From contig NZ_CP108538.1 of the NCBI RefSeq assembly GCF_035994185.1, positions 8,249,501-8,313,500 of the forward strand: a stretch of DNA of 64,000 bases, written 5' to 3'. Every line of letters begins with the position of its first letter. The stretch's first letter is position 1. Shown here in pieces: positions 1 to 64,000 of this stretch. The DNA is from Streptomyces sp. NBC_01217. Lineage in GTDB: Bacteria > Actinomycetota > Actinomycetes > Streptomycetales > Streptomycetaceae. Under the pieces are notes generated by a model. That model ran no database searches. It had not been told where the DNA came from and saw only the letters and a list, made by a program, of their open reading frames with translations. The position numbers were made by a program, and so were the translations under genes.

Positions 1-32
1 CCCAGCGGCGAATTCCGGGCGGGTACCCGGGG

Positions 33-60
33 CCGGGCCGGGCATTGCCGCCCGGCCCGG
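33..60 (-). terminator. Terminator hairpin downstream of tex
   Basis: Perfect 11-bp inverted repeat (33-43 pairs with 50-60) with a 6-base loop, just past the tex stop codon on the minus strand. There is no U-tract, which is usual for Streptomyces terminators. Confidence 0.55.
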
Positions 61-75
61 TGGACCCCGGCCTCG

Positions 76-2463
76 TCAGCGCCTGCCGCGGCGGTCCGTG
101 GCACCGCCGCCGTCCGCCAGGCCCGCGCGGCGCAGGGCGTCGGCCATCGCACTGTTCGCGGGAGCCGGCGTCGCCGCCTGCCGGGCGCCGCCGCCGTCGC
201 GTCGCTCGCGCGGGGCGCGCTGCTGGGGCGGGCGGGCACCCTGGCCGCGCTCACGGCGCTGACCCTGGCCGCCGCCGGAGGCCTGCGGCGCGGACTCGTC
301 GTCCAGCCGCAGCGTCAGCGAGATGCGCTTGCGCGGGATGTCGACATCCATGACCTTGACCTTCACGATGTCGCCCGGCTTCACGACATCCCGCGGGTCC
401 TTCACGAACGTGCGCGACATCGCCGACACATGCACCAGGCCGTCCTGGTGCACACCGATGTCCACGAACGCACCGAACGCCGCGACATTGGTGACGACAC
501 CCTCCAGCACCATCCCGGACGCCAGATCACCGATCTTCTCGACGCCTTCCTTGAAGGTCGCCGTCTTGAACGCGGGTCGCGGGTCACGGCCCGGCTTCTC
601 CAGCTCCCGCAGGATGTCGGTGACCGTCGGCAGACCGAACTTCTCGTCCACGAAGTCATCGGCCCGCAGCGACCGCAGCACACCCGTGTTGCCGATCAGC
701 GAGGCGACGTCGCCGCCCGTCCGCTTCACCATCGCCCGCACGACCGGGTACGCCTCCGGGTGCACGCTGGAGGCGTCCAGCGGATCGTCGCCCCGGATGC
801 GCAGGAAGCCCGCGCACTGCTCGTACGCCTTCGGGCCCAGCCGCGCCACATCCTTCAGTGCCCTGCGCGACCGGAAAGGACCGTTCGTGTCACGGTGCGC
901 GACGATGTTCTCGGCGAGCCCCGAGCCGATCCCCGAAACCCGTGAAAGCAGCGGCGCCGACGCGGTGTTGACGTCGACACCGACGCCGTTCACACAGTCC
1001 TCGACGACCGCGTCCAGCGAGCGCGACAGCTTCACCTCGGACAGATCGTGCTGGTACTGGCCGACGCCGATCGACTTCGGGTCGATCTTCACCAGCTCGG
1101 CCAGCGGGTCCTGCAGGCGCCGCGCGATCGACACCGCGCCGCGCAAGGACACGTCCATGTCCGGGAGTTCCTGCGAGGCGAAGGCCGAGGCCGAGTAGAC
1201 CGAGGCGCCCGCCTCGGACACCATCACCTTGGTGAGCTTCAACTCGGGGTGTTTGTCGATGAGTTCGCCCGCGAGCTTGTCGGTCTCGCGGGACGCGGTG
1301 CCGTTGCCGATCGCGATCAGATCGACGGAGTGGGCCTTCGCCAACTGCTCCAGCTTGGCCAGCGCCTGGTCCCACTTGTTCGCCGGGACGTGCGGGTAGA
1401 TGACGTCCGTCGCGACGACCTTGCCGGTCGCGTCGACCACGGCCACCTTCACACCCGTACGGAAACCGGGGTCGAGCCCCAGCGTGGCCCGGGTCCCGGC
1501 CGGCGCGGCGAGCAGCAGATCGCGCAGGTTCGATGCGAAGACGCGTACCGCCTCGTCCTCCGCCGCCGTGCGCAGCCGCAGTCGCAGATCGATCCCGAGG
1601 TGCACCAGGATCCGGGTCCGCCAGGCCCAGCGCACCGTGTCGCCGAGCCACTTGTCGCCGGGGCGGCCGCGGTCGGCCACGCCGAAGCGCCGGGCGACCA
1701 TGTTCTCGTACGTCGAAGGGCCGGGCGTCTCGGAAGGCTCCTCCGGCTCCAGGACCAGATCGAGCACATCCTCCTTCTCGCCCCGCAGCATCGCGAGCAC
1801 CCGGTGCGAGGGCAGCGCGGTGAACGGCTCGGCGAAATCGAAGTAGTCGGCGAACTTCGCCCCCGCCTCCTCCTTGCCGTCCCGCACCTTGGCGGCCAGC
1901 CGCCCGCGCGACCACATGCGCTCACGCAGTTCACCGATCAGATCGGCGTCCTCCGAGAACCGCTCGGTGAGGATGGCGCGGGCCCCCTCCAGAGCCGCCG
2001 CGGCGTCCGCGACGCCCTTGTCCGCGTCGACGAACGCGGCGGCAGTGGCGATCGGGTCCGCGGACGGGTCGCCCAGAAGCCCGTCGGCGAGCGGTTCGAG
2101 CCCCGCCTCCCGGGCGATCTGCGCCTTCGTGCGCCGCTTGGGTTTGAACGGCAGATAGATGTCCTCAAGGCGCGCCTTGGTGTCGGCGGCCCGGATCTGC
2201 GCCTCCAGCGCCTCGTCGAGCTTGCCCTGCTCACGCACCGAGTCGAGGATCGCCGTGCGACGGTCCTCCAGCTCCCGCAGATACCGCAGCCGCTCCTCCA
2301 GCGTGCGCAGCTGCGCATCATCGAGCATCTCGGTCGCTTCCTTGCGGTAGCGCGCGATGAACGGCACGGTCGACCCGCCGTCGAGCAGCTCGACGGCCGC
2401 CTTCACCTGCCGCTCGCGTACGCCGAGCTCCTCGGCGATCCTGCCTTCGATGGACGTCGTCAC
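76..2463 (-). CDS. tex: Tex family RNA-binding transcription accessory protein
   Basis: 795-aa Tex/YhgF protein, a cytoplasmic nucleic-acid-binding factor linked to transcription, whose exact role is poorly defined. The order is a helical Tex N-terminal region, an RNase H-like YqgF domain near residue 330 (GLDPGFRTG), tandem helix-hairpin-helix motifs around 490-565 ([18 protein letters not shown]) and an S1 RNA-binding domain around 640-710 ([20 protein letters not shown]). The last ~65 residues are basic and glycine/arginine-rich, as in other actinobacterial Tex proteins. I chose the GTG at 2463, which gives the family N-terminus [15 protein letters not shown]; the reading frame stays open for 250 more codons upstream, but that stretch is arginine/glycine-rich and overlaps the next gene. 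An ATG at 2487 is an alternative start. Confidence 0.95.
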
Positions 2464-2594
2464 GGTTCTACCGACTCGCCTTCTCATGCTGGCTGTACTG
2501 GCTGTGCTTACCGGGGCCGGACCCCTTCGCCTGCATTGTGCCGGGTGGCCGGGCGCCGTGTCGCCCGACCACCCCGGTTGGCGGCTGGTGTCGC

Positions 2595-3458
2595 TCAGCC
2601 CTTGCCGACGAGATCCGCCGGAAACGCGCCCGCCGAGGCCGCCGTGAACAGGAAGCCGCGCGCCAGCTCGGTCAGCCGCTCCACGCCCTCCTCGCCCAGG
2701 TGTTCGTACGGGGCCAGGTCCATCCGGTCCGTGGCGTCCTCCAGATCGGCCCGCAGTGCGATGCCGGCCTCCGTCAACTCGCCCTCGTCGTCCAGGAGTC
2801 CACGGCCGCGCAGTCGCTCGGACGCCGCCTCCCAGTCGGTGCGGCGCCAGCCGCGGGTGGCGAGGACCCAGCGCGGGTTCATTCCCTTGCCGGTCGCGGT
2901 GTGGCTGACCAGGGCCTCCACCGGGTCGAGGCCGGCGGCGAGCAGGGCCGCGATGTGGGCGTCGCCGCGGTGTTCGCGCAGCAGCGTCCCGGCGTGCCAG
3001 TACGCCAGGTGCGGCGTCTCGGGCACCGGCAGATCGGCGTGGGCGGCGTAGATCGGCCGGGCGTGTCGGGTACATGCCTCGGCGGCGCGCAGGGCCAGTC
3101 CGGCCGCCTCGGCCAGTTCGGGGGAGGCGATGGTCTCCTCGCCCAGCAGGCGGCGCAGCGTGGCGTCGGCGGCGCGCAGCCGGGCCTCCAGGACCGCCTG
3201 CGGTGAGGCGATGGACCACACGGCGGGCAGATGCCGGGCGACGAGGTCGTGGTTGAAGTTGTAGAAGGCCGCGGTGACCGTGCCGGGGCCGACGGCGCCC
3301 AGGGCCGCCCCGCGGACGGCGAAGTACGCGGCGTTGGAGTCGTCGATGCCGAGCTCTCCCAGCTCCTTGCCGAGGTCGGGGGAGAAGTAGACCGTCGAGT
3401 GCAACGGGTTGATGGCGTTGTGGCAGCGGCGTCCGGCGCGCACCGGCAGAGTACTCAT
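2595..3458 (-). CDS. SCO6745-family protein
   Basis: 287-aa soluble protein that I recognise as the conserved actinobacterial SCO6745-type family, whose biochemical role is not established. It has no signal peptide or membrane segment. The N-terminal half carries the motif [16 protein letters not shown] and the C-terminal ~90 residues look like a winged-helix or DinB-like helical region ([20 protein letters not shown]). It starts at ATG 3458 and is divergent from the GlxA-type regulator. A TACCGA-N4-TCGGTA palindrome lies about 11 bases upstream of its start codon, where a repressor would block expression. Its function is unknown. Confidence 0.75.
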
Positions 3459-3468
3459 ACGGTCACGT

Positions 3469-3484
3469 TACCGACTGGTCGGTA
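3469..3484. promoter_or_regulatory. Operator-like palindrome between divergent genes
   Basis: TACCGA-CTGG-TCGGTA, a 6-bp inverted repeat with a 4-bp centre, lies in the 134-bp divergent intergenic region just upstream of the minus-strand SCO6745-like start (3458). The shape and spacing resemble TetR-family operators, but no TetR gene is adjacent. Confidence 0.35.
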
Positions 3485-3592
3485 CGTCCCGTAACCCCGG
3501 GGTGGCGCTCGATCCGCACGGACCCCGGCATGGCAGAAAGGGTGGGATATTCGTCGTTGCGGCCATGCTCCCGACTGCGCAGGATTGGAGGC

Positions 3593-4567
3593 ATGACGCA
3601 GAGATCCGTAGTCGTCGTCCTCTTCGACGGTGTCCAGAGCCTCGATGTGGCCGGTCCGGTGGAGGTCTTCGCCGGGGCCTCCCATTTCCCCGGGGCCTCG
3701 TACGGACTGCGCACCGCCTCCCTCGACGGCGCCCCGGTCCGTACCAGCAGCGGCCTGACCCTCGTCCCGGACGGCAGCCTCGCCGGAATCGACGCCGAAA
3801 CCGGAGCGCCGCACACCCTCCTCGTCCCCGGCGGCCCGGGCACCCGCAGCCCCGACCCGGCACTGGTCGACTGGCTGCGCACCCACGCCCCGCACGTCGA
3901 GCGGCTCGTCTCCGTCTGCACCGGCGCGCTGCTGCTCGCCGCGGCCGGACTGCTGGACGGGCACCGGGTGACCACGCACTGGTCGGTCTGCGAGCACCTC
4001 GCCCGCGCCTACCCGGCCGTCGAGGTAGACCCGGACCCGATCTTCGTACGCGACGGCAGGCTGGCCACCTCAGCCGGGGTCACCGCCGGTATCGACCTCG
4101 CCCTCGCACTCGTCGAGGAGGACCACGGCCGGGACATCGCGCTCACCGTCGCCCGCCACCTCGTGGTCTTTCTCCGCAGACCCGGAAACCAGGCCCAGTT
4201 CAGCGCCCAGCTCACCGCCCAGACCGCCCGGCGCGAGCCGCTGCGGGAGGTGCAGCACTGGATCACCGAGCACCCCGGCGACGACCTCTCCGTAGAGGCG
4301 CTCGCCGCCCGCGCCCGCCTGTCACCCCGTCACTTCGCCCGCGCATTCCAGGCCGAGACGGGTCTCACGCCGGGCCGATACGTGGACCGCGTACGCCTCG
4401 AACAGGCCCGTCGGCTCCTGGAGGACACCACCGACGGCGTCAGCGGCATTTCGCGCACCTGCGGCTACGGCACCCCCGAAGCCATGCGCCGCGCGTTCAT
4501 CAAGGCCCTCGGCACGGCACCCGCCGAATACCGCCGCCGCTTCCGCACCCAGCCCGACTTCGACTGA
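3593..4567 (+). CDS. GlxA-family transcriptional regulator (DJ-1/PfpI plus AraC)
   Basis: 324-aa regulator with a class-I glutamine-amidotransferase-like DJ-1/PfpI domain at residues ~1-185 (VLFDGVQSLDVAGPVEVF at the N-terminus; nucleophile-elbow cysteine in SVCTGALLLAAAG) followed by two AraC-type helix-turn-helix motifs at ~215-315 (LSPRHFARAFQAETGLTPGRYV). GlxA-type proteins act in the cytoplasm as transcription factors; the amidase-like domain is thought to sense a ligand. The ATG at 3593 has a good ribosome-binding site (GGATTGGAGG) and gives the normal N-terminus; upstream in-frame starts are not needed. The next gene is a free-standing DJ-1/PfpI protein 57 bp downstream on the same strand, so the pair probably forms one unit. 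Confidence 0.9.
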   Translation: MTQRSVVVVLFDGVQSLDVAGPVEVFAGASHFPGASYGLRTASLDGAPVRTSSGLTLVPDGSLAGIDAETGAPHTLLVPGGPGTRSPDPALVDWLRTHAPHVERLVSVCTGALLLAAAGLLDGHRVTTHWSVCEHLARAYPAVEVDPDPIFVRDGRLATSAGVTAGIDLALALVEEDHGRDIALTVARHLVVFLRRPGNQAQFSAQLTAQTARREPLREVQHWITEHPGDDLSVEALAARARLSPRHFARAFQAETGLTPGRYVDRVRLEQARRLLEDTTDGVSGISRTCGYGTPEAMRRAFIKALGTAPAEYRRRFRTQPDFD

Positions 4568-4624
4568 CCGAGGCCGGACCGACCGACGCCCGACTGACCG
4601 ATCGACCGACCGACGAGGAATCCC

Positions 4625-5260
4625 ATGCAGATCGCCATCGCCCTCTTCGAGCGCTACACCTCGCTCGACGCCGTGGGCCCCTACGAAATGCTCGCCCGCG
4701 TTCCCGGCGTCGACATCGTGTTCGTCGCAGAACGGACCGGACCCGTGTGCAACGACAACGGCAGCCTCGCGCTCGTCGCCGACAAGACCTTCGCCGACGT
4801 ACCGGCACCGGACGTGATCGTCGTCCCCGGAGGCCCCGGCCAGCACGACCAGATGGAGAACGAGACACTTCTCGGCTGGCTGCGCGCGGCCGACGCCACC
4901 AGCACCTGGACCACCTCCGTCTGCACCGGTTCGCTGCTGCTCGCCGCCGCCGGACTGCTGGAGGGCCGCCGCGCCACCTCGCACTGGCTCGCGCTGGACT
5001 TCCTGAAGGGCTTCGGCGTCGAGGCGACCGTCGAACGCGTCGTCGTCGACGGCAAGTACGTCACGGCAGCGGGAGTCTCCTCCGGCATCGACATGGGGCT
5101 CACCCTGGTCGGCCGGATCGCGGGCGACGAGCACGCCATGGCCGTACAGCTGCTGACCGAGTACGACCCGCAGCCGCCGTACGACGCGGGCTCACCGGCC
5201 AAGGCCCCGGCGGCACTGGTCGAGGAGTTCCGGGCCAAGAGCCGCTTCATCCTCCAGTAG
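4625..5260 (+). CDS. DJ-1/PfpI family protein
   Basis: 211-aa single-domain DJ-1/PfpI protein (ALFERYTSLDAVGPYEML; nucleophile-elbow cysteine in TSVCTGSLLLAAAGLL), related to isonitrile hydratases and to the sensor half of the preceding GlxA regulator. The reaction cannot be assigned from sequence. A GAGGAA ribosome-binding site sits 6 bases before the ATG. It follows the AraC-type gene on the same strand and is a likely target of it. It ends 11 bp from the convergent enoyl-CoA hydratase. Confidence 0.85.
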   Translation: MQIAIALFERYTSLDAVGPYEMLARVPGVDIVFVAERTGPVCNDNGSLALVADKTFADVPAPDVIVVPGGPGQHDQMENETLLGWLRAADATSTWTTSVCTGSLLLAAAGLLEGRRATSHWLALDFLKGFGVEATVERVVVDGKYVTAAGVSSGIDMGLTLVGRIAGDEHAMAVQLLTEYDPQPPYDAGSPAKAPAALVEEFRAKSRFILQ

Positions 5261-5271
5261 CCGCGGGGGCG

Positions 5272-6042
5272 TCAGGACTGCGTCGTCCAGGTGAAGCGCG
5301 GCGCGCGCCGCTCAAGGAAGGCGGCGACACCCTCCGCGGTGTCGCCGCTGAGCCGGGCCTGCTGCGCCCAGTAGGCGTCCCGGTCCTCGCGCCCCGTGGC
5401 GAACTCCTTCGCCGCCGCCTGGGTCAGCTGCGAGCGCGCCGCCAGCGTCCGTACGTACGCGTCGACCCGCTTGTCCAGCTCACCGGCCGGCAGCACCTCG
5501 TCCACCAGGCCGTTGCGCAGCGCCCGTGCGGTGTCGATCAGCTCGCCGGAGAACAGCAGATGCTTCGCCGCGGCCGGGCCGATCAGCGCCACCAGCCGAC
5601 GGGTCGACGACCCGCCGTACACGATGCCGAGCTTCGCCGGAGTCACGCCGAACGACGCACCCTCCTCGGCGAAGCGCAGATCGCAGGCGGCCGCGAGCTG
5701 GCTGCCGCCGCCCACGCAGTAGCCGCGGATCGCCGCCAGCGTCGGCCGGGGGAACGCCGCGAGGGCCTCTTCGGCCGCCGCGGCGAGCGCTTGCGGGTCG
5801 TACGCCGGATCGCCCGCCCGGTCGCGGAGCGAGGAGATGTCCGCTCCGGCGCAGAAGGTGTCCCCGGCGCCCGTCAGCACCAGTACCCGGACCGCCGGGT
5901 CGGCGGCCAGCCGCGCCAGCAGACCGGGCAGCGCGCTCCACATCGCGGCCGTCATCGCATTGCGTTTGGCGGGGTTGCTGATGACGACGGTGGCGACACC
6001 GTCCGCGACGGCGTGCTCCAGCCGGGGTTCCCTACGGTCCAT
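5272..6042 (-). CDS. Enoyl-CoA hydratase/isomerase family protein
   Basis: 256-aa crotonase-fold protein expected to act on acyl-CoA thioesters. The crotonase signature is visible: NPAKRNAMTAAMW near the N-terminus, oxyanion-hole region GDTFCAGADISSL, and the central RPTLAAIRGYCVGGGSQLAAACDLRFA block with the second oxyanion glycine. The catalytic acidic positions vary between subfamilies, so hydratase, isomerase or another crotonase reaction cannot be separated. The ATG at 6042 gives the usual crotonase N-terminus; an in-frame extension to 6150 is not crotonase-like. It is convergent with the DJ-1/PfpI gene and divergent from the ATP-binding protein at 6320. Confidence 0.88.
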   Translation of the reverse strand: MDRREPRLEHAVADGVATVVISNPAKRNAMTAAMWSALPGLLARLAADPAVRVLVLTGAGDTFCAGADISSLRDRAGDPAYDPQALAAAAEEALAAFPRPTLAAIRGYCVGGGSQLAAACDLRFAEEGASFGVTPAKLGIVYGGSSTRRLVALIGPAAAKHLLFSGELIDTARALRNGLVDEVLPAGELDKRVDAYVRTLAARSQLTQAAAKEFATGREDRDAYWAQQARLSGDTAEGVAAFLERRAPRFTWTTQS

Positions 6043-6319
6043 GCGCCGGATGCTATCCGTACGGTTCGAACTCGTGATCAAGAAGGGGGAGCCGGACAGG
6101 CACGCACCGTGAGGGGCTTCGCGTGGCCGGTGGGGAACTGCCGGACACACCCACCGACGAGGATCAGAACCAGTCCAAGAACCGATGCATTCGATCTTGT
6201 CCGGTCAAAAGCTGTCGATAGAAGTCGACTTTTGTTCAGTAGCACGGTCCGGACCAACTACGCCCCGCACTCTGTACTCGACGTGCAGTAACCGACGAGT
6301 CGAGAGCGGGTACCGGACT

Positions 6320-6775
6320 ATGGAGAGCCGCGGGAGTGTCCCCGCCCGGCCCGTGTCGTACGAGGGAGTCTGGCGGTTCACCGCCCCGGCCGTGGACGTC
6401 TCCGTACCGCAGGCCAGGCACGCCGTGCGCGATCTGCTGAACCGCCAGGGCGTGCCGCTGGACGACGACATCGCCGAGGGCCTGCTGCTCATCGTCTCGG
6501 AGCTGGTCACCAATGCCGTGAAGCACGCCGCGCTGCTCTCACCGGAGCTGGCCGTCGAGGTGGCCGTCGGCGCGGAATGGGTCAGGGTGTCCGTCGAGGA
6601 CAACCACCCCTACCGTCCGACGGCCCTGGAGACGGACTACGCGCAGACCGGCGGGCGCGGACTGCTGCTGGTCCGGGAGATCACCCGGGAGGCGGGCGGT
6701 GCCTGCGATGTGGAGCACACCGCAGGCGGCGGAAAGATCATCTGGGCGGCGCTGCCGCTGAGCCCGCACCTCTGA
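6320..6775 (+). CDS. RsbW-like ATP-binding protein (anti-sigma/serine kinase type)
   Basis: 151-aa HATPase_c protein of the RsbW/SpoIIAB type that is widespread in Streptomyces. The N box is clear (LLLIVSELVTNAVKHA), followed by a degenerate G1 region (VSVEDNHPYRP) and the G2-like GGRGLLLVREITREAG. Family members bind sigma factors or anti-anti-sigma proteins as cytoplasmic switch kinases. No sigma factor or antagonist is adjacent, so its partner is unknown. The start is ATG 6320; the ribosome-binding site is weak. The 277-bp region upstream is shared with the divergent enoyl-CoA hydratase. Confidence 0.85.
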   Translation: MESRGSVPARPVSYEGVWRFTAPAVDVSVPQARHAVRDLLNRQGVPLDDDIAEGLLLIVSELVTNAVKHAALLSPELAVEVAVGAEWVRVSVEDNHPYRPTALETDYAQTGGRGLLLVREITREAGGACDVEHTAGGGKIIWAALPLSPHL

Positions 6776-6814
6776 CCTTCCGGATCCGCGGCGGCGGCCG
6801 GTGCCTTGCGCCGG

Positions 6815-7408
6815 TCACCAGCCGGCGGACGGTCCGGTCAGCTCCCTGATCGCAGGCCGTGCGGCATCCAGCACCGTCATGAACCAGGCCGAGAACGGTG
6901 CCCGGGCATGCTGCTCGGCGAGCTCTTCCGCCGTCACGAACGCGGTCTCGCCGACCTCCTCCGGGTCCGGGTGCAGCCCGTCCTGCGCCATGCCCACGAA
7001 GAGATGGTTGAATTCCTGCTCCACCAGACCGGAGGCCGGGTCGGGGTGGTTGTAGCGGACCGTGCCCGCCTCGGCCAGCAGGGAGGGCGAGACCCCCAGC
7101 TCCTCGTGCGTACGCCGGGCGGCGGCGGCGAAGGGCGCCTCACCCGGGTAGGGGTGGCCGCAGCAGGTGTTCGACCAGACACCGGGGGAGTGGTACTTGC
7201 CGAGCGCGCGGCGCTGCAGCAGCAGCCTGCCCTGCTCGTCGAAGAGGAACACCGAGAAGGCCCGGTGCAGTTGACCGGGCGGCTGATGGGCGGCGAGCTT
7301 CTCCGCCGTACCGATGGTGGTGCCGTTCTCGTCGACCAGTTCGAGCATGATCGCTTCTGCTGTGCCGTTCGACGAGCTGTTCGCCGCGGTGGCTGGTGTG
7401 GTCGGCAT
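6815..7408 (-). CDS. idi: Isopentenyl-diphosphate delta-isomerase, type I
   Basis: 197-aa Nudix-fold IDI-1 that interconverts isopentenyl and dimethylallyl diphosphate in the cytoplasm. Visible motifs are the active-site cysteine region GVWSNTCCGHPYPGE, the Nudix-box remnant AARRTHEELGV and the metal/glutamate region EQEFNHLFVG. Two ATGs lie 6 bases apart; GAAGG is 6 bases from the second (7408) but touches the first (7414), so I prefer 7408. It is not in the hopanoid operon 11 kb away but supplies the same C5 pool; in S. coelicolor idi likewise sits close to the hopanoid cluster. It is convergent with the RsbW-like gene. Confidence 0.95.
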   Translation of the reverse strand: MPTTPATAANSSSNGTAEAIMLELVDENGTTIGTAEKLAAHQPPGQLHRAFSVFLFDEQGRLLLQRRALGKYHSPGVWSNTCCGHPYPGEAPFAAAARRTHEELGVSPSLLAEAGTVRYNHPDPASGLVEQEFNHLFVGMAQDGLHPDPEEVGETAFVTAEELAEQHARAPFSAWFMTVLDAARPAIRELTGPSAGW

Positions 7409-7511
7409 ACCCATCCTTCGCTATGGTCCCGGCCTCGTGCGCCGGTCCCGTCGAGTCCGGTCAAGTCTGCCGTACAAAAGCCGCTTGCCCGCACTTCGGG
7501 TCCTGGCATGT

Positions 7512-7550
7512 CCGGCCCCGCCACCCCGCCTCACGGCGTGGCGGGGCCGG
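7512..7550 (-). terminator. Terminator hairpin after the methyltransferase gene
   Basis: Perfect 12-bp stem (7512-7523 with 7539-7550) and a 15-base loop, between the minus-strand methyltransferase and idi. It should separate the two transcripts. Confidence 0.5.
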
Positions 7551-7643
7551 ACGGCACGTCAGACTCCGAAGGCCGCCGGATACCGGATCGTGCCCCGCGC
7601 CACCGGCACGGAGTCGCCGAACACCAGCGCCCGCATCGCTTCG

Positions 7644-8447
7644 TCAGTGCGAACGCCGCGATGCCTCCGGCCGGGCCGTCGGGCGGGGGCCGGCGGGGCG
7701 CAGCACGTAACAGGCGTAGCCGTACTCCGTGCCGTGTTCGCGCCGCATGGCCAGCTCCTCGCGGGTCGCCGCGAGCGCCCACTCCATGCCGGGAGCCGAG
7801 GCGTCGGTGTTCGCGACGCGCTCGGCGAGCGGGACGTAGTACTCGTCCCAGTCGCTGTCGGGCTGCACCCACGCTCCCAGGACGTGGTAGCCCGCCGCCA
7901 TGGCTGCCGCGGTGTTGGCCGCCACAGGGCGCATCGACGTCTCCTGCTCCCAGTAGATGCGGGCCTCGTCCGTCGGCGCGTCCGTCGTCCAGACGCACTC
8001 GCTGACGACGAGGGAGCCGCCAGGGGCCAGCAGCCGCTTCCAGTCACGCAGTGCGGTGTCGAAACCGATGATGTACGCGGACCCCTCGGCCCAGACGAGA
8101 TCGAACGAGCCGTCCGGGAAGTCGGGTCCCGTGAGTTCGGCCATGTCGGCCCGGACCGTACGGATGCGGTCGCCGAGCCCACGGGCTTCGGCCGCCTCGC
8201 GCAGTTCGTCGAGGAACGGCTCGTGGAGATCGACGGCGGTCACCTCGGCGCCCGCCTCGGCGGCGAGCAGCAGGGCGGCGCGGCCGGGCCCGCAGCCCAG
8301 ATCCAGGACGCGCGGACGGCGCGGCAACGGGCCCGCGAGCGCCAGCATCCGCCGGGTGGTGGCATCGGAGCCCGGGCTCTGCCGGGGCAGGTTGTGGTGC
8401 AGGGAGAAGAACGCCGCGTAACGGACGGCGTGATCGTTGTCGGTCAA
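7644..8447 (-). CDS. Class I SAM-dependent methyltransferase
   Basis: 267-aa Rossmann-fold methyltransferase. Motif I is VLDLGCGPGRAALLLA at about residue 46, the motif II acidic residue is in VTAVDLHEPF, and the post-I aspartate is in VRADMAEL. The C-terminal half (EYYVPLAERVANTD, REHGTEYGYACYVLRPA) resembles the YjhP-like small-molecule branch. The substrate is unknown. It starts at ATG 8447. It lies between zitB and idi on the same strand, with 209 bp to zitB that may contain a short leader ORF. Confidence 0.85.
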   Translation of the reverse strand: MTDNDHAVRYAAFFSLHHNLPRQSPGSDATTRRMLALAGPLPRRPRVLDLGCGPGRAALLLAAEAGAEVTAVDLHEPFLDELREAAEARGLGDRIRTVRADMAELTGPDFPDGSFDLVWAEGSAYIIGFDTALRDWKRLLAPGGSLVVSECVWTTDAPTDEARIYWEQETSMRPVAANTAAAMAAGYHVLGAWVQPDSDWDEYYVPLAERVANTDASAPGMEWALAATREELAMRREHGTEYGYACYVLRPAGPRPTARPEASRRSH

Positions 8448-8656
8448 CGTGGGAACCCTTGTGTGAGAGGGCTCCGGCCAACGTGACGACCCGGTGTGTG
8501 GGCCGGGGCTAGCCGAGAACCCTGGAGATGAGGAGGGACCGGATGCTGCGCCGGGCAGGCGCCGTCGCGACGGTCATCAACCTCAGCTCCTCTCATCGGA
8601 CACGGGGAGGCCCACTTGCCTCGCCGGACACCCTACACGTGCTGTCGAACGGCGGT

Positions 8657-9598
8657 TCAGTGACAGAGCCTGGCCTCGTGCTCGGCATGGCCGCTCGGCT
8701 CCAGCTGGAAGGTGCAGTGCTCCACGTCGAAGTGGACACCGAGGCAGCCCTGCAGTTCGTGGAGCAGCTTCTCGTGACCGATCGAGTCCAGCATCTCCTG
8801 GCGCACCACCACATGGGCCGAGAGCACCGGCATCCCCGAGGTGATCGTCCAGGCATGCAGGTCATGGACGTCCAGCACTCCGGGAAGAGCGGTGATGTGG
8901 GCCCGTACCTCAGCCATGTCGACGCCCTTGGGTGCCGCCTCCAGCAGCACGTTGAGCGTCTCCCTGAGCAGCTTCACCGTACGGGGGACGATCATCAGGC
9001 CGATCACCAGCGAGGCGATCGGGTCGGCTGCCTGCCAGCCGGTGGCCAGGATGATTCCCGCCGAGATCAGCACGGCCAGCGAGCCGAGCGTGTCCGCGAG
9101 CACCTCCAGATAGGCGCCGCGCACATTGAGGCTGTCCTTCTGCCCGCGCAGCAGCAGCGACAGGGAGACGATGTTGGCGACCATGCCGAGCAGGGCGAAG
9201 ACGATCGTCAGCCCGCCCCTGGTCTCGGCCGGGGTGATGAAGCGCTCGATCGCCTCGAAGAGCAGAAAGCCGCCCACGCCGAGCAGCAGCAGACAGTTGG
9301 CCAGGGCGGCGAGGATCTCGGCGCGGGCGAAGCCGAAGGTGCGGTTGAGCCCGGCCGGCCGGTTGGCGAAGTGGATCGCCAGCAGCGCCATGCCCAGGCC
9401 CAGGGCGTCGGTCGCCATGTGGGCGGCGTCGGCGATCAGGGCGAGGGAGTCGGAGAGCAGTCCGCCGACGATCTCCAGGACCATCACGGCGAGCGTGATG
9501 CACAGTGCGATCCGCAGCCGTCCCTTGTACGCGGCGGCTGCCGTGCCCGTGGGTGGCGGCCCGCCGTGGGTGTGCCCGTGGTCGTGCCCTGCCCCCAT
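8657..9598 (-). CDS. zitB: CDF family zinc exporter (ZitB-like)
   Basis: 313-aa cation diffusion facilitator, a proton-coupled inner-membrane divalent metal exporter. It has a His-rich N-terminus (HDHGHTHGG), six hydrophobic segments between residues ~25 and 210, the TM2 metal site SLALIADAAHMATD (D-x3-H-x3-D) and the TM5 site LEVLADTLGSLAVL, then a cytoplasmic domain ending in a His-rich tail (SGHAEHEARLCH). The D/H metal sites favour zinc. The ATG at 9598 has GGGAGG 7 bases upstream. Gene context matches S. coelicolor zitB (SCO6751), reported to be activated by Zur, and a Zur-box-like 15-mer lies at 9692-9706. Confidence 0.92.
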   Translation of the reverse strand: MGAGHDHGHTHGGPPPTGTAAAAYKGRLRIALCITLAVMVLEIVGGLLSDSLALIADAAHMATDALGLGMALLAIHFANRPAGLNRTFGFARAEILAALANCLLLLGVGGFLLFEAIERFITPAETRGGLTIVFALLGMVANIVSLSLLLRGQKDSLNVRGAYLEVLADTLGSLAVLISAGIILATGWQAADPIASLVIGLMIVPRTVKLLRETLNVLLEAAPKGVDMAEVRAHITALPGVLDVHDLHAWTITSGMPVLSAHVVVRQEMLDSIGHEKLLHELQGCLGVHFDVEHCTFQLEPSGHAEHEARLCH

Positions 9599-9691
9599 GG
9601 GGACGCCTCCCGGTCGTCTCGCGGACTCGGACCCGATCGACCCGAGCACTGTCAGTGAACTACGGGTGGGGGGTATCGGGCAACACGGTAC

Positions 9692-9706
9692 TGAACACCG
9701 TTGTCA
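9692..9706 (-). promoter_or_regulatory. Zur-box-like element upstream of zitB
   Basis: Read on the minus strand the site is TGACAACGGTGTTCA, which matches 11 of 15 positions of the Streptomyces Zur consensus TGAAAATGATTTTCA, including both outer half-sites. It lies 94-108 bases upstream of the zitB start, upstream of a plausible promoter (GTTGCC near -35, TAGTTC near -10), which would suit activation rather than repression. Confidence 0.55.
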
Positions 9707-9711
9707 TATGC

Positions 9712-9741
9712 CCTGACCTGCGGAAATGGCTGCAGGTCAGG
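9712..9741 (-). terminator. Terminator hairpin overlapping the galE stop
   Basis: Perfect 10-bp inverted repeat CCTGACCTGC / GCAGGTCAGG (9712-9721 and 9732-9741) with a 10-base loop. It includes the galE stop codon at 9737-9739. Confidence 0.5.
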
Positions 9742-10753
9742 ACTGTGGGGCGATCACCGACGGCTCAGTTGCCGCGCACGTCGGCCTGGGGGGGTGGTGC
9801 AGGCACCAGCCCTCCCAGGCCGACTCGACCATTTCGCGTACCCCGCGCCGGGCCGTCCAGCCCAGCTCCTCGGACATCCGGGCGGCGGACGCGACGGCCT
9901 TCGCCGCATCGCCGGGGCGGCGCGCCTCGATCTCCGGCTTCTGCGGCCGGCCGCTGACCTCGCCCACCAGATCGGCGAGCTCACGCACCGAGACGCCCTC
10001 GCCGCGGCCGATGTTCACGGTCAGGTCCCCGGCGTCCTGCCGGGCCATCTTCCGGGCGACGGCGAGATGCGCGTCGGCGAGGTCCGCGACATGGATGTAG
10101 TCGCGGATGCAGGTGCCGTCGGGCGTCGGGTAGTCGTCACCGAAGATCCGGGGGGCCTCGCCGCGGGTCAGCCGGTCGAAGAACATCGGAATCACATTGA
10201 AGACACCGGTGTCCGACAGTTCCGGCGCGGCCGCCCCGGCCACGTTGAAGTAGCGCAGACAGCCGGTGGACAGCCCGTGCGCCTTACCGGTCGCCCGGAC
10301 CAGCCACTCCCCGGCGAGCTTCGTCTCACCGTACGGATTGATCGGGACACAGGGAGTGTCCTCGGTGATGAGTTCCACATCCGGTACGCCGTATACCGCG
10401 GCCGAGGACGAGAACAGAAAGCGCCGCACGCCGGCCGCGACGACGGCCTCCAGCAGGACGGTCAGCCCGGCCAGGTTCTCCCGGTAGTACAGCAGCGGCT
10501 TCTCGACGGACTCGCCGACCTGCTTCTTCGCTGCGAGATGCACCACACCGGTCACGGCGTGCTCGGTCAGCACCCGGTCGAGCAGCCCGCGGTCGGCGGC
10601 CGAGCCCCGGACCAGCGGCACATCGGCCGGCAGCCGCTCGGCGACACCGGTCGAGAGGTCGTCGAGGACGACCACCCGCTCACCGGTCCCCACCATGGAC
10701 CGCACCACATGTGCACCGATATATCCCGCTCCGCCTGTGATCAGCCATGTCAT
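9737..10753 (-). CDS. galE: UDP-glucose 4-epimerase
   Basis: 338-aa extended short-chain dehydrogenase that interconverts UDP-glucose and UDP-galactose using bound NAD. Visible are the NAD motif TGGAGYIGAHVV at the N-terminus, the catalytic Ser in FSSSAAVYG, the Y-x3-K pair in NPYGETKLAGE, and the GalE-typical CLRYFNVAGA and CIRDYIHVADLADAH blocks. The ATG at 10753 gives the exact family N-terminus (MTWLITGGAGY); no strong ribosome-binding site is visible. It is divergent from the CDP-alcohol phosphotransferase operon and may supply UDP-galactose (or GalNAc) to the glycosyltransferase there. It ends in a hairpin. Confidence 0.93.
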   Translation of the reverse strand: MTWLITGGAGYIGAHVVRSMVGTGERVVVLDDLSTGVAERLPADVPLVRGSAADRGLLDRVLTEHAVTGVVHLAAKKQVGESVEKPLLYYRENLAGLTVLLEAVVAAGVRRFLFSSSAAVYGVPDVELITEDTPCVPINPYGETKLAGEWLVRATGKAHGLSTGCLRYFNVAGAAAPELSDTGVFNVIPMFFDRLTRGEAPRIFGDDYPTPDGTCIRDYIHVADLADAHLAVARKMARQDAGDLTVNIGRGEGVSVRELADLVGEVSGRPQKPEIEARRPGDAAKAVASAARMSEELGWTARRGVREMVESAWEGWCLHHPPRPTCAATEPSVIAPQS

Positions 10754-10978
10754 GCGGGTCAGCCTAGGTCTATGACACCGCGTTTTGTCAGGCGAGGCGG
10801 TGTTCGACGATGATGATCGCGGGCGGCGCGCATGATGCCGGTCCACCCCGAACGGAGCATAAACGGGCAGTGAACTCCCGCTTCCGTTCATCCGATAGCC
10901 TCTGCCGACGTGCCGCCGGCCCGCTTGTGGGTCGCACAGTCGCGCGCCGACCCCGTCAGCACCAAGGAGTGAGTTCGT

Positions 10979-12805
10979 CTGTCGACCGCCATTCTCACCG
11001 GTGCGCCGGTGCCCGGATCGTCACTCGTGGACGATCTGCGGTCACTGGACTTCGACGTACAGATCGCCGCCGATGTGACCGAGGCCGCACGGCTGCTCTC
11101 GGCCGTCCCCGCCGACCGCCGCGTCGCACTGGTCGACCCCCGTTTCGTCGGCCACGTCCATGCCCTCAGGCTCGGACTGACCGACCCCCGCTTCCCCGCC
11201 GCCACCGTGCCCGGTGCGCTCACCGCGCAGCCCGAGGCGCGCCCCGCGCTCGTCCGCGCCCTGAGCGCCACGGCCGCGGCCGTCGGCGCGGGCGCTCCCA
11301 CCGGCGCGACGACGGCGACGGTCACCGACCGCACCGTGCCCGGCCGCCTCGCCGCCACCATGGACGCCGCGGGCACCGCCGTGCAGCGCCCCGAGCTCGG
11401 CTCGCTGGTCGCCGCCGTGCCGGCCGACGACTCCGCGCGCACCACCGCGCAGAGCGCCGTCGACGCGGTCGACGAGGAGGCGGTACGGCTGCGCAGCGCC
11501 GTGAAGGCCCACGACGGCTTCTTCACCACGTTCTTCATCAGCCCGTACTCCCGCTACATCGCCCGCTGGTGCGCCCGCCGCGGCCTCACCCCGAACCAGG
11601 TCACCACCGCGTCCCTGCTCACCGCGTTGATCGCGGCGGGCAGCGCGGCGACCGGCACCCGCGGCGGCTACATCGCCGCCGGACTGCTGCTGCTGTTCTC
11701 CTTCGTCCTGGACTGCACCGACGGGCAGCTCGCCCGCTACTCGCTGCAGTACTCGACGATGGGCGCCTGGCTGGACGCCACCTTCGACCGGGCCAAGGAG
11801 TACGCGTACTACGCGGGCCTCGCGCTCGGCGCCGCCCGTGGCGGCGACGACGTCTGGGCACTGGCCCTCGGCGCGATGGTGCTCCAGGCCTGCCGCCATG
11901 TCATTGACTTCTCGTTCAACGAGGCGAACCACGACGCGGTGGCCAATTCGAGCCCCACGGCGGCCCTCTCCGACCGGCTGGACAGCGTCGGCTGGACGGT
12001 CTGGCTGCGCCGGATGATAGTGCTGCCGATCGGCGAGCGCTGGGCGATGATCGCGGTGCTGACCGCGGTGACCACGCCCCGGATCGTCTTCTACGCCCTG
12101 CTCATCGGCTGCGCCTTCGCGGCCTGCTACACCACCGCGGGCCGCCTGCTGCGCTCGCTGACCCGCAAGGCGGAGCGCACCGACCGCGCCGCCCGGGCAC
12201 TGGCCGACCTCGCCGACTCCGGACCCGTCGCCCAGATCGTGGCGGCACGGGGCCCCCGGATCGGGGGCGCCTGGAGCGCACCGGTGATCGCGCTCGTCGG
12301 CGCGGGGGCACTGATCGCCGCCGCTACGCAGCAGCCGTTCGGCAGTGTGCAGATGATCTTCGCTGCGGTGTTCTACGCGATCTGCTCGGGCATCGCCGTG
12401 GCCCGCCCCCTCAAGGGCGCCCTCGACTGGCTCGTACCGCCGATATTCAGGGCGGCGGAGTACTGCACCATCCTCGTTCTCGCCGCCCGCAGCGATGTCC
12501 CCGGAGCCCTTCCCGCGGCCTTCGGGCTCGTCTCGGCCGTCGCCTACCATCACTACGACACGGTGTACCGCATTCGCGGCGGCACCGGCGCGCCGCCCCA
12601 GTGGCTGGTACGCGTGATCGGTGGGCACGAGGGCCGAACCCTGGTGGTGGCCGTACTCGCCGCCGTACTCACTCAGCATTCAGCGTTCACCGTGGCACTC
12701 ACCGCCCTCGCGGTGGCTGTGGCGCTGGTGGTGCTCGTGGAGTCCATCCGCTTCTGGGTGTCCTCCAAAGCACCCGCCGTTCACGACGAAGGAGAACCCG
12801 CATGA
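10979..12805 (+). CDS. CDP-alcohol phosphotransferase with N-terminal extension
   Basis: About 608-aa membrane enzyme. Residues ~1-175 are a soluble region of unknown fold, followed by the CDP-alcohol phosphotransferase core with the complete signature D-x2-DG-x2-AR-x8-G-x3-D-x3-D (DCTDGQLARYSLQYSTMG then AWLDATFD) and about eight more hydrophobic segments. Such enzymes move a phospho-alcohol from CDP to an acceptor alcohol at the membrane. Start: AAGGAG at 10964-10969 points to a CTG at 10979 (LSTAILTG), because an in-frame TGA at 10970 rules out anything further upstream; the conventional alternative is GTG 11009, which has no ribosome-binding site. The stop overlaps the next gene (ATGA). 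First gene of the seven-gene operon. Confidence 0.82.
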   Translation: MSTAILTGAPVPGSSLVDDLRSLDFDVQIAADVTEAARLLSAVPADRRVALVDPRFVGHVHALRLGLTDPRFPAATVPGALTAQPEARPALVRALSATAAAVGAGAPTGATTATVTDRTVPGRLAATMDAAGTAVQRPELGSLVAAVPADDSARTTAQSAVDAVDEEAVRLRSAVKAHDGFFTTFFISPYSRYIARWCARRGLTPNQVTTASLLTALIAAGSAATGTRGGYIAAGLLLLFSFVLDCTDGQLARYSLQYSTMGAWLDATFDRAKEYAYYAGLALGAARGGDDVWALALGAMVLQACRHVIDFSFNEANHDAVANSSPTAALSDRLDSVGWTVWLRRMIVLPIGERWAMIAVLTAVTTPRIVFYALLIGCAFAACYTTAGRLLRSLTRKAERTDRAARALADLADSGPVAQIVAARGPRIGGAWSAPVIALVGAGALIAAATQQPFGSVQMIFAAVFYAICSGIAVARPLKGALDWLVPPIFRAAEYCTILVLAARSDVPGALPAAFGLVSAVAYHHYDTVYRIRGGTGAPPQWLVRVIGGHEGRTLVVAVLAAVLTQHSAFTVALTALAVAVALVVLVESIRFWVSSKAPAVHDEGEPA

Positions 12806-13539
12806 TCGGCCTCGTACTGGCAGCCGGTGCAGGACGGCGTCTGCGCCCCTACACCGACACGCTTCCGAAGGCCCTCGTGCCTGTAGACGGCGACAAGACG
12901 GTCCTGGACCTCACGCTGGCCAACTTCGCGGAGATCGGTCTCACCGAGGTGGCCGTCGTCGTCGGCTACCGCAAGGAAGCGGTGTACGACCGCAAGGCCG
13001 AGCTCGAAACGAAGTACGGCGTGAAGCTCACCCTGATCGACAACGACAAGGCCGAGGAGTGGAACAACGCCTACTCCCTGTGGTGCGCCCGTGAGGTCCT
13101 GACGCGCGGTGTCATCCTGGCCAACGGCGACACCGTCCACCCCGTCTCCGTCGAGAAGACCCTGCTCGCCGCCCGCGGCGACGGCCGGAAGATCATCCTC
13201 GCCCTCGACACGGTGAAGCACCTCGCCGACGAGGAGATGAAGGTCATCACCGAGGGCGACAAGGGTGTGCGAAGCATCACCAAGCTGATGGACCCGGCCA
13301 CCGCGACCGGCGAGTACATCGGCGTCACCCTCATCGAGCCCGAGGCCGCGGCCGAGCTCGCCGACGCGCTCAGGGCGACGTTCGAACGCGACCCCGACCT
13401 GTACTACGAGGACGGCTACCAGGAGCTCGTGAACCGCGGCTTCACCGTCGACGTGGCCCCCATCGGGGAAGTGACGTGGGTCGAGATCGACAACCACGAC
13501 GACCTCGCGAAGGGCCGTGAGATCGCGTGCCAGTACTGA
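12802..13539 (+). CDS. Nucleotidyltransferase (phosphocholine/sugar-phosphate cytidylyltransferase-like)
   Basis: 245-aa NTP_transferase fold with the signature LAAGAGRRLRPYTDTLPKAL at the N-terminus, an uncommon WNNAYSLWCAR block and the metal-binding aspartate in ILANGDTVHP. It resembles the phosphocholine/2-aminoethylphosphonate cytidylyltransferase branch more than long RmlA-type enzymes. It most likely activates a phospho-alcohol or sugar phosphate to a CDP derivative, the donor needed by the flanking CDP-alcohol phosphotransferases; that link is inferred from context. The ATG at 12802 overlaps the upstream stop, and its own 3' end overlaps the next gene by 13 bases, so it is translationally coupled on both sides. 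Confidence 0.85.
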   Translation: MIGLVLAAGAGRRLRPYTDTLPKALVPVDGDKTVLDLTLANFAEIGLTEVAVVVGYRKEAVYDRKAELETKYGVKLTLIDNDKAEEWNNAYSLWCAREVLTRGVILANGDTVHPVSVEKTLLAARGDGRKIILALDTVKHLADEEMKVITEGDKGVRSITKLMDPATATGEYIGVTLIEPEAAAELADALRATFERDPDLYYEDGYQELVNRGFTVDVAPIGEVTWVEIDNHDDLAKGREIACQY

Positions 13540-14588
13540 CCCGGCTCATCCCGTCCCCGGTCGTCGTCGACATCCGCCGCGGCGCCCTGGACGACCTGGC
13601 CGGCCTCCTCGCCGACCAGCGGATCTCCAACTCGGGCAGGCTTGCCATCGCCATAAGCGATGGCTCGGGGCGGGCGCTGCGCGAGAAGCTCTCGCCGGTC
13701 CTGCCCGGAGCGGACTGGTACTCCGTGGCCAGCGGCAACATCGACGCGGCTGTGAAGCTGGCCGACGACATCAAGGGCAAGCGGTACGACGCCGTGGTCG
13801 GCCTCGGCGGCGGCAAGATCATCGATGTCGCGAAGTACGCCGCGGCCCGGGTCGGCCTGCCATTGGTCTCCGTCGCCACGAACCTCGCCCACGACGGCCT
13901 GTGCTCGCCGGTCGCGACGCTGGACAATGACAACGGCCGTGGCTCGTACGGTGTCCCGACGCCGATCGCGATGGTCATCGACCTTTCTGTCATCCGCAAT
14001 GCCCCGGACCGTTTCGTACGCTCCGGCATCGGTGACGCGATCTCCAACATCTCGGCGATCGCCGACTGGGAACTCTCGCACCAGGTCAATGGCGAGCAGA
14101 TCGACGGACTCGCCGCGGCCATGGCCCGTACGGCGGGCGAAGCCGTCCTGCGCCACCCCGGCACCGTTGCCGACGACGAGTTCCTCACTGTCCTCGCCGA
14201 GTCGCTCGTGCTCTCAGGCATCGCGATCTCGATCAGCGGGGACACCCGCCCGTCGTCCGGCGCCTGCCACGAGATCAGCCACGCCTTCGACCTGCTCTTC
14301 CCCAAGCGGGCCGCGAGCCACGGAGAGCAGGTCGGCCTCGGCGCTGCCTTCGCGATGCATCTGCGCGGAGCCCATGAGCAGTCCGGGCTGTTCTCCCACG
14401 TACTGCGCCGCCACGGTCTGCCCGTCCTGCCCGAAGACATCGGCTTCACCGCCGACGAGTTCGTCCAGGCCGTCGACTACGCCCCGCAGACCCGCCCGGG
14501 ACGCTTCACGATCCTGGAACACCTCAACCTGTCCACCGACCAGATCAGGGACGCGTACGCCGACTATGCCAAGACCATCAGTAGCTGA
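13527..14588 (+). CDS. sn-Glycerol-1-phosphate dehydrogenase-like iron/zinc alcohol dehydrogenase
   Basis: 353-aa protein of the dehydroquinate synthase/group III alcohol dehydrogenase fold. VGLGGGKIIDVAKYAA is the nucleotide-binding block and SVATNLAHDGLCSPVATL matches the S-H-D-G-x-x-S-P motif of G1P dehydrogenases (archaeal EgsA, Bacillus AraM). Metal ligands are probably the Asp/His in LAHDG plus SGACHEISHAFD and ASHGEQVGLG. The expected reaction is reduction of dihydroxyacetone phosphate to sn-glycerol-1-phosphate; a related phospho-ketone is possible. No PcrB-type prenyltransferase, the usual partner for G1P, is nearby. It starts at GTG 13527 inside the previous gene and overlaps the next by 23 bp. 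Confidence 0.85.
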   Translation: MPVLTRLIPSPVVVDIRRGALDDLAGLLADQRISNSGRLAIAISDGSGRALREKLSPVLPGADWYSVASGNIDAAVKLADDIKGKRYDAVVGLGGGKIIDVAKYAAARVGLPLVSVATNLAHDGLCSPVATLDNDNGRGSYGVPTPIAMVIDLSVIRNAPDRFVRSGIGDAISNISAIADWELSHQVNGEQIDGLAAAMARTAGEAVLRHPGTVADDEFLTVLAESLVLSGIAISISGDTRPSSGACHEISHAFDLLFPKRAASHGEQVGLGAAFAMHLRGAHEQSGLFSHVLRRHGLPVLPEDIGFTADEFVQAVDYAPQTRPGRFTILEHLNLSTDQIRDAYADYAKTISS

Positions 14589-15351
14589 ACTCCGTCCGGT
14601 CGTTCACCCGGACGGAGTGAAGGACCGGCGCAGCGGTGAGCACTGGGCCGGGCGCATGTACATGCGGGAGATCTCGCTGCACATCGACCCGTACCTGGTG
14701 AACACGAAGATCACGCCGAACCAGCTCACCTACCTCATGGTGGTCGTGGGCGTCATCGGCGGCGCCGCCCTGCTGATCCCGGGGCTGACCGGCGCGATCC
14801 TCGCGGTCGTGCTGTTCCAGATCTATCTCCTGCTCGACTGCGTCGACGGAGAGGTCGCCCGCTGGCGCAAGCAGACCTCGATCACCGGTGTCTACCTGGA
14901 CCGGATAGGCCACTACCTCTGCGAGGCGGCCCTGCTGGTCGGCTTCGGCATCCGGGGTGCGGACGTCTTCCACCAGAACGGCACCGCGGCGAACTGGCTG
15001 TGGGCGTTCCTCGGGACGCTCGCCGCGCTCGGCGCGATCCTGATCAAGGCCGAGACCGACCTGGTCGACGTCGCCCGTCAGCGCAGCGGACTGCCCGCGG
15101 TCAAGGACGAGGCCTCCGTGCCGCGCTCCTCCGGTCTGGCGCTCGCCCGCCGTGGCGCCGCCGCGCTGAAGTTCCACCGTCTCGTCGGCGGCATCGAGGC
15201 CAGCCTCTTCATCCTGGTGGCCGCGATCCTCGACGTGGTCCACGGCGACCTGTTCTTCAGCCGCCTCGGCATCGCGATCCTGGCCGGCATCGCCATCGTC
15301 CAGACCCTGCTGCACCTCGTGTCGATCCTGGCGTCGAGCAGGCTGAAGTGA
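14566..15351 (+). CDS. CDP-alcohol phosphotransferase with altered fourth motif residue
   Basis: 261-aa integral membrane protein with the CDP-alcohol phosphotransferase core and about six hydrophobic segments. The motif reads DCVDGEVARWRKQTSITG, then VYLD, then RIGH: the last aspartate of D-x2-DG-x2-AR-x8-G-x3-D-x3-D, the presumed catalytic base, is histidine here. Either this is a subfamily using His, or it is a binding or non-standard enzyme. It begins at ATG 14566 inside the upstream gene (23-bp overlap) and ends in a GTGA overlap with the glycosyltransferase. With the first phosphotransferase it gives the operon two enzymes of this fold, suggesting two successive phosphodiester-forming steps. 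Confidence 0.85.
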   Translation: MPRPSVAELRPVVHPDGVKDRRSGEHWAGRMYMREISLHIDPYLVNTKITPNQLTYLMVVVGVIGGAALLIPGLTGAILAVVLFQIYLLLDCVDGEVARWRKQTSITGVYLDRIGHYLCEAALLVGFGIRGADVFHQNGTAANWLWAFLGTLAALGAILIKAETDLVDVARQRSGLPAVKDEASVPRSSGLALARRGAAALKFHRLVGGIEASLFILVAAILDVVHGDLFFSRLGIAILAGIAIVQTLLHLVSILASSRLK

Positions 15352-16232
15352 GCACCCCCATGAAGCTCGGCGCGGTCATCATCACGATGGGCAACCGCCC
15401 TCAGGAGCTGCGCTCCCTCCTCGATTCGGTCGCCGGGCAGAAGGGCGACCGGATCGAGGTGGTGGTCGTCGGCAACGGCGCCCCCGTACCGGACGTCCCC
15501 GCAGGTGTACGCACCGTCGAGCTGCCCGAGAACCTCGGCATCCCCGGCGGCCGCAATGTCGGGATCGAGGCGTTCGGCCCGTCCGGCGCCGATGTGGACG
15601 CCCTGCTCTTCCTCGACGACGACGGACTGCTGCCGCTCGACGACACCGCCGAGCTGTGCCGGCAGGCGTTCGAGGCCGACCCCGAGCTGGGCATCATCAG
15701 CTTCCGCATCGCCGACCCCGACACCGGTGTCACCCAGCGCCGCCACGTGCCGCGGCTGCGCGCCTCCGACCCGATGCGCTCCTCGCACGTGACGACCTTC
15801 CTCGGCGGCGCCAACGCCGTACGCAGCAAGGTCATAGCCGAGGTCGGACCGCTGCCCGGCCAGTTCTTCTACGCGCACGAGGAGACCGATCTCGCCTGGC
15901 GGGCACTGGACGCCGGCTGGAGGATCGACTACCGCGCGGACATGGTCCTCAACCACCCGACGACCGCCCCCTCGCGGCACGCGGTGTACCACCGCATGGT
16001 GGCCCGCAACCGGGTCTGGCTGGCACGGCGCAATCTGCCCGCGCCGCTTGTTCCCCTCTATCTCGGCGTGTGGCTGCTGCTGACCCTGCTGCGCAAGCCC
16101 TCCGGCCCGGCCCTGAAGGCATGGCTCGGCGGCTTCCGGGAAGGCTGGTCCACGCCGTGCGGGACCCGCCGCCCGATGAGGTGGCGTACGGTATGGCGGC
16201 TGACCAGACTGGGCCGACCTCCCGTGATCTGA
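15348..16232 (+). CDS. Family 2 glycosyltransferase
   Basis: 294-aa GT-A fold glycosyltransferase with no obvious transmembrane anchor except a hydrophobic patch near residues 230-245. Key features are AVIITMGNRPQELRSLLDS at the N-terminus, the metal-binding triad LLFLDDDGLL, and the acceptor-site acidic block YAHEETDLAWRALDAGW with the ED/ET-type catalytic base. The motif ENLGIPGGRNVGIE is typical of rhamnosyl- or galactofuranosyl-like GT2 enzymes. It probably adds a sugar to the lipid or polymer made by this operon. GTG 15348 overlaps the upstream stop; ATG 15360 is an alternative. The divergent galE may supply its donor. Confidence 0.88.
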   Translation: MSTPMKLGAVIITMGNRPQELRSLLDSVAGQKGDRIEVVVVGNGAPVPDVPAGVRTVELPENLGIPGGRNVGIEAFGPSGADVDALLFLDDDGLLPLDDTAELCRQAFEADPELGIISFRIADPDTGVTQRRHVPRLRASDPMRSSHVTTFLGGANAVRSKVIAEVGPLPGQFFYAHEETDLAWRALDAGWRIDYRADMVLNHPTTAPSRHAVYHRMVARNRVWLARRNLPAPLVPLYLGVWLLLTLLRKPSGPALKAWLGGFREGWSTPCGTRRPMRWRTVWRLTRLGRPPVI

Positions 16233-16339
16233 GAAGCTCTCCTCTGAGAACATGAGTCGTATGTTTCCGCTACGGGACCTGTCCGCTCCGAGCCGCGCCC
16301 GCGACTGGCTGCGCATCTTGAATACGAGAGTTTCATCTG

Positions 16340-17269
16340 GTGAGTGACACAACCCACGACGGCGCGGTCGCACTGAGCACCGCACCGTCCGCCGACGAAG
16401 GCCTGAGCGCGGCCGAGACGGCCGCCAAGTACGGCCTGACGGTGAGCGGCGCCCGGCCGGGGCTCTTCGAGTACATCCGGCAGCTCTGGGGCCGCCGCCA
16501 CTTCATCCTGGCGTTCTCCAGGGCGAAGCTGACCGCCCAGTACAGCCAGGCGAAGCTCGGCCAGCTGTGGCAGGTGGCCACGCCGCTGCTCAACGCCCTG
16601 GTCTACTACCTGATCTTCGGGCTGATCCTGGGCACCAGGAAGGGAATGAGCCAGGAGGTCTTCATCCCGTTCCTGGTGACCGGCGTCTTTGTCTTCACCT
16701 TCACCCAGAGCTCGGTGATGGCGGGTGTGCGGGCCATCTCGGGCAACCTGGGACTGGTCAGGGCGCTGCACTTCCCGCGCGCCTCGCTGCCCGTCTCGTT
16801 CTCGCTGCAGCAGCTCCAGCAGCTGCTGTACTCGATGATCGTGCTGGCGGTCGTGGCCGTCTCCTTCGGCAGCTATCCGAGCCCCTCCTGGCTGCTGATC
16901 ATTCCGGCGCTGGCCATGCAGTTCCTCTTCAACACCGGCCTGGCACTGATCATGGCCAGGCTCGGCAGCAAGACCCCCGACCTCGCCCAGCTGATGCCGT
17001 TCGTCATGCGGACCTGGATGTACGCGTCGGGCGTCATGTTCTCCATCCCGGTGATGCTCAAGGACAAGCCGGCCTGGATCGCCGACGTGCTCCAGTACAA
17101 CCCGGCGGCCGTCTACATGGACCTGATCCGCTTCGCGCTGATCGACGGTTACGGATCGAGCAATCTGCCCGCGCACGTCTGGGTCGTGGCGCTCGGCTGG
17201 TCGGTCCTCGTCGGCATCCTGGGCTTCGTGTACTTCTGGAAGGCAGAGGAACGGTACGGCCGTGGCTGA
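16340..17269 (+). CDS. ABC-2 type polysaccharide/teichoic-acid exporter, permease
   Basis: 309-aa inner-membrane permease of the TagG/Wzm class, with six hydrophobic segments after a ~45-residue cytoplasmic N-terminus. The first cytoplasmic helix (LWGRRHFILAFSRAKLTAQY) and the block AKLGQLWQVATPLLNALVYY are characteristic of the family. It should move an assembled lipid-linked glycan or polyol-phosphate across the membrane with the ATPase encoded next. The start is GTG 16340. The 107-bp gap upstream is the only sizeable gap in the operon and could hold an internal promoter. It overlaps the ATPase gene by 8 bp. Confidence 0.9.
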   Translation: MSDTTHDGAVALSTAPSADEGLSAAETAAKYGLTVSGARPGLFEYIRQLWGRRHFILAFSRAKLTAQYSQAKLGQLWQVATPLLNALVYYLIFGLILGTRKGMSQEVFIPFLVTGVFVFTFTQSSVMAGVRAISGNLGLVRALHFPRASLPVSFSLQQLQQLLYSMIVLAVVAVSFGSYPSPSWLLIIPALAMQFLFNTGLALIMARLGSKTPDLAQLMPFVMRTWMYASGVMFSIPVMLKDKPAWIADVLQYNPAAVYMDLIRFALIDGYGSSNLPAHVWVVALGWSVLVGILGFVYFWKAEERYGRG

Positions 17270-18047
17270 CGACAACACTCCGGGGCGCGTCCCCACCGTC
17301 ATCGCCGACGATGTGCACATCGTGTACAGGGTCAACGGCGCCGGCGGAGGCAGGGGCAGTGCCACCGCGGCGCTGAGCCGGATACTGCGCCGCGGCAAGG
17401 GCGAGCCGCGCGGGGTGCGGAAGGTGCACGCCGTCCGCGGCGTCTCCTTCACCGCGTACCGCGGCGAGGCCATCGGCCTCATCGGGACCAATGGTTCCGG
17501 CAAGTCGACCCTGCTGCGGGCCATCGCCGGTCTGCTGCCGACCGAGCACGGCAAGGTGTACACCGACGGCCAGCCGTCGCTGCTCGGCGTGAACGCGGCA
17601 CTGATGAGCGATCTGACCGGCGAGCGCAACGTGGTGCTCGGCGGTCTCGCGATGGGCATGTCGCGCGAGGAGATCCGCGAGCGCTACCAGGGCATCGTCG
17701 ACTTCTCCGGAATCAACGAGAAGGGCGACTTCATCACCCTGCCGATGCGGACCTACTCCTCCGGCATGGCCGCCCGGCTGCGTTTCTCCATCGCCGCCGC
17801 GAAGAACCACGACGTCCTCATGATCGACGAGGCGCTGGCGACCGGTGACCGCAAGTTCCAGATCCGCTCCGAGAAGCGCATCAGGGAGCTCCGCAAGGAA
17901 GCGGGCACCGTCTTCCTGGTCAGCCACAGCAACAAGTCCATCAGGGACACCTGCGACCGGGTTCTGTGGCTGGAAAAGGGCGAGCTGCTGATGGACGGTC
18001 CGACGGACGAGGTCCTCAAGGCGTACGAGCGCGAGACCGGGAAGTAG
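17262..18047 (+). CDS. ABC-2 type polysaccharide/teichoic-acid exporter, ATPase
   Basis: 261-aa ATP-binding subunit of the TagH/Wzt class. Walker A is IGTNGSGKSTLLRA near residue 75, the signature motif is the degenerate TYSSGMAARLRFS, Walker B is VLMIDEALATGD and the switch histidine is in FLVSHSNKS. It lacks the C-terminal carbohydrate-binding extension of Wzt proteins that read capped O-antigens, so export probably does not depend on cap recognition. The start is GTG 17262, overlapping the permease by 8 bp. Last gene of the operon; it is followed by a strong hairpin. Confidence 0.92.
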   Translation: MADDNTPGRVPTVIADDVHIVYRVNGAGGGRGSATAALSRILRRGKGEPRGVRKVHAVRGVSFTAYRGEAIGLIGTNGSGKSTLLRAIAGLLPTEHGKVYTDGQPSLLGVNAALMSDLTGERNVVLGGLAMGMSREEIRERYQGIVDFSGINEKGDFITLPMRTYSSGMAARLRFSIAAAKNHDVLMIDEALATGDRKFQIRSEKRIRELRKEAGTVFLVSHSNKSIRDTCDRVLWLEKGELLMDGPTDEVLKAYERETGK

Positions 18048-18066
18048 CCGCTCCCCGGTACCGCGA

Positions 18067-18112
18067 CACCGGACGGCCTCCGCCGGAGAGTTCCGGCGGA
18101 GGCCGTCCGGTG
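18067..18112 (+). terminator. Strong terminator at the end of the exporter operon
   Basis: 20-bp perfect stem (18067-18086 with 18093-18112) and a 6-base loop whose outer bases could pair as well. It is the longest simple hairpin I found in the window and sits 20 bases after the ABC ATPase stop codon. Confidence 0.8.
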
Positions 18113-18487
18113 TCCGGATCGTGGACACCCCGAGGTGGCCGGCACCACCGGCGGTACGTCCCGCACAAGATCTCCTCCCGTCGGATGACGTCAATTTCCT
18201 TGCGCACGGGGAAGGTTGGCGGGACAGGACGCGTTGTTCTTCTGCGCGTAACACCCCGAGGTATCGATGAGCGTTGTACGACGTAAGCTGTAGCGGTGCT
18301 GATTCGTGGCAAGTGGGGCGATACTGCCTGGCCAAAGGGCCTGCAGGCGTGCTCCGCACTCGGTGGAGCGGGCGGCGTGTCCGGAATGGGATGTTTTGGG
18401 TCAGCAGTGTAGAACGGGAGATGTGACGGCAATGACGGAAAATCTCCAGCTCCGAGGTGCTCACGCCGTCCCAGCGCCGGGCGGTCG
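18113..18487 (+). promoter_or_regulatory. Leader and promoter region of the hopanoid operon
   Basis: 375 bp without a recognisable gene between the exporter terminator and hpnC. It should hold the main hopanoid promoter; I see TTGTAC and TGTAGC-like boxes near 18273-18295 but cannot assign a sigma factor. Near its end a 20-codon ORF begins at ATG 18432 behind GGGAG and stops at 18494, overlapping the hpnC start, so it may be a translationally coupled leader peptide. Confidence 0.4.
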
Positions 18488-19411
18488 GTGGTGACCCCTA
18501 CCCGGCAGGCGCACCACGACGCCGCCGTGCCCGGCACCCTCGACAAGGCGGCGGACGAGAATTTCCCCGTAGCCCCTTTCTTCCTGCCGCGCGCCTGGCG
18601 CGACGACCTGATGGCCGTCTACGGCTACGCCCGTCTCGTCGACGACATCGGTGACGGCGACCTCGCCCCCGGCGGGGCGGACGCCCGCCATCTCGGGCTC
18701 GAACCGGCGCAGACCGATGACCGGCTCGCCATGCTCGATGCCTTCGAGGCCGATCTGGACCGGGTCTTCGACACCGCCGGCGACGGCCCGCGCCATCCCC
18801 TGCTGCGTGCCCTGCGCCCCACCGTGCGGCGCTGCGCGCTCACCCCCGAGCCCTTTCTCGGCCTCATCGAGGCGAACCGGCAGGACCAGAAGGTCCGCCG
18901 CTACGGGACGTACGAGGAACTGGCCGCCTACTGCGAGCTCTCCGCCAACCCCGTGGGCCGGCTCGTCCTGCAGATCACCGGAACCGCCAGCCCCGAACGC
19001 ATCCGCCGCTCCGACGCCGTCTGCACCGCCCTGCAGATCGTCGAGCACCTCCAGGACGTCACCGAGGACCTCGGCCGCGACCGGATCTATCTGCCCGCGG
19101 ACGACATGGCCCGGTTCCACGTCCGCGAAACCGATCTGACCGCCCCCGCGGGGGGCGCATCGGTGCGTTCACTGGTTGCGTACGAAGCAGAACGCGCTCG
19201 GGAACTGCTGAATGAAGGTACCCCCCTCGTGGGTAGCGTCCACGGCAGGCTCAAGCTGCTTCTCGCCGGATTCGTGGGAGGGGGGCGCGCAGCCCTCTCC
19301 GCGATCGCGGCCGCCGGGTTCGACGTACTGCCCGGACCGCCCAAACCCACCAAGCCCAGCCTGCTGCGCGAAGTGGGAGTTGTCTTGCGAAAAGCGCGTA
19401 GAGAGGGGTGA
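18488..19411 (+). CDS. hpnC: Squalene synthase HpnC (hydroxysqualene synthase)
   Basis: 307-aa all-helical prenyl-head-to-head synthase family member. In the three-enzyme HpnCDE route it converts presqualene diphosphate to hydroxysqualene. The two aspartate-rich regions are YARLVDDIGDGD near residue 45 and EHLQDVTEDLGRDRIYLPADDM near residue 185. Two adjacent GTG codons (18488 and 18491) are possible starts; both overlap the stop of a short upstream ORF. It ends in a GTGA overlap with hpnD, so the two are coupled. First structural gene of the hopanoid operon. Confidence 0.93.
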   Translation: MVTPTRQAHHDAAVPGTLDKAADENFPVAPFFLPRAWRDDLMAVYGYARLVDDIGDGDLAPGGADARHLGLEPAQTDDRLAMLDAFEADLDRVFDTAGDGPRHPLLRALRPTVRRCALTPEPFLGLIEANRQDQKVRRYGTYEELAAYCELSANPVGRLVLQITGTASPERIRRSDAVCTALQIVEHLQDVTEDLGRDRIYLPADDMARFHVRETDLTAPAGGASVRSLVAYEAERARELLNEGTPLVGSVHGRLKLLLAGFVGGGRAALSAIAAAGFDVLPGPPKPTKPSLLREVGVVLRKARREG

Positions 19412-20361
19412 GCCGGACCGTGGAGGGACAGACGACGTACATGTCGGCACCGGTACAGGCCGCATACAGTTACTGCGAGGCGGTCACCGGACAGCAGGCG
19501 CGTAACTTCGCGTACGGCATCAGGCTGCTGCCGGCCGAGAAGCGACAGGCCATGTCGGCGCTGTACGCCTTCTCCCGTCGTGTCGACGACATCGGTGACG
19601 GCGAACTGGAGCCGGAGACCAAGCGGACCCGCCTGGAGAGCACCCGCACCCTGCTGGACCGGATCCGCGACGGCGCGATCGACGAAGACGACACCGACCC
19701 GGTGGCCGTCGCGCTCGCCGACGCCTCGCGCAGATTCCCGCTCCCGCTCGGCGGGCTCGACGAACTCATCGACGGCGTACTGATGGATGTGCGCGGCGCG
19801 ACGTACGAGACCTGGGACGACCTCAAGGCCTACTGCCGCTGCGTCGCGGGCGCCATCGGCCGCCTCAGCCTGGGCGTCTTCGGCACGGAACCGGGCGCTC
19901 CCGGCGCCGAACGCGCCGCGGAGTACGCCGACACGCTCGGCCTCGCGCTCCAGCTGACCAACATCCTGCGCGACGTGCGCGAGGACGCGGGCAACGGGCG
20001 CACGTACCTGCCCGCCGACGACCTCGCCAAGTTCGGCTGCTCGGCAGGCTTCCACCGGGCCACCCCGCCGCCCGGCGCCGACTTCGCGGGCCTGGTCCAC
20101 TTCGAGGTGCGGCGCGCCCGCGCCCTGTTCGCCGAGGGCTACCGGCTGCTGCCGATGCTGGACCGGCGCAGCGGCGCCTGTGTCGCGGCCATGGCGGGCA
20201 TCTACCGGCGGCTGCTCGACCGGATCGAACGCGACCCCGAAGCCGTGCTGCGTGGCCGGGTCTCGCTGCCCGGCCACGAGAAGGCCTATGTCGCGGTGCG
20301 CGGACTGTCGGGTCTCGACGCCCGGTACATCTCCCGCCGCACGGCCAGGAGGCGTGTCTGA
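19408..20361 (+). CDS. hpnD: Presqualene diphosphate synthase HpnD
   Basis: 317-aa paralogue of HpnC that condenses two farnesyl diphosphates to presqualene diphosphate. Both aspartate-rich motifs are intact: FSRRVDDIGDGE near residue 55 and NILRDVREDAGNGRTYLPADDL near residue 190. GTG 19408 overlaps the hpnC stop; an ATG at 19441 (MSAPVQAAYSYCEAV) is where many homologues begin, so the exact start is uncertain by 11 codons. A 118-bp gap follows before hpnE. Confidence 0.93.
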   Translation: MSRTVEGQTTYMSAPVQAAYSYCEAVTGQQARNFAYGIRLLPAEKRQAMSALYAFSRRVDDIGDGELEPETKRTRLESTRTLLDRIRDGAIDEDDTDPVAVALADASRRFPLPLGGLDELIDGVLMDVRGATYETWDDLKAYCRCVAGAIGRLSLGVFGTEPGAPGAERAAEYADTLGLALQLTNILRDVREDAGNGRTYLPADDLAKFGCSAGFHRATPPPGADFAGLVHFEVRRARALFAEGYRLLPMLDRRSGACVAAMAGIYRRLLDRIERDPEAVLRGRVSLPGHEKAYVAVRGLSGLDARYISRRTARRRV

Positions 20362-20479
20362 TGCGCCGTACGGACATCGCACGCAACATGTGCAACACGG
20401 AGCGTCGCTTCGCTCTGCGATCAACCCTCTGGTGTACTTGCGCGTCCCTGACTGAAGCGACCCGGCGAAAGGAGGACGC

Positions 20480-21868
20480 ATGACGGACGACGCCCCGCGT
20501 TCCTCCCGCGCCGTCGTGATCGGCGGCGGACTTGCCGGGATCACCGCGGCCCTGCGCCTAGCCGACGCCGGGCTTGACGTGACCCTGCTCGAAGGACGGC
20601 CCAGGCTCGGTGGGCTCGCCTTCTCCTTCCGGCGCGGTGAACTGACGGTCGACAACGGACAGCACGTCTATCTGCGCTGCTGCACCGCCTACCGCTGGTT
20701 CCTCGACCGCGTCGACGGGACGCGTCTTGCACCCCTGCAAAACCGTTTGGACGTGCCCGTTCTCGACGTCGGGCGCCCCTCGGGCCCCCGGCTCGGACGG
20801 CTGCGCCGCAACGCGCTGCCGGTACCGTTCCACCTCGCCGCCGGACTCGCCGGCTATCCGCATCTCTCGCTCACCGAGCGGGCGAGCGTCGGACGGGCCG
20901 CGCTGGCGCTCGGCCGCCTGGACCCGGACGACCCCGCGCTCGACGCCATCGACTTCGGCAGCTGGCTCGCCCGGCACGGCCAGTCGCCCCGCACCATCGA
21001 GGCCCTCTGGGACCTCGTCGGCGTCGCCACGCTCAACGCCACCGCGCCGAACTCCTCGCTGGCCCTCGCCGCGAAGGTCTTCAAGACCGGGCTCCTCTCC
21101 GAGCCCGGCGCCGCCGACATCGGCTGGGCGAGCGTGCCACTCGGCGAGGTGCACGACACCCTGGCCCGCAAGGCCCTCGACTCCGCCGGGGTACGCACCG
21201 AACTGCGTACCAGAGCCACCTCCATCACCCGTACGGAGGATGGCAGTTGGGCCGTCGACACCGGCGGCGAACGCATCGGGGCAGACACCGTCGTCCTCGC
21301 CGTACCGCAGCGCGAGACCCACGACCTGCTGCCCGCGGGCGCACTCGACGAGCCGGACCGGCTGCTCGACATCGGCACGTCGCCGATCCTCAATGTGCAT
21401 GTCGTCTACGACCGCAAGGTGCTGCGCCGCCCGTTCTTCGCCGCGCTCGGCTCCCCGGTCCAGTGGGTCTTCGACCGCACGCAAGCTTCGGGTCTCACCG
21501 GCCCCGGGCAGTACCTCGCCCTGTCCCAGTCCGCCGCCGACGAGGAGATCGACCTCCCCGTCGCCGAGTTGCGCAAGCGCTACCTGCCTGAGCTGGAGCG
21601 GCTGCTACCGGCCGCCCGCGGAGCCGGGATCAGGGATTTCTTCGTCACCCGGGAGCGCACGGCGACCTTCGCCCCCGCCCCCGGCGTCGGCCGACTGCGG
21701 CCAGGAGCCCGCACCCGTGCCCCCGGCCTCACGCTGGCCGGAGCTTGGACGGCCACCGGCTGGCCCGCGACGATGGAAGGTGCCGTCCGCAGCGGGTTCA
21801 GCGCAGCGGACGCCGCGCTCCGGGCACTCGGCCGCATCCACGAACATCCGCTGCAGGAGGCGGCATGA
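20480..21868 (+). CDS. hpnE: Hydroxysqualene dehydroxylase HpnE
   Basis: 462-aa FAD-dependent amine-oxidase/phytoene-desaturase-fold protein that reduces hydroxysqualene to squalene, completing the HpnCDE route. The N-terminal Rossmann motif VVIGGGLAGITAALRLADAG and the following acidic residue in LLEGRPRLGG bind FAD, and the C-terminal FAD block is LAGAWTATGWPATMEGAVRSG. AAAGGAGG lies 5 bases before the ATG, the best ribosome-binding site in the operon. The stop overlaps the next start (ATGA). Confidence 0.93.
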   Translation: MTDDAPRSSRAVVIGGGLAGITAALRLADAGLDVTLLEGRPRLGGLAFSFRRGELTVDNGQHVYLRCCTAYRWFLDRVDGTRLAPLQNRLDVPVLDVGRPSGPRLGRLRRNALPVPFHLAAGLAGYPHLSLTERASVGRAALALGRLDPDDPALDAIDFGSWLARHGQSPRTIEALWDLVGVATLNATAPNSSLALAAKVFKTGLLSEPGAADIGWASVPLGEVHDTLARKALDSAGVRTELRTRATSITRTEDGSWAVDTGGERIGADTVVLAVPQRETHDLLPAGALDEPDRLLDIGTSPILNVHVVYDRKVLRRPFFAALGSPVQWVFDRTQASGLTGPGQYLALSQSAADEEIDLPVAELRKRYLPELERLLPAARGAGIRDFFVTRERTATFAPAPGVGRLRPGARTRAPGLTLAGAWTATGWPATMEGAVRSGFSAADAALRALGRIHEHPLQEAA

Positions 21869-22968
21869 GCAGTACCACCGGAACAAGAGGAGAGTCAGTG
21901 ACCCCGGCGAATCCGGCTTTCGACACCGTGGCGGACACCACGGACGTCACCGCGCTTCTGGAGCGCGGACGGGCCCTTTCCACGCCGGTGCTCCGGGCCG
22001 CCGTCGACCGGCTCGCACCGCCCATGGACACCGTCGCGGCCTATCACTTCGGCTGGATCGACGCCCAGGGACGGCCCTCCGACGGTGACGGCGGCAAGGC
22101 CGTGCGCCCGGCGCTCGCCCTGCTGTCCGCGGAGGCGGCCGGTGCCGCCGCCGAGGCCGGCATCCCCGGCGCCGTGGCCGTCGAACTCGTGCACAACTTC
22201 TCGCTGCTGCACGACGACCTGATGGACGGCGACGAACAGCGCCGCCACCGCGACACCGTCTGGAAGGTGCACGGCCCCGCCCAGGCGATCCTCGTCGGCG
22301 ACGCGCTCTTCGCGCTCGCCAACGAGATCCTGCTGGAGCTCGGCACCGTCGAAGCGGGCCGCGCGGCCCGCCGCCTGACCGTCGCCACCCGCAAGCTCAT
22401 CGACGGTCAGGCCCAGGACATCTCCTACGAGCACCGCGAGCGGGTCACCGTCGAGGAGTGCCTGGAGATGGAGGGCAACAAGACCGGCGCCCTGCTCGCC
22501 TGCGCCTGCTCCATCGGTGCGGTCCTCGGCGGCGCCGACGACCGCACCGCCGACACGCTGGAGGCGTACGGCTACCACCTCGGCCTCGCCTTCCAGGCCG
22601 TCGACGACCTGCTGGGCATCTGGGGCGACCCCGAGTCCACCGGCAAGCAGACCTGGAGCGATCTGCGCCAGCGCAAGAAGTCCCTCCCGGTCGTCGCCGC
22701 GCTCGCCGAGGGCGGGCCGGCCTCGCAGCGCCTGGGCGAACTGCTCGCCGCCGATGCCAAGAGCACCGATTTCGACAGCTTCTCCGAAGAGGAGTTCGCC
22801 GCCCGTGCGGCGCTCATCGAGGAGGCGGGCGGCCGCGAATGGACCGCCCAGGAGGCCCGTCGACAGCATGCGGTCGCCATCGAGGCGCTGCACCGCGTCG
22901 ACATGCCGCAGACCGTGCGGGCGCAGCTCACAGCGCTCGCGGACTTCGTCGTCGTACGAAAGAGATGA
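21865..22968 (+). CDS. Polyprenyl (farnesyl/geranylgeranyl-type) diphosphate synthase
   Basis: 367-aa trans-isoprenyl diphosphate synthase that should build farnesyl diphosphate, or a slightly longer chain, for HpnD. The first aspartate-rich motif is LLHDDLMDGDEQRR near residue 115 and the second is the variant DDLLGIWGD near residue 245. The small residues upstream of the first motif (HNFSLL) fit a farnesyl or geranylgeranyl length, but product length is not certain. ATG 21865 overlaps the hpnE stop; GTG 21898 is an alternative start. A 107-bp gap then separates it from shc. Confidence 0.9.
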   Translation: MSSTTGTRGESVTPANPAFDTVADTTDVTALLERGRALSTPVLRAAVDRLAPPMDTVAAYHFGWIDAQGRPSDGDGGKAVRPALALLSAEAAGAAAEAGIPGAVAVELVHNFSLLHDDLMDGDEQRRHRDTVWKVHGPAQAILVGDALFALANEILLELGTVEAGRAARRLTVATRKLIDGQAQDISYEHRERVTVEECLEMEGNKTGALLACACSIGAVLGGADDRTADTLEAYGYHLGLAFQAVDDLLGIWGDPESTGKQTWSDLRQRKKSLPVVAALAEGGPASQRLGELLAADAKSTDFDSFSEEEFAARAALIEEAGGREWTAQEARRQHAVAIEALHRVDMPQTVRAQLTALADFVVVRKR

Positions 22969-23075
22969 TCACCATCTGCTCCATATGAATCGCAGTCGCC
23001 GGCCGGTGTCCGTCCCGGGCGCCGGCCGACGGAGACCCCAGCACAGCAGAGGAACAACTGCACGAAGGGGAAGCC

Positions 23076-25076
23076 ATGACAGCGACGACCGACGGAAGCA
23101 CCGGGGCTGTGAGTCCCCGCGCAGCCTCGGCCAGTAATCCGACCGACACAACCATCGTCGCGGACGACGTACTCGCCGCCGCGCGACGGGCCGCGGAACG
23201 CTCGGTGGAGCACCTCCTCGGCAGGCAGGACGAGCAGGGCTGGTGGAAGGGCGACCTCGCCACCAACGTCACCATGGACGCCGAGGACCTGCTGCTCCGT
23301 CAATTCCTCGGCATTCAGGACCAGGCCACCGTGCAGGCGGCCGGCCGCTTCATCCGTGGCGAACAGCGCGGCGACGGCACCTGGGCCACCTTCCACGGCG
23401 GCCCCGGCGAACTCTCCACCACCATCGAGGCCTATGTGGCACTGCGGCTGGCCGGGGACCGGCCGGACGATCCGCACATGGCCAGGGCCTCCCGATGGAT
23501 CAGGGACCAGGGCGGCATCGCGGCGAGCCGCGTCTTCACCCGCATCTGGCTCGCCCTCTTCGGCTGGTGGAAATGGGACGACCTGCCGGAACTCCCGCCC
23601 GAGCTGATGTTCTTCCCCAAGTGGGTTCCGCTCAACATCTACGACTTCGGCTGCTGGGCCCGCCAGACCATCGTGCCGCTCACCGTCGTCTCGGCGAAGC
23701 GGCCGGTCCGCCCGGCCCCCTTCGCGCTCGACGAACTGCACACCGACCCGTACGTCCCGAACCCGCCCGGGCGCCCCGCTCCGGCGGCGAGCTGGGACGG
23801 AGTCTTCCAGCGCCTGGACAAGGTGCTGCACGCCTACCACAAGGTCGCGCCGCGCAAGCTGCGCCGGACGGCCATGAACGCCGCGGCCCGCTGGATCATC
23901 GAACGCCAGGAGAACGACGGCTGCTGGGGCGGCATCCAGCCGCCCGCCGTGTACTCCGTCATCGCCCTGCACCTGCTCGGTTACGACCTGGACCACCCGG
24001 TGATGCGGGCCGGACTCGCCTCGCTCGACCGGTTCGCCGTCTGGCGCGAGGACGGCGCCCGGATGATCGAGGCCTGCCAGTCCCCGGTCTGGGACACCTG
24101 CCTCGCCACCATCGCCCTCGCCGACGCCGGGGTCAGCCCCGACCACCCGGCGCTCGTGAAGGCCGCGGACTGGATGCTCGGCGAGGAGATCGTCCGGCCC
24201 GGTGACTGGGCCGTGCGCCGCCCCCGGCTCAACCCGGGCGGCTGGGCGTTCGAGTTCCACAACGACAACTACCCGGACATCGACGACACCGCGGAGGTGG
24301 TCCTCGCACTGCGCCGGGTCCGCCACCCCGACACGGCCCGCATCGAGGCCGCCATCAGGCGCGGAGTGCGCTGGAACCTCGGTATGCAGTCGCGCAACGG
24401 GGCCTGGGGCGCGTTCGACGCGGACAACACCAGCGCGTTCCCCAACCGGCTGCCCTTCTGCGACTTCGGTGAGGTCATCGACCCGCCGTCCGCCGATGTC
24501 ACTGGGCACGTGGTCGAGATGCTCGCCGTCGAGGGGCGGTCCGGACACCCCGCCACCCGGCGCGGAATCGAGTGGCTGCTCGCCGAACAGGACGCGGCCG
24601 GCGGCTGGTTCGGCCGCTGGGGCGTCAACTACGTATACGGAACAGGGTCGGTGGTGCCCGCACTGGTGGCTGCCGGACTGCCCGTCACCCATCCGGCGAT
24701 CCGCCGCGCGGTCGGCTGGCTGGAGTCCGTACAGAACGACGACGGCGGCTGGGGCGAGGACCTGCGCTCGTACCAGGAGGACAAGTGGATCGGGCGCGGC
24801 GCATCGACCGCGTCCCAGACCGCGTGGGCACTGCTCGCACTGCTCGCCGCTGGACGGCGGGACAGCAGGGCCGTCCAGCGCGGGGTGTCCTGGCTCGGCG
24901 AGACACAGCAGGCCGACGGATCCTGGGACGAGCCGTACTTCACCGGCACCGGCTTCCCCTGGGACTTCTCCATCAACTACCACCTCTACCGGCAGGTCTT
25001 CCCGCTCACCGCACTCGGGCGGTACGTGTACGGCGATCCGTTCGCCGACGGCACGGCCACCCGCAAGGGGGCCTGA
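23076..25076 (+). CDS. shc: Squalene-hopene cyclase
   Basis: 666-aa class II triterpene cyclase, monotopic at the membrane, converting squalene to hopene/hopanol. The protonating D-x-D-D motif is DIDDTAEV near residue 401. At least six QW repeats are visible (QDEQGWW, QENDGCWGG, NGAWGAFDADN, QDAAGGWFGRWG, QNDDGGWGED, QQADGSWDE) along the double alpha-barrel. Length is normal for the family. A good AAGGGGAAG ribosome-binding site precedes ATG 23076. Its TGA shares a base with the ATG of hpnG. Confidence 0.96.
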   Translation: MTATTDGSTGAVSPRAASASNPTDTTIVADDVLAAARRAAERSVEHLLGRQDEQGWWKGDLATNVTMDAEDLLLRQFLGIQDQATVQAAGRFIRGEQRGDGTWATFHGGPGELSTTIEAYVALRLAGDRPDDPHMARASRWIRDQGGIAASRVFTRIWLALFGWWKWDDLPELPPELMFFPKWVPLNIYDFGCWARQTIVPLTVVSAKRPVRPAPFALDELHTDPYVPNPPGRPAPAASWDGVFQRLDKVLHAYHKVAPRKLRRTAMNAAARWIIERQENDGCWGGIQPPAVYSVIALHLLGYDLDHPVMRAGLASLDRFAVWREDGARMIEACQSPVWDTCLATIALADAGVSPDHPALVKAADWMLGEEIVRPGDWAVRRPRLNPGGWAFEFHNDNYPDIDDTAEVVLALRRVRHPDTARIEAAIRRGVRWNLGMQSRNGAWGAFDADNTSAFPNRLPFCDFGEVIDPPSADVTGHVVEMLAVEGRSGHPATRRGIEWLLAEQDAAGGWFGRWGVNYVYGTGSVVPALVAAGLPVTHPAIRRAVGWLESVQNDDGGWGEDLRSYQEDKWIGRGASTASQTAWALLALLAAGRRDSRAVQRGVSWLGETQQADGSWDEPYFTGTGFPWDFSINYHLYRQVFPLTALGRYVYGDPFADGTATRKGA

Positions 25077-25735
25077 TGGGCGATGGTCCGGGGCCGGCCG
25101 GCCCCGCAGCACCGCTGCTGATCGCCTGCGCGCTCGGCATCGAGAAATTCGCCCTGCGCAGCGGCAGGAGCAGGGCTGGTGACGCCCCGGGACCGGTGAC
25201 CGTACTCCGTACGGGAATGGGCCCCAGGGCTGCCGAGACGGCCGTGTCACGGGTGCTCGGCGAGGACCGGGCGCCCGGCACGGCGGTCCTCGCCTCCGGG
25301 TTCTGCGCCGGTCTTTCACCCGGCATGCACCCCGGGGACCTGGTGGTCGCCGCCGAGACCCGGGAGGCCGGGGACTCGACGGTCTGCACCGGCGTGGGCC
25401 TGCTCGCCGAGGCCCTCGCCAGGGCGGTGCCCGGCCGCACCGTCCACACCGGTCCGCTGACCGGCTCCGCCCATGTCGTACGCGGACATGAGCGCGCCGA
25501 GCTGCGGGCCACCGGAGCGATCGCGGTGGACATGGAGTCCGCCGCCACCCTCCGCGCCGCTCTGCGGTCCGGGCCACGCCCGGTTGCCGCCGTACGGGTG
25601 GTCGTGGACGCCCCGGAGCATGAGCTCGTCCGCATCGGCACGATACGCGGAGGAATATCGGCTTTCCGTGTTCTCCGTGCCGTCCTGCCGGCTTTCTATG
25701 AATGGCACCGTTCTTTGCTGCTCCCCAGGAGGTGA
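25076..25735 (+). CDS. hpnG: Hopanoid nucleoside phosphorylase HpnG
   Basis: 219-aa purine-nucleoside-phosphorylase-fold protein. In hopanoid side-chain synthesis HpnG removes adenine from adenosylhopane. The family signature appears as VLRTGMGPRAAETAV, the central ASGFCAGLSPGMHPGDLVV and the substrate-pocket block AVDMESAATLRAAL, with the conserved Met-Glu. TGATG overlap with shc and the position directly before hpnH support the assignment over a generic nucleosidase. Confidence 0.9.
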   Translation: MGDGPGPAGPAAPLLIACALGIEKFALRSGRSRAGDAPGPVTVLRTGMGPRAAETAVSRVLGEDRAPGTAVLASGFCAGLSPGMHPGDLVVAAETREAGDSTVCTGVGLLAEALARAVPGRTVHTGPLTGSAHVVRGHERAELRATGAIAVDMESAATLRAALRSGPRPVAAVRVVVDAPEHELVRIGTIRGGISAFRVLRAVLPAFYEWHRSLLLPRR

Positions 25736-25740
25736 GCCAG

Positions 25741-26760
25741 ATGGCCATGCCGCTCCGTCAGTCCATCAAGGTTGCGACGTACCTCATTGAACAAAAGCTC
25801 CGCAAGCGGGACAAATTCCCGCTCATTGTGGAGCTGGAGCCTTTGTTCGCCTGCAATCTCGCGTGCGAGGGGTGCGGGAAGATCCAGCATCCGGCGGGAG
25901 TGCTCAAGCAGCGCATGCCGGTCGCCCAAGCGGTGGGTGCCGTCCTCGAATCGGGTGCCCCGATGGTTTCCATCGCGGGCGGCGAGCCGCTGATGCATCC
26001 GCAGATCGACGAAATCGTCCGTCAGCTGGTGGCGCGGCGGAAGTACGTTTTCCTCTGCACCAACGCGATGCTGCTGCGGAAGAAGATGGAGAAATTCACG
26101 CCCTCGCCGTACTTCGCCTTCGCCGTGCACATCGACGGGCTGCGCGAACGGCACGACGAGTCGGTCGCCAAGGAAGGCGTGTTCGACGAGGCGGTGGCGG
26201 CGATCAAGGAGGCCAAGCGGCGCGGCTTCCGGGTCACCACGAACTCCACCTTCTTCAACACCGACACCCCGCAGACCGTCATCGAGGTCCTCAACTACCT
26301 CAATGACGATCTGAAGGTCGACGAGATGATGATCTCGCCCGCCTACGCGTACGAGAAGGCACCCGACCAGGAGCACTTCCTCGGCGTCGAGCAGACCCGC
26401 GAGCTGTTCAAGAAGTCCTTCGCGGGCGGCAACAGGTCCCGCTGGCGGCTGAACCACTCGCCGCTCTTCCTGGACTTCCTGGAGGGCAAGGCGGACTTCC
26501 CGTGCACCGCGTGGGCGATCCCGAACTACTCGCTCTTCGGCTGGCAGCGGCCCTGCTATCTGATGAGCGACGGATACGTCCCGACGTACCGCGAACTCAT
26601 CGAGAAGACCGACTGGGACAAGTACGGCCGGGGCAAGGACCCGCGCTGCGCCAACTGCATGGCGCACTGCGGCTACGAGCCCACCGCCGTGCTCGCCACC
26701 ATGGGGTCGCTGAAGGAATCCCTGCGCGCCGTGCGCGAGACCGTCTCCGGGAACGGGTGA
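25741..26760 (+). CDS. hpnH: Adenosyl-hopene transferase HpnH (radical SAM)
   Basis: 339-aa radical SAM enzyme that joins the 5'-deoxyadenosyl radical to diploptene, giving adenosylhopane, the first step of extended hopanoids. The cluster motif is C-x3-C-x2-C (Cys38, 42 and 45 in [12 protein letters not shown]), with the SAM-binding [11 protein letters not shown] and a C-terminal cysteine group ([16 protein letters not shown]). GGAGGTGA at the end of hpnG is the ribosome-binding site for ATG 25741. Confidence 0.95.
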
Positions 26761-26764
26761 CGTC

Positions 26765-27931
26765 ATGACCGCTGGGGAACCGGTCGCACTGGGTCTCCCC
26801 GAGCTGCCGGCCCGGCCGCTAGCGATGCGCCGCCACTCGCGGCGCATCCAGGTCGGGTCGGTGGCGGTGGGCGGGGATGCGCCGGTGTCGGTGCAGTCGA
26901 TGACGACGACGCGTACGTCGGACATCGGTGCGACGTTGCAGCAGATCGCGGAGTTGACGGCGTCGGGCTGTCAGATCGTGCGGGTGGCGTGTCCGACGCA
27001 GGATGATGCGGATGCGCTGGCGACGATTGCGAAGAAGTCGCAGATTCCGGTGATCGCGGATATTCATTTCCAGCCGAAGTACGTGTTCGCGGCGATTGAT
27101 GCGGGCTGTGCGGCGGTGCGGGTGAATCCGGGGAACATCAAGCAGTTCGATGACAAGGTGAGGGAGATCGCGCGGGCGGCGAAGGATGCGGGTACGCCGA
27201 TCCGGATCGGTGTGAACGCGGGTTCGCTGGATGCGCGGCTGCTGAGGAAGTACGGGAAGGCGACGCCGGAGGCTCTGGTGGAGTCGGCGCTGTGGGAGGC
27301 GTCGCTGTTCGAGGAGCACGGTTTCAGGGACATCAAGATCTCGGTGAAGCACAACGATCCGGTGGTGATGGTCAATGCGTACCGTCAGCTGGCGGCTGCG
27401 TGTGATTATCCGTTGCATCTGGGTGTGACGGAGGCGGGTCCGGCGTTCCAGGGGACGATCAAGTCCGCGGTGGCGTTCGGTGCGTTGCTGTCGGAGGGGA
27501 TCGGGGACACGATCCGGGTGTCGTTGTCGGCGCCTCCGGCCGAGGAGGTCAAGGTCGGGCTGCAGATTCTGGAGTCGTTGAATCTGAAGCAGCGGCGGCT
27601 GGAGATCGTGTCGTGTCCGTCGTGCGGGCGTGCGCAGGTGGATGTGTACAAGCTGGCGGATCAGGTGTCCGCGGGTCTTGAGGGCATGGAGGTGCCGTTG
27701 CGGGTGGCCGTGATGGGGTGTGTCGTCAATGGTCCGGGTGAGGCGCGTGAGGCGGATCTGGGTGTCGCGTCCGGCAATGGCAAGGGGCAGATCTTCGTGA
27801 AGGGCGAGGTCGTCAAGACCGTCCCGGAGTCGAAGATCGTCGAGACGCTGATCGAGGAAGCCCTGAAGATCGCCGAGGGCATGGACGACGCAGGGACACC
27901 ACCGGGGGTTCCGGCCGTCACCGTGAGCTGA
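26765..27931 (+). CDS. ispG: 4-hydroxy-3-methylbut-2-enyl diphosphate synthase IspG
   Basis: 388-aa 4Fe-4S enzyme of the MEP pathway (methylerythritol cyclodiphosphate to HMBPP). The C-terminal cluster ligands are in [12 protein letters not shown] and [16 protein letters not shown], and the N-terminal TIM-barrel motif is [11 protein letters not shown]. Streptomyces normally have a housekeeping ispG elsewhere, so this is probably the hopanoid-dedicated copy. Codon use from about 26,850 to 27,780 is rich in third-position G and T (TTG, GTG, GAT, ATT, GGT), unlike the C-rich genes on both sides. ATG 26765 follows the hpnH stop by 4 bases. Confidence 0.95.
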
Positions 27932-27957
27932 AACAGAACCAGAGAGGGGGCCCGAGC

Positions 27958-29859
27958 GTGACGATTCTGGAGAACATCCGGGGGCCGCACGATCTCAAGG
28001 CGCTGAACGAAGCACAACTCGACGAACTCGCCGAGGACATCAGAGAGTTCCTCGTCCGGGCGGTGGCGAGGACCGGCGGTCATCTGGGGCCCAACCTGGG
28101 GGTGGTGGAGCTCTCCATCGCCCTGCACCGGGCCTTCGACTCGCCCGTGGACCGCATCCTGTGGGACACCGGGCACCAGAGCTATGTGCACAAACTGCTC
28201 ACCGGGCGGCAGGACTTCTCCAAGCTGCGCGGCAAGGGCGGCCTGTCCGGCTACCCCTCCCGCGAGGAGTCCGAGCACGATGTCATCGAGAACTCGCACG
28301 CCTCGACCGTCCTCGGCTGGGCCGACGGCCTCGCCAAGGCCCATCAGGTGCTGGGACGCAGCGACCATGTCGTGGCGGTCATCGGTGACGGGGCCCTCAC
28401 CGGCGGGATGGCCTGGGAGGCGCTCAACAACATCGCGGCCGCGCGGGACCGGCCGCTGATCATCGTCGTCAACGACAACGAGCGCTCCTACGGCCCCACG
28501 ATCGGCGGCCTGGCCAACCACCTCGCCACCCTCCGTACCACCGACGGATACGAACGCTTTCTCTCCTGGGGCAAGAGCGTGCTCCAGCAGACCCCCGTCA
28601 TCGGACAGCCGCTGTACGAGTCGCTGCACGGCGCGAAGAAGGGATTCAAGGACGCCTTCGCCCCGCAGGGCATGTTCGAGGATCTCGGGCTCAAGTACGT
28701 CGGACCGATCGACGGGCACGACATCGCGGCCGTCGAATCCGCGCTGCACCGGGCGAAACGCTTCCACGGCCCGGTGCTGGTGCACTGTCTCACCGAGAAG
28801 GGCCGCGGCTACCCGCCCGCGCTCCAGGACGAGGCCGACCGCTTCCACACCGTCGGCGCGATGGACCCGCTGACCTGCGCGCCGCTCGTCCCGGCCGGCG
28901 GGCCCTCCTGGACCTCGGTGTTCGGGGACGAGATCGCCGCGATCGGCGCCGAGCGGCCGGACGTCGTGGCCATCACGGCGGCGATGCTGCACCCCGTCGG
29001 ACTGACGAAGTTCGCCGAGGCGTTCCCCGACCGGGTCTGGGACGTGGGCATCGCCGAGCAGCACGCGACCGTCTCCGCGGCGGGGCTCGCCACCGGCGGA
29101 CTCCATCCGGTCGTCGCCGTATACGCCACGTTCCTCAACCGGGCCTTCGACCAACTGCTGATGGACGTCGCGCTGCACGGATGCGGGGTGACCTTCGTTC
29201 TCGACCGGGCCGGCGTCACCGGACCCGACGGGCCCTCGCACAACGGCATGTGGGACATGTCCATGCTGCAGGTCGTTCCCGGACTGCGGATCGCCGCCCC
29301 GCGCGACGCCGACGAACTGCGCGCCGAACTCCGTGAGGCCGTCGACATCGACGACGCACCCACCGTGATCCGGTTCCCCAAGGAGTCGGTGGGGCAGCCG
29401 GTCCCGGCCGTCGACCGGATCGGCGGAATGGACGTCCTGCACCGGGCGGACGACCCCCACGTGCTGCTCGTGGCCGTCGGTGTGCTCGCCCCGGTCTGTC
29501 TGAAGGCGGCCGACCTGCTGTCGGGCGGCGGTATCCGCTGCACGGTCGTCGACCCGCGCTGGGTCAAGCCGGTCGACGAACAGCTGGCCCCGCTCGCGCA
29601 GCGGCACCGGCTGGTCGCCGTCGTCGAGGACAACAGCCGGGCAGGGGGCGTCGGTTCGGCGGTCGGGCAGGCGCTGCGGGACGCCGGGGTCGACGTACCG
29701 CTGCGGACGTTCGGCATCCCCGAGCAGTTCCTCGCCCACGGCAAGCGCGCCGAGGTGCTCGCCGACATCGGGCTCACACCGGTCGAGATCGCCGGACGGA
29801 TCAGCGCCGCACTGGCCGCCAGGAAGGCGGCGACAAGCACCGAGGAGAGCGGGGAATGA
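27958..29859 (+). CDS. dxs: 1-deoxy-D-xylulose-5-phosphate synthase
   Basis: 633-aa thiamine-diphosphate enzyme making DXP from pyruvate and glyceraldehyde-3-phosphate, the committing step of the MEP pathway. Visible are the N-terminal [17 protein letters not shown], the ThDP motif [16 protein letters not shown] near residue 143 and the catalytic [17 protein letters not shown] near residue 362. Length and domain order are normal. GTG 27958 follows GAGAGGGGG. Its placement lets the cell raise C5 supply together with hopanoid synthesis. ATGA overlap with hpnO. Confidence 0.95.
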
Positions 29860-31253
29860 AGGACGACGGGCCCAAGGGCTTCGACCTGGCGCAACTCCTC
29901 GCGGAGCGCGGCGCCGAGCGCTACGAGCTGCACACGAAACACCTCAATCATCAGCTGCCCCGCATGCTGCACACCATCGGCTTCGACAAGGTCTACGAAC
30001 GGGCCGAGGGCGCGCACTTCTGGGACGCGGACGGCAACGACTACCTCGACATGCTCGCCGGATTCGGCGTGATGGGCCTCGGCCGGCACCACCCCGTCGT
30101 ACGCAAGGCCCTGCACGACGTCCTGGACGCCTCGCTCGCCGACCTCACCCGCTTCGACTGCCAGCCGCTGCCCGGGCTGCTGGCCGAGAAGCTGCTCGCG
30201 TACAGCCCGCACCTGGACCGGGTCTTCTTCGGCAACAGCGGCACGGAGGCCGTCGAGACCGCCCTGAAGTTCGCCCGGTACGCCACCGGGAAGCCGCGCA
30301 TTCTCTACTGCACCCATGCCTTCCACGGCCTGACGACCGGCTCGCTCTCGGTCAACGGGGAGAGCGGGTTCCGGGACGGCTTCGCACCACTGCTGCCGGA
30401 CACCGCCATCGAACTCGGTGACCTCGACGCGCTGCGGCGCGAGCTGAAGCGGGGCGACGTGGCGGCGCTGGTCGTCGAGCCCATCCAGGGCAAGGGTGTC
30501 CATGCCGCGCCGCCCGGCTTCCTGCGCGACGCGCAGGAGCTGCTGCACAAGCACAAGGCGCTGCTCATCGCCGACGAGGTGCAGACCGGCCTCGGCAGGA
30601 CCGGCGACTTCTACGCGTACCAGCACGAGGAAGGTGTCGAACCCGATCTGGTCTGCGTCGCCAAGGCCCTTTCCGGCGGCTATGTGCCGGTCGGGGCGAC
30701 CCTCGGCAAGGACTGGATCTTCAGACGCGTCTACTCGTCGATGGACCGGGTCCTGGTGCACTCCGCGAGCTTCGGCTCCAACGCCCAGGCGATGGCCGCC
30801 GGGCTCGCGGTCCTCGCGGTGATGGAGGACGAGGAGACGGTCGCGGGCGCGCGCCGCACCGGCGATCTGCTGCGCGAGCGGCTGGCGGCGCTGGTGGACC
30901 GCTATGAGCTGCTGCACGAGGTGCGCGGTCGAGGGCTGATGATCGGCATCGAGTTCGGCCGGCCGTCGTCGCTGAAGCTGCGCAGCCGCTGGACGATGCT
31001 GCAGACGGCCCGCAAGGGTCTCTTCGCGCAGATGGTGGTGGTGCCCCTGCTCCAGAAGCACCGCATCCTCACCCAGGTCTCGGGCGATCATCTGGAAGTG
31101 ATCAAGCTGATTCCGCCGCTGGTGATCGGGGAGCCGGAGGTCGACCGGTTCGTCACGGCGTTCACCGCCGTGATGGATGACGCGCACAGCGGTGGCGGGC
31201 TGATGTGGGACTTCGGCAGGACCCTGGTGAAGCAGGCCGTCGCCAACCGCTGA
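29856..31253 (+). CDS. hpnO: Hopanoid aminotransferase HpnO-like (class III, PLP)
   Basis: 465-aa class III aminotransferase of the ornithine/acetylornithine type. In hopanoid clusters HpnO-like enzymes aminate the side chain to aminobacteriohopanetriol. The PLP lysine is in [15 protein letters not shown] near residue 269, preceded by the cofactor aspartate in [31 protein letters not shown] binds the phosphate. The C-terminal ~60 residues ([21 protein letters not shown]) are longer than in ornithine aminotransferases, as expected for this subfamily. Last gene of the hopanoid operon. Confidence 0.87.
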
Positions 31254-31279
31254 GCCTGCGGCTCCTGCCGGTGACTTTG

Positions 31280-31308
31280 CCTTGGAGGCAATAAATTTGC
31301 CTCCAAGG
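31280..31308. promoter_or_regulatory. Perfect palindromic operator upstream of the XRE-cupin gene
   Basis: 12-bp arms CCTTGGAGGCAA and TTGCCTCCAAGG separated by TAAAT (31280-31291, 31297-31308). It lies 24-52 bases upstream of the XRE-cupin start and is by far the most AT-rich spot nearby, which fits an autoregulatory operator covering the promoter. It could also act as a terminator stem for hpnO. Confidence 0.65.
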
Positions 31309-31331
31309 AAAGCTCCTGGCCCAATGGGTAC

Positions 31332-31940
31332 ATGAACACTCCAGACGGAGGGGCGGCCGACGAGCTGCCCGGAGTCGCGCCCCGCCTGCGCGAGCTGCGC
31401 CGCAGCCGTGGTCTCACCCTGGAGACCGCCGCCCAGCGGGCCGGGCTTTCGCCCGCCCATCTCTCCCGGCTCGAAACGGGCCGTCGCCAGCCCTCGCTGC
31501 CGATGCTCCTCGGTCTTGCCAGGATCTACGGTACGACGGTCTCCGGACTCCTCGGCGAGACGCCTCCCGAACGCGAGGCGATCATCCGCGGCGGGAAGTT
31601 CGAAGGGGCCGAGGCCGACGGCTGGACGTACCAGCGGGCCGGCGGCTCCGGCCGGGCGATGCAGGCGCTCCGCGTCCGGGTTCCGTACGGCACACAGGGT
31701 GATCTCGTGCGCGTCCATCCCGGCGAGGAGTGGCTGCATGTGCTCGCCGGGCACCTGCGGGTCACGCTCGGGGACACGGTGCACGATCTCGCGCCCGGTG
31801 ACAGCGCGCACTTCGACTCGCTCACCCCGCACCGGATCGCGGCCGTCGACCGCGACGGTGCCGAGCTGCTCTTCGTCCACACCCTGCTGCAGAGCCCCGC
31901 CGCCGAGCTGTGCCTCGGCAGCGGCATCCACCACCGCTGA
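31332..31940 (+). CDS. XRE family HTH regulator with cupin sensor domain
   Basis: 202-aa regulator. An XRE helix-turn-helix at ~16-70 (LRRSRGLTLETAAQRAGLSPA then HLSRLETGRRQPSL) is followed by a C-terminal cupin_2 fold (VRVHPGEEWLHVLAGHLRVTLG, DLAPGDSAHFDSLTPHRI). This architecture usually senses a small molecule and often controls itself and its neighbour. The start is ATG 31332 after a 29-bp palindrome. A 55-aa membrane protein follows 33 bp downstream and is probably co-transcribed. Confidence 0.9.
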   Translation: MNTPDGGAADELPGVAPRLRELRRSRGLTLETAAQRAGLSPAHLSRLETGRRQPSLPMLLGLARIYGTTVSGLLGETPPEREAIIRGGKFEGAEADGWTYQRAGGSGRAMQALRVRVPYGTQGDLVRVHPGEEWLHVLAGHLRVTLGDTVHDLAPGDSAHFDSLTPHRIAAVDRDGAELLFVHTLLQSPAAELCLGSGIHHR

Positions 31941-31973
31941 GACCGGCCAGTCCGGTCGCCAGAGAGGACTGTC

Positions 31974-32141
31974 ATGTCCGATTCAGAGAACTTCGACCCG
32001 CTCGGCTCCAAGAAGAAGTACGAGGCCCAGGAGGGGAGGTTTCCGCGCGGCGTGGTGATCCGGCTGGTCGCCTACCTCGTCGCCGGACACGTCTTCGCGG
32101 CCTTCCTCTATCTGCTCTTCGAAGTGGCGGGCAAGGGCTGA
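31974..32141 (+). CDS. Small DUF6126-like single-span membrane protein
   Basis: 55-aa protein with a charged N-terminus (SDSENFDPLGSKKKYEAQEG) and one hydrophobic helix at about residues 27-50 (VVIRLVAYLVAGHVFAAFLY). I recognise it as the small DUF6126-type protein commonly found directly after XRE-cupin regulators in Streptomyces; the function is unknown. A GAGAGGA ribosome-binding site lies about 6 bases before ATG 31974. Confidence 0.75.
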   Translation: MSDSENFDPLGSKKKYEAQEGRFPRGVVIRLVAYLVAGHVFAAFLYLLFEVAGKG

Positions 32142-32164
32142 CCACCGCCGCCGGCTCCGTACGG

Positions 32165-32977
32165 CTACACCTCGTCCAGGAGCCGCTCGCGCAGCCGCTC
32201 ACGGGTCTCGGGGGCGAGCCTCAGGCCCTCGGAGAAGTAGCGGTCCGTGCTGCCCCAGGTCTCCTCGATGGTGGCGAAAGCCGCGGCGAGGTAGTCGGCA
32301 CGGGCGCCGAAGAGCGGATTGAGCAGCTCCATCACCTCGGGCGACATGCCGGCCGCCGAACTGTCGCTGCGGCGCACCTTGTAGCGGCGGTGGGCGTCAT
32401 TCGACTTCAGGTAGTCGGCCTCGATCGCATCGCGCTCCACGCCGACCGCGAGCAGCGACACCGCGATCGACAGACCGGCCCGGTCCTTGCCCGCCGCGCA
32501 GTGCATCAACGCGGGAACACTGTCCTCGGCCAGGGCGTGCAGGACCTGGCTGTGCTCGGCCGTACGGTCCCGGATGATCTCGCGGTACGAGGCGATCATC
32601 CGGTTCGTCCCCTTGCCGTCGGCCAGGATCGAGCGCAGCTGGGCGAGATCGCCGTCGCGGACCACCTGCCAGAACTCGGCGCCGTCGGCCGGGTCGGAGA
32701 GCGGGATGTTCACATTGCGTACGCCCGGCAGGTCCACGTCCAGGCCGTCGAGCCGGTGGTCGGCCGCGTTGCGGAAGTCGAAAACGGTGTGCAGACCGAG
32801 ACCGCCGAGGAAGGCGGCGTCCTCGGCGGTGGCGTGTGCGAGATGACCACTGCGGAAGAGCCGTCCGTACCGTACCCGCCGGCCGTCCGTGGTGGGCAGC
32901 CCGCCCACGTCGCGGAAGTTGCGGACACCCGCCAGCTCGGGTTCCGTCGACGGGATCTGCGGCAGCTGCTGCGTCAC
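32165..32977 (-). CDS. Tyrosine-protein phosphatase (Y_phosphatase3 type)
   Basis: 270-aa soluble dual-specificity-like phosphatase. The family N-terminus GVRNFRDVGGLPTTDGRRVRYGRLFRSG (residues ~17-44) and the P-loop HCAAGKDRAG (C-x5-R, Cys near residue 159) are intact; the C-terminal EADYLKSN helix is also typical. Relatives dephosphorylate phosphotyrosine or phosphoinositides; the substrate here is unknown. The start is GTG 32977. It is convergent with the small membrane protein and divergent from the alpha-galactosidase. Confidence 0.9.
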   Translation of the reverse strand: MTQQLPQIPSTEPELAGVRNFRDVGGLPTTDGRRVRYGRLFRSGHLAHATAEDAAFLGGLGLHTVFDFRNAADHRLDGLDVDLPGVRNVNIPLSDPADGAEFWQVVRDGDLAQLRSILADGKGTNRMIASYREIIRDRTAEHSQVLHALAEDSVPALMHCAAGKDRAGLSIAVSLLAVGVERDAIEADYLKSNDAHRRYKVRRSDSSAAGMSPEVMELLNPLFGARADYLAAAFATIEETWGSTDRYFSEGLRLAPETRERLRERLLDEV

Positions 32978-33190
32978 AGTGACTCCTGGAGTGTCTGGCG
33001 CCGGCGCGAATCGCCGACAAGGCCACTGCCGCGACGATACGACATCGATTCCTCAGGCAATCGTCTCGGCCTTCGTCTGCCGACATTTCCGCGAACCCCC
33101 GTGCCCTCGCGGTGAATTCCTTGCAAGGCCGTTGCCCACCCGCCCGGCTGCGGTCGATGATGTGCGGAACTGTTGGAATGTGGGGGTGGA

Positions 33191-35296
33191 ATGATCGAGA
33201 CGGGTGACAAGGGCCGGACCTGGCTGCTGACCGGGGCGAGCAGCAGCTACGCCCTGCGGCTCACGGGGCGGGACGAGCTGGTCCATCTGCACTGGGGGCC
33301 GCGGATCACCCTCGCCGCCGCCCAGGCGCTGGCCGCGGCACCGGAGCCACCCTCCAGGGGCTTCGAGTCCCCGCTCGACGGCCGCGAGGAGTACCCGGTG
33401 GAGGGCGGCCCCAGGTTCGTCCGCCCGGCCCTCTCGGTGCGCACGCCGGAAGTCCGCGGCACCGAGTGGGCCTTCGCCGAGGCCGCGGCGGACGGGGACG
33501 AACTCCGTATCGGCTTCACCGACTCCGTGCACCGGCTTGCCCTGACCCTGCACTACCGCATGCGCGAGGACTCCGATGTGATCGAGCGCTGGGCCACCGT
33601 TGCCCACGCCGGGCCGGACGGCCCGCCGCTGGAACTGCTGCGCGCCGACGCGGCCGCCTGGGCGCTGCCCGCCCGCGACGGCTGGCGGCTGAGCCGGCTG
33701 CACGGCCGCTGGGCTGCGGAGTCGCAGCTCGCGCGGGCGGAGCTGACGTACGGCGAGAACGTCATCTCCAGCAGGCGCGGCCACACCGGACATCAGCACC
33801 TGCCGTGGGTCGCACTCGATGCCGACGGCGCGGCCACCGAGGACAGCGGCGAGGTGTACGGCTGTGCGCTCGGCTGGTCCGGGTCGTGGCGGATCTGCGT
33901 ACAGCGGCTCCCCGACGGGCTCGTACAGATCACCGGCGGCGCAGGGCACGACGAATCGGGGCTGCTGCTGCTCGCGCCGGGACAGTCGTACACCACCCCC
34001 GTCTTCGCCGGTCTGTGGAGCGCGGAGGGGTTCGGCGGGGCGAGCCGGGCCTGGCACGCCTGGCAGCTGGCCCATGTGATCCCGGACGCACAGCGCCTGC
34101 GGCCGGTGCTCTACAACTCCTGGGAGGCGACCGGTTTCGACATCTCGCAGGAGCAGCAGCGCGCCCTAGCCGAGCGCGCCGCCGCGATGGGCGTCGAGCT
34201 GTTCGTCGTGGACGACGCCTGGTTCGGGCAGCGGACCAGCGACCGGGCCGGACTCGGCGACTGGACACCGAATCCGGACCGCTTTCCCGGCGGCCTTGAG
34301 CCGCTTGCCGACGAAGTGCACGGACTCGGCATGCAGTTCGGTATCTGGGTCGAGCCGGAAATGGTCAATGCCGACAGCGATCTCCATCGTGCACACCCGG
34401 ACTGGGTGCAGCATTTCCCCGGACGGAGGCGGACCGAGTTCCGCAATCAGCTGGTGCTCAATCTGGCCCGCCCCGATGTGCGGGACCATCTGTGGGAGCA
34501 ACTGGACGCGCTGCTCTCCAGCGCGCCCATCGACTATGTGAAATGGGACTTCAACCGCAGCTTCACCGACGCGGGCTGGCCGGGCGAGGAGTATCCGCAG
34601 AAGCTCTGGATCGAGCATGTGGACGCACTGTACGCACTGATCGACCGGCTCAGGGCCGCGCACCCCTCGGTCGCCTTCGAATCCTGTTCGGGCGGCGGCG
34701 GCCGGATCGACCTGGGCATTCTGTCCCGTACGGACCAGGTGTGGACCTCCGACAACACCGATCCGCTCGACCGCCTGACCATCCAGGAGGGCTTCGGCCA
34801 GATCCACCCGGCCCGGGTGATGGCGGCCTGGGTCACCGACAGTCCGAATACGCAGCTCAACGACAGGGTCAGTTCGCTGCGCTTCCGCTTCGTGAGCGCG
34901 ATGGCCGGTGTGCTCGGGGTCGGCGGGGACCTCGCCGAGTGGAGCGATGAGGAGCTGGCCGAGGCGCGGACCTGGGTGGATCTCTATAAGGAGATCCGGC
35001 CGGTGGTGCAGCATGGAGCGCTGTACCGGCTGCGCGCCCCGCGCGGTGGACTCGGCGCGGTCCAGTACGTCCACGGTGACGAGACCGTGGTCCTGATGTG
35101 GCTGGAGGCGCAGCGATTCGGGGAGCGGCCCCCGGCCCTGAGGCTGCGCGCGCTCGACCCCGCGGCGACGTACACCTGCCTGGACACGGGTGCGGTGCAC
35201 CACGGTTCGGTACTGCTGCACCAGGGGCTGCACACCGGGCTGAGGGGGGATCTCGACGCGCGGGTGCTGAGGCTCCGGCGTGACCGACAGGCGTGA
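33191..35296 (+). CDS. Alpha-galactosidase, GH36
   Basis: 701-aa retaining glycosidase releasing terminal alpha-galactose. It has an N-terminal beta-supersandwich (~1-290), a TIM barrel with LYNSWEATGFDISQEQQ and VDDAWFG, the nucleophile aspartate in YVKWDFNRSF (near 453), the acid/base aspartate in QVWTSDNTDPLDR (near 520) and a C-terminal beta domain. No signal peptide is visible, so it is probably cytoplasmic and acts on imported oligosaccharides. I chose ATG 33191 after GGGGGTGGA; an upstream in-frame start would add only a few codons. No transporter is adjacent. Confidence 0.93.
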   Translation: MIETGDKGRTWLLTGASSSYALRLTGRDELVHLHWGPRITLAAAQALAAAPEPPSRGFESPLDGREEYPVEGGPRFVRPALSVRTPEVRGTEWAFAEAAADGDELRIGFTDSVHRLALTLHYRMREDSDVIERWATVAHAGPDGPPLELLRADAAAWALPARDGWRLSRLHGRWAAESQLARAELTYGENVISSRRGHTGHQHLPWVALDADGAATEDSGEVYGCALGWSGSWRICVQRLPDGLVQITGGAGHDESGLLLLAPGQSYTTPVFAGLWSAEGFGGASRAWHAWQLAHVIPDAQRLRPVLYNSWEATGFDISQEQQRALAERAAAMGVELFVVDDAWFGQRTSDRAGLGDWTPNPDRFPGGLEPLADEVHGLGMQFGIWVEPEMVNADSDLHRAHPDWVQHFPGRRRTEFRNQLVLNLARPDVRDHLWEQLDALLSSAPIDYVKWDFNRSFTDAGWPGEEYPQKLWIEHVDALYALIDRLRAAHPSVAFESCSGGGGRIDLGILSRTDQVWTSDNTDPLDRLTIQEGFGQIHPARVMAAWVTDSPNTQLNDRVSSLRFRFVSAMAGVLGVGGDLAEWSDEELAEARTWVDLYKEIRPVVQHGALYRLRAPRGGLGAVQYVHGDETVVLMWLEAQRFGERPPALRLRALDPAATYTCLDTGAVHHGSVLLHQGLHTGLRGDLDARVLRLRRDRQA

Positions 35297-35550
35297 CATG
35301 TCCGTAATGTGTGCATTTAGCCCAATGCGCCCTGCTTGTATGGGAGATGGTTGCCCTCTCGTGAGCGGGATCATATCCGTGACGGTGTGTGCTGACGGGG
35401 CGGTCGGCTATTCCGTGCGCGGCGCGGAATTTCAAGATCTTTGATCCACGGAGTGTGACCGGAATTCCGCGCCGATTTCCCGCATCGGATTCCGGTGCGG
35501 AACCAAAGGCTTGTTATCGCCGTCCCGGCTCGCTTACGGTCACCGTCAAT
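35297..35550 (+). promoter_or_regulatory. Promoter region of the LysM/M23 peptidase
   Basis: About 250 bp between the galactosidase and the riboswitch, noticeably more AT-rich than the coding sequence (for example near 35,420-35,450). It should contain the galactosidase 3' end and the transcription start of the peptidase mRNA. I see no convincing -10/-35 pair and no ORF worth calling. Confidence 0.35.
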
Positions 35551-35554
35551 CCGG

Positions 35555-35730
35555 ACGGACCGCCCAATCCTGCCGCCGTCCGGAATTCGCACCCACTGAT
35601 CGCGTGGCAGGAGCGGGGGAACCAGGTAAGCCGCCGACCGTAGAAATCCGGCCGGCTAGGGGTGAAGTCGCGCTCTGCGCGACCGGGCATCTCCAGCCCG
35701 AACCCGACAGCTCACCTCGCAGGCGCCGGA
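35555..35730 (+). ncRNA. ydaO/yuaA c-di-AMP riboswitch
   Basis: The conserved ydaO segments appear in order: CCGCCCAATCCTGCC, then GGCAGGAGCGGGGGAACCAG, then TAGGGGTGAAG, a variable hairpin GTCGCGCTCTGCGCGAC, GGGCATCTCCAGCCCGAACC and GACAGCTCACCTCGCAGGCG. These match the class that binds cyclic di-AMP. It lies immediately upstream of a LysM/M23 cell-wall peptidase, its classic target in actinobacteria, where high c-di-AMP turns expression off. The boundaries are approximate. Confidence 0.88.
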
Positions 35731-35743
35731 GAGGAAGCAGTTC

Positions 35744-36625
35744 ATGCCCGCATCGGGTAAGCACCGTCGTACGAAGTCCAGCACCATCGCCCGTGGCGTC
35801 GCCGTGGCAAGCGCCGGCGGCGCTTGCCTCGCGCTGCCGCTGCTCGGTGCCACCGGCGCCCACGCCGTGGAACAGGCCGCCCCGAAGGCGGCCTCCGCCG
35901 CCAAGCACGCCGCCCCGGCCACGCCGGTCGCGCTGAAGCAGGCGGCCACCACGACGTACTCCGTCGTCTCCGGCGACTACCTCTCGAAGATCGCCGCCGA
36001 CCACAAGGTCGAAGGCGGCTGGCAGAAGCTGTACCAGGACAACCGCGCGGTCGTCGGCGAAGACCCCGGCCTGATCCTCCCGGGCATGAAGCTGACGCTC
36101 GGCGCCAAGGCGTCCGGCGACTCCGCGCCGGCCGCCGCTGCTCCGGCAGCTCCGGTCAAGTCCGCCCCGGCCGAGGCCGCGACGGTCACGGAGTCCAAGC
36201 CTGCCGCCCCGGCCAGCAGCTCCGACTACGCCCACCCGGTCCCCGGCAACCACACCACCGGCTACCGCGCCTCCGGCTCCAACTGGTCCAGCGGCAGCCA
36301 CACCGGGATCGACTTCCCCGTCTTCACCGGCACCAGCGTGAAGGCCATCACCTCCGGCACTGTCGTCACCGCCGGCTGGGGCGGTGCGTACGGCAACCAG
36401 GTCGTCATCAAGCACGCCGACGGCCGCTACTCGCAGTACGGCCACCTGTCCTCCATCTCCGTCTCCGCGGGCCGGACCGTGAGCACCGGTCAGCAGATCG
36501 GCCTCTCCGGCGCCACCGGCAACGTCACCGGACCGCACCTGCACTTCGAGGTCCGCACGGGCCCGGCGTACGGCTCGGACATCGACCCGATCGCCTACCT
36601 GGCCTCGCACGGCATCGACGTCTGA
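35744..36625 (+). CDS. Secreted LysM and M23 family peptidoglycan peptidase
   Basis: 293-aa exported cell-wall hydrolase. The signal peptide runs to about residue 42 (hydrophobic core VAVASAGGACLALPLLGATG, cleavage near AHA-VE). A LysM-like domain at ~70-118 (YSVVSGDYLSKIAADHKVEGG) is followed by an Ala/Pro linker and an M23 lytic endopeptidase domain with zinc ligands in SHTGIDFPV and GPHLHFEV. It cleaves peptidoglycan cross-links outside the membrane. GAGAGGAAG precedes ATG 35744. Expression should be gated by the c-di-AMP riboswitch directly upstream. Confidence 0.93.
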   Translation: MPASGKHRRTKSSTIARGVAVASAGGACLALPLLGATGAHAVEQAAPKAASAAKHAAPATPVALKQAATTTYSVVSGDYLSKIAADHKVEGGWQKLYQDNRAVVGEDPGLILPGMKLTLGAKASGDSAPAAAAPAAPVKSAPAEAATVTESKPAAPASSSDYAHPVPGNHTTGYRASGSNWSSGSHTGIDFPVFTGTSVKAITSGTVVTAGWGGAYGNQVVIKHADGRYSQYGHLSSISVSAGRTVSTGQQIGLSGATGNVTGPHLHFEVRTGPAYGSDIDPIAYLASHGIDV

Positions 36626-36673
36626 GCCGAACGGCCGGGCAGTTGAGCCACACATCATCACCTGAGCAACACC

Positions 36674-36705
36674 GAAGGGCGGTGCGCGGCGGCGCACCGC
36701 CCTTC
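36674..36705 (+). terminator. Terminator of the M23 peptidase gene
   Basis: 14-bp perfect stem (36674-36687 with 36692-36705) around a GGCG loop, followed by a short pyrimidine-rich stretch, about 48 bases after the stop codon. Confidence 0.8.
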
Positions 36706-36812
36706 TGCTTATTCCCCCTTTACCAAAACCTGACCGGGTGGTCTATCTCACCACCCGTCAACCCCTTATTACGGTCGCGTAGGTCACATTCGGCGGTGCA
36801 GGATAAGCGTTT

Positions 36813-37658
36813 GTGGCAGACGATTCGAGAAAAAATCAACGTGGCGTCAACTATCGACATGGCGTCATCGGGTCGTACGCGGCGATTGGCGACAGCTTCA
36901 CCGAGGGCGTCGGCGACCCCGGCCCGGACGGGACCTTCGTCGGCTGGGCGGACCGTTTCGCGGTATTTCTCGCGGACCAGCTCCCGGACCCCGATGCGGA
37001 GACGAGCACCGAAGGCTCCGCCCACGGAAATTTCAGGTACGCCAATCTCGCCGTACGCGGACGCCTCCTCGACCAGATCGTCGAGGAGCAGGTGCCGCGC
37101 GCCAAGAAGCTCGCACCCGACCTGGTGAGCTTCTGCGCGGGCGGCAACGACATCATCAGGCCCGGCACCGACCCCGACGACGTGGCCGAGCGCTTCGAGC
37201 GCGCGGTCGCCGAGTTGACCGAATCGGTCGGCACCGTGATGGTCACCACCGGCTTCGACACCCGGGGCGTTCCCGTGCTGCGCCATCTGCGCGGCAAGAT
37301 CGCCACCTACACCGCCCATGTGCGGTCCATCGCCGACCGCTACGACTGCCCGGTCCTCGACCTGTGGTCGCTGCGGTCCGTCCAGGACAGGCGCGCCTGG
37401 GACGACGACCGGCTCCATCTGTCGCCCGAGGGACACACCAGGGTCGCGCTGCGCGCCGCCCAGGTCCTCGGCCTCGATGTGCCGGCCGATCCCGACCAGG
37501 AATGGCCCCCGCAGGCACAGCGCGGCACGCTCGAAGTAAGGCGCGACGACATCCACTGGGCACGCGAGTACCTGGTCCCGTGGATCGGCCGACGGCTGCG
37601 CGGCGAGTCCTCCGGTGACCACGTCGCCGCGAAGCGGCCGGATCTCCTGCCGCTCTAG
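36813..37658 (+). CDS. SGNH/GDSL hydrolase
   Basis: 281-aa cytoplasmic-looking SGNH esterase/lipase. Block I is AAIGDSFTEGVGD (catalytic Ser), block III FCAGGNDI supplies the oxyanion Asn, and block V DRLHLSPEGH gives the Asp-x-x-His pair. There is no signal peptide. The C-terminal ~60 residues (QAQRGTLEVRRDDIHWAREYLVPWIGRRL) are family-typical. The start is GTG 36813; an internal start nearer the GDS block is possible. The substrate is unknown. It is convergent with the radical SAM gene. Confidence 0.88.
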   Translation: MADDSRKNQRGVNYRHGVIGSYAAIGDSFTEGVGDPGPDGTFVGWADRFAVFLADQLPDPDAETSTEGSAHGNFRYANLAVRGRLLDQIVEEQVPRAKKLAPDLVSFCAGGNDIIRPGTDPDDVAERFERAVAELTESVGTVMVTTGFDTRGVPVLRHLRGKIATYTAHVRSIADRYDCPVLDLWSLRSVQDRRAWDDDRLHLSPEGHTRVALRAAQVLGLDVPADPDQEWPPQAQRGTLEVRRDDIHWAREYLVPWIGRRLRGESSGDHVAAKRPDLLPL

Positions 37659-37701
37659 GGCCGGTCAGGTCCGGGGGCAGTCCGCCACCGCAGCGCCCTC
37701 G

Positions 37702-37740
37702 CTCGCCGGACGGGTCCGGGATTCAGGCCCGTCCGGCGAG
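37702..37740. terminator. Bidirectional terminator between convergent genes
   Basis: 13-bp perfect inverted repeat (37702-37714 with 37728-37740) and a 13-base loop. It covers the stop codon of the minus-strand radical SAM gene and lies 44 bases after the GDSL gene. Confidence 0.6.
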
Positions 37741-38601
37741 GGGCGACAAGGGGAGCGCCGGTATCCGCTCCAGCACGCCGCCCGCGAAGACGTCGTACAA
37801 CGGCAGTGTCTCCAGATGCACATAGCCGATGTGGCAGTCGCAGACGGCCAGCGGACAGGCGCGCGGGCCGAGAGAGAGCCGATAGCTCCCGTCATAGAGA
37901 TTGCCGAGCTCCGCCGGGACGAAATGGCAGCGCCGGACCGTGCCGTCGCCGTCCACCGAGATGACCGACTCGCCCGTCCGGCAGGGCAGCCCGGCCGACC
38001 GGTGCGGATGCCGGCTGTACGGGAAGAGCGGGTCCAGGGCGGTCCAGCGCCCCGCCTCCTCGTCCGTATAGGTGTGTCCCTCCGCGGCGTTCACCCAGAG
38101 ATAGACCGCGGCAGGCAGGGCGGCACGCAGCCGCCGCGCCTCGTCGAGATGGTCGTCCAGGCCGACGACACCCACGCTGTGGCGGATGCCGAGCGCGCTC
38201 AGCTCCCGGCACTTGGTCAGGAACCGCTCGTACGGCGTCTGCCCGGGGTGGTACGTGCACCAGAGTGCGATCTTCTCGCGGCCCGCTTCACCCGCCTCGG
38301 CCAGCCAGCCCGTACGGCCGCTGAGGTTGGTCTGGATCGCGTCCCGGCCGATGTGCGGCAGCCGGGCCAGCTCGACCAGCGCACGGCGGTACCAGGAGCG
38401 GACCAGGCCCTCGCCCCACGGGGTGAAAAGGACCGAGATCCGGTCGCCGGTCTGCGCCGCGGCCCACGCCGTGAACCGCTCCAGCGCGGCGCGGTCGGCG
38501 CGCAGCTGCTCCCGGCTGTCGCGCCGCTTGGCGAACGGGCAGTACGGGCAGTCGTAGTCGCAGGAGGCGAGCGGACCGCGGTAGAGGATGGTCAGGTCCA
38601 T
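37723..38601 (-). CDS. STM4011 family radical SAM protein
   Basis: 292-aa radical SAM protein with the C-x3-C-x2-C motif as Cys14, 18 and 21 (LASCDYDCPYCPFAK) and a C-terminal set of cysteines and histidines (RRCHFVPAEL, ACPLAVCDCHIGYVH) that may bind a second cluster. STM4011 proteins normally occur with STM4012, STM4013 and STM4014; here only a decayed STM4012 relic remains directly upstream and the other two are absent, so the protein has lost its usual partners. Its reaction is unknown. ATG 38601 is 9 bases past the relic's stop. Confidence 0.88.
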   Translation of the reverse strand: MDLTILYRGPLASCDYDCPYCPFAKRRDSREQLRADRAALERFTAWAAAQTGDRISVLFTPWGEGLVRSWYRRALVELARLPHIGRDAIQTNLSGRTGWLAEAGEAGREKIALWCTYHPGQTPYERFLTKCRELSALGIRHSVGVVGLDDHLDEARRLRAALPAAVYLWVNAAEGHTYTDEEAGRWTALDPLFPYSRHPHRSAGLPCRTGESVISVDGDGTVRRCHFVPAELGNLYDGSYRLSLGPRACPLAVCDCHIGYVHLETLPLYDVFAGGVLERIPALPLSPLAGRA

Positions 38602-38609
38602 GGGGGCGC

Positions 38610-39109
38610 TCACTTCAGTTCGTACGCGGCCATCGAGGCCCGCACTCCGGGGGAGAAGAGTTCGGGGCCCAGCGCGTCGGAGTGGGCCAGACCCTCGGGG
38701 AGAGCCGCAGCAGCTGTTCGTCCCAGGCGGCGTCCGCAGCCGCCTCCACATCGGCGCGTCGCTGCGGCCGCACGGCGGCCCGCGCCTCGGCCTCCACGAA
38801 GCCCTGCACCCCGACGCTGATCCTGGTCGTCCCGCGGTCGGCGAGCACGGCCGGCCGGTCGGCCGTCGCGGTCGACGGCGAAGTCTCGACCGACAGTGGA
38901 ACGGACCGCAGGTCGGCGCCCATCCGCTTCTCCGCGATGTCGCAGAGCCGCTCCAGCTCCGCCGTGGTCAGGAACGTGGGCGTGCCCCTGCCGAACGCCG
39001 CCGCGAAACGCACCGGCTCGGCGTCGCCCAGCGCGTCGAGATACCGGGTCGACAGCTCGTCGGGAGCGCCGATCCGGGTGAAGAGGTTGCAGAAGCCGCA
39101 GCGGACCTC
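38610..39109 (-). pseudogene. Relic of an STM4012 family radical SAM gene
   Basis: Recognisable STM4012 (coproporphyrinogen-oxidase-like radical SAM) segments survive out of a normal ~430-450 aa. Homology starts abruptly at EVRCGFCNLFTRIGAPDEL, having lost the N-terminus and the first cluster cysteine (an Arg codon takes its place). It continues through RYLDALGDAEPVRFAAAFGR with a small deletion and through ETSPSTATADRPAVL, then jumps from PQRRADVEAA to the C-terminal AAWDEQLLRLSP. A frameshift near 38,700 puts the true C-terminus (AHSDALGPELFSPGVRASM, ending AAYELK) in another frame. It cannot encode a working enzyme. Its stop lies just before STM4011, in the usual gene order. Confidence 0.8.
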
Positions 39110-39169
39110 GCGGGCGAATGGTGTTGGAGCTGGCCAGGAGGCCATAGGTGTTCTGACCAGAACGAGAAG

Positions 39170-39205
39170 GCCCCGGTCAGCCGACGGGGGACGGCCGACC
39201 GGGGC
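39170..39205 (-). terminator. Possible terminator of the small Cys-protein cassette
   Basis: 9-bp perfect stem (39170-39178 with 39197-39205) and an 18-base loop, downstream of the small minus-strand genes and upstream of the STM4012 relic. Confidence 0.35.
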
Positions 39206-39251
39206 GGCCCGCTCGCGACCGATCGGCGTGATGGCAGTCGCGGGCGGGAGT

Positions 39252-39431
39252 TCAGGGCCTGCGCGGCAAGTATGTCCGCGGCTGGGCCGACGCGGGCAGG
39301 GCGCAGGGCCACTTGTGCACATAGATCGTGATGCCCGCGCCGGACGCCCCGGGCACGTCGTACGGCTTCGACTCCTCGTCGCGCATTGGCTGCTGGCAGC
39401 GGTCACAGATCTCCGGCGGGCCGCCCGCCAC
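39252..39431 (-). CDS. Small hypothetical protein with CxxC motif
   Basis: 59-aa ORF from GTG 39431. The sequence PEICDRCQQPMRDEESKPYD has a zinc-ribbon-like CxxC and continues with GASGAGITIYVHKWPC. I recognise it as one of the short hypothetical proteins that Streptomyces carry beside XRE-type regulators, but I know no function. No clear ribosome-binding site is seen and the start lies inside the upstream small ORF in another frame, so translation may depend on coupling. Confidence 0.5.
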   Translation of the reverse strand: MAGGPPEICDRCQQPMRDEESKPYDVPGASGAGITIYVHKWPCALPASAQPRTYLPRRP

Positions 39432-39559
39432 GCGCGGGTGAGCCGGACCGCTGTCGGGCAGGGCGAGCGGCGGCAGGCCGCGCAGGTGTAGGTGTGGCCG
39501 ATGAGCGTCCTGTACGCGGCGTCCGACGGCGGCTGCTTGGCGATCGATACGGGGCTCAT
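39413..39559 (-). CDS. Small hypothetical protein with cysteine pairs; 3' end unclear
   Basis: The ATG at 39559 overlaps the stop of the preceding small gene (ATGA) and encodes MSPVSIAKQPPSDAAYRTLI followed by TCAACRRSPC and TAVRLTRAWRAARR, about 49 residues that look like a conserved short Streptomyces protein. The frame then has no stop and runs into the STM4012 relic as far as 38,615, so the native stop appears to have been lost or the annotated protein is an accidental fusion. The coordinates cover only the recognisable part. Confidence 0.45.
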
Positions 39560-39750
39560 CCGAAGTGCTCCGCTCCGAGACGCGGGCCACTCTGCGGACC
39601 GCTGTACAGGGCGGCGTGCTGCGGGCAGGCGTACACGCAGGTACCGGCACCGGATGAGGAATGCACCTCATCGACGAGGACCGGCTCGCGGGTCAGCTGC
39701 CCGTCGTAGCAGCAGTACTCCGGCTGTGGCGCTGGTGTGGAATCGTTCAT
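39556..39750 (-). CDS. Small cysteine-containing hypothetical protein
   Basis: 64-aa ORF from ATG 39750 with a GGAGAGA ribosome-binding site. Cysteines occur as YCCYDGQL and CVYACPQH; the latter with its His could bind metal. It is the first gene of a minus-strand cassette of small proteins, coupled by ATGA to the next, and is divergent from the XRE-type regulator at 39851. Pairs of this kind (small protein plus XRE regulator) recur across Streptomyces; the function is unknown. An inverted repeat spans its ribosome-binding site. Confidence 0.65.
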   Translation of the reverse strand: MNDSTPAPQPEYCCYDGQLTREPVLVDEVHSSSGAGTCVYACPQHAALYSGPQSGPRLGAEHFG

Positions 39751-39788
39751 GATGGTCTCTCCGACACGACTCGGTTTGGGAGACCATC
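39751..39788. promoter_or_regulatory. Inverted repeat covering the small-gene ribosome-binding site
   Basis: GATGGTCTC (39751-39759) and GAGACCATC (39780-39788) form a 9-bp perfect inverted repeat with a 20-base interval, adjoining the minus-strand start codon at 39750. It could be an operator for the divergent XRE-type regulator, or an mRNA hairpin hiding the ribosome-binding site. Two near-direct repeats GGCGGTATC and GGCGTATC lie further on (39822-39842). Confidence 0.45.
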
Positions 39789-39850
39789 GTCCGGAGTACA
39801 TCCGGCCGATCCGATACACAGGCGGTATCAGGCAGGCGTATCGTCCCCGC

Positions 39851-40894
39851 ATGAGTAGTCCGGGACTCTGGGCAGACGTCAGATTGCGCGCTGCTTGGGC
39901 GCGCCAGGACTGGGCTGCCATCCTTCGTGAATACCGGCGCGCCGCGGGCCTGTCGCAGCGCGGCCTGGAGCCGCTCGTTGGCATGCCGCAGCCCCACATT
40001 TCCGCGATCGAGTCGGGCCGCAGGCAGGTGACGTCAGCCGAGGTGATGGCCCGCATCACCGAAGGATTGCGCGTGCCCCCAGAACTCACCATGGTTGCCC
40101 GCCGCCCCGACCTCGACGACTGGGCGCCGCCCGTCGAACTGCGGGAGCGCATCGCCCACGGGCACGCCATCGGGCGCACCGACCTGCGGACCGCGAACTG
40201 GATCGGCGAAGTCCTCGCTCAGCACCGCCGCGCCCAGGACGAGATCGGCGGCCAGGACCTGTGGCCAGTCGTCCGCTCCCAGCTCGATGCCGTCACCCTC
40301 CTCATCCCCGGCAGCACGGGGCCGGCTGCCGACCGGCTGATGCTCCTTGCGGCCGAACACGCGCACTGGCTGTCGTGGGTGACTGCGAAGCAGGGCCGCA
40401 CCGGGGCGGCGATCGCGTGGATCGATGTGGCGCACGGGTGGGCGGTCGACGGCGGGCACACGGATATGGCGTCGTGGGTGCACCGCATCCGCTCGAACTA
40501 CTCGCTGAAATACGGGGATCCGGTGCGGGCACTGCGTACTGCGGAGACCGCGCGGCTCGTTATCGGCTTGTCCCCGGCGACGGCTTCGGTGGCCGCGCAC
40601 CAGGCGGCGATTGCGGCGGCCGCGGTGAGCGAGCGGGACCGCGCCCGGCGCCTGGCCACCGAGGCGCTCGAACTCGCTCTGCAAGTTCCGGAGGAGGAGG
40701 ACCGGCCGGGCTGGCTGTACTGGCTCAGCCCGGCCCGTGCCATGTTGCAGGCCGCGGATGCCGTGTACGCCTGTCGGGACTGGCAGACCGCAGCAGACGG
40801 CATCCGGACAGCGCTGCCGAACCTGGACGGCTACCCACGCGACCACGCCTACTACCAGGCTCGGATGGAGGATGCGATGCGACGGGCGAGCTAG
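39851..40894 (+). CDS. XRE family helix-turn-helix regulator with TPR-like C-terminus
   Basis: 347-aa regulator. The helix-turn-helix at ~18-75 (REYRRAAGLSQRGLEPLVGM, PQPHISAIESGRRQ) is followed by ~270 mostly alpha-helical residues with TPR-like periodicity (LRTAETARLVIGLSPATASV, LATEALELALQVPEEEDRPG), as in regulators paired with small secreted or cytoplasmic partners in Streptomyces. ATG 39851 starts directly at the conserved MSSPGLWADVRLRAAW; an in-frame ATG at 39737 would overlap the divergent gene. No ribosome-binding site is seen, so the transcript may be leaderless. It probably controls the small minus-strand genes. Confidence 0.78.
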   Translation: MSSPGLWADVRLRAAWARQDWAAILREYRRAAGLSQRGLEPLVGMPQPHISAIESGRRQVTSAEVMARITEGLRVPPELTMVARRPDLDDWAPPVELRERIAHGHAIGRTDLRTANWIGEVLAQHRRAQDEIGGQDLWPVVRSQLDAVTLLIPGSTGPAADRLMLLAAEHAHWLSWVTAKQGRTGAAIAWIDVAHGWAVDGGHTDMASWVHRIRSNYSLKYGDPVRALRTAETARLVIGLSPATASVAAHQAAIAAAAVSERDRARRLATEALELALQVPEEEDRPGWLYWLSPARAMLQAADAVYACRDWQTAADGIRTALPNLDGYPRDHAYYQARMEDAMRRAS

Positions 40895-40959
40895 TCCTTC
40901 GTCCTCAGGCTCACGACGGCCGCTCCAGCGCCCGGGGCGAGGCGTGTCCTGATCGCATC

Positions 40960-41247
40960 GTGCACAACTACGAGCCCCGGCTCTGGGGCGACGGTTACGA
41001 CCGCTATCTGACCGAGTCCGGCGCCGAGCCGGTCCACCGGGACGAGATGGGCACCCTCTGGCGGATCGCGCTGGACGGCGACGAGGACGTGGTGATGGTC
41101 GAGGTGGTCAACTCCACCCCGGAGCCGGACGGAACGAGCCACACCTACTGGCTGCGGGTGCCGCCGACCACGAGGACGGCGAAGGGCGGTTTGGCCTGGA
41201 CGTTCGGACTCCAGGGCAAGGCGTACGCGCCCCTGCGCCAGAACTGA
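40960..41247 (+). pseudogene. 3' fragment of a DUF6745-like gene
   Basis: Open frame of 95 codons from GTG 40960 (VHNYEPRLWGDGYDRYLTES, then VMVEVVNSTPEPDGTSHTYW, then LRVPPTTRTAKGGLAWTFGL). This resembles the C-terminal ~95 residues of a longer Streptomyces protein family (DUF6745-like, from memory) whose N-terminal bulk is absent here. There is no ribosome-binding site and the sequence before it is unrelated, so I read it as a truncated remnant rather than a small gene. It sits at the right edge of the XRE cassette. Confidence 0.5.
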
Positions 41248-41253
41248 TCCGTC

Positions 41254-41865
41254 TCAGGCCGTCAGCGCGGCTTGGTCGATGCCGAGTTCGCGGGCGAGCG
41301 CCTCGTCGGTCCAGGCCAGCATCGTGGCCTGGGACAGCGGACCCGCGTACGACGTCATCTGCACGGCCAGACCGTCCAGCAGGGCGGTCAGCCGCCACGC
41401 AGCGGACATCGGGTCGTCGCAGTGGAACTCACCGGCGGCGGCGCCCTCCTCGATGACCTCGGCCAGCTCCGCCTTCCACTGCTGGTCGAGATCGCCCGCC
41501 ACATTGCGCAGCGCCGGGTCGCGCAGCGAGGCCGCCCAGCCCTCGATCCACAGCCGCCAGCCCTTGGCCTGCCCCGTGGGTGCGTACCAGCGGACCGCGG
41601 CGCGCAGCCGCCGTACCGCGCTGGTGCGGCGGCCCAGCAGCTTGCGCAGATGGGCGAGGTCGGCCTCGGCGGCATGCGCGAAGGCGGCCGCGACCAGCTT
41701 CTCCTTGGTCGAGAAGTGGTAGAGCACGAGCGCGTTGCTCACACCGAGCACGGCGGCCACGTCGGCGATCCGCACCGCCGACACTCCTCGCACCTCGATC
41801 TGTTCGACGGCAGCACGCAGGAGCTCCTCGCGCCGCTCCGCCACGCCCAACCGCACTCTTGCCAC
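41254..41865 (-). CDS. TetR family transcriptional regulator (BetI-like)
   Basis: 203-aa repressor. N-terminal helix-turn-helix at ~25-65 (VRIADVAAVLGVSNALVLYH then FSTKEKLVAAAF) and a ~140-residue ligand domain of the BetI/TetR_C type (RLWIEGWAASLRDPALRN, AWRLTALLDGLAVQM). The start is ATG 41865. It lies 80 bp beyond the end of the subtilase gene on the same strand; the terminator between them suggests separate units. The target and ligand are unknown. Confidence 0.88.
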   Translation of the reverse strand: MARVRLGVAERREELLRAAVEQIEVRGVSAVRIADVAAVLGVSNALVLYHFSTKEKLVAAAFAHAAEADLAHLRKLLGRRTSAVRRLRAAVRWYAPTGQAKGWRLWIEGWAASLRDPALRNVAGDLDQQWKAELAEVIEEGAAAGEFHCDDPMSAAWRLTALLDGLAVQMTSYAGPLSQATMLAWTDEALARELGIDQAALTA

Positions 41866-41901
41866 GGCGTCACCCTAACGAATGAGCGGGGTCGGGACAG
41901 G

Positions 41902-41935
41902 CCGGGGGCGGAGCCGCGTGCGGCCCCGCCCCCGG
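41902..41935 (-). terminator. Terminator of the subtilase gene
   Basis: 10-bp GC-rich perfect stem CCGGGGGCGG / CCGCCCCCGG (41902-41911 with 41926-41935), 14-base loop, just past the subtilase stop codon on the minus strand. Confidence 0.6.
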
Positions 41936-41945
41936 GTTCGGTCCG

Positions 41946-44900
41946 TCAGCACCAGATGTCGGGGCAGCCGGAGTTGTACGCGTCGACCAGGGTCTCCGTC
42001 AGCGAGGCGCCCGAGGCGTCCGTGACGGTGGACTTCAGATCGACCTTGGCGGTCCCCAGGGCCGGCACGGTGACCTTCCAGCGGCCGTCCGCTCCGCGAG
42101 CCGCCGCGGCCTGCTTCCAGTCGGTGCCGTCCGTCGCGTACCAGACCTTTAGCGAGGCGATGTGCAGGGCCTTGCGGCTGCCCTGCGCGGAGAGACCGAC
42201 CGTATAGGCGAGCGGCTTCGCGGGGTCGGCCGCGTTCTCACCGCTGAGCGGCAGCCGGTAGTCCAGGTCCAGCAGCCGGGCCGCGGCGGCCGACCTCTCG
42301 TGACCGGAGCGCAGCCGCCACTCGCTGGTGACCCTGGTCCCGAGCATCCAGGTCACCGGGTCCGGCGACGTACGCGTGGCATCGACGGTCAGCCGGTACC
42401 AGCTCTCCTTGCGCGGCAGGTCGAACGTGGCGCGTCCCGGTGCGGTGTTGCGGGCCAGCACCTCTCCGCTGTCGTCCGCCAGGACCGTGCTCCCGCTGTC
42501 CGCACCCGGCGCCGTCTCGGCCCGGTGCCCGGCAGCGTCGGAGAACACGGGCAGCGCAACCTTCAGCTTGTCGCCCTCCCTGACGACCTGGGCGGCACCG
42601 GCCCGGCTGCCGAGCGCCGGGTTGAAGGGAGCGGACATCCAGTCGTCCCGGTAGTGACCGTCCTCGCGGTACACGGTGGGCGGGCCGCTCAGCGTCCCCA
42701 GCGGATAGACGCGGTCGGCGACGTCGTACTGGTAGTGGAACGTCGCCGTCGTCCACGCCACGCCCGGGGTGAAGTACAGCGTCTGCTGCGACGGCGGACG
42801 GTAGCGCGTGACCTGCTGATAGAGCGTCAGTCCGTGCCAGGTCGTCCAGGCGTACATGCCCTTGGGGTCGAACGGGTAGCCGTGGGTGCGCTGTGTCGTT
42901 TGCACCTTCGCCAGATCGGCGCGCCGGTCGAACCAGTCGGCCCCGGCCGGGACCCGGCCGTCGACCGAGTGGTGCAGATAGTAGGCGTCCGCGCCGGTGC
43001 TGACGCCGTCGAGCGTCAGGGTCAGCGGTCCCAGGGCCAGCCGGTCCCGCAGCGCGGGCACGCTGTCCGTGTCCAGCCGGAGCACCGGTGTCGGCTTGTA
43101 GACGGAGAGCCCGTAGCCGACGTACATGATGGCGGCCGTGCCCGCGTCGGACAGCTTCTGGTACAGCGCGTTGTTGAACGCGCTCTGGCTGGTCGCCGGT
43201 GTCCACAGCACGACCTTGCCCTGGAGGTCCATCGACGCGGGATCGGTGTCCGCCCCGGTGCCGATGTCGACGACCTCACCGGTGGCCGTGCCCAGCCAGC
43301 TGTAGATGCTGTACTGCGACAGCAGCAGCTTCAGCGCGTTCGCCGAGGAGCCCGGCTCGTGCGCGTCGACCTCGCGCTGCTGCCAGCTCAGCCCGCCGAA
43401 GAAGGCGAGCCCGTCCAGCGCGGCGCCGGTGGTGGGGACGGCCTCGACGCGGTACTGACCGGCGGAACTCGGCGCGACCAGACCGCTGTCCGTGGCGCCG
43501 GAGCCAGTGCCCACCCGAGAGACGAGCCCGGTTGCCGACTGGAGGGTCACCCGGGCGGAGCCGTCGTCCACCCCGATCCGTACCGGCTTCGCGTCCTTGG
43601 TGTCCAGCGCGACCGAGGTGTCCTGATCCACCGTCATCCGCCGGGCGAAGTGGATCGCCGTGGTGCCGACGACCGTGTTGCCCACCTCGTCGTACTCCCA
43701 GGCGTGCCCGATGGCCCGGTAGCTGCCGCGCGGCAGCGTGACCTTCTCCGGTGTGGTGCCTGTCAGCCCGATCAGCTGCGACGCACCGGTCTTCTCGTTC
43801 TGCAGAACCACACCCGTCGAGGTGGACTCGCTGCCCTCACGCGGCGCGGGTCCGCTCAGGGTGAGGGTGTACGTCTGCGGATCGGCCTCGATCGAGACGG
43901 GTACGGTCGCCCGCCCGCGTCCCGGCCAGGTCGCGGTCACGGCACCGCCGTACGTCGTGCCCGCCTCGACCCGCGACGGTTCGAGGGTGACCTGCGAGAC
44001 GGCGGAGGAACGCGCGGGTACGGTCAGCGTCCGCGCGTCGAGACGCACCGCGCCGCCCTGTCCCGCGGAGAGGCTCAGCTTCACGGGCCTGTCGGTGGTG
44101 TTCGTCCACGTCAGCTCGCGGCTCTGCGGCTCGGCGGATGCGTTGGGGTACGGGGTGCGGGCGGCCAGCGTGGCGGGTTCGGCGACCACCGCGGTGGCCA
44201 GTGCGGCCGGTACGTCAATGAGGCCGGAACCGGTGTCGGAGACCGTGGCCCCGTCCACCGGCGCGGCACTGCCGATCAGCGCCGCCTTCAGCCGGGCGCC
44301 GGACCAGCCGGGGTGGCGCTGGGCCAGCAGGGCCGCGGCCCCCGCCACATGCGGGCTCGCCATGGACGTACCGGAGAGCGAGGCGTACCGCTCGGTGACG
44401 GCGGCGTCGTCCAGGGTCCCGGCGGCGCGCGCGGCGACGATGTCGCTGCCGGGGCCGGAGATCTCCGGCTTGACGGCGGGCCTGCCCCGGCGCGGTCCGC
44501 GCGAGGAGAACGGCGACATCTCACCCGACTCGGTGACCGAACCGACCGTCAGAGCGGCATCGGCGGCCCCCGGCGCACTGATCGTCCGGTCGCCACTGTT
44601 GCCCGCGGCGATGACGAAGAGCGTGCCGTGCTCGGCGGAGAGCTTGTCGACGGCGGTGGACAGCGGGTCGGTGCCGTCGGAAGCCACGCTCGTGCCGAGG
44701 CTCATGTTGACGACCTTGGCGTCCTGGTCGACGGCCCACTGCATGCCCGCGAGGATCCAGGAGTCGTAGCCGCGACCGCTGTTGTCGAGCACCTTGCCCT
44801 CGACGAGCTCCGCGCCCGGTGCGACCCCCGCGTACCGGCCCTTCGAGGCGGCCCCGGAACCGGCGATGATCGAGGACACATGGGTGCCGTGACCCTGCAT

Positions 44901-45674
44901 GTCCTGGACGTCGCCCTCCCCGGTGAAGTCCTGGGAAGCGACGACGGCGCTCTTCAGGTCGGGGTGGTCCCGGTCGTAGCCGGTGTCGAGGACGGCGACC
45001 CTGGTGCCCTTCCCGGTGATCCCGGCACGATGTGCCCGGTCTGCGCCGATCTGCGGCACGGACCTGTCGAGCGTGGCCCGGACCCGGCCGTCGAGCCAGA
45101 CCCTGCCGATGCCCTCGGTGCGGGCCCGTGCCTGAGTGCCGAGCTGCTTCCAGACGGTTCCGGCCGACTGCTTCGGCACTTCCAGCGCGGTGGTCTCCGT
45201 GGCCCTGAAGGCCGCGGCGAGCCGTGCGCCCTTCGGGGCTTCGGGCGTCCCGGACGCCGAGGGGGCGCTGGCGACGAGGATGCGCAGCGAGTCCGTATCG
45301 GCGTCCGCGTACCCCGAGGCGACGAGTTCGGTCACATCGAACAGCCGCTGGTCCACCCGGCCCCGGGAGATCTCGCCGACGGCGTCGATCGGCACCGCGT
45401 ACTCGTGACCTCCGGCCCGGAAGCGGGTGAAGCCCATGCCCTCACGGCCGTCTCCCGGCACGATCGAGCTGATCTGTACGCCGTCCCCATGGCCGGTGTA
45501 CGTCACCACATCGCCGGTCAGCAGGGTGACGGTGCTGCTGCCGCCGGCCGTCGCCGGGTATGCGGACGGTACGGCGAAGGCGGGTGCGTTGTCGGCGGCA
45601 GCGGGCAGTGTTCCACCGGCAAGGGCGGCGGCAAGCGCGGTGGCACAGGCCGCCGCCCATCTGGTCCGTCTCAT
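41946..45674 (-). CDS. Large secreted S8 family subtilisin-like peptidase
   Basis: 1242-aa exported serine protease. A signal peptide (residues 1-28, RRTRWAAACATALAAALAGG, cleavage near AAA-DN) is followed by a propeptide-like region to ~205 and the catalytic domain: Asp in RVAVLDTGYDRDHPDL near 229, His in DMQGHGTHVSSI near 264, Ser in SLSGTSMASPHVAGAAALLA near 436. The remaining ~750 residues are beta-rich repeats (Fn3-like and PA-like pieces) without a recognised anchor, ending in a Cys-containing tail CPDIWC. ATG 45674 has GAGG 5 bases upstream; GTG 45680 is the alternative. It is typical of long Streptomyces subtilases that degrade extracellular protein. Confidence 0.92.
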   Translation of the reverse strand: MRRTRWAAACATALAAALAGGTLPAAADNAPAFAVPSAYPATAGGSSTVTLLTGDVVTYTGHGDGVQISSIVPGDGREGMGFTRFRAGGHEYAVPIDAVGEISRGRVDQRLFDVTELVASGYADADTDSLRILVASAPSASGTPEAPKGARLAAAFRATETTALEVPKQSAGTVWKQLGTQARARTEGIGRVWLDGRVRATLDRSVPQIGADRAHRAGITGKGTRVAVLDTGYDRDHPDLKSAVVASQDFTGEGDVQDMQGHGTHVSSIIAGSGAASKGRYAGVAPGAELVEGKVLDNSGRGYDSWILAGMQWAVDQDAKVVNMSLGTSVASDGTDPLSTAVDKLSAEHGTLFVIAAGNSGDRTISAPGAADAALTVGSVTESGEMSPFSSRGPRRGRPAVKPEISGPGSDIVAARAAGTLDDAAVTERYASLSGTSMASPHVAGAAALLAQRHPGWSGARLKAALIGSAAPVDGATVSDTGSGLIDVPAALATAVVAEPATLAARTPYPNASAEPQSRELTWTNTTDRPVKLSLSAGQGGAVRLDARTLTVPARSSAVSQVTLEPSRVEAGTTYGGAVTATWPGRGRATVPVSIEADPQTYTLTLSGPAPREGSESTSTGVVLQNEKTGASQLIGLTGTTPEKVTLPRGSYRAIGHAWEYDEVGNTVVGTTAIHFARRMTVDQDTSVALDTKDAKPVRIGVDDGSARVTLQSATGLVSRVGTGSGATDSGLVAPSSAGQYRVEAVPTTGAALDGLAFFGGLSWQQREVDAHEPGSSANALKLLLSQYSIYSWLGTATGEVVDIGTGADTDPASMDLQGKVVLWTPATSQSAFNNALYQKLSDAGTAAIMYVGYGLSVYKPTPVLRLDTDSVPALRDRLALGPLTLTLDGVSTGADAYYLHHSVDGRVPAGADWFDRRADLAKVQTTQRTHGYPFDPKGMYAWTTWHGLTLYQQVTRYRPPSQQTLYFTPGVAWTTATFHYQYDVADRVYPLGTLSGPPTVYREDGHYRDDWMSAPFNPALGSRAGAAQVVREGDKLKVALPVFSDAAGHRAETAPGADSGSTVLADDSGEVLARNTAPGRATFDLPRKESWYRLTVDATRTSPDPVTWMLGTRVTSEWRLRSGHERSAAAARLLDLDYRLPLSGENAADPAKPLAYTVGLSAQGSRKALHIASLKVWYATDGTDWKQAAAARGADGRWKVTVPALGTAKVDLKSTVTDASGASLTETLVDAYNSGCPDIWC

Positions 45675-45765
45675 TCTCACCTCGTGAACTCGTGTGTTCT
45701 CAGGGGGTGGTGAGGTGAGAGTGTCAGGAGCATGGCGGCTTGGGGGTGGGCCGGGGCTGGCGGGA

Positions 45766-45781
45766 AGCTGCCATGGCAGCT
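45766..45781. promoter_or_regulatory. Perfect 16-bp palindrome upstream of the subtilase
   Basis: AGCTGCCATGGCAGCT is perfectly self-complementary with no spacer and lies about 92-107 bases upstream of the subtilase start. It could be a regulator site; no owner is obvious. Confidence 0.3.
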
Positions 45782-45839
45782 ATACGCCGCATGCGTCGAC
45801 GGCCACCCCGAACGGCCTTGACCGGCCGCGCGGTTGGGA

Positions 45840-47051
45840 TCAGCGGTACCAGCCGAACCGCTCGGCCATCACCGGCAGCCGGTCGGCGACGATGGCGTGG
45901 GCGGCGGCCCGCGGGGTGCAGCTGTCGGCCTCCGCTCGGGCCAGCATCAGGTCGATCAGGGCCCGCATGGCGCGGCGGGTGTGCCCGAACGCCTCGTCGG
46001 CGTCCGCGCCGATGTCACCGAACAGGGTCCACCACCACCAGGCGTTCGTACCGGAGTTGACGACCACATCCGGCAACACCGTGATCCCGCGTGCCGCAAG
46101 CAGCTCCTCGGCCTCCGCGAGCACCGGCATGTTCGCCGCCTCGACGACCCAGCGGGCCCGGATCCGGTACTGGTTGACGGCATCGATCGCGTACGAGACG
46201 GCCGCGGGCACCAGAATCTCGGCCTCCTGCTCCAGCCAGGCGTCCGGGGGCAGCTCCTGGTCACCGTCCCGGAGCGCGCCGCGGTCGACCGTCCCGTACC
46301 CGTCCCTGGCGGCCAGCAGCGCCTCGACGTCCAGGCCGGCCGGATTGGCGATCGTGCCCTTGACGTCGGCCACGGCGACCACCGTCAGCCCGGCCTGCGC
46401 CAGGAACCGTGCCGTCGCCCCGCCCATGGTGCCGAGACCCTGTACGGAGACCCTTGCCCCCCGGTACGGGACGCCTGCCCGGTCCAGCGCCGCGAGCGCC
46501 GACTCGGCGACCCCGCAGCCGCCGACCAGTTCGTCGAGCCCGATGCCGTCCACCTCGACGGCGAACGCGTCAGCCAGCCGCTGCCGGGCCGCCGCCTCGT
46601 CGTCGAGCAGCGGATAGACGGCCTGGACCGAGGAGACCAGCCCTGCCTCGGTCGCTGCCCGGTCCACGATGTCCTGGGTGAGTCCCAGGTCCTCGCCCGT
46701 CGTCCACATGTTCTCGACGTACGGGCGTACGGCCCGCAGATAGCGCACCAGAACGCCGTACGCCTCCGGGTCGCGCGGGTCGCAGTCGATGCCGCCCTTC
46801 GCGCCGCCGAGCGGTATGTAGCGGGCCCCCGTGTCATCGGCGTCGAAGTGCAGGGCCTCCTTCATGGTCATCCCGCGGGCCAGCCCCGCCACCTCGTCCA
46901 GGGTGCAGCCCGCCCGCATCCGCAGCCCGCCGCTGGACACACCGCGCACCAGCCGGTCCACGACCAGATGTCCCTGGCGGCCGGTGACGTGGTCGGTCCA
47001 GGTGAGTGAGATGAGCGGGGCGGTAGGGCGGGACACCGGAGGTGTCGTCAT
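45840..47051 (-). CDS. Glu/Leu/Phe/Val dehydrogenase family protein
   Basis: 403-aa amino-acid dehydrogenase: N-terminal catalytic domain with the glycine-rich YIPLGGAKGGIDCDP containing the substrate lysine, and a C-terminal NAD(P) Rossmann domain with VSVQGLGTMGGATARFLAQAG. It catalyses reversible oxidative deamination; sequence alone does not settle glutamate versus a branched-chain substrate. The block VVEAANMPVLAEAEELLAARG is family-typical. GGAGA lies 8 bases before ATG 47051. It is divergent from the PPOX enzyme across a 406-bp region holding two operator-like sites. Confidence 0.9.
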   Translation of the reverse strand: MTTPPVSRPTAPLISLTWTDHVTGRQGHLVVDRLVRGVSSGGLRMRAGCTLDEVAGLARGMTMKEALHFDADDTGARYIPLGGAKGGIDCDPRDPEAYGVLVRYLRAVRPYVENMWTTGEDLGLTQDIVDRAATEAGLVSSVQAVYPLLDDEAAARQRLADAFAVEVDGIGLDELVGGCGVAESALAALDRAGVPYRGARVSVQGLGTMGGATARFLAQAGLTVVAVADVKGTIANPAGLDVEALLAARDGYGTVDRGALRDGDQELPPDAWLEQEAEILVPAAVSYAIDAVNQYRIRARWVVEAANMPVLAEAEELLAARGITVLPDVVVNSGTNAWWWWTLFGDIGADADEAFGHTRRAMRALIDLMLARAEADSCTPRAAAHAIVADRLPVMAERFGWYR

Positions 47052-47292
47052 CGGGGGGTCTCCTCGGTCACGGTCGGTGATCACGGTCGGTGCGGGGGGT
47101 GGTCAGGGCCGGGGACAGGGCGCGCGAGCGCTACGGCCTGCCGGTGCGGGGACGCGGCCTCCGCGCCGGCCGGCGCCAGGTCTCGAACGCGCTGGTGAGC
47201 CTGTGCGCCGCTCAGGCCGGGAGGAACGGCCTCGCCGCCGCTCGACGACGTACTTCGCGGCTTCTCGGGCATGCCGTCTCCCTCCCGCTGCT

Positions 47293-47324
47293 TCCCGATA
47301 CTGAATCGCCGGTCAGTATCGGGA
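47293..47324. promoter_or_regulatory. Operator-like palindrome 1
   Basis: Perfect 12-bp arms TCCCGATACTGA and TCAGTATCGGGA around ATCGCCGG. Its core CTGAATCGCCGGTCAG is repeated with two changes at 47357-47372, 56 bp away. Confidence 0.5.
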
Positions 47325-47356
47325 GGCGGGAGCACCCCTGTCAATGGCGGCCACTG

Positions 47357-47372
47357 CTGAATCGTCGTTCAG
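47357..47372. promoter_or_regulatory. Operator-like palindrome 2
   Basis: CTGAATCGTCGTTCAG, an inverted repeat CTGAA-TCGTCG-TTCAG that matches the core of palindrome 1 at 14 of 16 positions. It lies about 85 bp upstream of the PPOX gene start. The rest of the 47,052-47,457 interval shows no gene I can support; one short minus-strand open frame there has no recognisable product. Confidence 0.5.
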
Positions 47373-47457
47373 TGGCCGGACCGCATCGGTCGGTGGTTCG
47401 CGGGGAGAACCCGGCCGAATGCGGAATCCTGTGACGGGCATGAACGTTGGATTCGGC

Positions 47458-47916
47458 ATGACGGGAATCGATGCACCGCAGGACGCGCTGCCCGGGCAGC
47501 CGGGGCTCCTCGGGCTGCTGGCGCAGGAGAGCGGTGGCGTGCTGGTGACGCTCAAGCGGGACGGCAGGCCCCAGCTGTCCAACGTCAATCACTTCTACTA
47601 CCCCGACGAGGGCATCGTCCGCGTCTCGATCACCGAGGACCGGGCGAAGACGAAGAACCTCCGTCGCGACCCCCGCGCGAGCTACCACGTCACGAGCGCG
47701 GACCGCTGGGCGTGGACGGTGGTGGACGGCACGGCCGAGCTGACCTCGGTCGCGGCCGACCCGCACGACGCGACGGTGGAGGAGCTGATCACGCTCTACC
47801 GCGACGTCCAGGGCGAACACCCCGACTGGGACGACTACCGCGCCGCGATGGTCCGGGACCGCCGTGTCGTGCTGCGGCTGCACGTCGAGCACGCGTACGG
47901 GCAGCCGCGTGGCTGA
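47458..47916 (+). CDS. PPOX class F420-dependent oxidoreductase
   Basis: 152-aa split-barrel flavin/F420-binding protein of the PPOX family (GLLAQESGGVLVTLKRDGRP near the N-terminus, then LSNVNHFYYPDEGIVRVSIT and YHVTSADRWAWTVVDGTAEL). The pattern of conserved residues is that of actinobacterial F420H2-dependent reductases rather than haem oxygenases; the substrate is unknown. I chose ATG 47458, giving MTGIDAPQDALPG; ATG 47440 is an alternative 6 codons upstream. Duplicated operator-like palindromes lie upstream and may control it. Confidence 0.85.
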   Translation: MTGIDAPQDALPGQPGLLGLLAQESGGVLVTLKRDGRPQLSNVNHFYYPDEGIVRVSITEDRAKTKNLRRDPRASYHVTSADRWAWTVVDGTAELTSVAADPHDATVEELITLYRDVQGEHPDWDDYRAAMVRDRRVVLRLHVEHAYGQPRG

Positions 47917-48014
47917 CGGAGCCGCGCCCGGTGGCCGGTCCTTCGGCCGTTCCGCTCTCGCACTGTCATACCCCCGCCCATAATGAGATGACACCGACTC
48001 CCTCAGGAGATGTT

Positions 48015-49208
48015 GTGACCGGCGCTGACCCCTTGCCTCCGCTCCGCACCCGGCTGCGTTCGCTGCGACCCGCCGCATTCGGCGCCGACCCGGGCGGTGC
48101 ACGCATGGAGCGTATCCGCCGCTCGCCCAACTTCGCCGACGGCGTCTTCCAGAACCCGGTGGGCGCACGGACGAGGCCGTCCGGATCCACTCTGGAGCTC
48201 GCGAAGGTCTACTTCCGCAAGGAGGAGCGGGCGCGCAGGGCACCGGCCGGCACCATGCCCGTCCACGCCACCACCTACGCCGACCTCGCCGAGCCGCCCG
48301 CGACCGGGCTGCGGCTCACCTGGATGGGCCATTCCAGCGTGCTCGCCGAGATCGACGGCCGCCGGATCCTCTTCGACCCGGTGTGGGGAGAGCGCTGTTC
48401 GCCCTTCGCCTTCGTCGGGCCCAAGCGGCTGCATCCCGTGCCGCTGCCCCTCGCCACGCTCGGCCCCGTCGACGCGGTGGTGATCTCGCACGACCACTAC
48501 GACCACCTCGATCTGCCGACGATCCGGTCCCTCGCCGGTACGGACACGGTGTTCGCCGTCCCGCTCGGTGTCGGCGCCCACCTGGAGCGGTGGGGCGTGT
48601 CCGCCGACCAGCTGCGCGAGCTGGACTGGAACGAGACCGCGCAGATCGCCGGGATCAGCCTCACCGCGACCCCGGCCCGGCATTTCTGCGGCCGCGGCCT
48701 GCGCAATCAGCAGCACACGCTCTGGGCCTCCTGGGCGGTCGCGGGGCCCGAGCACCGGATCTACCACAGCGGTGACACAGGCTATTTCCCCGGCTTCAAG
48801 GACATCGGCGCCGAGCACGGCCCGTTCGACGCGACGATGATCCAGATCGGCGCATACTCCGAGTACTGGCCCGACATCCACATGACCCCGGCCGAGGGCA
48901 TGCGGGCCCATCTGGACCTTCAGGGCGGCAAGCCGCACGGCGCGCTGCTCCCGATCCACTGGGCCACGTTCAACCTCGCGCCGCACGCATGGGCCGAGCC
49001 CGGCGAGTGGACCAGGGATGCCGCCGAGGAAGCCGGGCAGGCGGCCGCGTTTCCCCGGCCGGGCGAGCCCTTCGAACCCGCGGGGATCCTTCCCGTCGAT
49101 CCCTGGTGGCGCGCCGTGGCCGCCCCGATCGCACACCCCTGGCGCCGTACCAGGGCAGCGGACGTACCGCAGGCGAACCTCGATCTCGATCTCGCGGGAG
49201 AGCGTTGA
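48015..49208 (+). CDS. MBL-fold metallo-hydrolase (NAPE-PLD-like)
   Basis: 397-aa beta-lactamase-fold hydrolase with the metal-binding H-x-H-x-D-H as SHDHYDHLDL near residue 160, WMGHSSVLAEIDGRRILFDP before it, and later ligands in SGDTGYFPGF and LLPIHWATFNL. The arrangement resembles NAPE-phospholipase D/UlaG-like proteins, so a phosphodiester or lactone substrate is possible. AGGAG 5 bases before GTG 48015 decides the start; ATG 47988 lacks a ribosome-binding site. It lies about 100 bp downstream of the PPOX gene on the same strand and is followed by a terminator. Confidence 0.88.
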   Translation: MTGADPLPPLRTRLRSLRPAAFGADPGGARMERIRRSPNFADGVFQNPVGARTRPSGSTLELAKVYFRKEERARRAPAGTMPVHATTYADLAEPPATGLRLTWMGHSSVLAEIDGRRILFDPVWGERCSPFAFVGPKRLHPVPLPLATLGPVDAVVISHDHYDHLDLPTIRSLAGTDTVFAVPLGVGAHLERWGVSADQLRELDWNETAQIAGISLTATPARHFCGRGLRNQQHTLWASWAVAGPEHRIYHSGDTGYFPGFKDIGAEHGPFDATMIQIGAYSEYWPDIHMTPAEGMRAHLDLQGGKPHGALLPIHWATFNLAPHAWAEPGEWTRDAAEEAGQAAAFPRPGEPFEPAGILPVDPWWRAVAAPIAHPWRRTRAADVPQANLDLDLAGER

Positions 49209-49223
49209 CGCGCTGACACCGAG

Positions 49224-49257
49224 GCCCCACCCCTACGGCTCAAGGCCGGGGTGGGGC
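49224..49257 (+). terminator. Terminator of the MBL-fold gene
   Basis: 10-bp stem GCCCCACCCC / GGGGTGGGGC (49224-49233 with 49248-49257) followed by TTT, 16 bases after the stop codon. Confidence 0.75.
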
Positions 49258-49613
49258 TTTGTCGTTCCGGTGGTCACACTCTCGGCGAACGGGACGTCCG
49301 TCACGCCGGGCCGGAGCCGGTGTGCGATCAGGGGTTCGCTCAAGTAGGCCGTTCGGGGTGTCCGCCGACCCGGTGTCAATGCGGCGTAATCGGTCTCTCG
49401 TGCGAGACGTCATACCAGAGCGGGACGGATGGCGGGCAAGTTCGACAACTGCCCGTCGCACATGAGTGATTGACGACTACCGTGTGTGCCCGGTGATCAA
49501 CGGTGGGCTCATGTCCTTCGAGCCTGCCCGACCGATGAACCGAGCCTGACCGACCACCGTAGGTGCCACCGCATGAACGCCGATTCCTGGTGTCCCACGT
49601 ACCGAGGACGCTG
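49258..49613 (+). promoter_or_regulatory. Promoter and leader region of the conservon
   Basis: About 355 bp with no supported gene of normal size. It contains a small hairpin GTCTC-TCGTGC-GAGAC near 49,394-49,409 and TTGACG at 49,470, a possible -35 element. Near the end a 13-codon ORF starts at ATG 49573 behind AGGTG and stops at TGA 49612-49614, which shares its last base with the conservon ATG (TGATG), so it may couple translation. Confidence 0.4.
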
Positions 49614-51686
49614 ATGTCTCAACTTCGCGCACCCGAAGCGCGACCGGAACGCCGAGAGGGCGGACGGCACGGCCGACCGGGTGCCCGTTCCCGCTCGGCC
49701 ACGGCCAGGCCGCGCCCCGCCCAGCCGTCCCCCGAGGCGCGTATACGCCCCCAACTCCTGCGCACCGCGGTGCTGCCGACCCTTGCTGCCGTGCTGAGCG
49801 GAGCCGCGGCGGTCATCTTCACCGTCCGCTCCACCGGAGCCCCGCTGTCCGCAGAACTGTGGACCGCGCTGGGCGGGGCAGGTGCGCTGGCCGTCGCCGC
49901 CGTGGTGGCCGCGTACCTCGCCGCCAACCGCGTCGCCACCACCGTCTTCGGGCGCTGTCTGGCGCTCCGCCGGGTCAGCGCACAGGGCCAGGCCGAGCTC
50001 CAGCGGGTGGTGGAACAGCTCCGCAACGGAGAATCCGTGCCCGCCCGGAGGCCCGCGCACCCCGCCGCCCCCGGCAGCGACGCCTTCGAGCTGCTCGCGC
50101 AGGAACTGGGCCGCCAGCAGGAAGTCGCCGTCTCCGCGGTCGTGCAGGCGGCCCGGCTCTTCGATCACACCGGCGAGGACCAGAAGGTCGAGGTCTTCGT
50201 CAACCTCGCCCGAAGGCTGCAGTCGCTCGTGCACCGCGAGATCCAGCTGCTCGACGAGCTGGAGCACCAGGTCGAGGACCCCGATCTGCTCAAAGGGCTC
50301 TTCCACGTCGACCATCTCGCCACCCGCATCCGCAGGCACGCCGAGAATCTCGCCGTGCTCGGCGGCGCCGTCTCGCGGCGGCAGTGGAGCAACCCGGTCA
50401 CCATGACCGAGGTCCTGCGCTCGGCGATCGCCGAGGTCGAGCAGTATCCACGGGTCAAGCTGGTACCGCCGATCGACGGCACCCTGCGCGGACACGCCGT
50501 CGCCGATGTGATCCATCTGCTGGCCGAACTGGTCGAGAACGCCACCGTGTTCTCCGCCCCGCACACCCAAGTGCTGCTGCGCGCACAGCAGGTCACCGCC
50601 GGACTGGCCCTGGAGGTCGAGGACCGGGGCCTGGGCATGCCGGGCAACGAGCAGAAGCGGATGAACGCCCTGCTCGCCGCCCCCGACCAGGTCAATGTCG
50701 CCCACCTCCTCCAGGACGGCCGGATCGGCCTGTTCGTCGTCGCGTCACTCGCCCGACGGCACGGCATCGCGGTCCGGCTGCAGAGCAACATCTACGGAGG
50801 CACTCAGGCCGTACTCGTCCTCCCGCAGTCCCTGCTGGGTGTGGGCGGGGACGCGCCGGCCGGGGGCGACGCCGCCCCGGTCCCGCCCCCGGGGCCCGCA
50901 CACCGCCCGCCTGCCGAGGACGACACCGCAGGCCACCGCAGGCCGAACCCGGGCCTGCACCACGGTCCGGGCACGGCAGAGGGCCAGGGACCGAGCGGGA
51001 CACCGGGCCCCGCGCAGGCCCCGGCGCCCGCACCGGCCGCGCAGACGAGCGCCGACCGGCAGCAGCCGTATGTACCCAGCCAACCGCTTCGCCTGCATCA
51101 GCCGCCCCAGCAGGGGCGACACCAGGGCGAGGCCCCGCCGCTTCCCCTGCGCGCCGAGCGCCTCGACCGCCCCACACCGGCCGAGGCCCTCCCCGGAGTC
51201 CGGCGCACGGACGAAGCTCCTGCGATGCTCCGGACGGAGCCCGGAGTCGTACGCGGCACCATGGGCCGTCCCCAACTTCCCAGGCGCGCCAACCAGGAGC
51301 ATCTGGTTCCGCAGCTCAGGGAGGCACCGGCCCCGCGTACCGAGGACGAACAGGCTCTGCACGACCCGGGACTCATGGCGGCCTTCCGGCGGGGCATCGA
51401 ACTCGCGGAAGCCCGTACCGAATCCGAGACGGACACCGACCGGAGCCAGAACATCGACCGCAGCCGGGACACCGAGCAGAGCCCGGACACCGACCGCGGC
51501 CCGGACACCGGCCTCGAATCGGCTCCCCGGCAGACCCGGCAGACCCGGCAGCCCCGGACCCCGCCCGCCCCACTGCCGGTCCGCGGACTCACCACGGCCC
51601 TCGCCGCCCACCACCCCGACCGGGCCCCGGATCCGGACGCGGTCCCGGTCACCGATCCCCTCGAAGCGAATACCTCCAAGGAGTAG
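49614..51686 (+). CDS. cvnA: Conservon sensor ATPase CvnA
   Basis: 690-aa membrane histidine-kinase-like protein, the first component of a conservon, an actinobacterial signalling complex resembling a eukaryotic G-protein receptor. Two hydrophobic helices at ~50-110 (LPTLAAVLSGAAAVIFTV, GGAGALAVAAVVAAYLAANR) precede a dimerisation helix and a HATPase domain with the N box VIHLLAELVENATVFSAPHT near 300 and EDRGLGMPG. The C-terminal ~290 residues are disordered, Pro/Ala/Gln-rich, with a run of TDRS/DTDR-type repeats near 600-640. ATG 49614 follows GAGGACG. It is co-oriented with cvnB-D. Confidence 0.92.
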   Translation: MSQLRAPEARPERREGGRHGRPGARSRSATARPRPAQPSPEARIRPQLLRTAVLPTLAAVLSGAAAVIFTVRSTGAPLSAELWTALGGAGALAVAAVVAAYLAANRVATTVFGRCLALRRVSAQGQAELQRVVEQLRNGESVPARRPAHPAAPGSDAFELLAQELGRQQEVAVSAVVQAARLFDHTGEDQKVEVFVNLARRLQSLVHREIQLLDELEHQVEDPDLLKGLFHVDHLATRIRRHAENLAVLGGAVSRRQWSNPVTMTEVLRSAIAEVEQYPRVKLVPPIDGTLRGHAVADVIHLLAELVENATVFSAPHTQVLLRAQQVTAGLALEVEDRGLGMPGNEQKRMNALLAAPDQVNVAHLLQDGRIGLFVVASLARRHGIAVRLQSNIYGGTQAVLVLPQSLLGVGGDAPAGGDAAPVPPPGPAHRPPAEDDTAGHRRPNPGLHHGPGTAEGQGPSGTPGPAQAPAPAPAAQTSADRQQPYVPSQPLRLHQPPQQGRHQGEAPPLPLRAERLDRPTPAEALPGVRRTDEAPAMLRTEPGVVRGTMGRPQLPRRANQEHLVPQLREAPAPRTEDEQALHDPGLMAAFRRGIELAEARTESETDTDRSQNIDRSRDTEQSPDTDRGPDTGLESAPRQTRQTRQPRTPPAPLPVRGLTTALAAHHPDRAPDPDAVPVTDPLEANTSKE

Positions 51687-51693
51687 ATGCACC

Positions 51694-52128
51694 ATGGCGA
51701 CCGATATGTCGGCCGGTCAGGTCCCGGACCTCGACTGGCTGCTGAGCGGACTGGTCCAGCGCGTGCCGTACACACGCAGCGCAGTTCTCCTCTCCGCCGA
51801 CGGGCTGGTGAAATCTTTCCACGGCATGGACGCCGACAGCGCCGACCACATGGCGGCGCTGGCCGCCGGCCTGTACTCGCTCGGCCGCAGCGCTGGCGCC
51901 CGCTTCGGCGACAGCGGCGACGTACGGCAGGTGGTGGTCGAGCTCGACTCGACGCTGCTGTTCGTCTCCACCGCAGGGTCGGGCACCTGCCTCGCCGTGC
52001 TCGCCGGCCGCGAGGCGGACGCGGCAGTGCTCGGCTACGAGATGACCATGCTGGTCAAGAGCGTACGGCCCTATCTGATGACTCCGGCGAGACAGACCGC
52101 CGGGACACCGAGCGCCACGGGGCTGTGA
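51694..52128 (+). CDS. cvnB: Roadblock/LC7 domain protein CvnB
   Basis: 144-aa roadblock/LC7 protein (LDWLLSGLVQRVPYTRSAVL, LSADGLVKSFHGMDADSADH, VVVELDSTLLFVSTAGSGTC). In conservons this subunit bridges the sensor ATPase and the CvnD GTPase and probably acts on its nucleotide state. AAGGAG precedes ATG 51694. The stop overlaps the start of cvnC (GTGA). Confidence 0.94.
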   Translation: MATDMSAGQVPDLDWLLSGLVQRVPYTRSAVLLSADGLVKSFHGMDADSADHMAALAAGLYSLGRSAGARFGDSGDVRQVVVELDSTLLFVSTAGSGTCLAVLAGREADAAVLGYEMTMLVKSVRPYLMTPARQTAGTPSATGL

Positions 52129-52502
52129 GGGTGTCGGTTCCGCAGGACGGGCCGTTGCTCGACGACGCGGCAGGCCGGCTCATCCGCCCGTACACCGTGA
52201 GCAACGGCCGCACCCGTCCGACGACCGTGCTGGATCTGCTCTCCCTGGTGATGGCCACGGGGACCGAGCCGCAGATGCATCTCGGTCCCGAGCACTCCGT
52301 CGCGCTGGGGCTGTGCGGCGGCCCCACCTCGGTGGCCGAGATCGCCGCCCATCTGCGGCTGCCCGCAGTCGTCACCAAGGTCCTCGTCTCCGACCTGGTG
52401 GACTGCGGGGCAGTCACCGCGCACCCGCCCGCCTTCCATGACGTGCCCACCGACCGATCTCTGCTGGAGGCAGTGCTCGATGGCTTACGACGACAGCTCT
52501 GA
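52125..52502 (+). CDS. cvnC: DUF742 protein CvnC
   Basis: 125-aa DUF742 protein with the family N-terminus RLIRPYTVSNGRTRPTT and a winged-helix-like C-terminal half (TSVAEIAAHLRLPAVVTKVL, SDLVDCGAVTAHPP). It is the third conservon component, thought to sit in the complex with CvnA and CvnD. GTG 52125 overlaps the cvnB stop; GTG 52131 is an alternative. The gene overlaps cvnD by 23 bp. Confidence 0.93.
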   Translation: MRVSVPQDGPLLDDAAGRLIRPYTVSNGRTRPTTVLDLLSLVMATGTEPQMHLGPEHSVALGLCGGPTSVAEIAAHLRLPAVVTKVLVSDLVDCGAVTAHPPAFHDVPTDRSLLEAVLDGLRRQL

Positions 52503-53130
52503 CGGATTCGGCAGCTCAGCCGCGTACGAGAGCGGCACAGGCTCCGAATTCTTTCCCGTCGCGCTCAAAGTGCTGGTCGCAGGCGGGTTCGGCGTCGGCA
52601 AGACGACGTTCGTCGGCGCGGTCAGCGAGATCGCACCGCTGAGCACGGAAGAGCTGCTGACCCAGGTGAGCGCCGCCACCGACAGCCTCGACGGCATCGA
52701 GTCCAAGACCTCCACCACCGTGGCGATGGACTTCGGCCGCATCACGCTCGACGAGCAGCATGTGCTCTATCTGTTCGGCACCCCCGGCCAGGAGCGCTTC
52801 TGGTTCATGTGGGACGAGCTCTCGCAGGGGGCGCTCGGAGCGGTCGTGATCGCGGACACCCGCAGGCTTGAGGAGTGCTTCGCGGCCGTCGACTTCTTCG
52901 AGCGGCGCGGCATCGGATTCATCGTCGCGGTCAACGAGTTCGACGGTGCCTACCGCTACGCGCCGGAGGAGGTACGGGGCGCACTCGACCTGGGACCGGA
53001 CGTGCCGGTCGTGCTCTGCGACGCCCGGATCGCGAGCTCGGGCACCGGCGCACTGGTCACGCTGGTCCAGCACCTGATCAACGCCACCTCCGCCCCGGCC
53101 CCGCTGTCCGGCTTCGGGGCCCACCCGTGA
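52480..53130 (+). CDS. cvnD: Small GTP-binding protein CvnD
   Basis: 216-aa Ras-like GTPase of the conservon. The P-loop is AGGFGVGKTTFVGA near residue 30, the switch II region LFGTPGQERFWFMWDE is intact, and the guanine-specificity motif is the variant NEFD instead of NKxD, as in other CvnD proteins. It cycles at the inner face of the membrane with the CvnA-C complex. ATG 52480 lies within the 3' end of cvnC, preceded by GGAGG; the stop overlaps the next gene (GTGA). Confidence 0.94.
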   Translation: MAYDDSSDGFGSSAAYESGTGSEFFPVALKVLVAGGFGVGKTTFVGAVSEIAPLSTEELLTQVSAATDSLDGIESKTSTTVAMDFGRITLDEQHVLYLFGTPGQERFWFMWDELSQGALGAVVIADTRRLEECFAAVDFFERRGIGFIVAVNEFDGAYRYAPEEVRGALDLGPDVPVVLCDARIASSGTGALVTLVQHLINATSAPAPLSGFGAHP

Positions 53131-53714
53131 CCCGGCATGCCTCCGGTCGGCTGCTGCTCACGCCGGTCGACCGCGACGCCCTCGTCCGTACCCAGCGACT
53201 GCGGACCCTGGGCCTCGGAGAACGTGCCGATGCCTCGTTCGACAACTTCGACGCCTTCGCCGACCGGGTGGCCGAAGTGACCGAGGTTCCCTTCTCGATG
53301 GTCAACTTCATCGACGGGAACCGGCAGTTCTTCGCCGGCCTGCACACCCCGGCCGGCACACGCAAGGGCTCCGACCTGGGCGCCGCGGCCGCGGGCAGTG
53401 GTCACGGCGGCCGGTATGTGGCCATGGACCGCGGTTACTGCCCGCATGTCGTCGTACGGCGCAAGGCGCTCGTCCTGGAGGACGTCTGCGACTACCCACG
53501 ATTCGCCGGGAACCCGGTGGTCGACGAAATAGGCATCCGCTCCTACCTCGGCGCGCCCCTCATCGACCGCACCGGCATCGCACTGGGCGCCGTCTGCGCG
53601 GTCGACACCGTGCCCCGCCCATGGGGCAGGGCAGGCCTCGACACGATCAAGTCCCTGGCTCAGGAACTCGTCGGGCACATCCACCGGCGGGAGGACAACA
53701 GCTTCGGAATCTGA
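53127..53714 (+). CDS. GAF domain protein of the conservon operon
   Basis: 195-aa single GAF domain protein (ADRVAEVTEVPFSMVNFIDG, AMDRGYCPHVVVRRKALVLE, GIRSYLGAPLIDRTGIALGA). GAF domains bind small ligands; here it is translationally coupled to cvnD through a GTGA overlap and so is probably a sensor or effector of the same signalling unit. Some conservons have a cytochrome P450 gene next; none follows here. The last ~10 residues overlap no other gene. The ligand is unknown. Confidence 0.88.
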   Translation: MTRHASGRLLLTPVDRDALVRTQRLRTLGLGERADASFDNFDAFADRVAEVTEVPFSMVNFIDGNRQFFAGLHTPAGTRKGSDLGAAAAGSGHGGRYVAMDRGYCPHVVVRRKALVLEDVCDYPRFAGNPVVDEIGIRSYLGAPLIDRTGIALGAVCAVDTVPRPWGRAGLDTIKSLAQELVGHIHRREDNSFGI

Positions 53715-53940
53715 CCGTGCGGGTCCGCGCAGCCGGTCCGAGAGTCCGGGCGGCCGGTCCGCGAACAAAGGCCGAGCGGGAGCCGACCGGGGAAGGCGCT
53801 GCGCCCGGCCGTCCGGAACCTGGACAGCCGGACCCGCACGGTGAAGACCGTGAGGTCCGGCACCGGACGCGTGGCACTCTCCCAGGTGCTCGTCCACCCG
53901 TAGGGTCCTTCGTCCGGATCCTGCCGAGCCAGCGCCCGAA

Positions 53941-53966
53941 CGCCGCCGGTCACCCCACCGGCGGCG
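53941..53966 (-). terminator. Terminator hairpin at the lacI-type gene stop
   Basis: 10-bp perfect stem CGCCGCCGGT / ACCGGCGGCG (53941-53950 with 53957-53966) and a 6-base loop, overlapping the minus-strand stop codon at 53950. The rest of the 53,715-53,949 convergent gap shows no gene. Confidence 0.5.
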
Positions 53967-54984
53967 TTCCCGTGCTCGCCCGCACCACCACCTTTCCTGC
54001 CACCCGCACCACCCGGGCCCGACGCCCCGCGGACCGCTCCCGCAGCGCCAGCGCGATCACGTCCTCGCCCATGGAAGTCAGCGGCAGCGCCACCGTGGTG
54101 AGCGCCGGTGTCAGCTCCCGTACGAGCGGAATGTCGTCGAACCCGGCGAGCGAGACGTCCTCCGGCACCCGCAACCCCTCCTCGCGCAGCGCGGCCAGCG
54201 CACCGACCGCCATCACATCGGTGACCGCGAACACACAGGTCGGCCGCGGCCCGTCGCAGGCCAGCAGACGGCGGGCCGCCGCGTACCCGCCGTCGCGCGT
54301 GAACGCGCCCTCCACGACCCGGTCCAGCGCGATCCCCGACTCCGCGAGCCCCTCCCGGAAGCCCGCGAGCCGGTCGGAGACCGTGGTCAGTGCGGGCGGC
54401 CCGGTGAGCACGGCGAACGACCGGTGCCCGAGCCCCGCCAGCGTCCGGGCGAGCGCGGCCGCCCCCGCGCGGTTCTCCGGCTGTACGGTGTCCACCCGCA
54501 GGCTGCGGTGCCGGCTGACGACGGCGACTCGCCCGCCGCCGCGTACGTAGGGCTCCAGTTCGGCATCCAGGGCCCGTTCCCACGCCCGGTCCTGGAAGCC
54601 GGAGCCGATGAGCAGGATCGCCCGGGCGCGCTGGGCCCGCAGCATCGAGACGTAGGCGATCTCGCGGGCGGGCTCCCGGAAGGTGGAGGCCAGCATCACC
54701 AGCAGGTCCTGCTCGGCCGCCGCCCGCATCACGCCGCTGGAGACGGCCGAGAAGTAGGGGTCACTGACGTCATGGCAGATGACCCCCACCGTACGGTTGT
54801 TGGCGGAGCTCGCGAGGGCCTGCGCATGGGCGTTGGGGATGTATCCGAGCCGGTCCGCCGCCGCCCGGACCCGCTCGCGCAGTTCGTCGCGGACCCGGGC
54901 CGTGCCGTTGAGGGCGCGCGAGGCGGTGGCGGGGGAGACCCCGGCCTCCCGGGCCACGGCGTCGAGAGTCACATGCGTGGTCAC
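53950..54984 (-). CDS. LacI family transcriptional regulator
   Basis: 344-aa LacI/GalR regulator: helix-turn-helix and hinge at 1-60 (TLDAVAREAGVSPATASRAL, AADRLGYIPNAHAQALAS) followed by a periplasmic-binding-protein-like effector domain (GVICHDVSDPYFSAVSSGVM, SLAGFDDIPLVRELTPALTT). GTG 54984 fits the family N-terminus and has GAGGA 7 bases upstream; the frame is open 37 codons further but that region is not LacI-like. It is divergent from the NMT1-type ABC importer; the perfect palindrome at 55131 is its likely operator. Confidence 0.92.
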   Translation of the reverse strand: MTTHVTLDAVAREAGVSPATASRALNGTARVRDELRERVRAAADRLGYIPNAHAQALASSANNRTVGVICHDVSDPYFSAVSSGVMRAAAEQDLLVMLASTFREPAREIAYVSMLRAQRARAILLIGSGFQDRAWERALDAELEPYVRGGGRVAVVSRHRSLRVDTVQPENRAGAAALARTLAGLGHRSFAVLTGPPALTTVSDRLAGFREGLAESGIALDRVVEGAFTRDGGYAAARRLLACDGPRPTCVFAVTDVMAVGALAALREEGLRVPEDVSLAGFDDIPLVRELTPALTTVALPLTSMGEDVIALALRERSAGRRARVVRVAGKVVVRASTGTPPVG

Positions 54985-55130
54985 GAGGAGGTCCTCGTGC
55001 GGTCCCGGGTGGTGCGGTGTTCCCCGTTCGCTCAACTCGACCCCCAAGGGTGCGGTGGTGGCGGGCCCGAAACTTGCCGACGACCTATTGACCATGCGTA
55101 CAGGCAGTGATTAGCGTGGCGAAAACCCTA

Positions 55131-55148
55131 TCAGAAAGCGCTTTCTGA
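55131..55148. promoter_or_regulatory. LacI-type operator between regulator and ABC importer
   Basis: TCAGAAAGCGCTTTCTGA is an 18-bp perfect palindrome with the central CG expected of LacI/GalR operators. A degenerate second half (GAAAGCGCCTTCT) follows immediately. It lies 70 bp before the importer start and 147 bp before the lacI-type start, so it can control both. Confidence 0.8.
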
Positions 55149-55217
55149 AAGCGCCTTCTCGTCACCGCAGGATCGCACAGCTCTCCACAACTGCCCCCGA
55201 AGCGCAGGGAGTCAACA

Positions 55218-56081
55218 GTGAGCCAGAGTGCGTTGACCAAAAGTCCCCCCGTTGTGGAGGGAGTTGTCCGGCGGTCCGGTCCCTCGGCGGGAGAGCGGTT
55301 CGCGCGGGTGGCCGAGCAGAGCTGGCGGCCGCTCGCCCTGCTCCTTGCCTGTTTCGCCGCCTGGTGGGTGATCTCGGCGGCGGAACTGGTGGAGCCCTAC
55401 CTCGTACCGTCACCCGGGGCGACGCTCGACGTCCTCACCGGAAAGACGAGTTACCTCTGGCAGCACACCTGGGTCACCACGTACGAGACACTGCTCGGTT
55501 TCCTGATCGCCGTGGCCGTCGGCGTCCTGGCGGCCGTGGTCATGGTGTACTCCTCGACCGTCGAGCGCACGCTCTATCCGATTCTGTTGTTCGCCCAGGT
55601 CGTGCCGAAGATCGCGATCGCCCCGCTGTTCGTCGTCTGGCTCGGCTTCGGCATCGGGCCGAAGATTCTCATCGCCGTGCTCATCGCCTTCTTCCCCGTG
55701 GTGATCTCCATGGTCACCGGCCTCAAGGCGGTCGACCCCGAGATGCTCCAGCTGTCGGCGACGATGGGCGCCAAGCCCTGGCAGACCTTCCTCAAGATCC
55801 GCTTCCCGTCCTCGCTCCCGCATCTCTTCTCCGGGCTCAAGGTCGCCGTCACCCTGGCGGTCACCGGCGCGGTCGTCGGTGAGTTCGTCGGGGCCAACGA
55901 GGGTCTGGGCTATGTGATCCTCCAGGCCAACGGCAACCTCGACACCCCGATGCTCTTCGCCGGGCTGCTCGTGATGTCACTCATCGGCGTCGTGCTCTTC
56001 GTCGCCGTGGAGATCGCCGAAACGCTGCTGCTCCCGTGGCACGCCAGCCGCCGAAACACCTCCGCCACCACCACGTACTGA
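55218..56081 (+). CDS. ABC importer permease (SsuC/TauC/ThiX type)
   Basis: 287-aa inner-membrane permease with six hydrophobic segments and the conserved cytoplasmic EAA loop (LSATMGAKPWQTFLKIRFPS). It belongs to the nitrate/sulfonate/taurine/pyrimidine importer class. It forms a channel with the ATPase encoded two genes on. The start is GTG 55218 after GCAGGGAG. Gene order is permease, binding protein, ATPase. The divergent LacI regulator suggests induction by the imported compound or a metabolite of it. Confidence 0.9.
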   Translation: MSQSALTKSPPVVEGVVRRSGPSAGERFARVAEQSWRPLALLLACFAAWWVISAAELVEPYLVPSPGATLDVLTGKTSYLWQHTWVTTYETLLGFLIAVAVGVLAAVVMVYSSTVERTLYPILLFAQVVPKIAIAPLFVVWLGFGIGPKILIAVLIAFFPVVISMVTGLKAVDPEMLQLSATMGAKPWQTFLKIRFPSSLPHLFSGLKVAVTLAVTGAVVGEFVGANEGLGYVILQANGNLDTPMLFAGLLVMSLIGVVLFVAVEIAETLLLPWHASRRNTSATTTY

Positions 56082-56119
56082 CTCCGCCGTACCGACTTCG
56101 TCGCGAGAAGGGCCAGCCC

Positions 56120-57139
56120 ATGCATGCGCGCAGACTCCTGATCGGTGCAGTACCCCTCCTCCTGGTGGCCACGGCCTGCGGTGGCAACGACGCATCGACC
56201 ACCACCAGCGAATCGGGCAAGAAGCTGGACAAGGTCACACTGACGCTCAACTGGTATCCGTACGGCGAACACGCGCCGTTCTACTACGGCAAGCAGCAGA
56301 AGATCTTCGAGAAGCACGGCATCGACCTGACGATCCAGGCGGGCCAGGGCTCGCAGAAGACGGTGCAGGCCACCGCCGCGGGCCAGACCGACTTCGGCTG
56401 GGCCGACACCCCGGCGCTGCTCGCCGGTGTCGACCAGGGCGTGCAGGTGAAGAGTCTCGGAGTCTTCCTCCAGACCACCCCCGCGTCCGTGCAGTCCTTC
56501 GACGCCAAGGGCATCGAGTCGCCCGCGGATCTCAAGGGAAGGACCATCGCGGGAACCGCGGGTGACGCGCTCTCCAAGACCTTCCCGATCTTCCTGAAGA
56601 AGAACGGTCTCGACGAGTCGGACGTCAAGGTCCAGAACACCGACCCGGCGGGCAAGATCGCCGCGGTGATCTCCGGGAAGACCGACGGACTCCTCGGCTA
56701 CGCCAGCGACCAGGGCCCCACCATGCAGGACAAGGCCAAGAAGCAGGTCTCGTATCTGCGCTTCTCCGAGAACGGGCTGAACTTCTACTCCAACGGACTG
56801 CTCGCAGGACAGAAGATCCTCACCACCAAATCCGCACTCGCCGGACGCATGGTGCAGGCGGTCAGCGAGTCCTGGGCGGCCGCCGAGAAGGCCCCCGGTC
56901 CCGCGGTCGCGGCGATGGACGGGGCCTCGGAGCAGCTGCCGCCGGCCACCGTCCTGGCCGAGCAGTTCAAGACGACGCTCACCCTCCTGCACACCCCGTC
57001 GACCGAAGGAAAGGCTCCGGGGGTGAACAACGAGGCCGACTGGCAGCAGACCATCGACGTCTTCGCCGAGGCGGGCATGGTCAGCAAGCCGAAGGCCGTC
57101 GCGGACTACTGGGACGAGAAGACGGCGCTGAAGGGATGA
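56120..57139 (+). CDS. ABC importer substrate-binding lipoprotein (NMT1/THI5-like)
   Basis: 339-aa lipoprotein; the signal peptide ends in the lipobox LLLVATAC with the lipidated Cys at residue 20. The N-terminal motif VTLTLNWYPYGEHAPFYYGK matches the NMT1/THI5-like binding proteins that capture thiamine pyrimidine precursors, aromatic or sulfonated ligands. The exact ligand is not assignable. ATG 56120 follows GAAGGG. ATGA overlap with the ATPase gene. Confidence 0.9.
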   Translation: MHARRLLIGAVPLLLVATACGGNDASTTTSESGKKLDKVTLTLNWYPYGEHAPFYYGKQQKIFEKHGIDLTIQAGQGSQKTVQATAAGQTDFGWADTPALLAGVDQGVQVKSLGVFLQTTPASVQSFDAKGIESPADLKGRTIAGTAGDALSKTFPIFLKKNGLDESDVKVQNTDPAGKIAAVISGKTDGLLGYASDQGPTMQDKAKKQVSYLRFSENGLNFYSNGLLAGQKILTTKSALAGRMVQAVSESWAAAEKAPGPAVAAMDGASEQLPPATVLAEQFKTTLTLLHTPSTEGKAPGVNNEADWQQTIDVFAEAGMVSKPKAVADYWDEKTALKG

Positions 57140-57966
57140 CGATGCCGAAGCAGGACGCGACACGGACCGAGCCACCGGCCCCTGCCGTCACCGCTGCGGC
57201 GGCCGTCGGACTGACCGATGTGGCGGTCCGGTTCCGCAGCAGGAAGCGTGATGTCACCGCGCTGCGCGAGGTGTCGCTCGATGTGGCGCCCGGCGAGTTC
57301 GTGGCCATCGTCGGACCGTCCGGATGCGGCAAGTCGACCCTGCTGAAGCTGGTCGCCGGACTGCTGAAGCCGTCCTCGGGCGAGGTCCGGCTGGGCGGCG
57401 ATCAGGTCAACGGGGTGCGGCACGACATCGGTTACGTGTTTCAGCGCGCCGCCCTCCTGGAGTGGCGCTCGGCGCGCCGCAACATCCTGCTCCAGGCGGA
57501 GATCCGGAGGATGCCCCCGGCGCAGGCGCGCGGCAGGGCCGACGAGCTGATCCGGATGACGGGCCTGGGCGGCTTCGAGGACGCGTACCCGCACGAACTG
57601 TCCGGCGGAATGCAGCAGCGCGTGGCGCTGTGCCGGGCGCTGCTGCACGAACCGCCGGTGCTCCTGATGGACGAGCCGTTCGGCGCGCTCGACGCCCTCA
57701 CCCGCGAACAGATGAACATGGAGCTGAACCGCATCTGGCGGGAGACCCGCACCACCGTCCTGCTGGTCACCCACTCCATCTCGGAGGCCGTCTACCTGGC
57801 CGACCGGGTGGTGGTGATGAGCCCGCGTCCCGGCACGATCTCCGAGATCATCGAGGTGGGGCTGGACGCGGAACGCGAATACGGCGAGACGCTGGGCCGC
57901 CCGGAGTTCCGGGACGCGGCCGCCCGCATCCGTGAACTGCTGGGCGCGGCCTCGGCGCACGACTGA
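57136..57966 (+). CDS. ABC importer ATPase (SsuB/TauB/ThiZ type)
   Basis: 276-aa ATP-binding subunit: Walker A GPSGCGKSTLLKLVAGLL near residue 60, Q-loop VFQRAALLEW, signature LSGGMQQRVALCRALL, Walker B VLLMDEPFGALDA and the switch His in VTHSISEAVYLADR. It energises uptake with the permease and lipoprotein encoded before it. ATG 57136 overlaps the binding-protein stop. It ends 139 bp before the convergent tetR-type gene; I see no strong hairpin in that gap. Confidence 0.93.
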   Translation: MTMPKQDATRTEPPAPAVTAAAAVGLTDVAVRFRSRKRDVTALREVSLDVAPGEFVAIVGPSGCGKSTLLKLVAGLLKPSSGEVRLGGDQVNGVRHDIGYVFQRAALLEWRSARRNILLQAEIRRMPPAQARGRADELIRMTGLGGFEDAYPHELSGGMQQRVALCRALLHEPPVLLMDEPFGALDALTREQMNMELNRIWRETRTTVLLVTHSISEAVYLADRVVVMSPRPGTISEIIEVGLDAEREYGETLGRPEFRDAAARIRELLGAASAHD

Positions 57967-58105
57967 GACCTGCTCACTCAGCCGGTCTGCCGGAGCGAGA
58001 CCCGGGCTCGGGCGGCCCGGGTCCGCGCCCACCAGCGGATTCTTGTGTCACCTCCGACCGACTGACGGGAGGGTCTGGCTGCCGGTCGGTTCACCGGTGG
58101 CGTCG

Positions 58106-58831
58106 TCACTTCAGCTCGAACGCGTCCGCGAGCATCTCCGCCTGAGCCCTCAGCAACGTCGCGCCGCTGTGGCCCATCCCCGCGAACTGCCCGGCGGCCT
58201 CCAGCCCCACCGAACCGTGCAGCTGCGCCCACGCCAGCACCGCACCCGCCAACGCCTGCGCCGATCTCCCGGTGTCTCCGGCCGCCGCCGGTGCGTATGT
58301 GGCCACCCACGCGCCCACGGCCTCGTCCGCGCCCAGCCACGTCGTCATCTCCGCCACCACCGCGGCGACCCCGGTCCCCGGTGTGCCGTCCGCGAAGACA
58401 GCCAGGAACGGCCCGAGGACCGCGCGGGCCCGGTCCAGCGTGTCGTCCGGAGCCACATAGCCGGGCACCGGCGCGCCCTGGATCAGCAGATAGCGATGCG
58501 GCTCCCCGACCGCCCAGGCCCGATAGGCATCCGCCAGTGAGTGCAGCCGCGCGCGCGGGCTCCGCGCGGCGGCCGAAGCGCCCTGCGCCGCCTCGGTCAT
58601 CGCCGCCGCGGCATCGTCGTACGCATCCCGGATCAGCGCGCTCAGCAGATCGTCGCGGCTGGCGAAATAGCGGTAGAGCGCCGGTCCGGAGAGGCCCATC
58701 TCCTTGGCGATACGGGTCAGCGCGAGTGCACCGACCCCGCCGTCGGCGAGCTGCTGAAGCGCGACTTCCTTGATCTCCGACCGGGTCTGCTCCCGGTACC
58801 GGGAGCGCGGCCCCTGCTGGGTTCGGACCAT
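58106..58831 (-). CDS. TetR family regulator
   Basis: 241-aa repressor with an N-terminal helix-turn-helix (ALTRIAKEMGLSGPALYRYF near 40-60) and a ~170-residue ligand domain containing the TetR_C-like block RLHSLADAYRAWAVGEPHRY. GGAGGGGAG lies 7 bases before ATG 58831. Divergent from an NAD-dependent epimerase; two copies of a GTTA-N7-TAAC site in the 144-bp gap are its probable operators, so it likely represses both genes. Confidence 0.92.
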   Translation of the reverse strand: MVRTQQGPRSRYREQTRSEIKEVALQQLADGGVGALALTRIAKEMGLSGPALYRYFASRDDLLSALIRDAYDDAAAAMTEAAQGASAAARSPRARLHSLADAYRAWAVGEPHRYLLIQGAPVPGYVAPDDTLDRARAVLGPFLAVFADGTPGTGVAAVVAEMTTWLGADEAVGAWVATYAPAAAGDTGRSAQALAGAVLAWAQLHGSVGLEAAGQFAGMGHSGATLLRAQAEMLADAFELK

Positions 58832-58863
58832 CACCGGCTCCCCTCCGCTAGGTGGACTCACTT

Positions 58864-58882
58864 CTGTTACGGAGTCTAACAG
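58864..58882. promoter_or_regulatory. TetR-type operator 1
   Basis: CTGTTA-CGGAGTC-TAACAG, 6-bp arms with a 7-bp centre, 33 bases upstream of the tetR-type start. The same pattern recurs at 58910. Confidence 0.65.
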
Positions 58883-58909
58883 CGGCGCTCGTGATGGATC
58901 ATCGCAAGA

Positions 58910-58926
58910 GTTATGGTCTCTAACAG
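58910..58926. promoter_or_regulatory. TetR-type operator 2
   Basis: GTTA-TGGTCTC-TAACAG shares arm sequence, 7-bp spacing and the right half TCTAACAG (also GTCTAACAG-like in site 1) with operator 1, and lies 50 bases upstream of the epimerase gene. Confidence 0.6.
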
Positions 58927-58975
58927 TTGCAAGAAGCAGTAAGAGTCCATCCCGAGTCGACCCAAGGGGCATGCC

Positions 58976-59923
58976 ATGACCGAAGTACGTGATCTCCAGG
59001 CAGTTCTCGGCGCCGGCCCGGCCGGCACCGCGCTCGCCGTCGAACTGGCCCGCCGCGGCCACCCGGTCCGGCTCGTGGACCGCACCGGCGGCGGACCCGC
59101 GATCGAGGGTGTCGAGCGGTACGCCGCCGACGTCTCGACCGCGGACGGTGCCCGTGCCGCGGTCCGGGGCGCCGCCGTCGTGTATCACTGCGTCAACGTC
59201 GGCTACCACCTCCAGGTCGAGGTGATGCCGCGCATCCAGGAGGCGGTCCTCGCGGCGGCCGAGGCCGTCGGCGCGCGCCTCGTCGTCCTCGACACGCTCT
59301 ACCCGTACGGCGAGACGCACGGCGCCGTCATGACCGAGGACACCCCGTGGAACGCGACGACCCGCAAGGGCCGGATGCGCGCCGAACTGGACGCCCGCTA
59401 TCTCGCGGCGCACGAGGGCGGCCGGCTCCCTGTCGTCCTCGGCCGGTCCGCCGACTTCGTCGGCCCCGGAGTCCTCAACTCCACCCTCGGGGGAGCCGTC
59501 TTCCCGGCCGCGCTGACCGGGGGAGAGGTCCCGGCCTTCGGTGACATCGACCTGCCGCACAGCTACACCTACATCGGCGACGTCGCCGCCGGGCTCGCCA
59601 CGCTGGGCGAGAATCCGGACGGCGACGGCCGGGTCTGGCACCTGCCCACCGCTCCCGCGCTGACCACACGTCAGATCTTCGCGATGATGGAGGAACGCAC
59701 CGGCCGCCCTCTGAACCTCACGGTCGTCGGCGAACCGCGCCCGTTCGGCCCCTTCGACGAGGTTTTCATGGCGGAGTACGCCGAGATGTTCTACCAGCAC
59801 ACAGAGGCGCAGATCGTCGACTCCTCGGCCATCGAGAAGGCATACGGACTCGCCCCCAACTCCCTGTCCACCAACCTGGATTCGACCCTCGCCTGGTACG
59901 GGGAGCTGCTCGCCTCCCACTGA
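58976..59923 (+). CDS. NAD-dependent epimerase/dehydratase family protein
   Basis: 315-aa extended short-chain dehydrogenase with the cofactor loop AVLGAGPAGTALAVELARRG and an atypical active site: DTLYPYGETHGAVMTED holds the Tyr region and the usual Y-x3-K is not clean (YLAAHEGG is a candidate only). It resembles NmrA-like/NAD-epimerases commonly paired with a divergent TetR in Streptomyces. The substrate is unknown. ATG 58976 is preceded by AAGGGG. Control by the neighbouring TetR is likely. Confidence 0.85.
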   Translation: MTEVRDLQAVLGAGPAGTALAVELARRGHPVRLVDRTGGGPAIEGVERYAADVSTADGARAAVRGAAVVYHCVNVGYHLQVEVMPRIQEAVLAAAEAVGARLVVLDTLYPYGETHGAVMTEDTPWNATTRKGRMRAELDARYLAAHEGGRLPVVLGRSADFVGPGVLNSTLGGAVFPAALTGGEVPAFGDIDLPHSYTYIGDVAAGLATLGENPDGDGRVWHLPTAPALTTRQIFAMMEERTGRPLNLTVVGEPRPFGPFDEVFMAEYAEMFYQHTEAQIVDSSAIEKAYGLAPNSLSTNLDSTLAWYGELLASH

Positions 59924-59933
59924 ATGCGCAGCC

Positions 59934-59964
59934 GCCCCGGGCTGCGGCACGCGCAACCCGGGGC
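59934..59964. terminator. Hairpin between convergent genes
   Basis: 8-bp stem GCCCCGGG / CCCGGGGC (59934-59941 with 59957-59964) with a 15-base loop in the 61-bp convergent gap. Confidence 0.5.
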
Positions 59965-59984
59965 CGCTCACCGCACCTGCCGGC

Positions 59985-60842
59985 TCAGTAGCGCAGCCGG
60001 GACAGATACGTATAGCTCGCCAGCGCCGAGGCGAACGGATCAGCCGGTGCGTCGTGCTCCACCAGCCACTGCTTCACACCGCCCTGCCGCGCCGTGTCGA
60101 ACATCGCCGGGAAGTCCAGCACCCCCGAACCGACGTCCGCGAAGTCCCCGTCCGGCGCCATGTCCTTCACATGCAGCGCCGGGAAGCGCCGCGGATGCCG
60201 TACGAAGAGTTCGCCCGGTGCCGTGGCACCGCCATTGGCCGCCCAGTACAGATCCAGCTCGAAACCGACCAGCTCCGGGTCGGTTTCGGTCAGCAGGATG
60301 TCGTACAGGCTGACACCGTCCACCACCTGATGGTCGGACCCGTGATTGTGGTAGAGCAGCTTCAGCCCGGACTCGCGCGCGGCGAGCCCCACCCGGTTGA
60401 ACTCCTTGGCCACTTCCCGGTATCCGGCCGGGCTGTGCAGCGAACCCGGCAGGCTGGGAACGACGATCCACTTGCCGCCCAGCGTATGGATGTCCTCCAG
60501 CGCCTGCGGAAGACCGGCGCCCCTCACGATGTCGTACCCGACATGTTCGAGAACCGCCTTGAGCCGGGTCTCGTCGAGCATCCGCCGGATGTCGGCCGCG
60601 CTGTTGCCGTGCCGGCCGCTCACCCCGACCGTGGCATACCCGATCTCCGCGAGCCGCTCCAGGGTGCCCCTGAAGTCCGTCGCCAACGGTGTGCGCATGG
60701 TGTAGAGATGCATGCCGATCCCGGACGGCGGGATGCGGCGGCAGCGCCGGGCCTCGGCGGCGGACGCGGACGTGGTGCCGAGTCCTGCGGCTGCGACAAC
60801 GCCGACGGCCGCGCCGAGGAAGGTACGTCGTGTGCGGTCCAT
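59985..60842 (-). CDS. Tat-exported sugar phosphate isomerase/epimerase (AP endonuclease 2 fold)
   Basis: 285-aa TIM-barrel xylose-isomerase-like protein. The N-terminus DRTRRTFLGAAVGVVAAAGL is a twin-arginine signal (RRTFLG), so it is exported folded. The barrel shows IGMHLYTMRTPL, the metal/substrate regions LLYHNHGSDHQV and GFELDLYWAANGG and the catalytic block FPALHVKDMAPDG. GAGGGGAG precedes ATG 60842, only 14 bp after the upstream gene's stop, so it is co-transcribed with the ThuA/sorbosone dehydrogenase gene, and the two exported proteins may act on one sugar substrate. Confidence 0.9.
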   Translation of the reverse strand: MDRTRRTFLGAAVGVVAAAGLGTTSASAAEARRCRRIPPSGIGMHLYTMRTPLATDFRGTLERLAEIGYATVGVSGRHGNSAADIRRMLDETRLKAVLEHVGYDIVRGAGLPQALEDIHTLGGKWIVVPSLPGSLHSPAGYREVAKEFNRVGLAARESGLKLLYHNHGSDHQVVDGVSLYDILLTETDPELVGFELDLYWAANGGATAPGELFVRHPRRFPALHVKDMAPDGDFADVGSGVLDFPAMFDTARQGGVKQWLVEHDAPADPFASALASYTYLSRLRY

Positions 60843-60856
60843 GCGGGTCTCCCCTC

Positions 60857-63800
60857 TCAACTCACGTCGATGCGTATGAAACCGGTGCTGGTGTCGCCCT
60901 TGTCGTCGGTGACTGTCAGACGCGCGGTGTACGCACCCTTGCGGTCATAGCTGTGCGTGGCCGTCGCGCCCTCCGCCTTGGTGTTGTCGCCGAAGTCCCA
61001 GTGGTACGAGGCGATCGTGCGCCCGGCCACCGGCTCGACGACACCGCTCAGGGACACCGCGAGCGGTGCGGTGCCCGTCGCCGGAGCCGCCTTCACCGAG
61101 ACCCTCGTACCGGGTCGTTTCTCGACGCCGGAACCGTTGAAGTGCAGCCAGTCGACGGCGAGCAGATCGGCCTTGTCGCTGCTCCACTCCGGGTTGCTGA
61201 ACACCGCGTACAGCTTTGTGGTGCCGCCGGGATCCGTGAGGGTCGTCGTCGGTGAGACGACCTTCCCCCAGTCGCCGGTGTTGGGGACGGTCACCTTGCC
61301 CAGCAGTGGGCCCGTCGGCGACCCGGCCCGGAATTCGACGCTCCCGCCGATTCCGCCGGAGGCCGCACCGACGGTCACCGAGCCGATGTTCCTGAGGTTC
61401 ACCGGATCGAAACCGACCCAGTCACCGTCCTCGATCTCGGTCAGCCGCTTCCCGCCGGAGGCATCGGCCCTGCTCGCGATCACCGCGCCGCCGTGTGTTC
61501 CGCCGGTCGTCGTGAAGTGCTCGGCCTCGCGGAATGCGGTACGCAGGGTGAGCGACGTGGAGCCGGTGAGCGCGGGCGCGCCAGGGGCACCCTTGTCCTC
61601 GTACTGGGCGGTGATCCCGTAGTACAGGTTCTGTCCCGCGCCGTGGCTGTCCCCGGCGTCCGTGACGATCTCCCCTGCGCAGCCGGTGTAGTTGTCCAGC
61701 GGATGCAGATGGGTGTCATGGCCCAGCTGCGACTGCACGACCACCCGAGAGCAGTCGATCGGCCCGTTCCTCCCGTCCTCCTTGTCCTTGACCTTGACGG
61801 TGAACGGAATGGTGTCGCCGAAGCTGAACACCCCGCCGTTCGGCGGCTGTTTGACCGTCACCTCCGGCCGGGTGTTGCCGACGGTGATGTCCTGCACGGC
61901 CTGCGCCGTGAGGCCACCGGGCCCGGTGACCGTGAGCCGCGCGGTTACCAGCCCCTTCGTGCGGTAGGTGTACGAGGGGTTCGCATCGGTCGAGTCGGTG
62001 CTGCCGTTCCCGTCGAAGTCCCAGGCGTACGAGACCTGTTGGCCGCCGGGCAGTCCGGAACCCGCGCTGGAGAAGCCGACGGTCAGCGGCGCCGGACCGT
62101 TGTCCCGGCTCGCGGTGATCTTCGCGTCGGGCAGCCTTCCGTCACCGACGTAGTCGATGCGGTAGATTCCCGCGCCCTCGTTGCTGCCACCACGGCCCGT
62201 ACCGCTGCCGAGCCCGAAGTCGATGACGTACAGCGCCCCGTCGGGGCCGAAGTCGGCGTCGAAGGGCTGGTTCCACTCCATGTCCTGGAAGATGCCGTTG
62301 ACGGACTGGAGTTCACCGGCCTTGACCGGAGCGAACCGGGGATCGTCGAACGTCTGGTCCTTCTGCTGGAAGGAGAACGTCTTGAACCACCGTCGGGTCA
62401 GCTCGTAGTTGATCCACTTGCCCTCGAAGTACTCGGGGAATTTGGTGCGGTAGGTGTTGTCCTGGTCGTAGTCGTAGACGGGACCGCTCATCGGGCCACC
62501 GCCCCCGGTGCCGAGTTCCGGGAATTCGGCGGACGCGGAGTAGGCGTACCAGACGGTGGCGGGCTGGGCGGGCGGCAGCTCCCGCAGCCCGGTGTTGTTC
62601 GGCGAGTCGTTGACGAGCGCCGCGCAGTCGAACTTCGCGCCCGACGTCTTCGTCGTGAAGTCGTAGTCGTTGAAGGGGGTGTTGTTGCCGATGCAGTACG
62701 GCCAGCCGAAGTTCCCCGCCTCCGTGATACGGGTGTACTCGACGGTCCCCTCGGGTCCGCGATCGGCGACCTCCTCCTTGGCGTCCGGACCGTAGTCGGC
62801 CACCATCAGCGCGCCGCTCAGCGGATCGGTGGTGATCCGGAAGGGGTTGCGCATCCCCATCGCGTAGATCTCCGGACGCGTCTTCTGCGTACCGGGTGCG
62901 AAGAGATTCCCCTCGGGAACGGCGTACGTACCGTCGTCCTTCGGTGTGATGCGCAGAATCTTGCCGCGCAGGTCGTTCGTATTGCCCGCCGTGCCCTGGG
63001 CGTCCCAGGCGCGCCGGCCTTCGCCCTCGTCGATCGGGTTGAAACCGTCCGAGGCGAACGGGTCCGTGTTGTCGCCCGTCGCCGCGTACAGATTGCCGTC
63101 CTTGTCGAAGGCGAGCGAACCGGCCATATGGGAGTTGGCCCGGCCCTCGCCCCGCCAGGTCGGAATGGTCAACAGCCGTTTCTCCGATGCCGGATCGACG
63201 GTGTTGCCGGTGACGGTGAAGCGGGACAGGTTGAGCTGCTTCTCGGTCTTGTCCGAGTGCAGCAGGTACAGCCAGTTGTTGTCCGCGAAGCCCGGATCGA
63301 GCGCCAGGCCGAGCAGCCCGTCGGACTGGCTGGTCATCTCCGGCGTGTACGCGAAGTCCAGCGCGGTCGACACCTTCATCGTCTGCTGGTCGATGACCTT
63401 CAGCTTCCCGGTGCGCTGGGCGAAGAACACCCGCCGGTCGGGGGCGACGGCCAGCTCGAAGGGGTCGGCGAGATCGCTGGTGGCCAGCGCGGTCCGCTGG
63501 AACGAACCGGTACGTGTGGCCGTGCAGTCACCCGGCTTCGCCCCCGCGGCCCACTCGATACCGCCGAGGAGATGCTGGACGAAGCCCTCCTCCTGGAATG
63601 CCGAGGACGCGTGCCCGCCCGCTGTGAACCAGGAGCGGCCGCCGTCGTAGTTCTGGCACCAGGACCACGGATGGTCCACGCCCTCGTCCAGACCGTTGAT
63701 GCCGTCGCGCACCTTGATCTGCGCGAGCGTGTGCACCTTGGAGGTCGGGTTGGTGCGCCAGTTGTACCACTCCTCCGTGCGCTCCCAGAGGTCCGGAAGG

Positions 63801-64000
63801 CCCTTGGTGGACGGGTGCGCATGGTCGAGGACCTTGATTCGGCCGGTCTGCACGGCGGGATGCTGGTCGAAGATCGCGCCGACCAGTCCCTCGTACCAGT
63901 CCCAGTCGCGCTCGCTGGCGGACGCGGCATGCAGCCCGACCCAGCCGCCGCCCCCGCGTATGAACTTCTGCAGGGCGGCCCGCTCGTCGGCACTCAGCAA
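60857..64000 (-). CDS. ThuA - glucose/sorbosone dehydrogenase - PKD - CBM6 secreted protein (5' end outside window)
   Basis: At least 1047 residues; the start lies beyond the window. The visible order is a ThuA-like amidotransferase-fold domain (FIRGGGGWVGLHAASAS, to ~165), a beta-propeller PQQ-type glucose/sorbosone dehydrogenase (~170-605; PFELAVAPDRRVFFAQRTGK, YAMGMRNPFRI, FDADFGPDGALYVIDFG), a PKD domain (~625-705, SYAWDFDGNGSTDSTDANPS), a CBM6 carbohydrate-binding domain (~825-950, REAEHFTTTGGTHGG, EDGDWVGFDPVNL) and a terminal PKD domain. It looks like a large secreted polysaccharide-associated oxidase. The Tat-exported isomerase follows in the same unit. Confidence 0.9.
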   Translation of the reverse strand: MLSADERAALQKFIRGGGGWVGLHAASASERDWDWYEGLVGAIFDQHPAVQTGRIKVLDHAHPSTKGLPDLWERTEEWYNWRTNPTSKVHTLAQIKVRDGINGLDEGVDHPWSWCQNYDGGRSWFTAGGHASSAFQEEGFVQHLLGGIEWAAGAKPGDCTATRTGSFQRTALATSDLADPFELAVAPDRRVFFAQRTGKLKVIDQQTMKVSTALDFAYTPEMTSQSDGLLGLALDPGFADNNWLYLLHSDKTEKQLNLSRFTVTGNTVDPASEKRLLTIPTWRGEGRANSHMAGSLAFDKDGNLYAATGDNTDPFASDGFNPIDEGEGRRAWDAQGTAGNTNDLRGKILRITPKDDGTYAVPEGNLFAPGTQKTRPEIYAMGMRNPFRITTDPLSGALMVADYGPDAKEEVADRGPEGTVEYTRITEAGNFGWPYCIGNNTPFNDYDFTTKTSGAKFDCAALVNDSPNNTGLRELPPAQPATVWYAYSASAEFPELGTGGGGPMSGPVYDYDQDNTYRTKFPEYFEGKWINYELTRRWFKTFSFQQKDQTFDDPRFAPVKAGELQSVNGIFQDMEWNQPFDADFGPDGALYVIDFGLGSGTGRGGSNEGAGIYRIDYVGDGRLPDAKITASRDNGPAPLTVGFSSAGSGLPGGQQVSYAWDFDGNGSTDSTDANPSYTYRTKGLVTARLTVTGPGGLTAQAVQDITVGNTRPEVTVKQPPNGGVFSFGDTIPFTVKVKDKEDGRNGPIDCSRVVVQSQLGHDTHLHPLDNYTGCAGEIVTDAGDSHGAGQNLYYGITAQYEDKGAPGAPALTGSTSLTLRTAFREAEHFTTTGGTHGGAVIASRADASGGKRLTEIEDGDWVGFDPVNLRNIGSVTVGAASGGIGGSVEFRAGSPTGPLLGKVTVPNTGDWGKVVSPTTTLTDPGGTTKLYAVFSNPEWSSDKADLLAVDWLHFNGSGVEKRPGTRVSVKAAPATGTAPLAVSLSGVVEPVAGRTIASYHWDFGDNTKAEGATATHSYDRKGAYTARLTVTDDKGDTSTGFIRIDVS

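Follow-up and report, generated by a model that had tools for sequence, protein, structure and literature searches.

Gene content and organization of the locus

The window analyzed, a stretch of 64,000 nucleotides from Streptomyces sp. NBC_01217, contains seven genes between positions 11009 and 18047, all on the plus strand and all overlapping or closely set, as the first-pass annotation had described. The first (11009-12805) encodes a CDP-alcohol phosphotransferase with a C-terminal DUF5941 domain (CAP1; Pfam PF01066 and PF19365), for which a CTG at 10979 is a possible alternative start, with an in-frame stop at 10970. It is followed by genes for an NTP_transferase-family protein (NT; 12802-13539, PF00483), a Fe-ADH_2 dehydrogenase of the sn-glycerol-1-phosphate dehydrogenase (G1PDH) type (ADH; 13527-14588), a second CDP-alcohol phosphotransferase (CAP2; 14617-15351, PF01066) whose start is our choice, and a GT2 glycosyltransferase (15360-16232, PF00535). 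The block closes with an ABC-2 permease of the TagG/Wzm type (16340-17269, PF01061) and an ABC ATPase of the TagH/Wzt type (17262-18047, PF00005). Neighboring genes of the block overlap by 4, 13, and 8 nt or are separated by gaps of 28, 8, and 107 nt, a spacing that would fit a single transcript. The earlier range had begun at 10753 because the divergent galE (9737-10753, minus strand) starts there; this gene is present but is no constant part of the block, lying directly upstream in 38 of the 70 full-length Streptomyces loci.

Conservation of the gene block

The genome samples used comprised 196 and 296 genomes. Within Streptomyces, all seven genes were found in 78/80 loci, the other two being shortened loci without a GT2 match, and the gene order was identical in the full-length loci (70/70). 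The same seven genes in the same order were also present at a locus outside the class (L161), such that the set is kept as a block, a point that the first-pass annotation had put forward for checking, and the seven genes belong together beyond chance. The core outside Streptomyces is the NT and ADH pair (27 and 28 of 28 loci, respectively), mostly accompanied by a CDP-alcohol phosphotransferase (26/28); GT2 was found in 20 of these loci and the exporter permease in just 15. Their neighbors include TagF-like genes as well as LCP genes (near 21/28 loci) and glycerophosphodiester (GDPD) genes (near 11/28).

The pathway had been termed undescribed. One earlier study describes a syntenic Streptomyces region containing crtB, tagH, tagG, and araM that, judging from the description, is this block; it gives cluster numbers and links the region to teichoic acid biosynthesis (PMC13118837), and the available part of that source assigns it no substrate, pathway, or stereochemistry. 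The gene hpnC adjoins the block downstream in all 70 full-length Streptomyces loci, consistent with a role of the block in making a polar head group for the hopanoids produced by the downstream genes. This reading is nevertheless barely credible, as hopanoid genes were matched in none of the 28 class loci and none of the six loci outside the class.

The dehydrogenase and nucleotidyltransferase pair

By profile and fold, ADH matched the G1PDHs of archaea (EgsA) and Bacillus subtilis (AraM) better than any other dehydrogenase listed, and was closer to them than to glycerol dehydrogenases, which bears out its earlier designation as a homologue of these enzymes. Its score of 236 bits did not reach the cut-off of 413 for the NCBIfam G1PDH equivalog (PRK00843/NF002022), and it is therefore termed G1PDH-type rather than assigned to that family. 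Residues D123, H248, and H265, which we take to be the Asp/His/His metal ligands, were invariant in 19 sequences and aligned with those of MjG1PDH. The SHDG motif reported earlier occurs in several orthologues, whereas this ADH carries AHDG. A further difference from EgsA and AraM is the missing PcrB/GGGPS partner: PcrB had no match in the whole genome of the strain, extending what had been claimed from the window, nor in any of the 48 genomes with the NT-ADH pair, and none of the 196 genomes exceeded the cut-off. The G1PDH-PcrB route to prenyl ethers was accordingly rejected for the strain and the 48 pair genomes. From this placement, ADH is predicted to convert DHAP to sn-glycerol-1-phosphate (G1P).

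The solved structures closest to NT, ranks 1-3 in both profile and Foldseek comparisons, were LicC, IPCT, and PntC, which agrees with its first description as cytidylyltransferase-like and places it nearest the CTP:phospho-alcohol cytidylyltransferases; in VIA-align, sugar-1-phosphate enzymes scored close to IPCT and LicC. The family accepts varied phospho-alcohols, namely phosphocholine (LicC), inositol-1-phosphate (IPCT), 2-aminoethylphosphonate (PntC), and phosphoglycerate (CpgD; PMC12275187), with G1P reported for none of them in the literature found; according to the available part of PMC12275187, CpgD gave no product with G1P. NT is a predicted CTP:glycerol-1-phosphate cytidylyltransferase on the strength of its Pfam family, its sequence and fold neighbors, and its membership of the invariant pair with ADH. 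A pathway of the same type built on another alcohol, in which ADH would reduce a different keto-phosphate and NT would make a different CDP-alditol or CDP-alcohol for a teichoic-acid-like polymer, would leave the teichoic context unchanged and is in keeping with an NT fold that does not reveal its substrate, with the differing phospho-compounds of its four relatives, and with an ADH score under the equivalog cut-off. The grouping of ADH with archaeal G1PDHs and AraM above all other listed dehydrogenases and the GDPD genes near the loci speak against it, and we regard it as unlikely.

Association with teichoic acid genes and export

Strong matches to TagF-like proteins (PF04464) were found in 47/48 genomes with the NT-ADH pair compared to 24/148 without it, and strong TagD matches in 0/48 and 15/148, respectively, in statistics over 196 genomes that ignore kinship and use strong cut-offs fixed after the data were seen. 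Sixteen genomes with strong PF04464 matches had neither the pair nor strong TagD. Weaker matches to TIGR01518 (TagD) occurred in 83/196 genomes including that of the strain, where the best match, a PF01467 protein, scored 66.6 bits against a cut-off of 165.4; the canonical TagD-dependent CDP-glycerol route was thus rejected for this genome. The genome also encodes two TarIJ-like proteins, and its TagF-like enzymes may therefore use CDP-ribitol.

The exporter supports the same association. The ATPase scored 174 bits against NCBIfam TagH, the best among 181 families listed and under the equivalog cut-off of 320, while the permease and the ATPase were 66 and 77% identical, respectively, to an ABC pair in another cluster of the same genome (L146) that also holds PF04464-type genes. 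The TagGH/Wzm-Wzt-like exporter recognized in the first pass thus has a close paralogue pair beside the TagF-like genes of its own genome.

The membrane phosphotransferases

Both proteins annotated as CDP-alcohol phosphotransferases exceeded the PF01066 cut-off of 22 bits (CAP1 38.2 and CAP2 41.9), as had been proposed. The family motif D-DG-AR-G-D-D is complete in CAP1, including the fourth Asp, and was found in 90/114 CAP1 sequences, the other 24 lacking it or not spanning it. The fourth Asp was absent from all 119 CAP2 sequences, being replaced by His in 38, among them CAP2 of this block, and by Ala in 81; CAP2 is hence described as a putative CDP-alcohol phosphotransferase without the fourth motif Asp. 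The nearest solved relatives of both were the archaeal AF2299 (4o6m) and IPCT-DIPPS (4mnd), each of which pairs a nucleotidyltransferase domain with a CDP-alcohol phosphotransferase, whereas the block has these in separate genes together with a dehydrogenase, GT2, and an exporter.

CAP1 is also weakly similar to phosphatidylinositol-phosphate synthases (50.8 bits against a cut-off of 170; also 6h53), as would suit phosphotransferases that use CDP-diacylglycerol; the block would then make an unusual phospholipid or phosphoglycolipid whose head group derives from G1P and which the ABC pair would export or flip. This is improbable, since NT, one half of the core pair with ADH, would be left with no function, and both the relatives of the two CAPs and the co-occurrence of PF04464 polymerases with the pair argue against it. 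The resemblance to IPCT and DIPPS might instead suggest a soluble phosphodiester solute, as di-myo-inositol phosphate is made by IPCT-DIPPS, for which the triad at two loci (L116 and L125) would be enough. GT2, the exporter permease, and LCP proteins have no part in solute synthesis, and this, together with the co-occurrence with PF04464, makes such a product very improbable.

Proposed pathway and implications

What was directly observed, namely gene content, conservation, co-occurrence, and the placement of the proteins by family and fold, points to a module that supplies and transfers units for a teichoic-acid-type surface polymer containing glycerol phosphate and that runs from DHAP via G1P to sn-1 CDP-glycerol, a reading to which we give a probability of about one half. 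Weighing against it are the ADH score under the equivalog cut-off, the varied substrates of the NT family and the negative result for CpgD, the closeness of sugar-1-phosphate enzymes in VIA-align, the TarIJ-like proteins, the sixteen PF04464 genomes with neither the pair nor strong TagD, the weaker TIGR01518 matches, the altered CAP2 motif, and the limited occurrence of the exporter permease outside Streptomyces. The identity of each substrate and of the acceptor, the stereochemistry, and the assignment of the product to wall or lipoteichoic acid (LTA) are our inferences. In this scheme, ADH would reduce DHAP to G1P, NT would join G1P to CTP to give CDP-glycerol of the sn-1 series, and one or both membrane phosphotransferases would use this donor to place glycerol-1-phosphate on an acceptor bound to the membrane, which GT2 may decorate or extend. 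The TagGH-like exporter would then carry the product out of the cell, to be attached to the wall or anchored to a lipid. TagF-like polymerases with genes elsewhere probably draw on the sn-1 CDP-glycerol as well, and ADH and NT would therefore stand in for TagD. The first-pass route from G1P through a CDP-activated form, phosphodiester transfer, and glycosylation to export is the most economical reading because the G1PDH-type, cytidylyltransferase-like, and CDP-alcohol phosphotransferase module is conserved, often with a TagGH-type exporter; its DHAP and G1P specificities are predicted. The product, formerly a surface polymer or phosphoglycolipid, is narrowed by the TagF-like, LCP, and GDPD genes and the TagGH paralogues to a teichoic-acid-type polymer rather than a free-standing novel polymer or phosphoglycolipid.

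The glycerol wall teichoic acid pathway of B. subtilis (TagD, TagF, and TagGH) shares with the proposal a CDP-glycerol donor and TagGH-type export, and TagF-like polymerases also occur in genomes carrying the block. However, B. subtilis TagD differs in fold and uses sn-Gro-3-P to make CDP-glycerol (PMC7086022, in part), whereas the donor proposed here would come from G1P through an enzyme of the NTP_transferase fold, with integral-membrane CDP-alcohol phosphotransferases also involved. The earlier point on unusual stereochemistry needs correction: bacterial surface polymers with sn-Gro-1-P are already known, since ordinary LTA consists of such units, derived from phosphatidylglycerol (PMC7086022, in part). 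The same source describes GlpQ as releasing Gro-3-P solely from free ends. Both the LtaS polymer and the one proposed would be of sn-Gro-1-P, but LtaS takes it from phosphatidylglycerol, and the novelty would lie in CDP-activated G1P. The available part of PMC5974469 gives sn-3 as the sole form of CDP-glycerol in vivo and calls the sn-1 form "nonnatural," while the TagF-like Cps7D and Cps3D take both forms in vitro; an enzyme pair yielding sn-1 CDP-glycerol would, if true, be new.

A polyglycerol-phosphate LTA is made by a Streptomyces, and actinobacteria were reported to be without clear LtaS orthologues (PMC3196553, in part), with an ltaS homologue annotated in Bifidobacterium bifidum as an exception (PMC12286996, in part). 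The block is a concrete candidate for Streptomyces LTA without LtaS. More broadly, and tentatively, actinobacteria may make the glycerol phosphate of wall and/or lipoteichoic acid from G1P via a CDP-glycerol of the hand opposite to that of Firmicutes, implying a non-homologous replacement of TagD, a mirror-image glycerol teichoic acid, possibly LTA without LtaS, and a G1PDH serving the cell wall rather than membrane lipids. Actinobacterial G1PDH orthologues have been counted as archaeal-type lipid genes in work on the "lipid divide" (PMC6431249, in part); a teichoic acid role in PcrB-free genomes would, if true, alter the reading of that evidence and give the archaeal-type dehydrogenase of these bacteria a role.

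Conservation of the Gene Block in Streptomyces

The 9.03-Mb genome containing the window encodes seven plus-strand genes (11009-18047) for a first CDP-alcohol phosphotransferase with a DUF5941 domain (CAP1), a nucleotidyltransferase (NT), a glycerol-1-phosphate dehydrogenase-type protein of the Fe-ADH_2 family (ADH), a second CDP-alcohol phosphotransferase (CAP2), a GT2 glycosyltransferase, and the permease (ABCm) and ATPase (ABCa) of a TagGH-like exporter, where the genes overlap or are otherwise separated by 8-107 nt. A divergent galE lies upstream, while the genes from 18488 downstream include two squalene/phytoene synthase-like genes, an oxidoreductase, a polyprenyl synthase, a squalene-hopene cyclase-like gene, and further hopanoid/MEP-type genes, all named from translations alone. 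A Nudix-type protein upstream on the minus strand (6815-7414) reads, likewise from its translation, like an isopentenyl-diphosphate isomerase.

Relatives of the ADH in named genomes had 82-93% identity and were all from Streptomyces (best 80 of 243). Conservation as a block, proposed as a check in the first-pass annotation, was borne out by the order CAP1-NT-ADH-CAP2-GT2-ABCm-ABCa-hpnC in all 70 full-length loci among 80 Streptomyces loci; all seven genes were identified in 78, and the other two, shortened loci were without a GT2 match. The N-terminal extension of CAP1 (11009-11500) displayed no Pfam match and was poorly conserved outside Streptomyces. A second close ADH copy was identified in two Streptomyces genomes, G143 (75% identity) and G116 (72%), the former also maintaining two NT copies. 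Earlier work recorded this block as a Streptomyces region of conserved synteny that includes crtB, tagH, tagG, and araM (PMC13118837), and no pathway for it was recognized in the open-licence papers searched.

Conservation Outside Streptomyces

Besides Streptomyces, 29 genomes carried the ADH and NT pair, and loci of 20 kb, where the contig allowed, were analyzed from all of them except G176 (28 loci). These contained ADH in 28/28 and NT in 27/28 (in G067, NT was ~10 kb from ADH on the same contig, beyond the fetched stretch), along with CAP2 (22), CAP1-like matches (21), GT2 (20), the ABC permease (15), and the ABC ATPase (14); hopanoid genes were found in none of these stretches. Any CDP-alcohol phosphotransferase was present in 26/28, comprising CAP2 in 22 and full-motif enzymes in L116, L123, L125, and L135, with none seen in L130 and L131; L116 and L125 displayed a bare triad of NT, ADH, and CDP-alcohol phosphotransferase. 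Across the phylum, NT matched at E<=1e-25 in 21/296 genomes, eight of them outside the class, and a recognizable block was identified in six of these eight loci, including the identical seven genes in identical order in L161. Of the eight, L165 had no ADH match within the fetched stretch, and L167 and L168 were remote loci. In L167 (4997-10682), ~3 kb separates a distant NT relative (35%) from genes resembling those for G1PDH and CDP-alcohol phosphotransferases, near aromatic-pathway-like genes.

The closest solved relatives of both phosphotransferases were AF2299 and IPCT-DIPPS. The family motif was present in 90/114 CAP1 sequences, the remaining 24 being without it or not spanning that region, and the fourth motif Asp of CAP2 (14617-15351) was replaced in 119/119 sequences (His in 38, including this genome, and Ala in 81). 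A motif search of nine non-Streptomyces loci (L114, L117, L127-L129, and L139-L142) found no CDP-alcohol phosphotransferase besides CAP2, and the one CAP1-like match tested among them, in L117, was DUF5941 alone. Either CAP2 works without the fourth Asp in such loci or a partner enzyme is encoded elsewhere.

Association With Teichoic Acid Genes

Neighbors in the 28 loci, identified by Pfam on representatives and by similarity to those representatives for the remaining proteins, included LCP-type (21), IspD-like (17), GDPD (11), and TagF-like PF04464 (8) proteins. None of these four was found in a small control set of four loci around remote ADH paralogues, two of which had an ABC ATPase match. 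In L113 (2970-6354), L119, L120, L121, and L126, a TarIJ-like IspD-SDR fusion and a divergent PF04464 protein adjoin CAP1, which suggests parallel supply of ribitol and glycerol.

Among 196 genomes of the class, 48 had ADH at E<=1e-50, 47 of those with NT at E<=1e-30. PF04464 at E<=1e-3 occurred in 47/48 pair genomes, the exception being G083, versus 46/148 others (p 5e-18), and strong PF04464 in 47/48 versus 24/148 (p 4e-26), in 28/29 versus 24/148 with Streptomyces excluded (p 3e-17), and in 18/19 versus 15/62 when counted per genus (p 3e-8), kinship being ignored in all these tests. Strong TagD-type matches (109-165 bits, below the curated cut-off of 165.4) occurred in 0/48 pair genomes versus 15/148 others; among the 71 strong-PF04464 genomes they were in 0/47 with the pair versus 8/24 without (p 7e-5), or 0/18 versus 4/15 per genus (p 0.03), again ignoring kinship. 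Neither pair nor strong TagD was present in 16 strong-PF04464 genomes, and weaker matches to the TagD model TIGR01518 (E<=1e-3) were found in 83/196 genomes, including 12/19 Streptomyces.

The genome of the window had six PF04464 matches, five of them listed at 3.458-3.474 Mb beside an ABC pair with 66% and 77% identity to the block permease and ATPase, respectively. Its TIGR01518 match (66.6 bits) was a PF01467 cytidylyltransferase-like protein (L147, 5915-6364) whose surroundings resemble an exopolysaccharide cluster. Since it also encodes two TarIJ-like proteins (67% and 58% identity to the L113 protein), a ribitol route probably coexists; the S. griseus wall polymer is ribitol phosphate with terminal glycerol phosphate (PMC13274773).

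Proposed Pathway and Stereochemistry

From the observed gene set, linkage, co-occurrence, and family placement, we infer every reaction of the following pathway. ADH would reduce DHAP to sn-glycerol-1-phosphate, NT would convert this to CDP-glycerol of the sn-1 series, and CAP1/CAP2 would pass Gro-1-P from it onto a membrane acceptor, with subsequent glycosylation by GT2 and export by the TagGH-like pair; the TagF-like polymerases encoded elsewhere may draw on the same CDP-glycerol pool. Actinobacterial G1PDH has been counted among archaeal-type lipid genes, and Streptomyces named among genera with species having all three (PMC6431249); PcrB, which uses G1P for a prenyl ether, had no match in the 19 Streptomyces sampled, the genome of the window, or the 48 pair genomes, and none above cut-off in the 196.

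The stereochemistry is a sharp point because B. subtilis wall teichoic acid is Gro-3-P from CDP-glycerol while its lipoteichoic acid is Gro-1-P from phosphatidylglycerol (PMC7086022), CDP-glycerol in vivo is described as sn-3, and either stereoisomer serves as a substrate in vitro for the TagF-like Cps7D and Cps3D (PMC5974469). Polyglycerol-phosphate lipoteichoic acid is made by S. hygroscopicus, and clear LtaS orthologues were reported missing in actinobacteria (PMC3196553), with the exception of an ltaS homologue annotated in Bifidobacterium bifidum (PMC12286996). The block would thereby serve teichoic acid precursor supply and, on a bolder reading, may yield mirror-image CDP-glycerol and teichoic acid.
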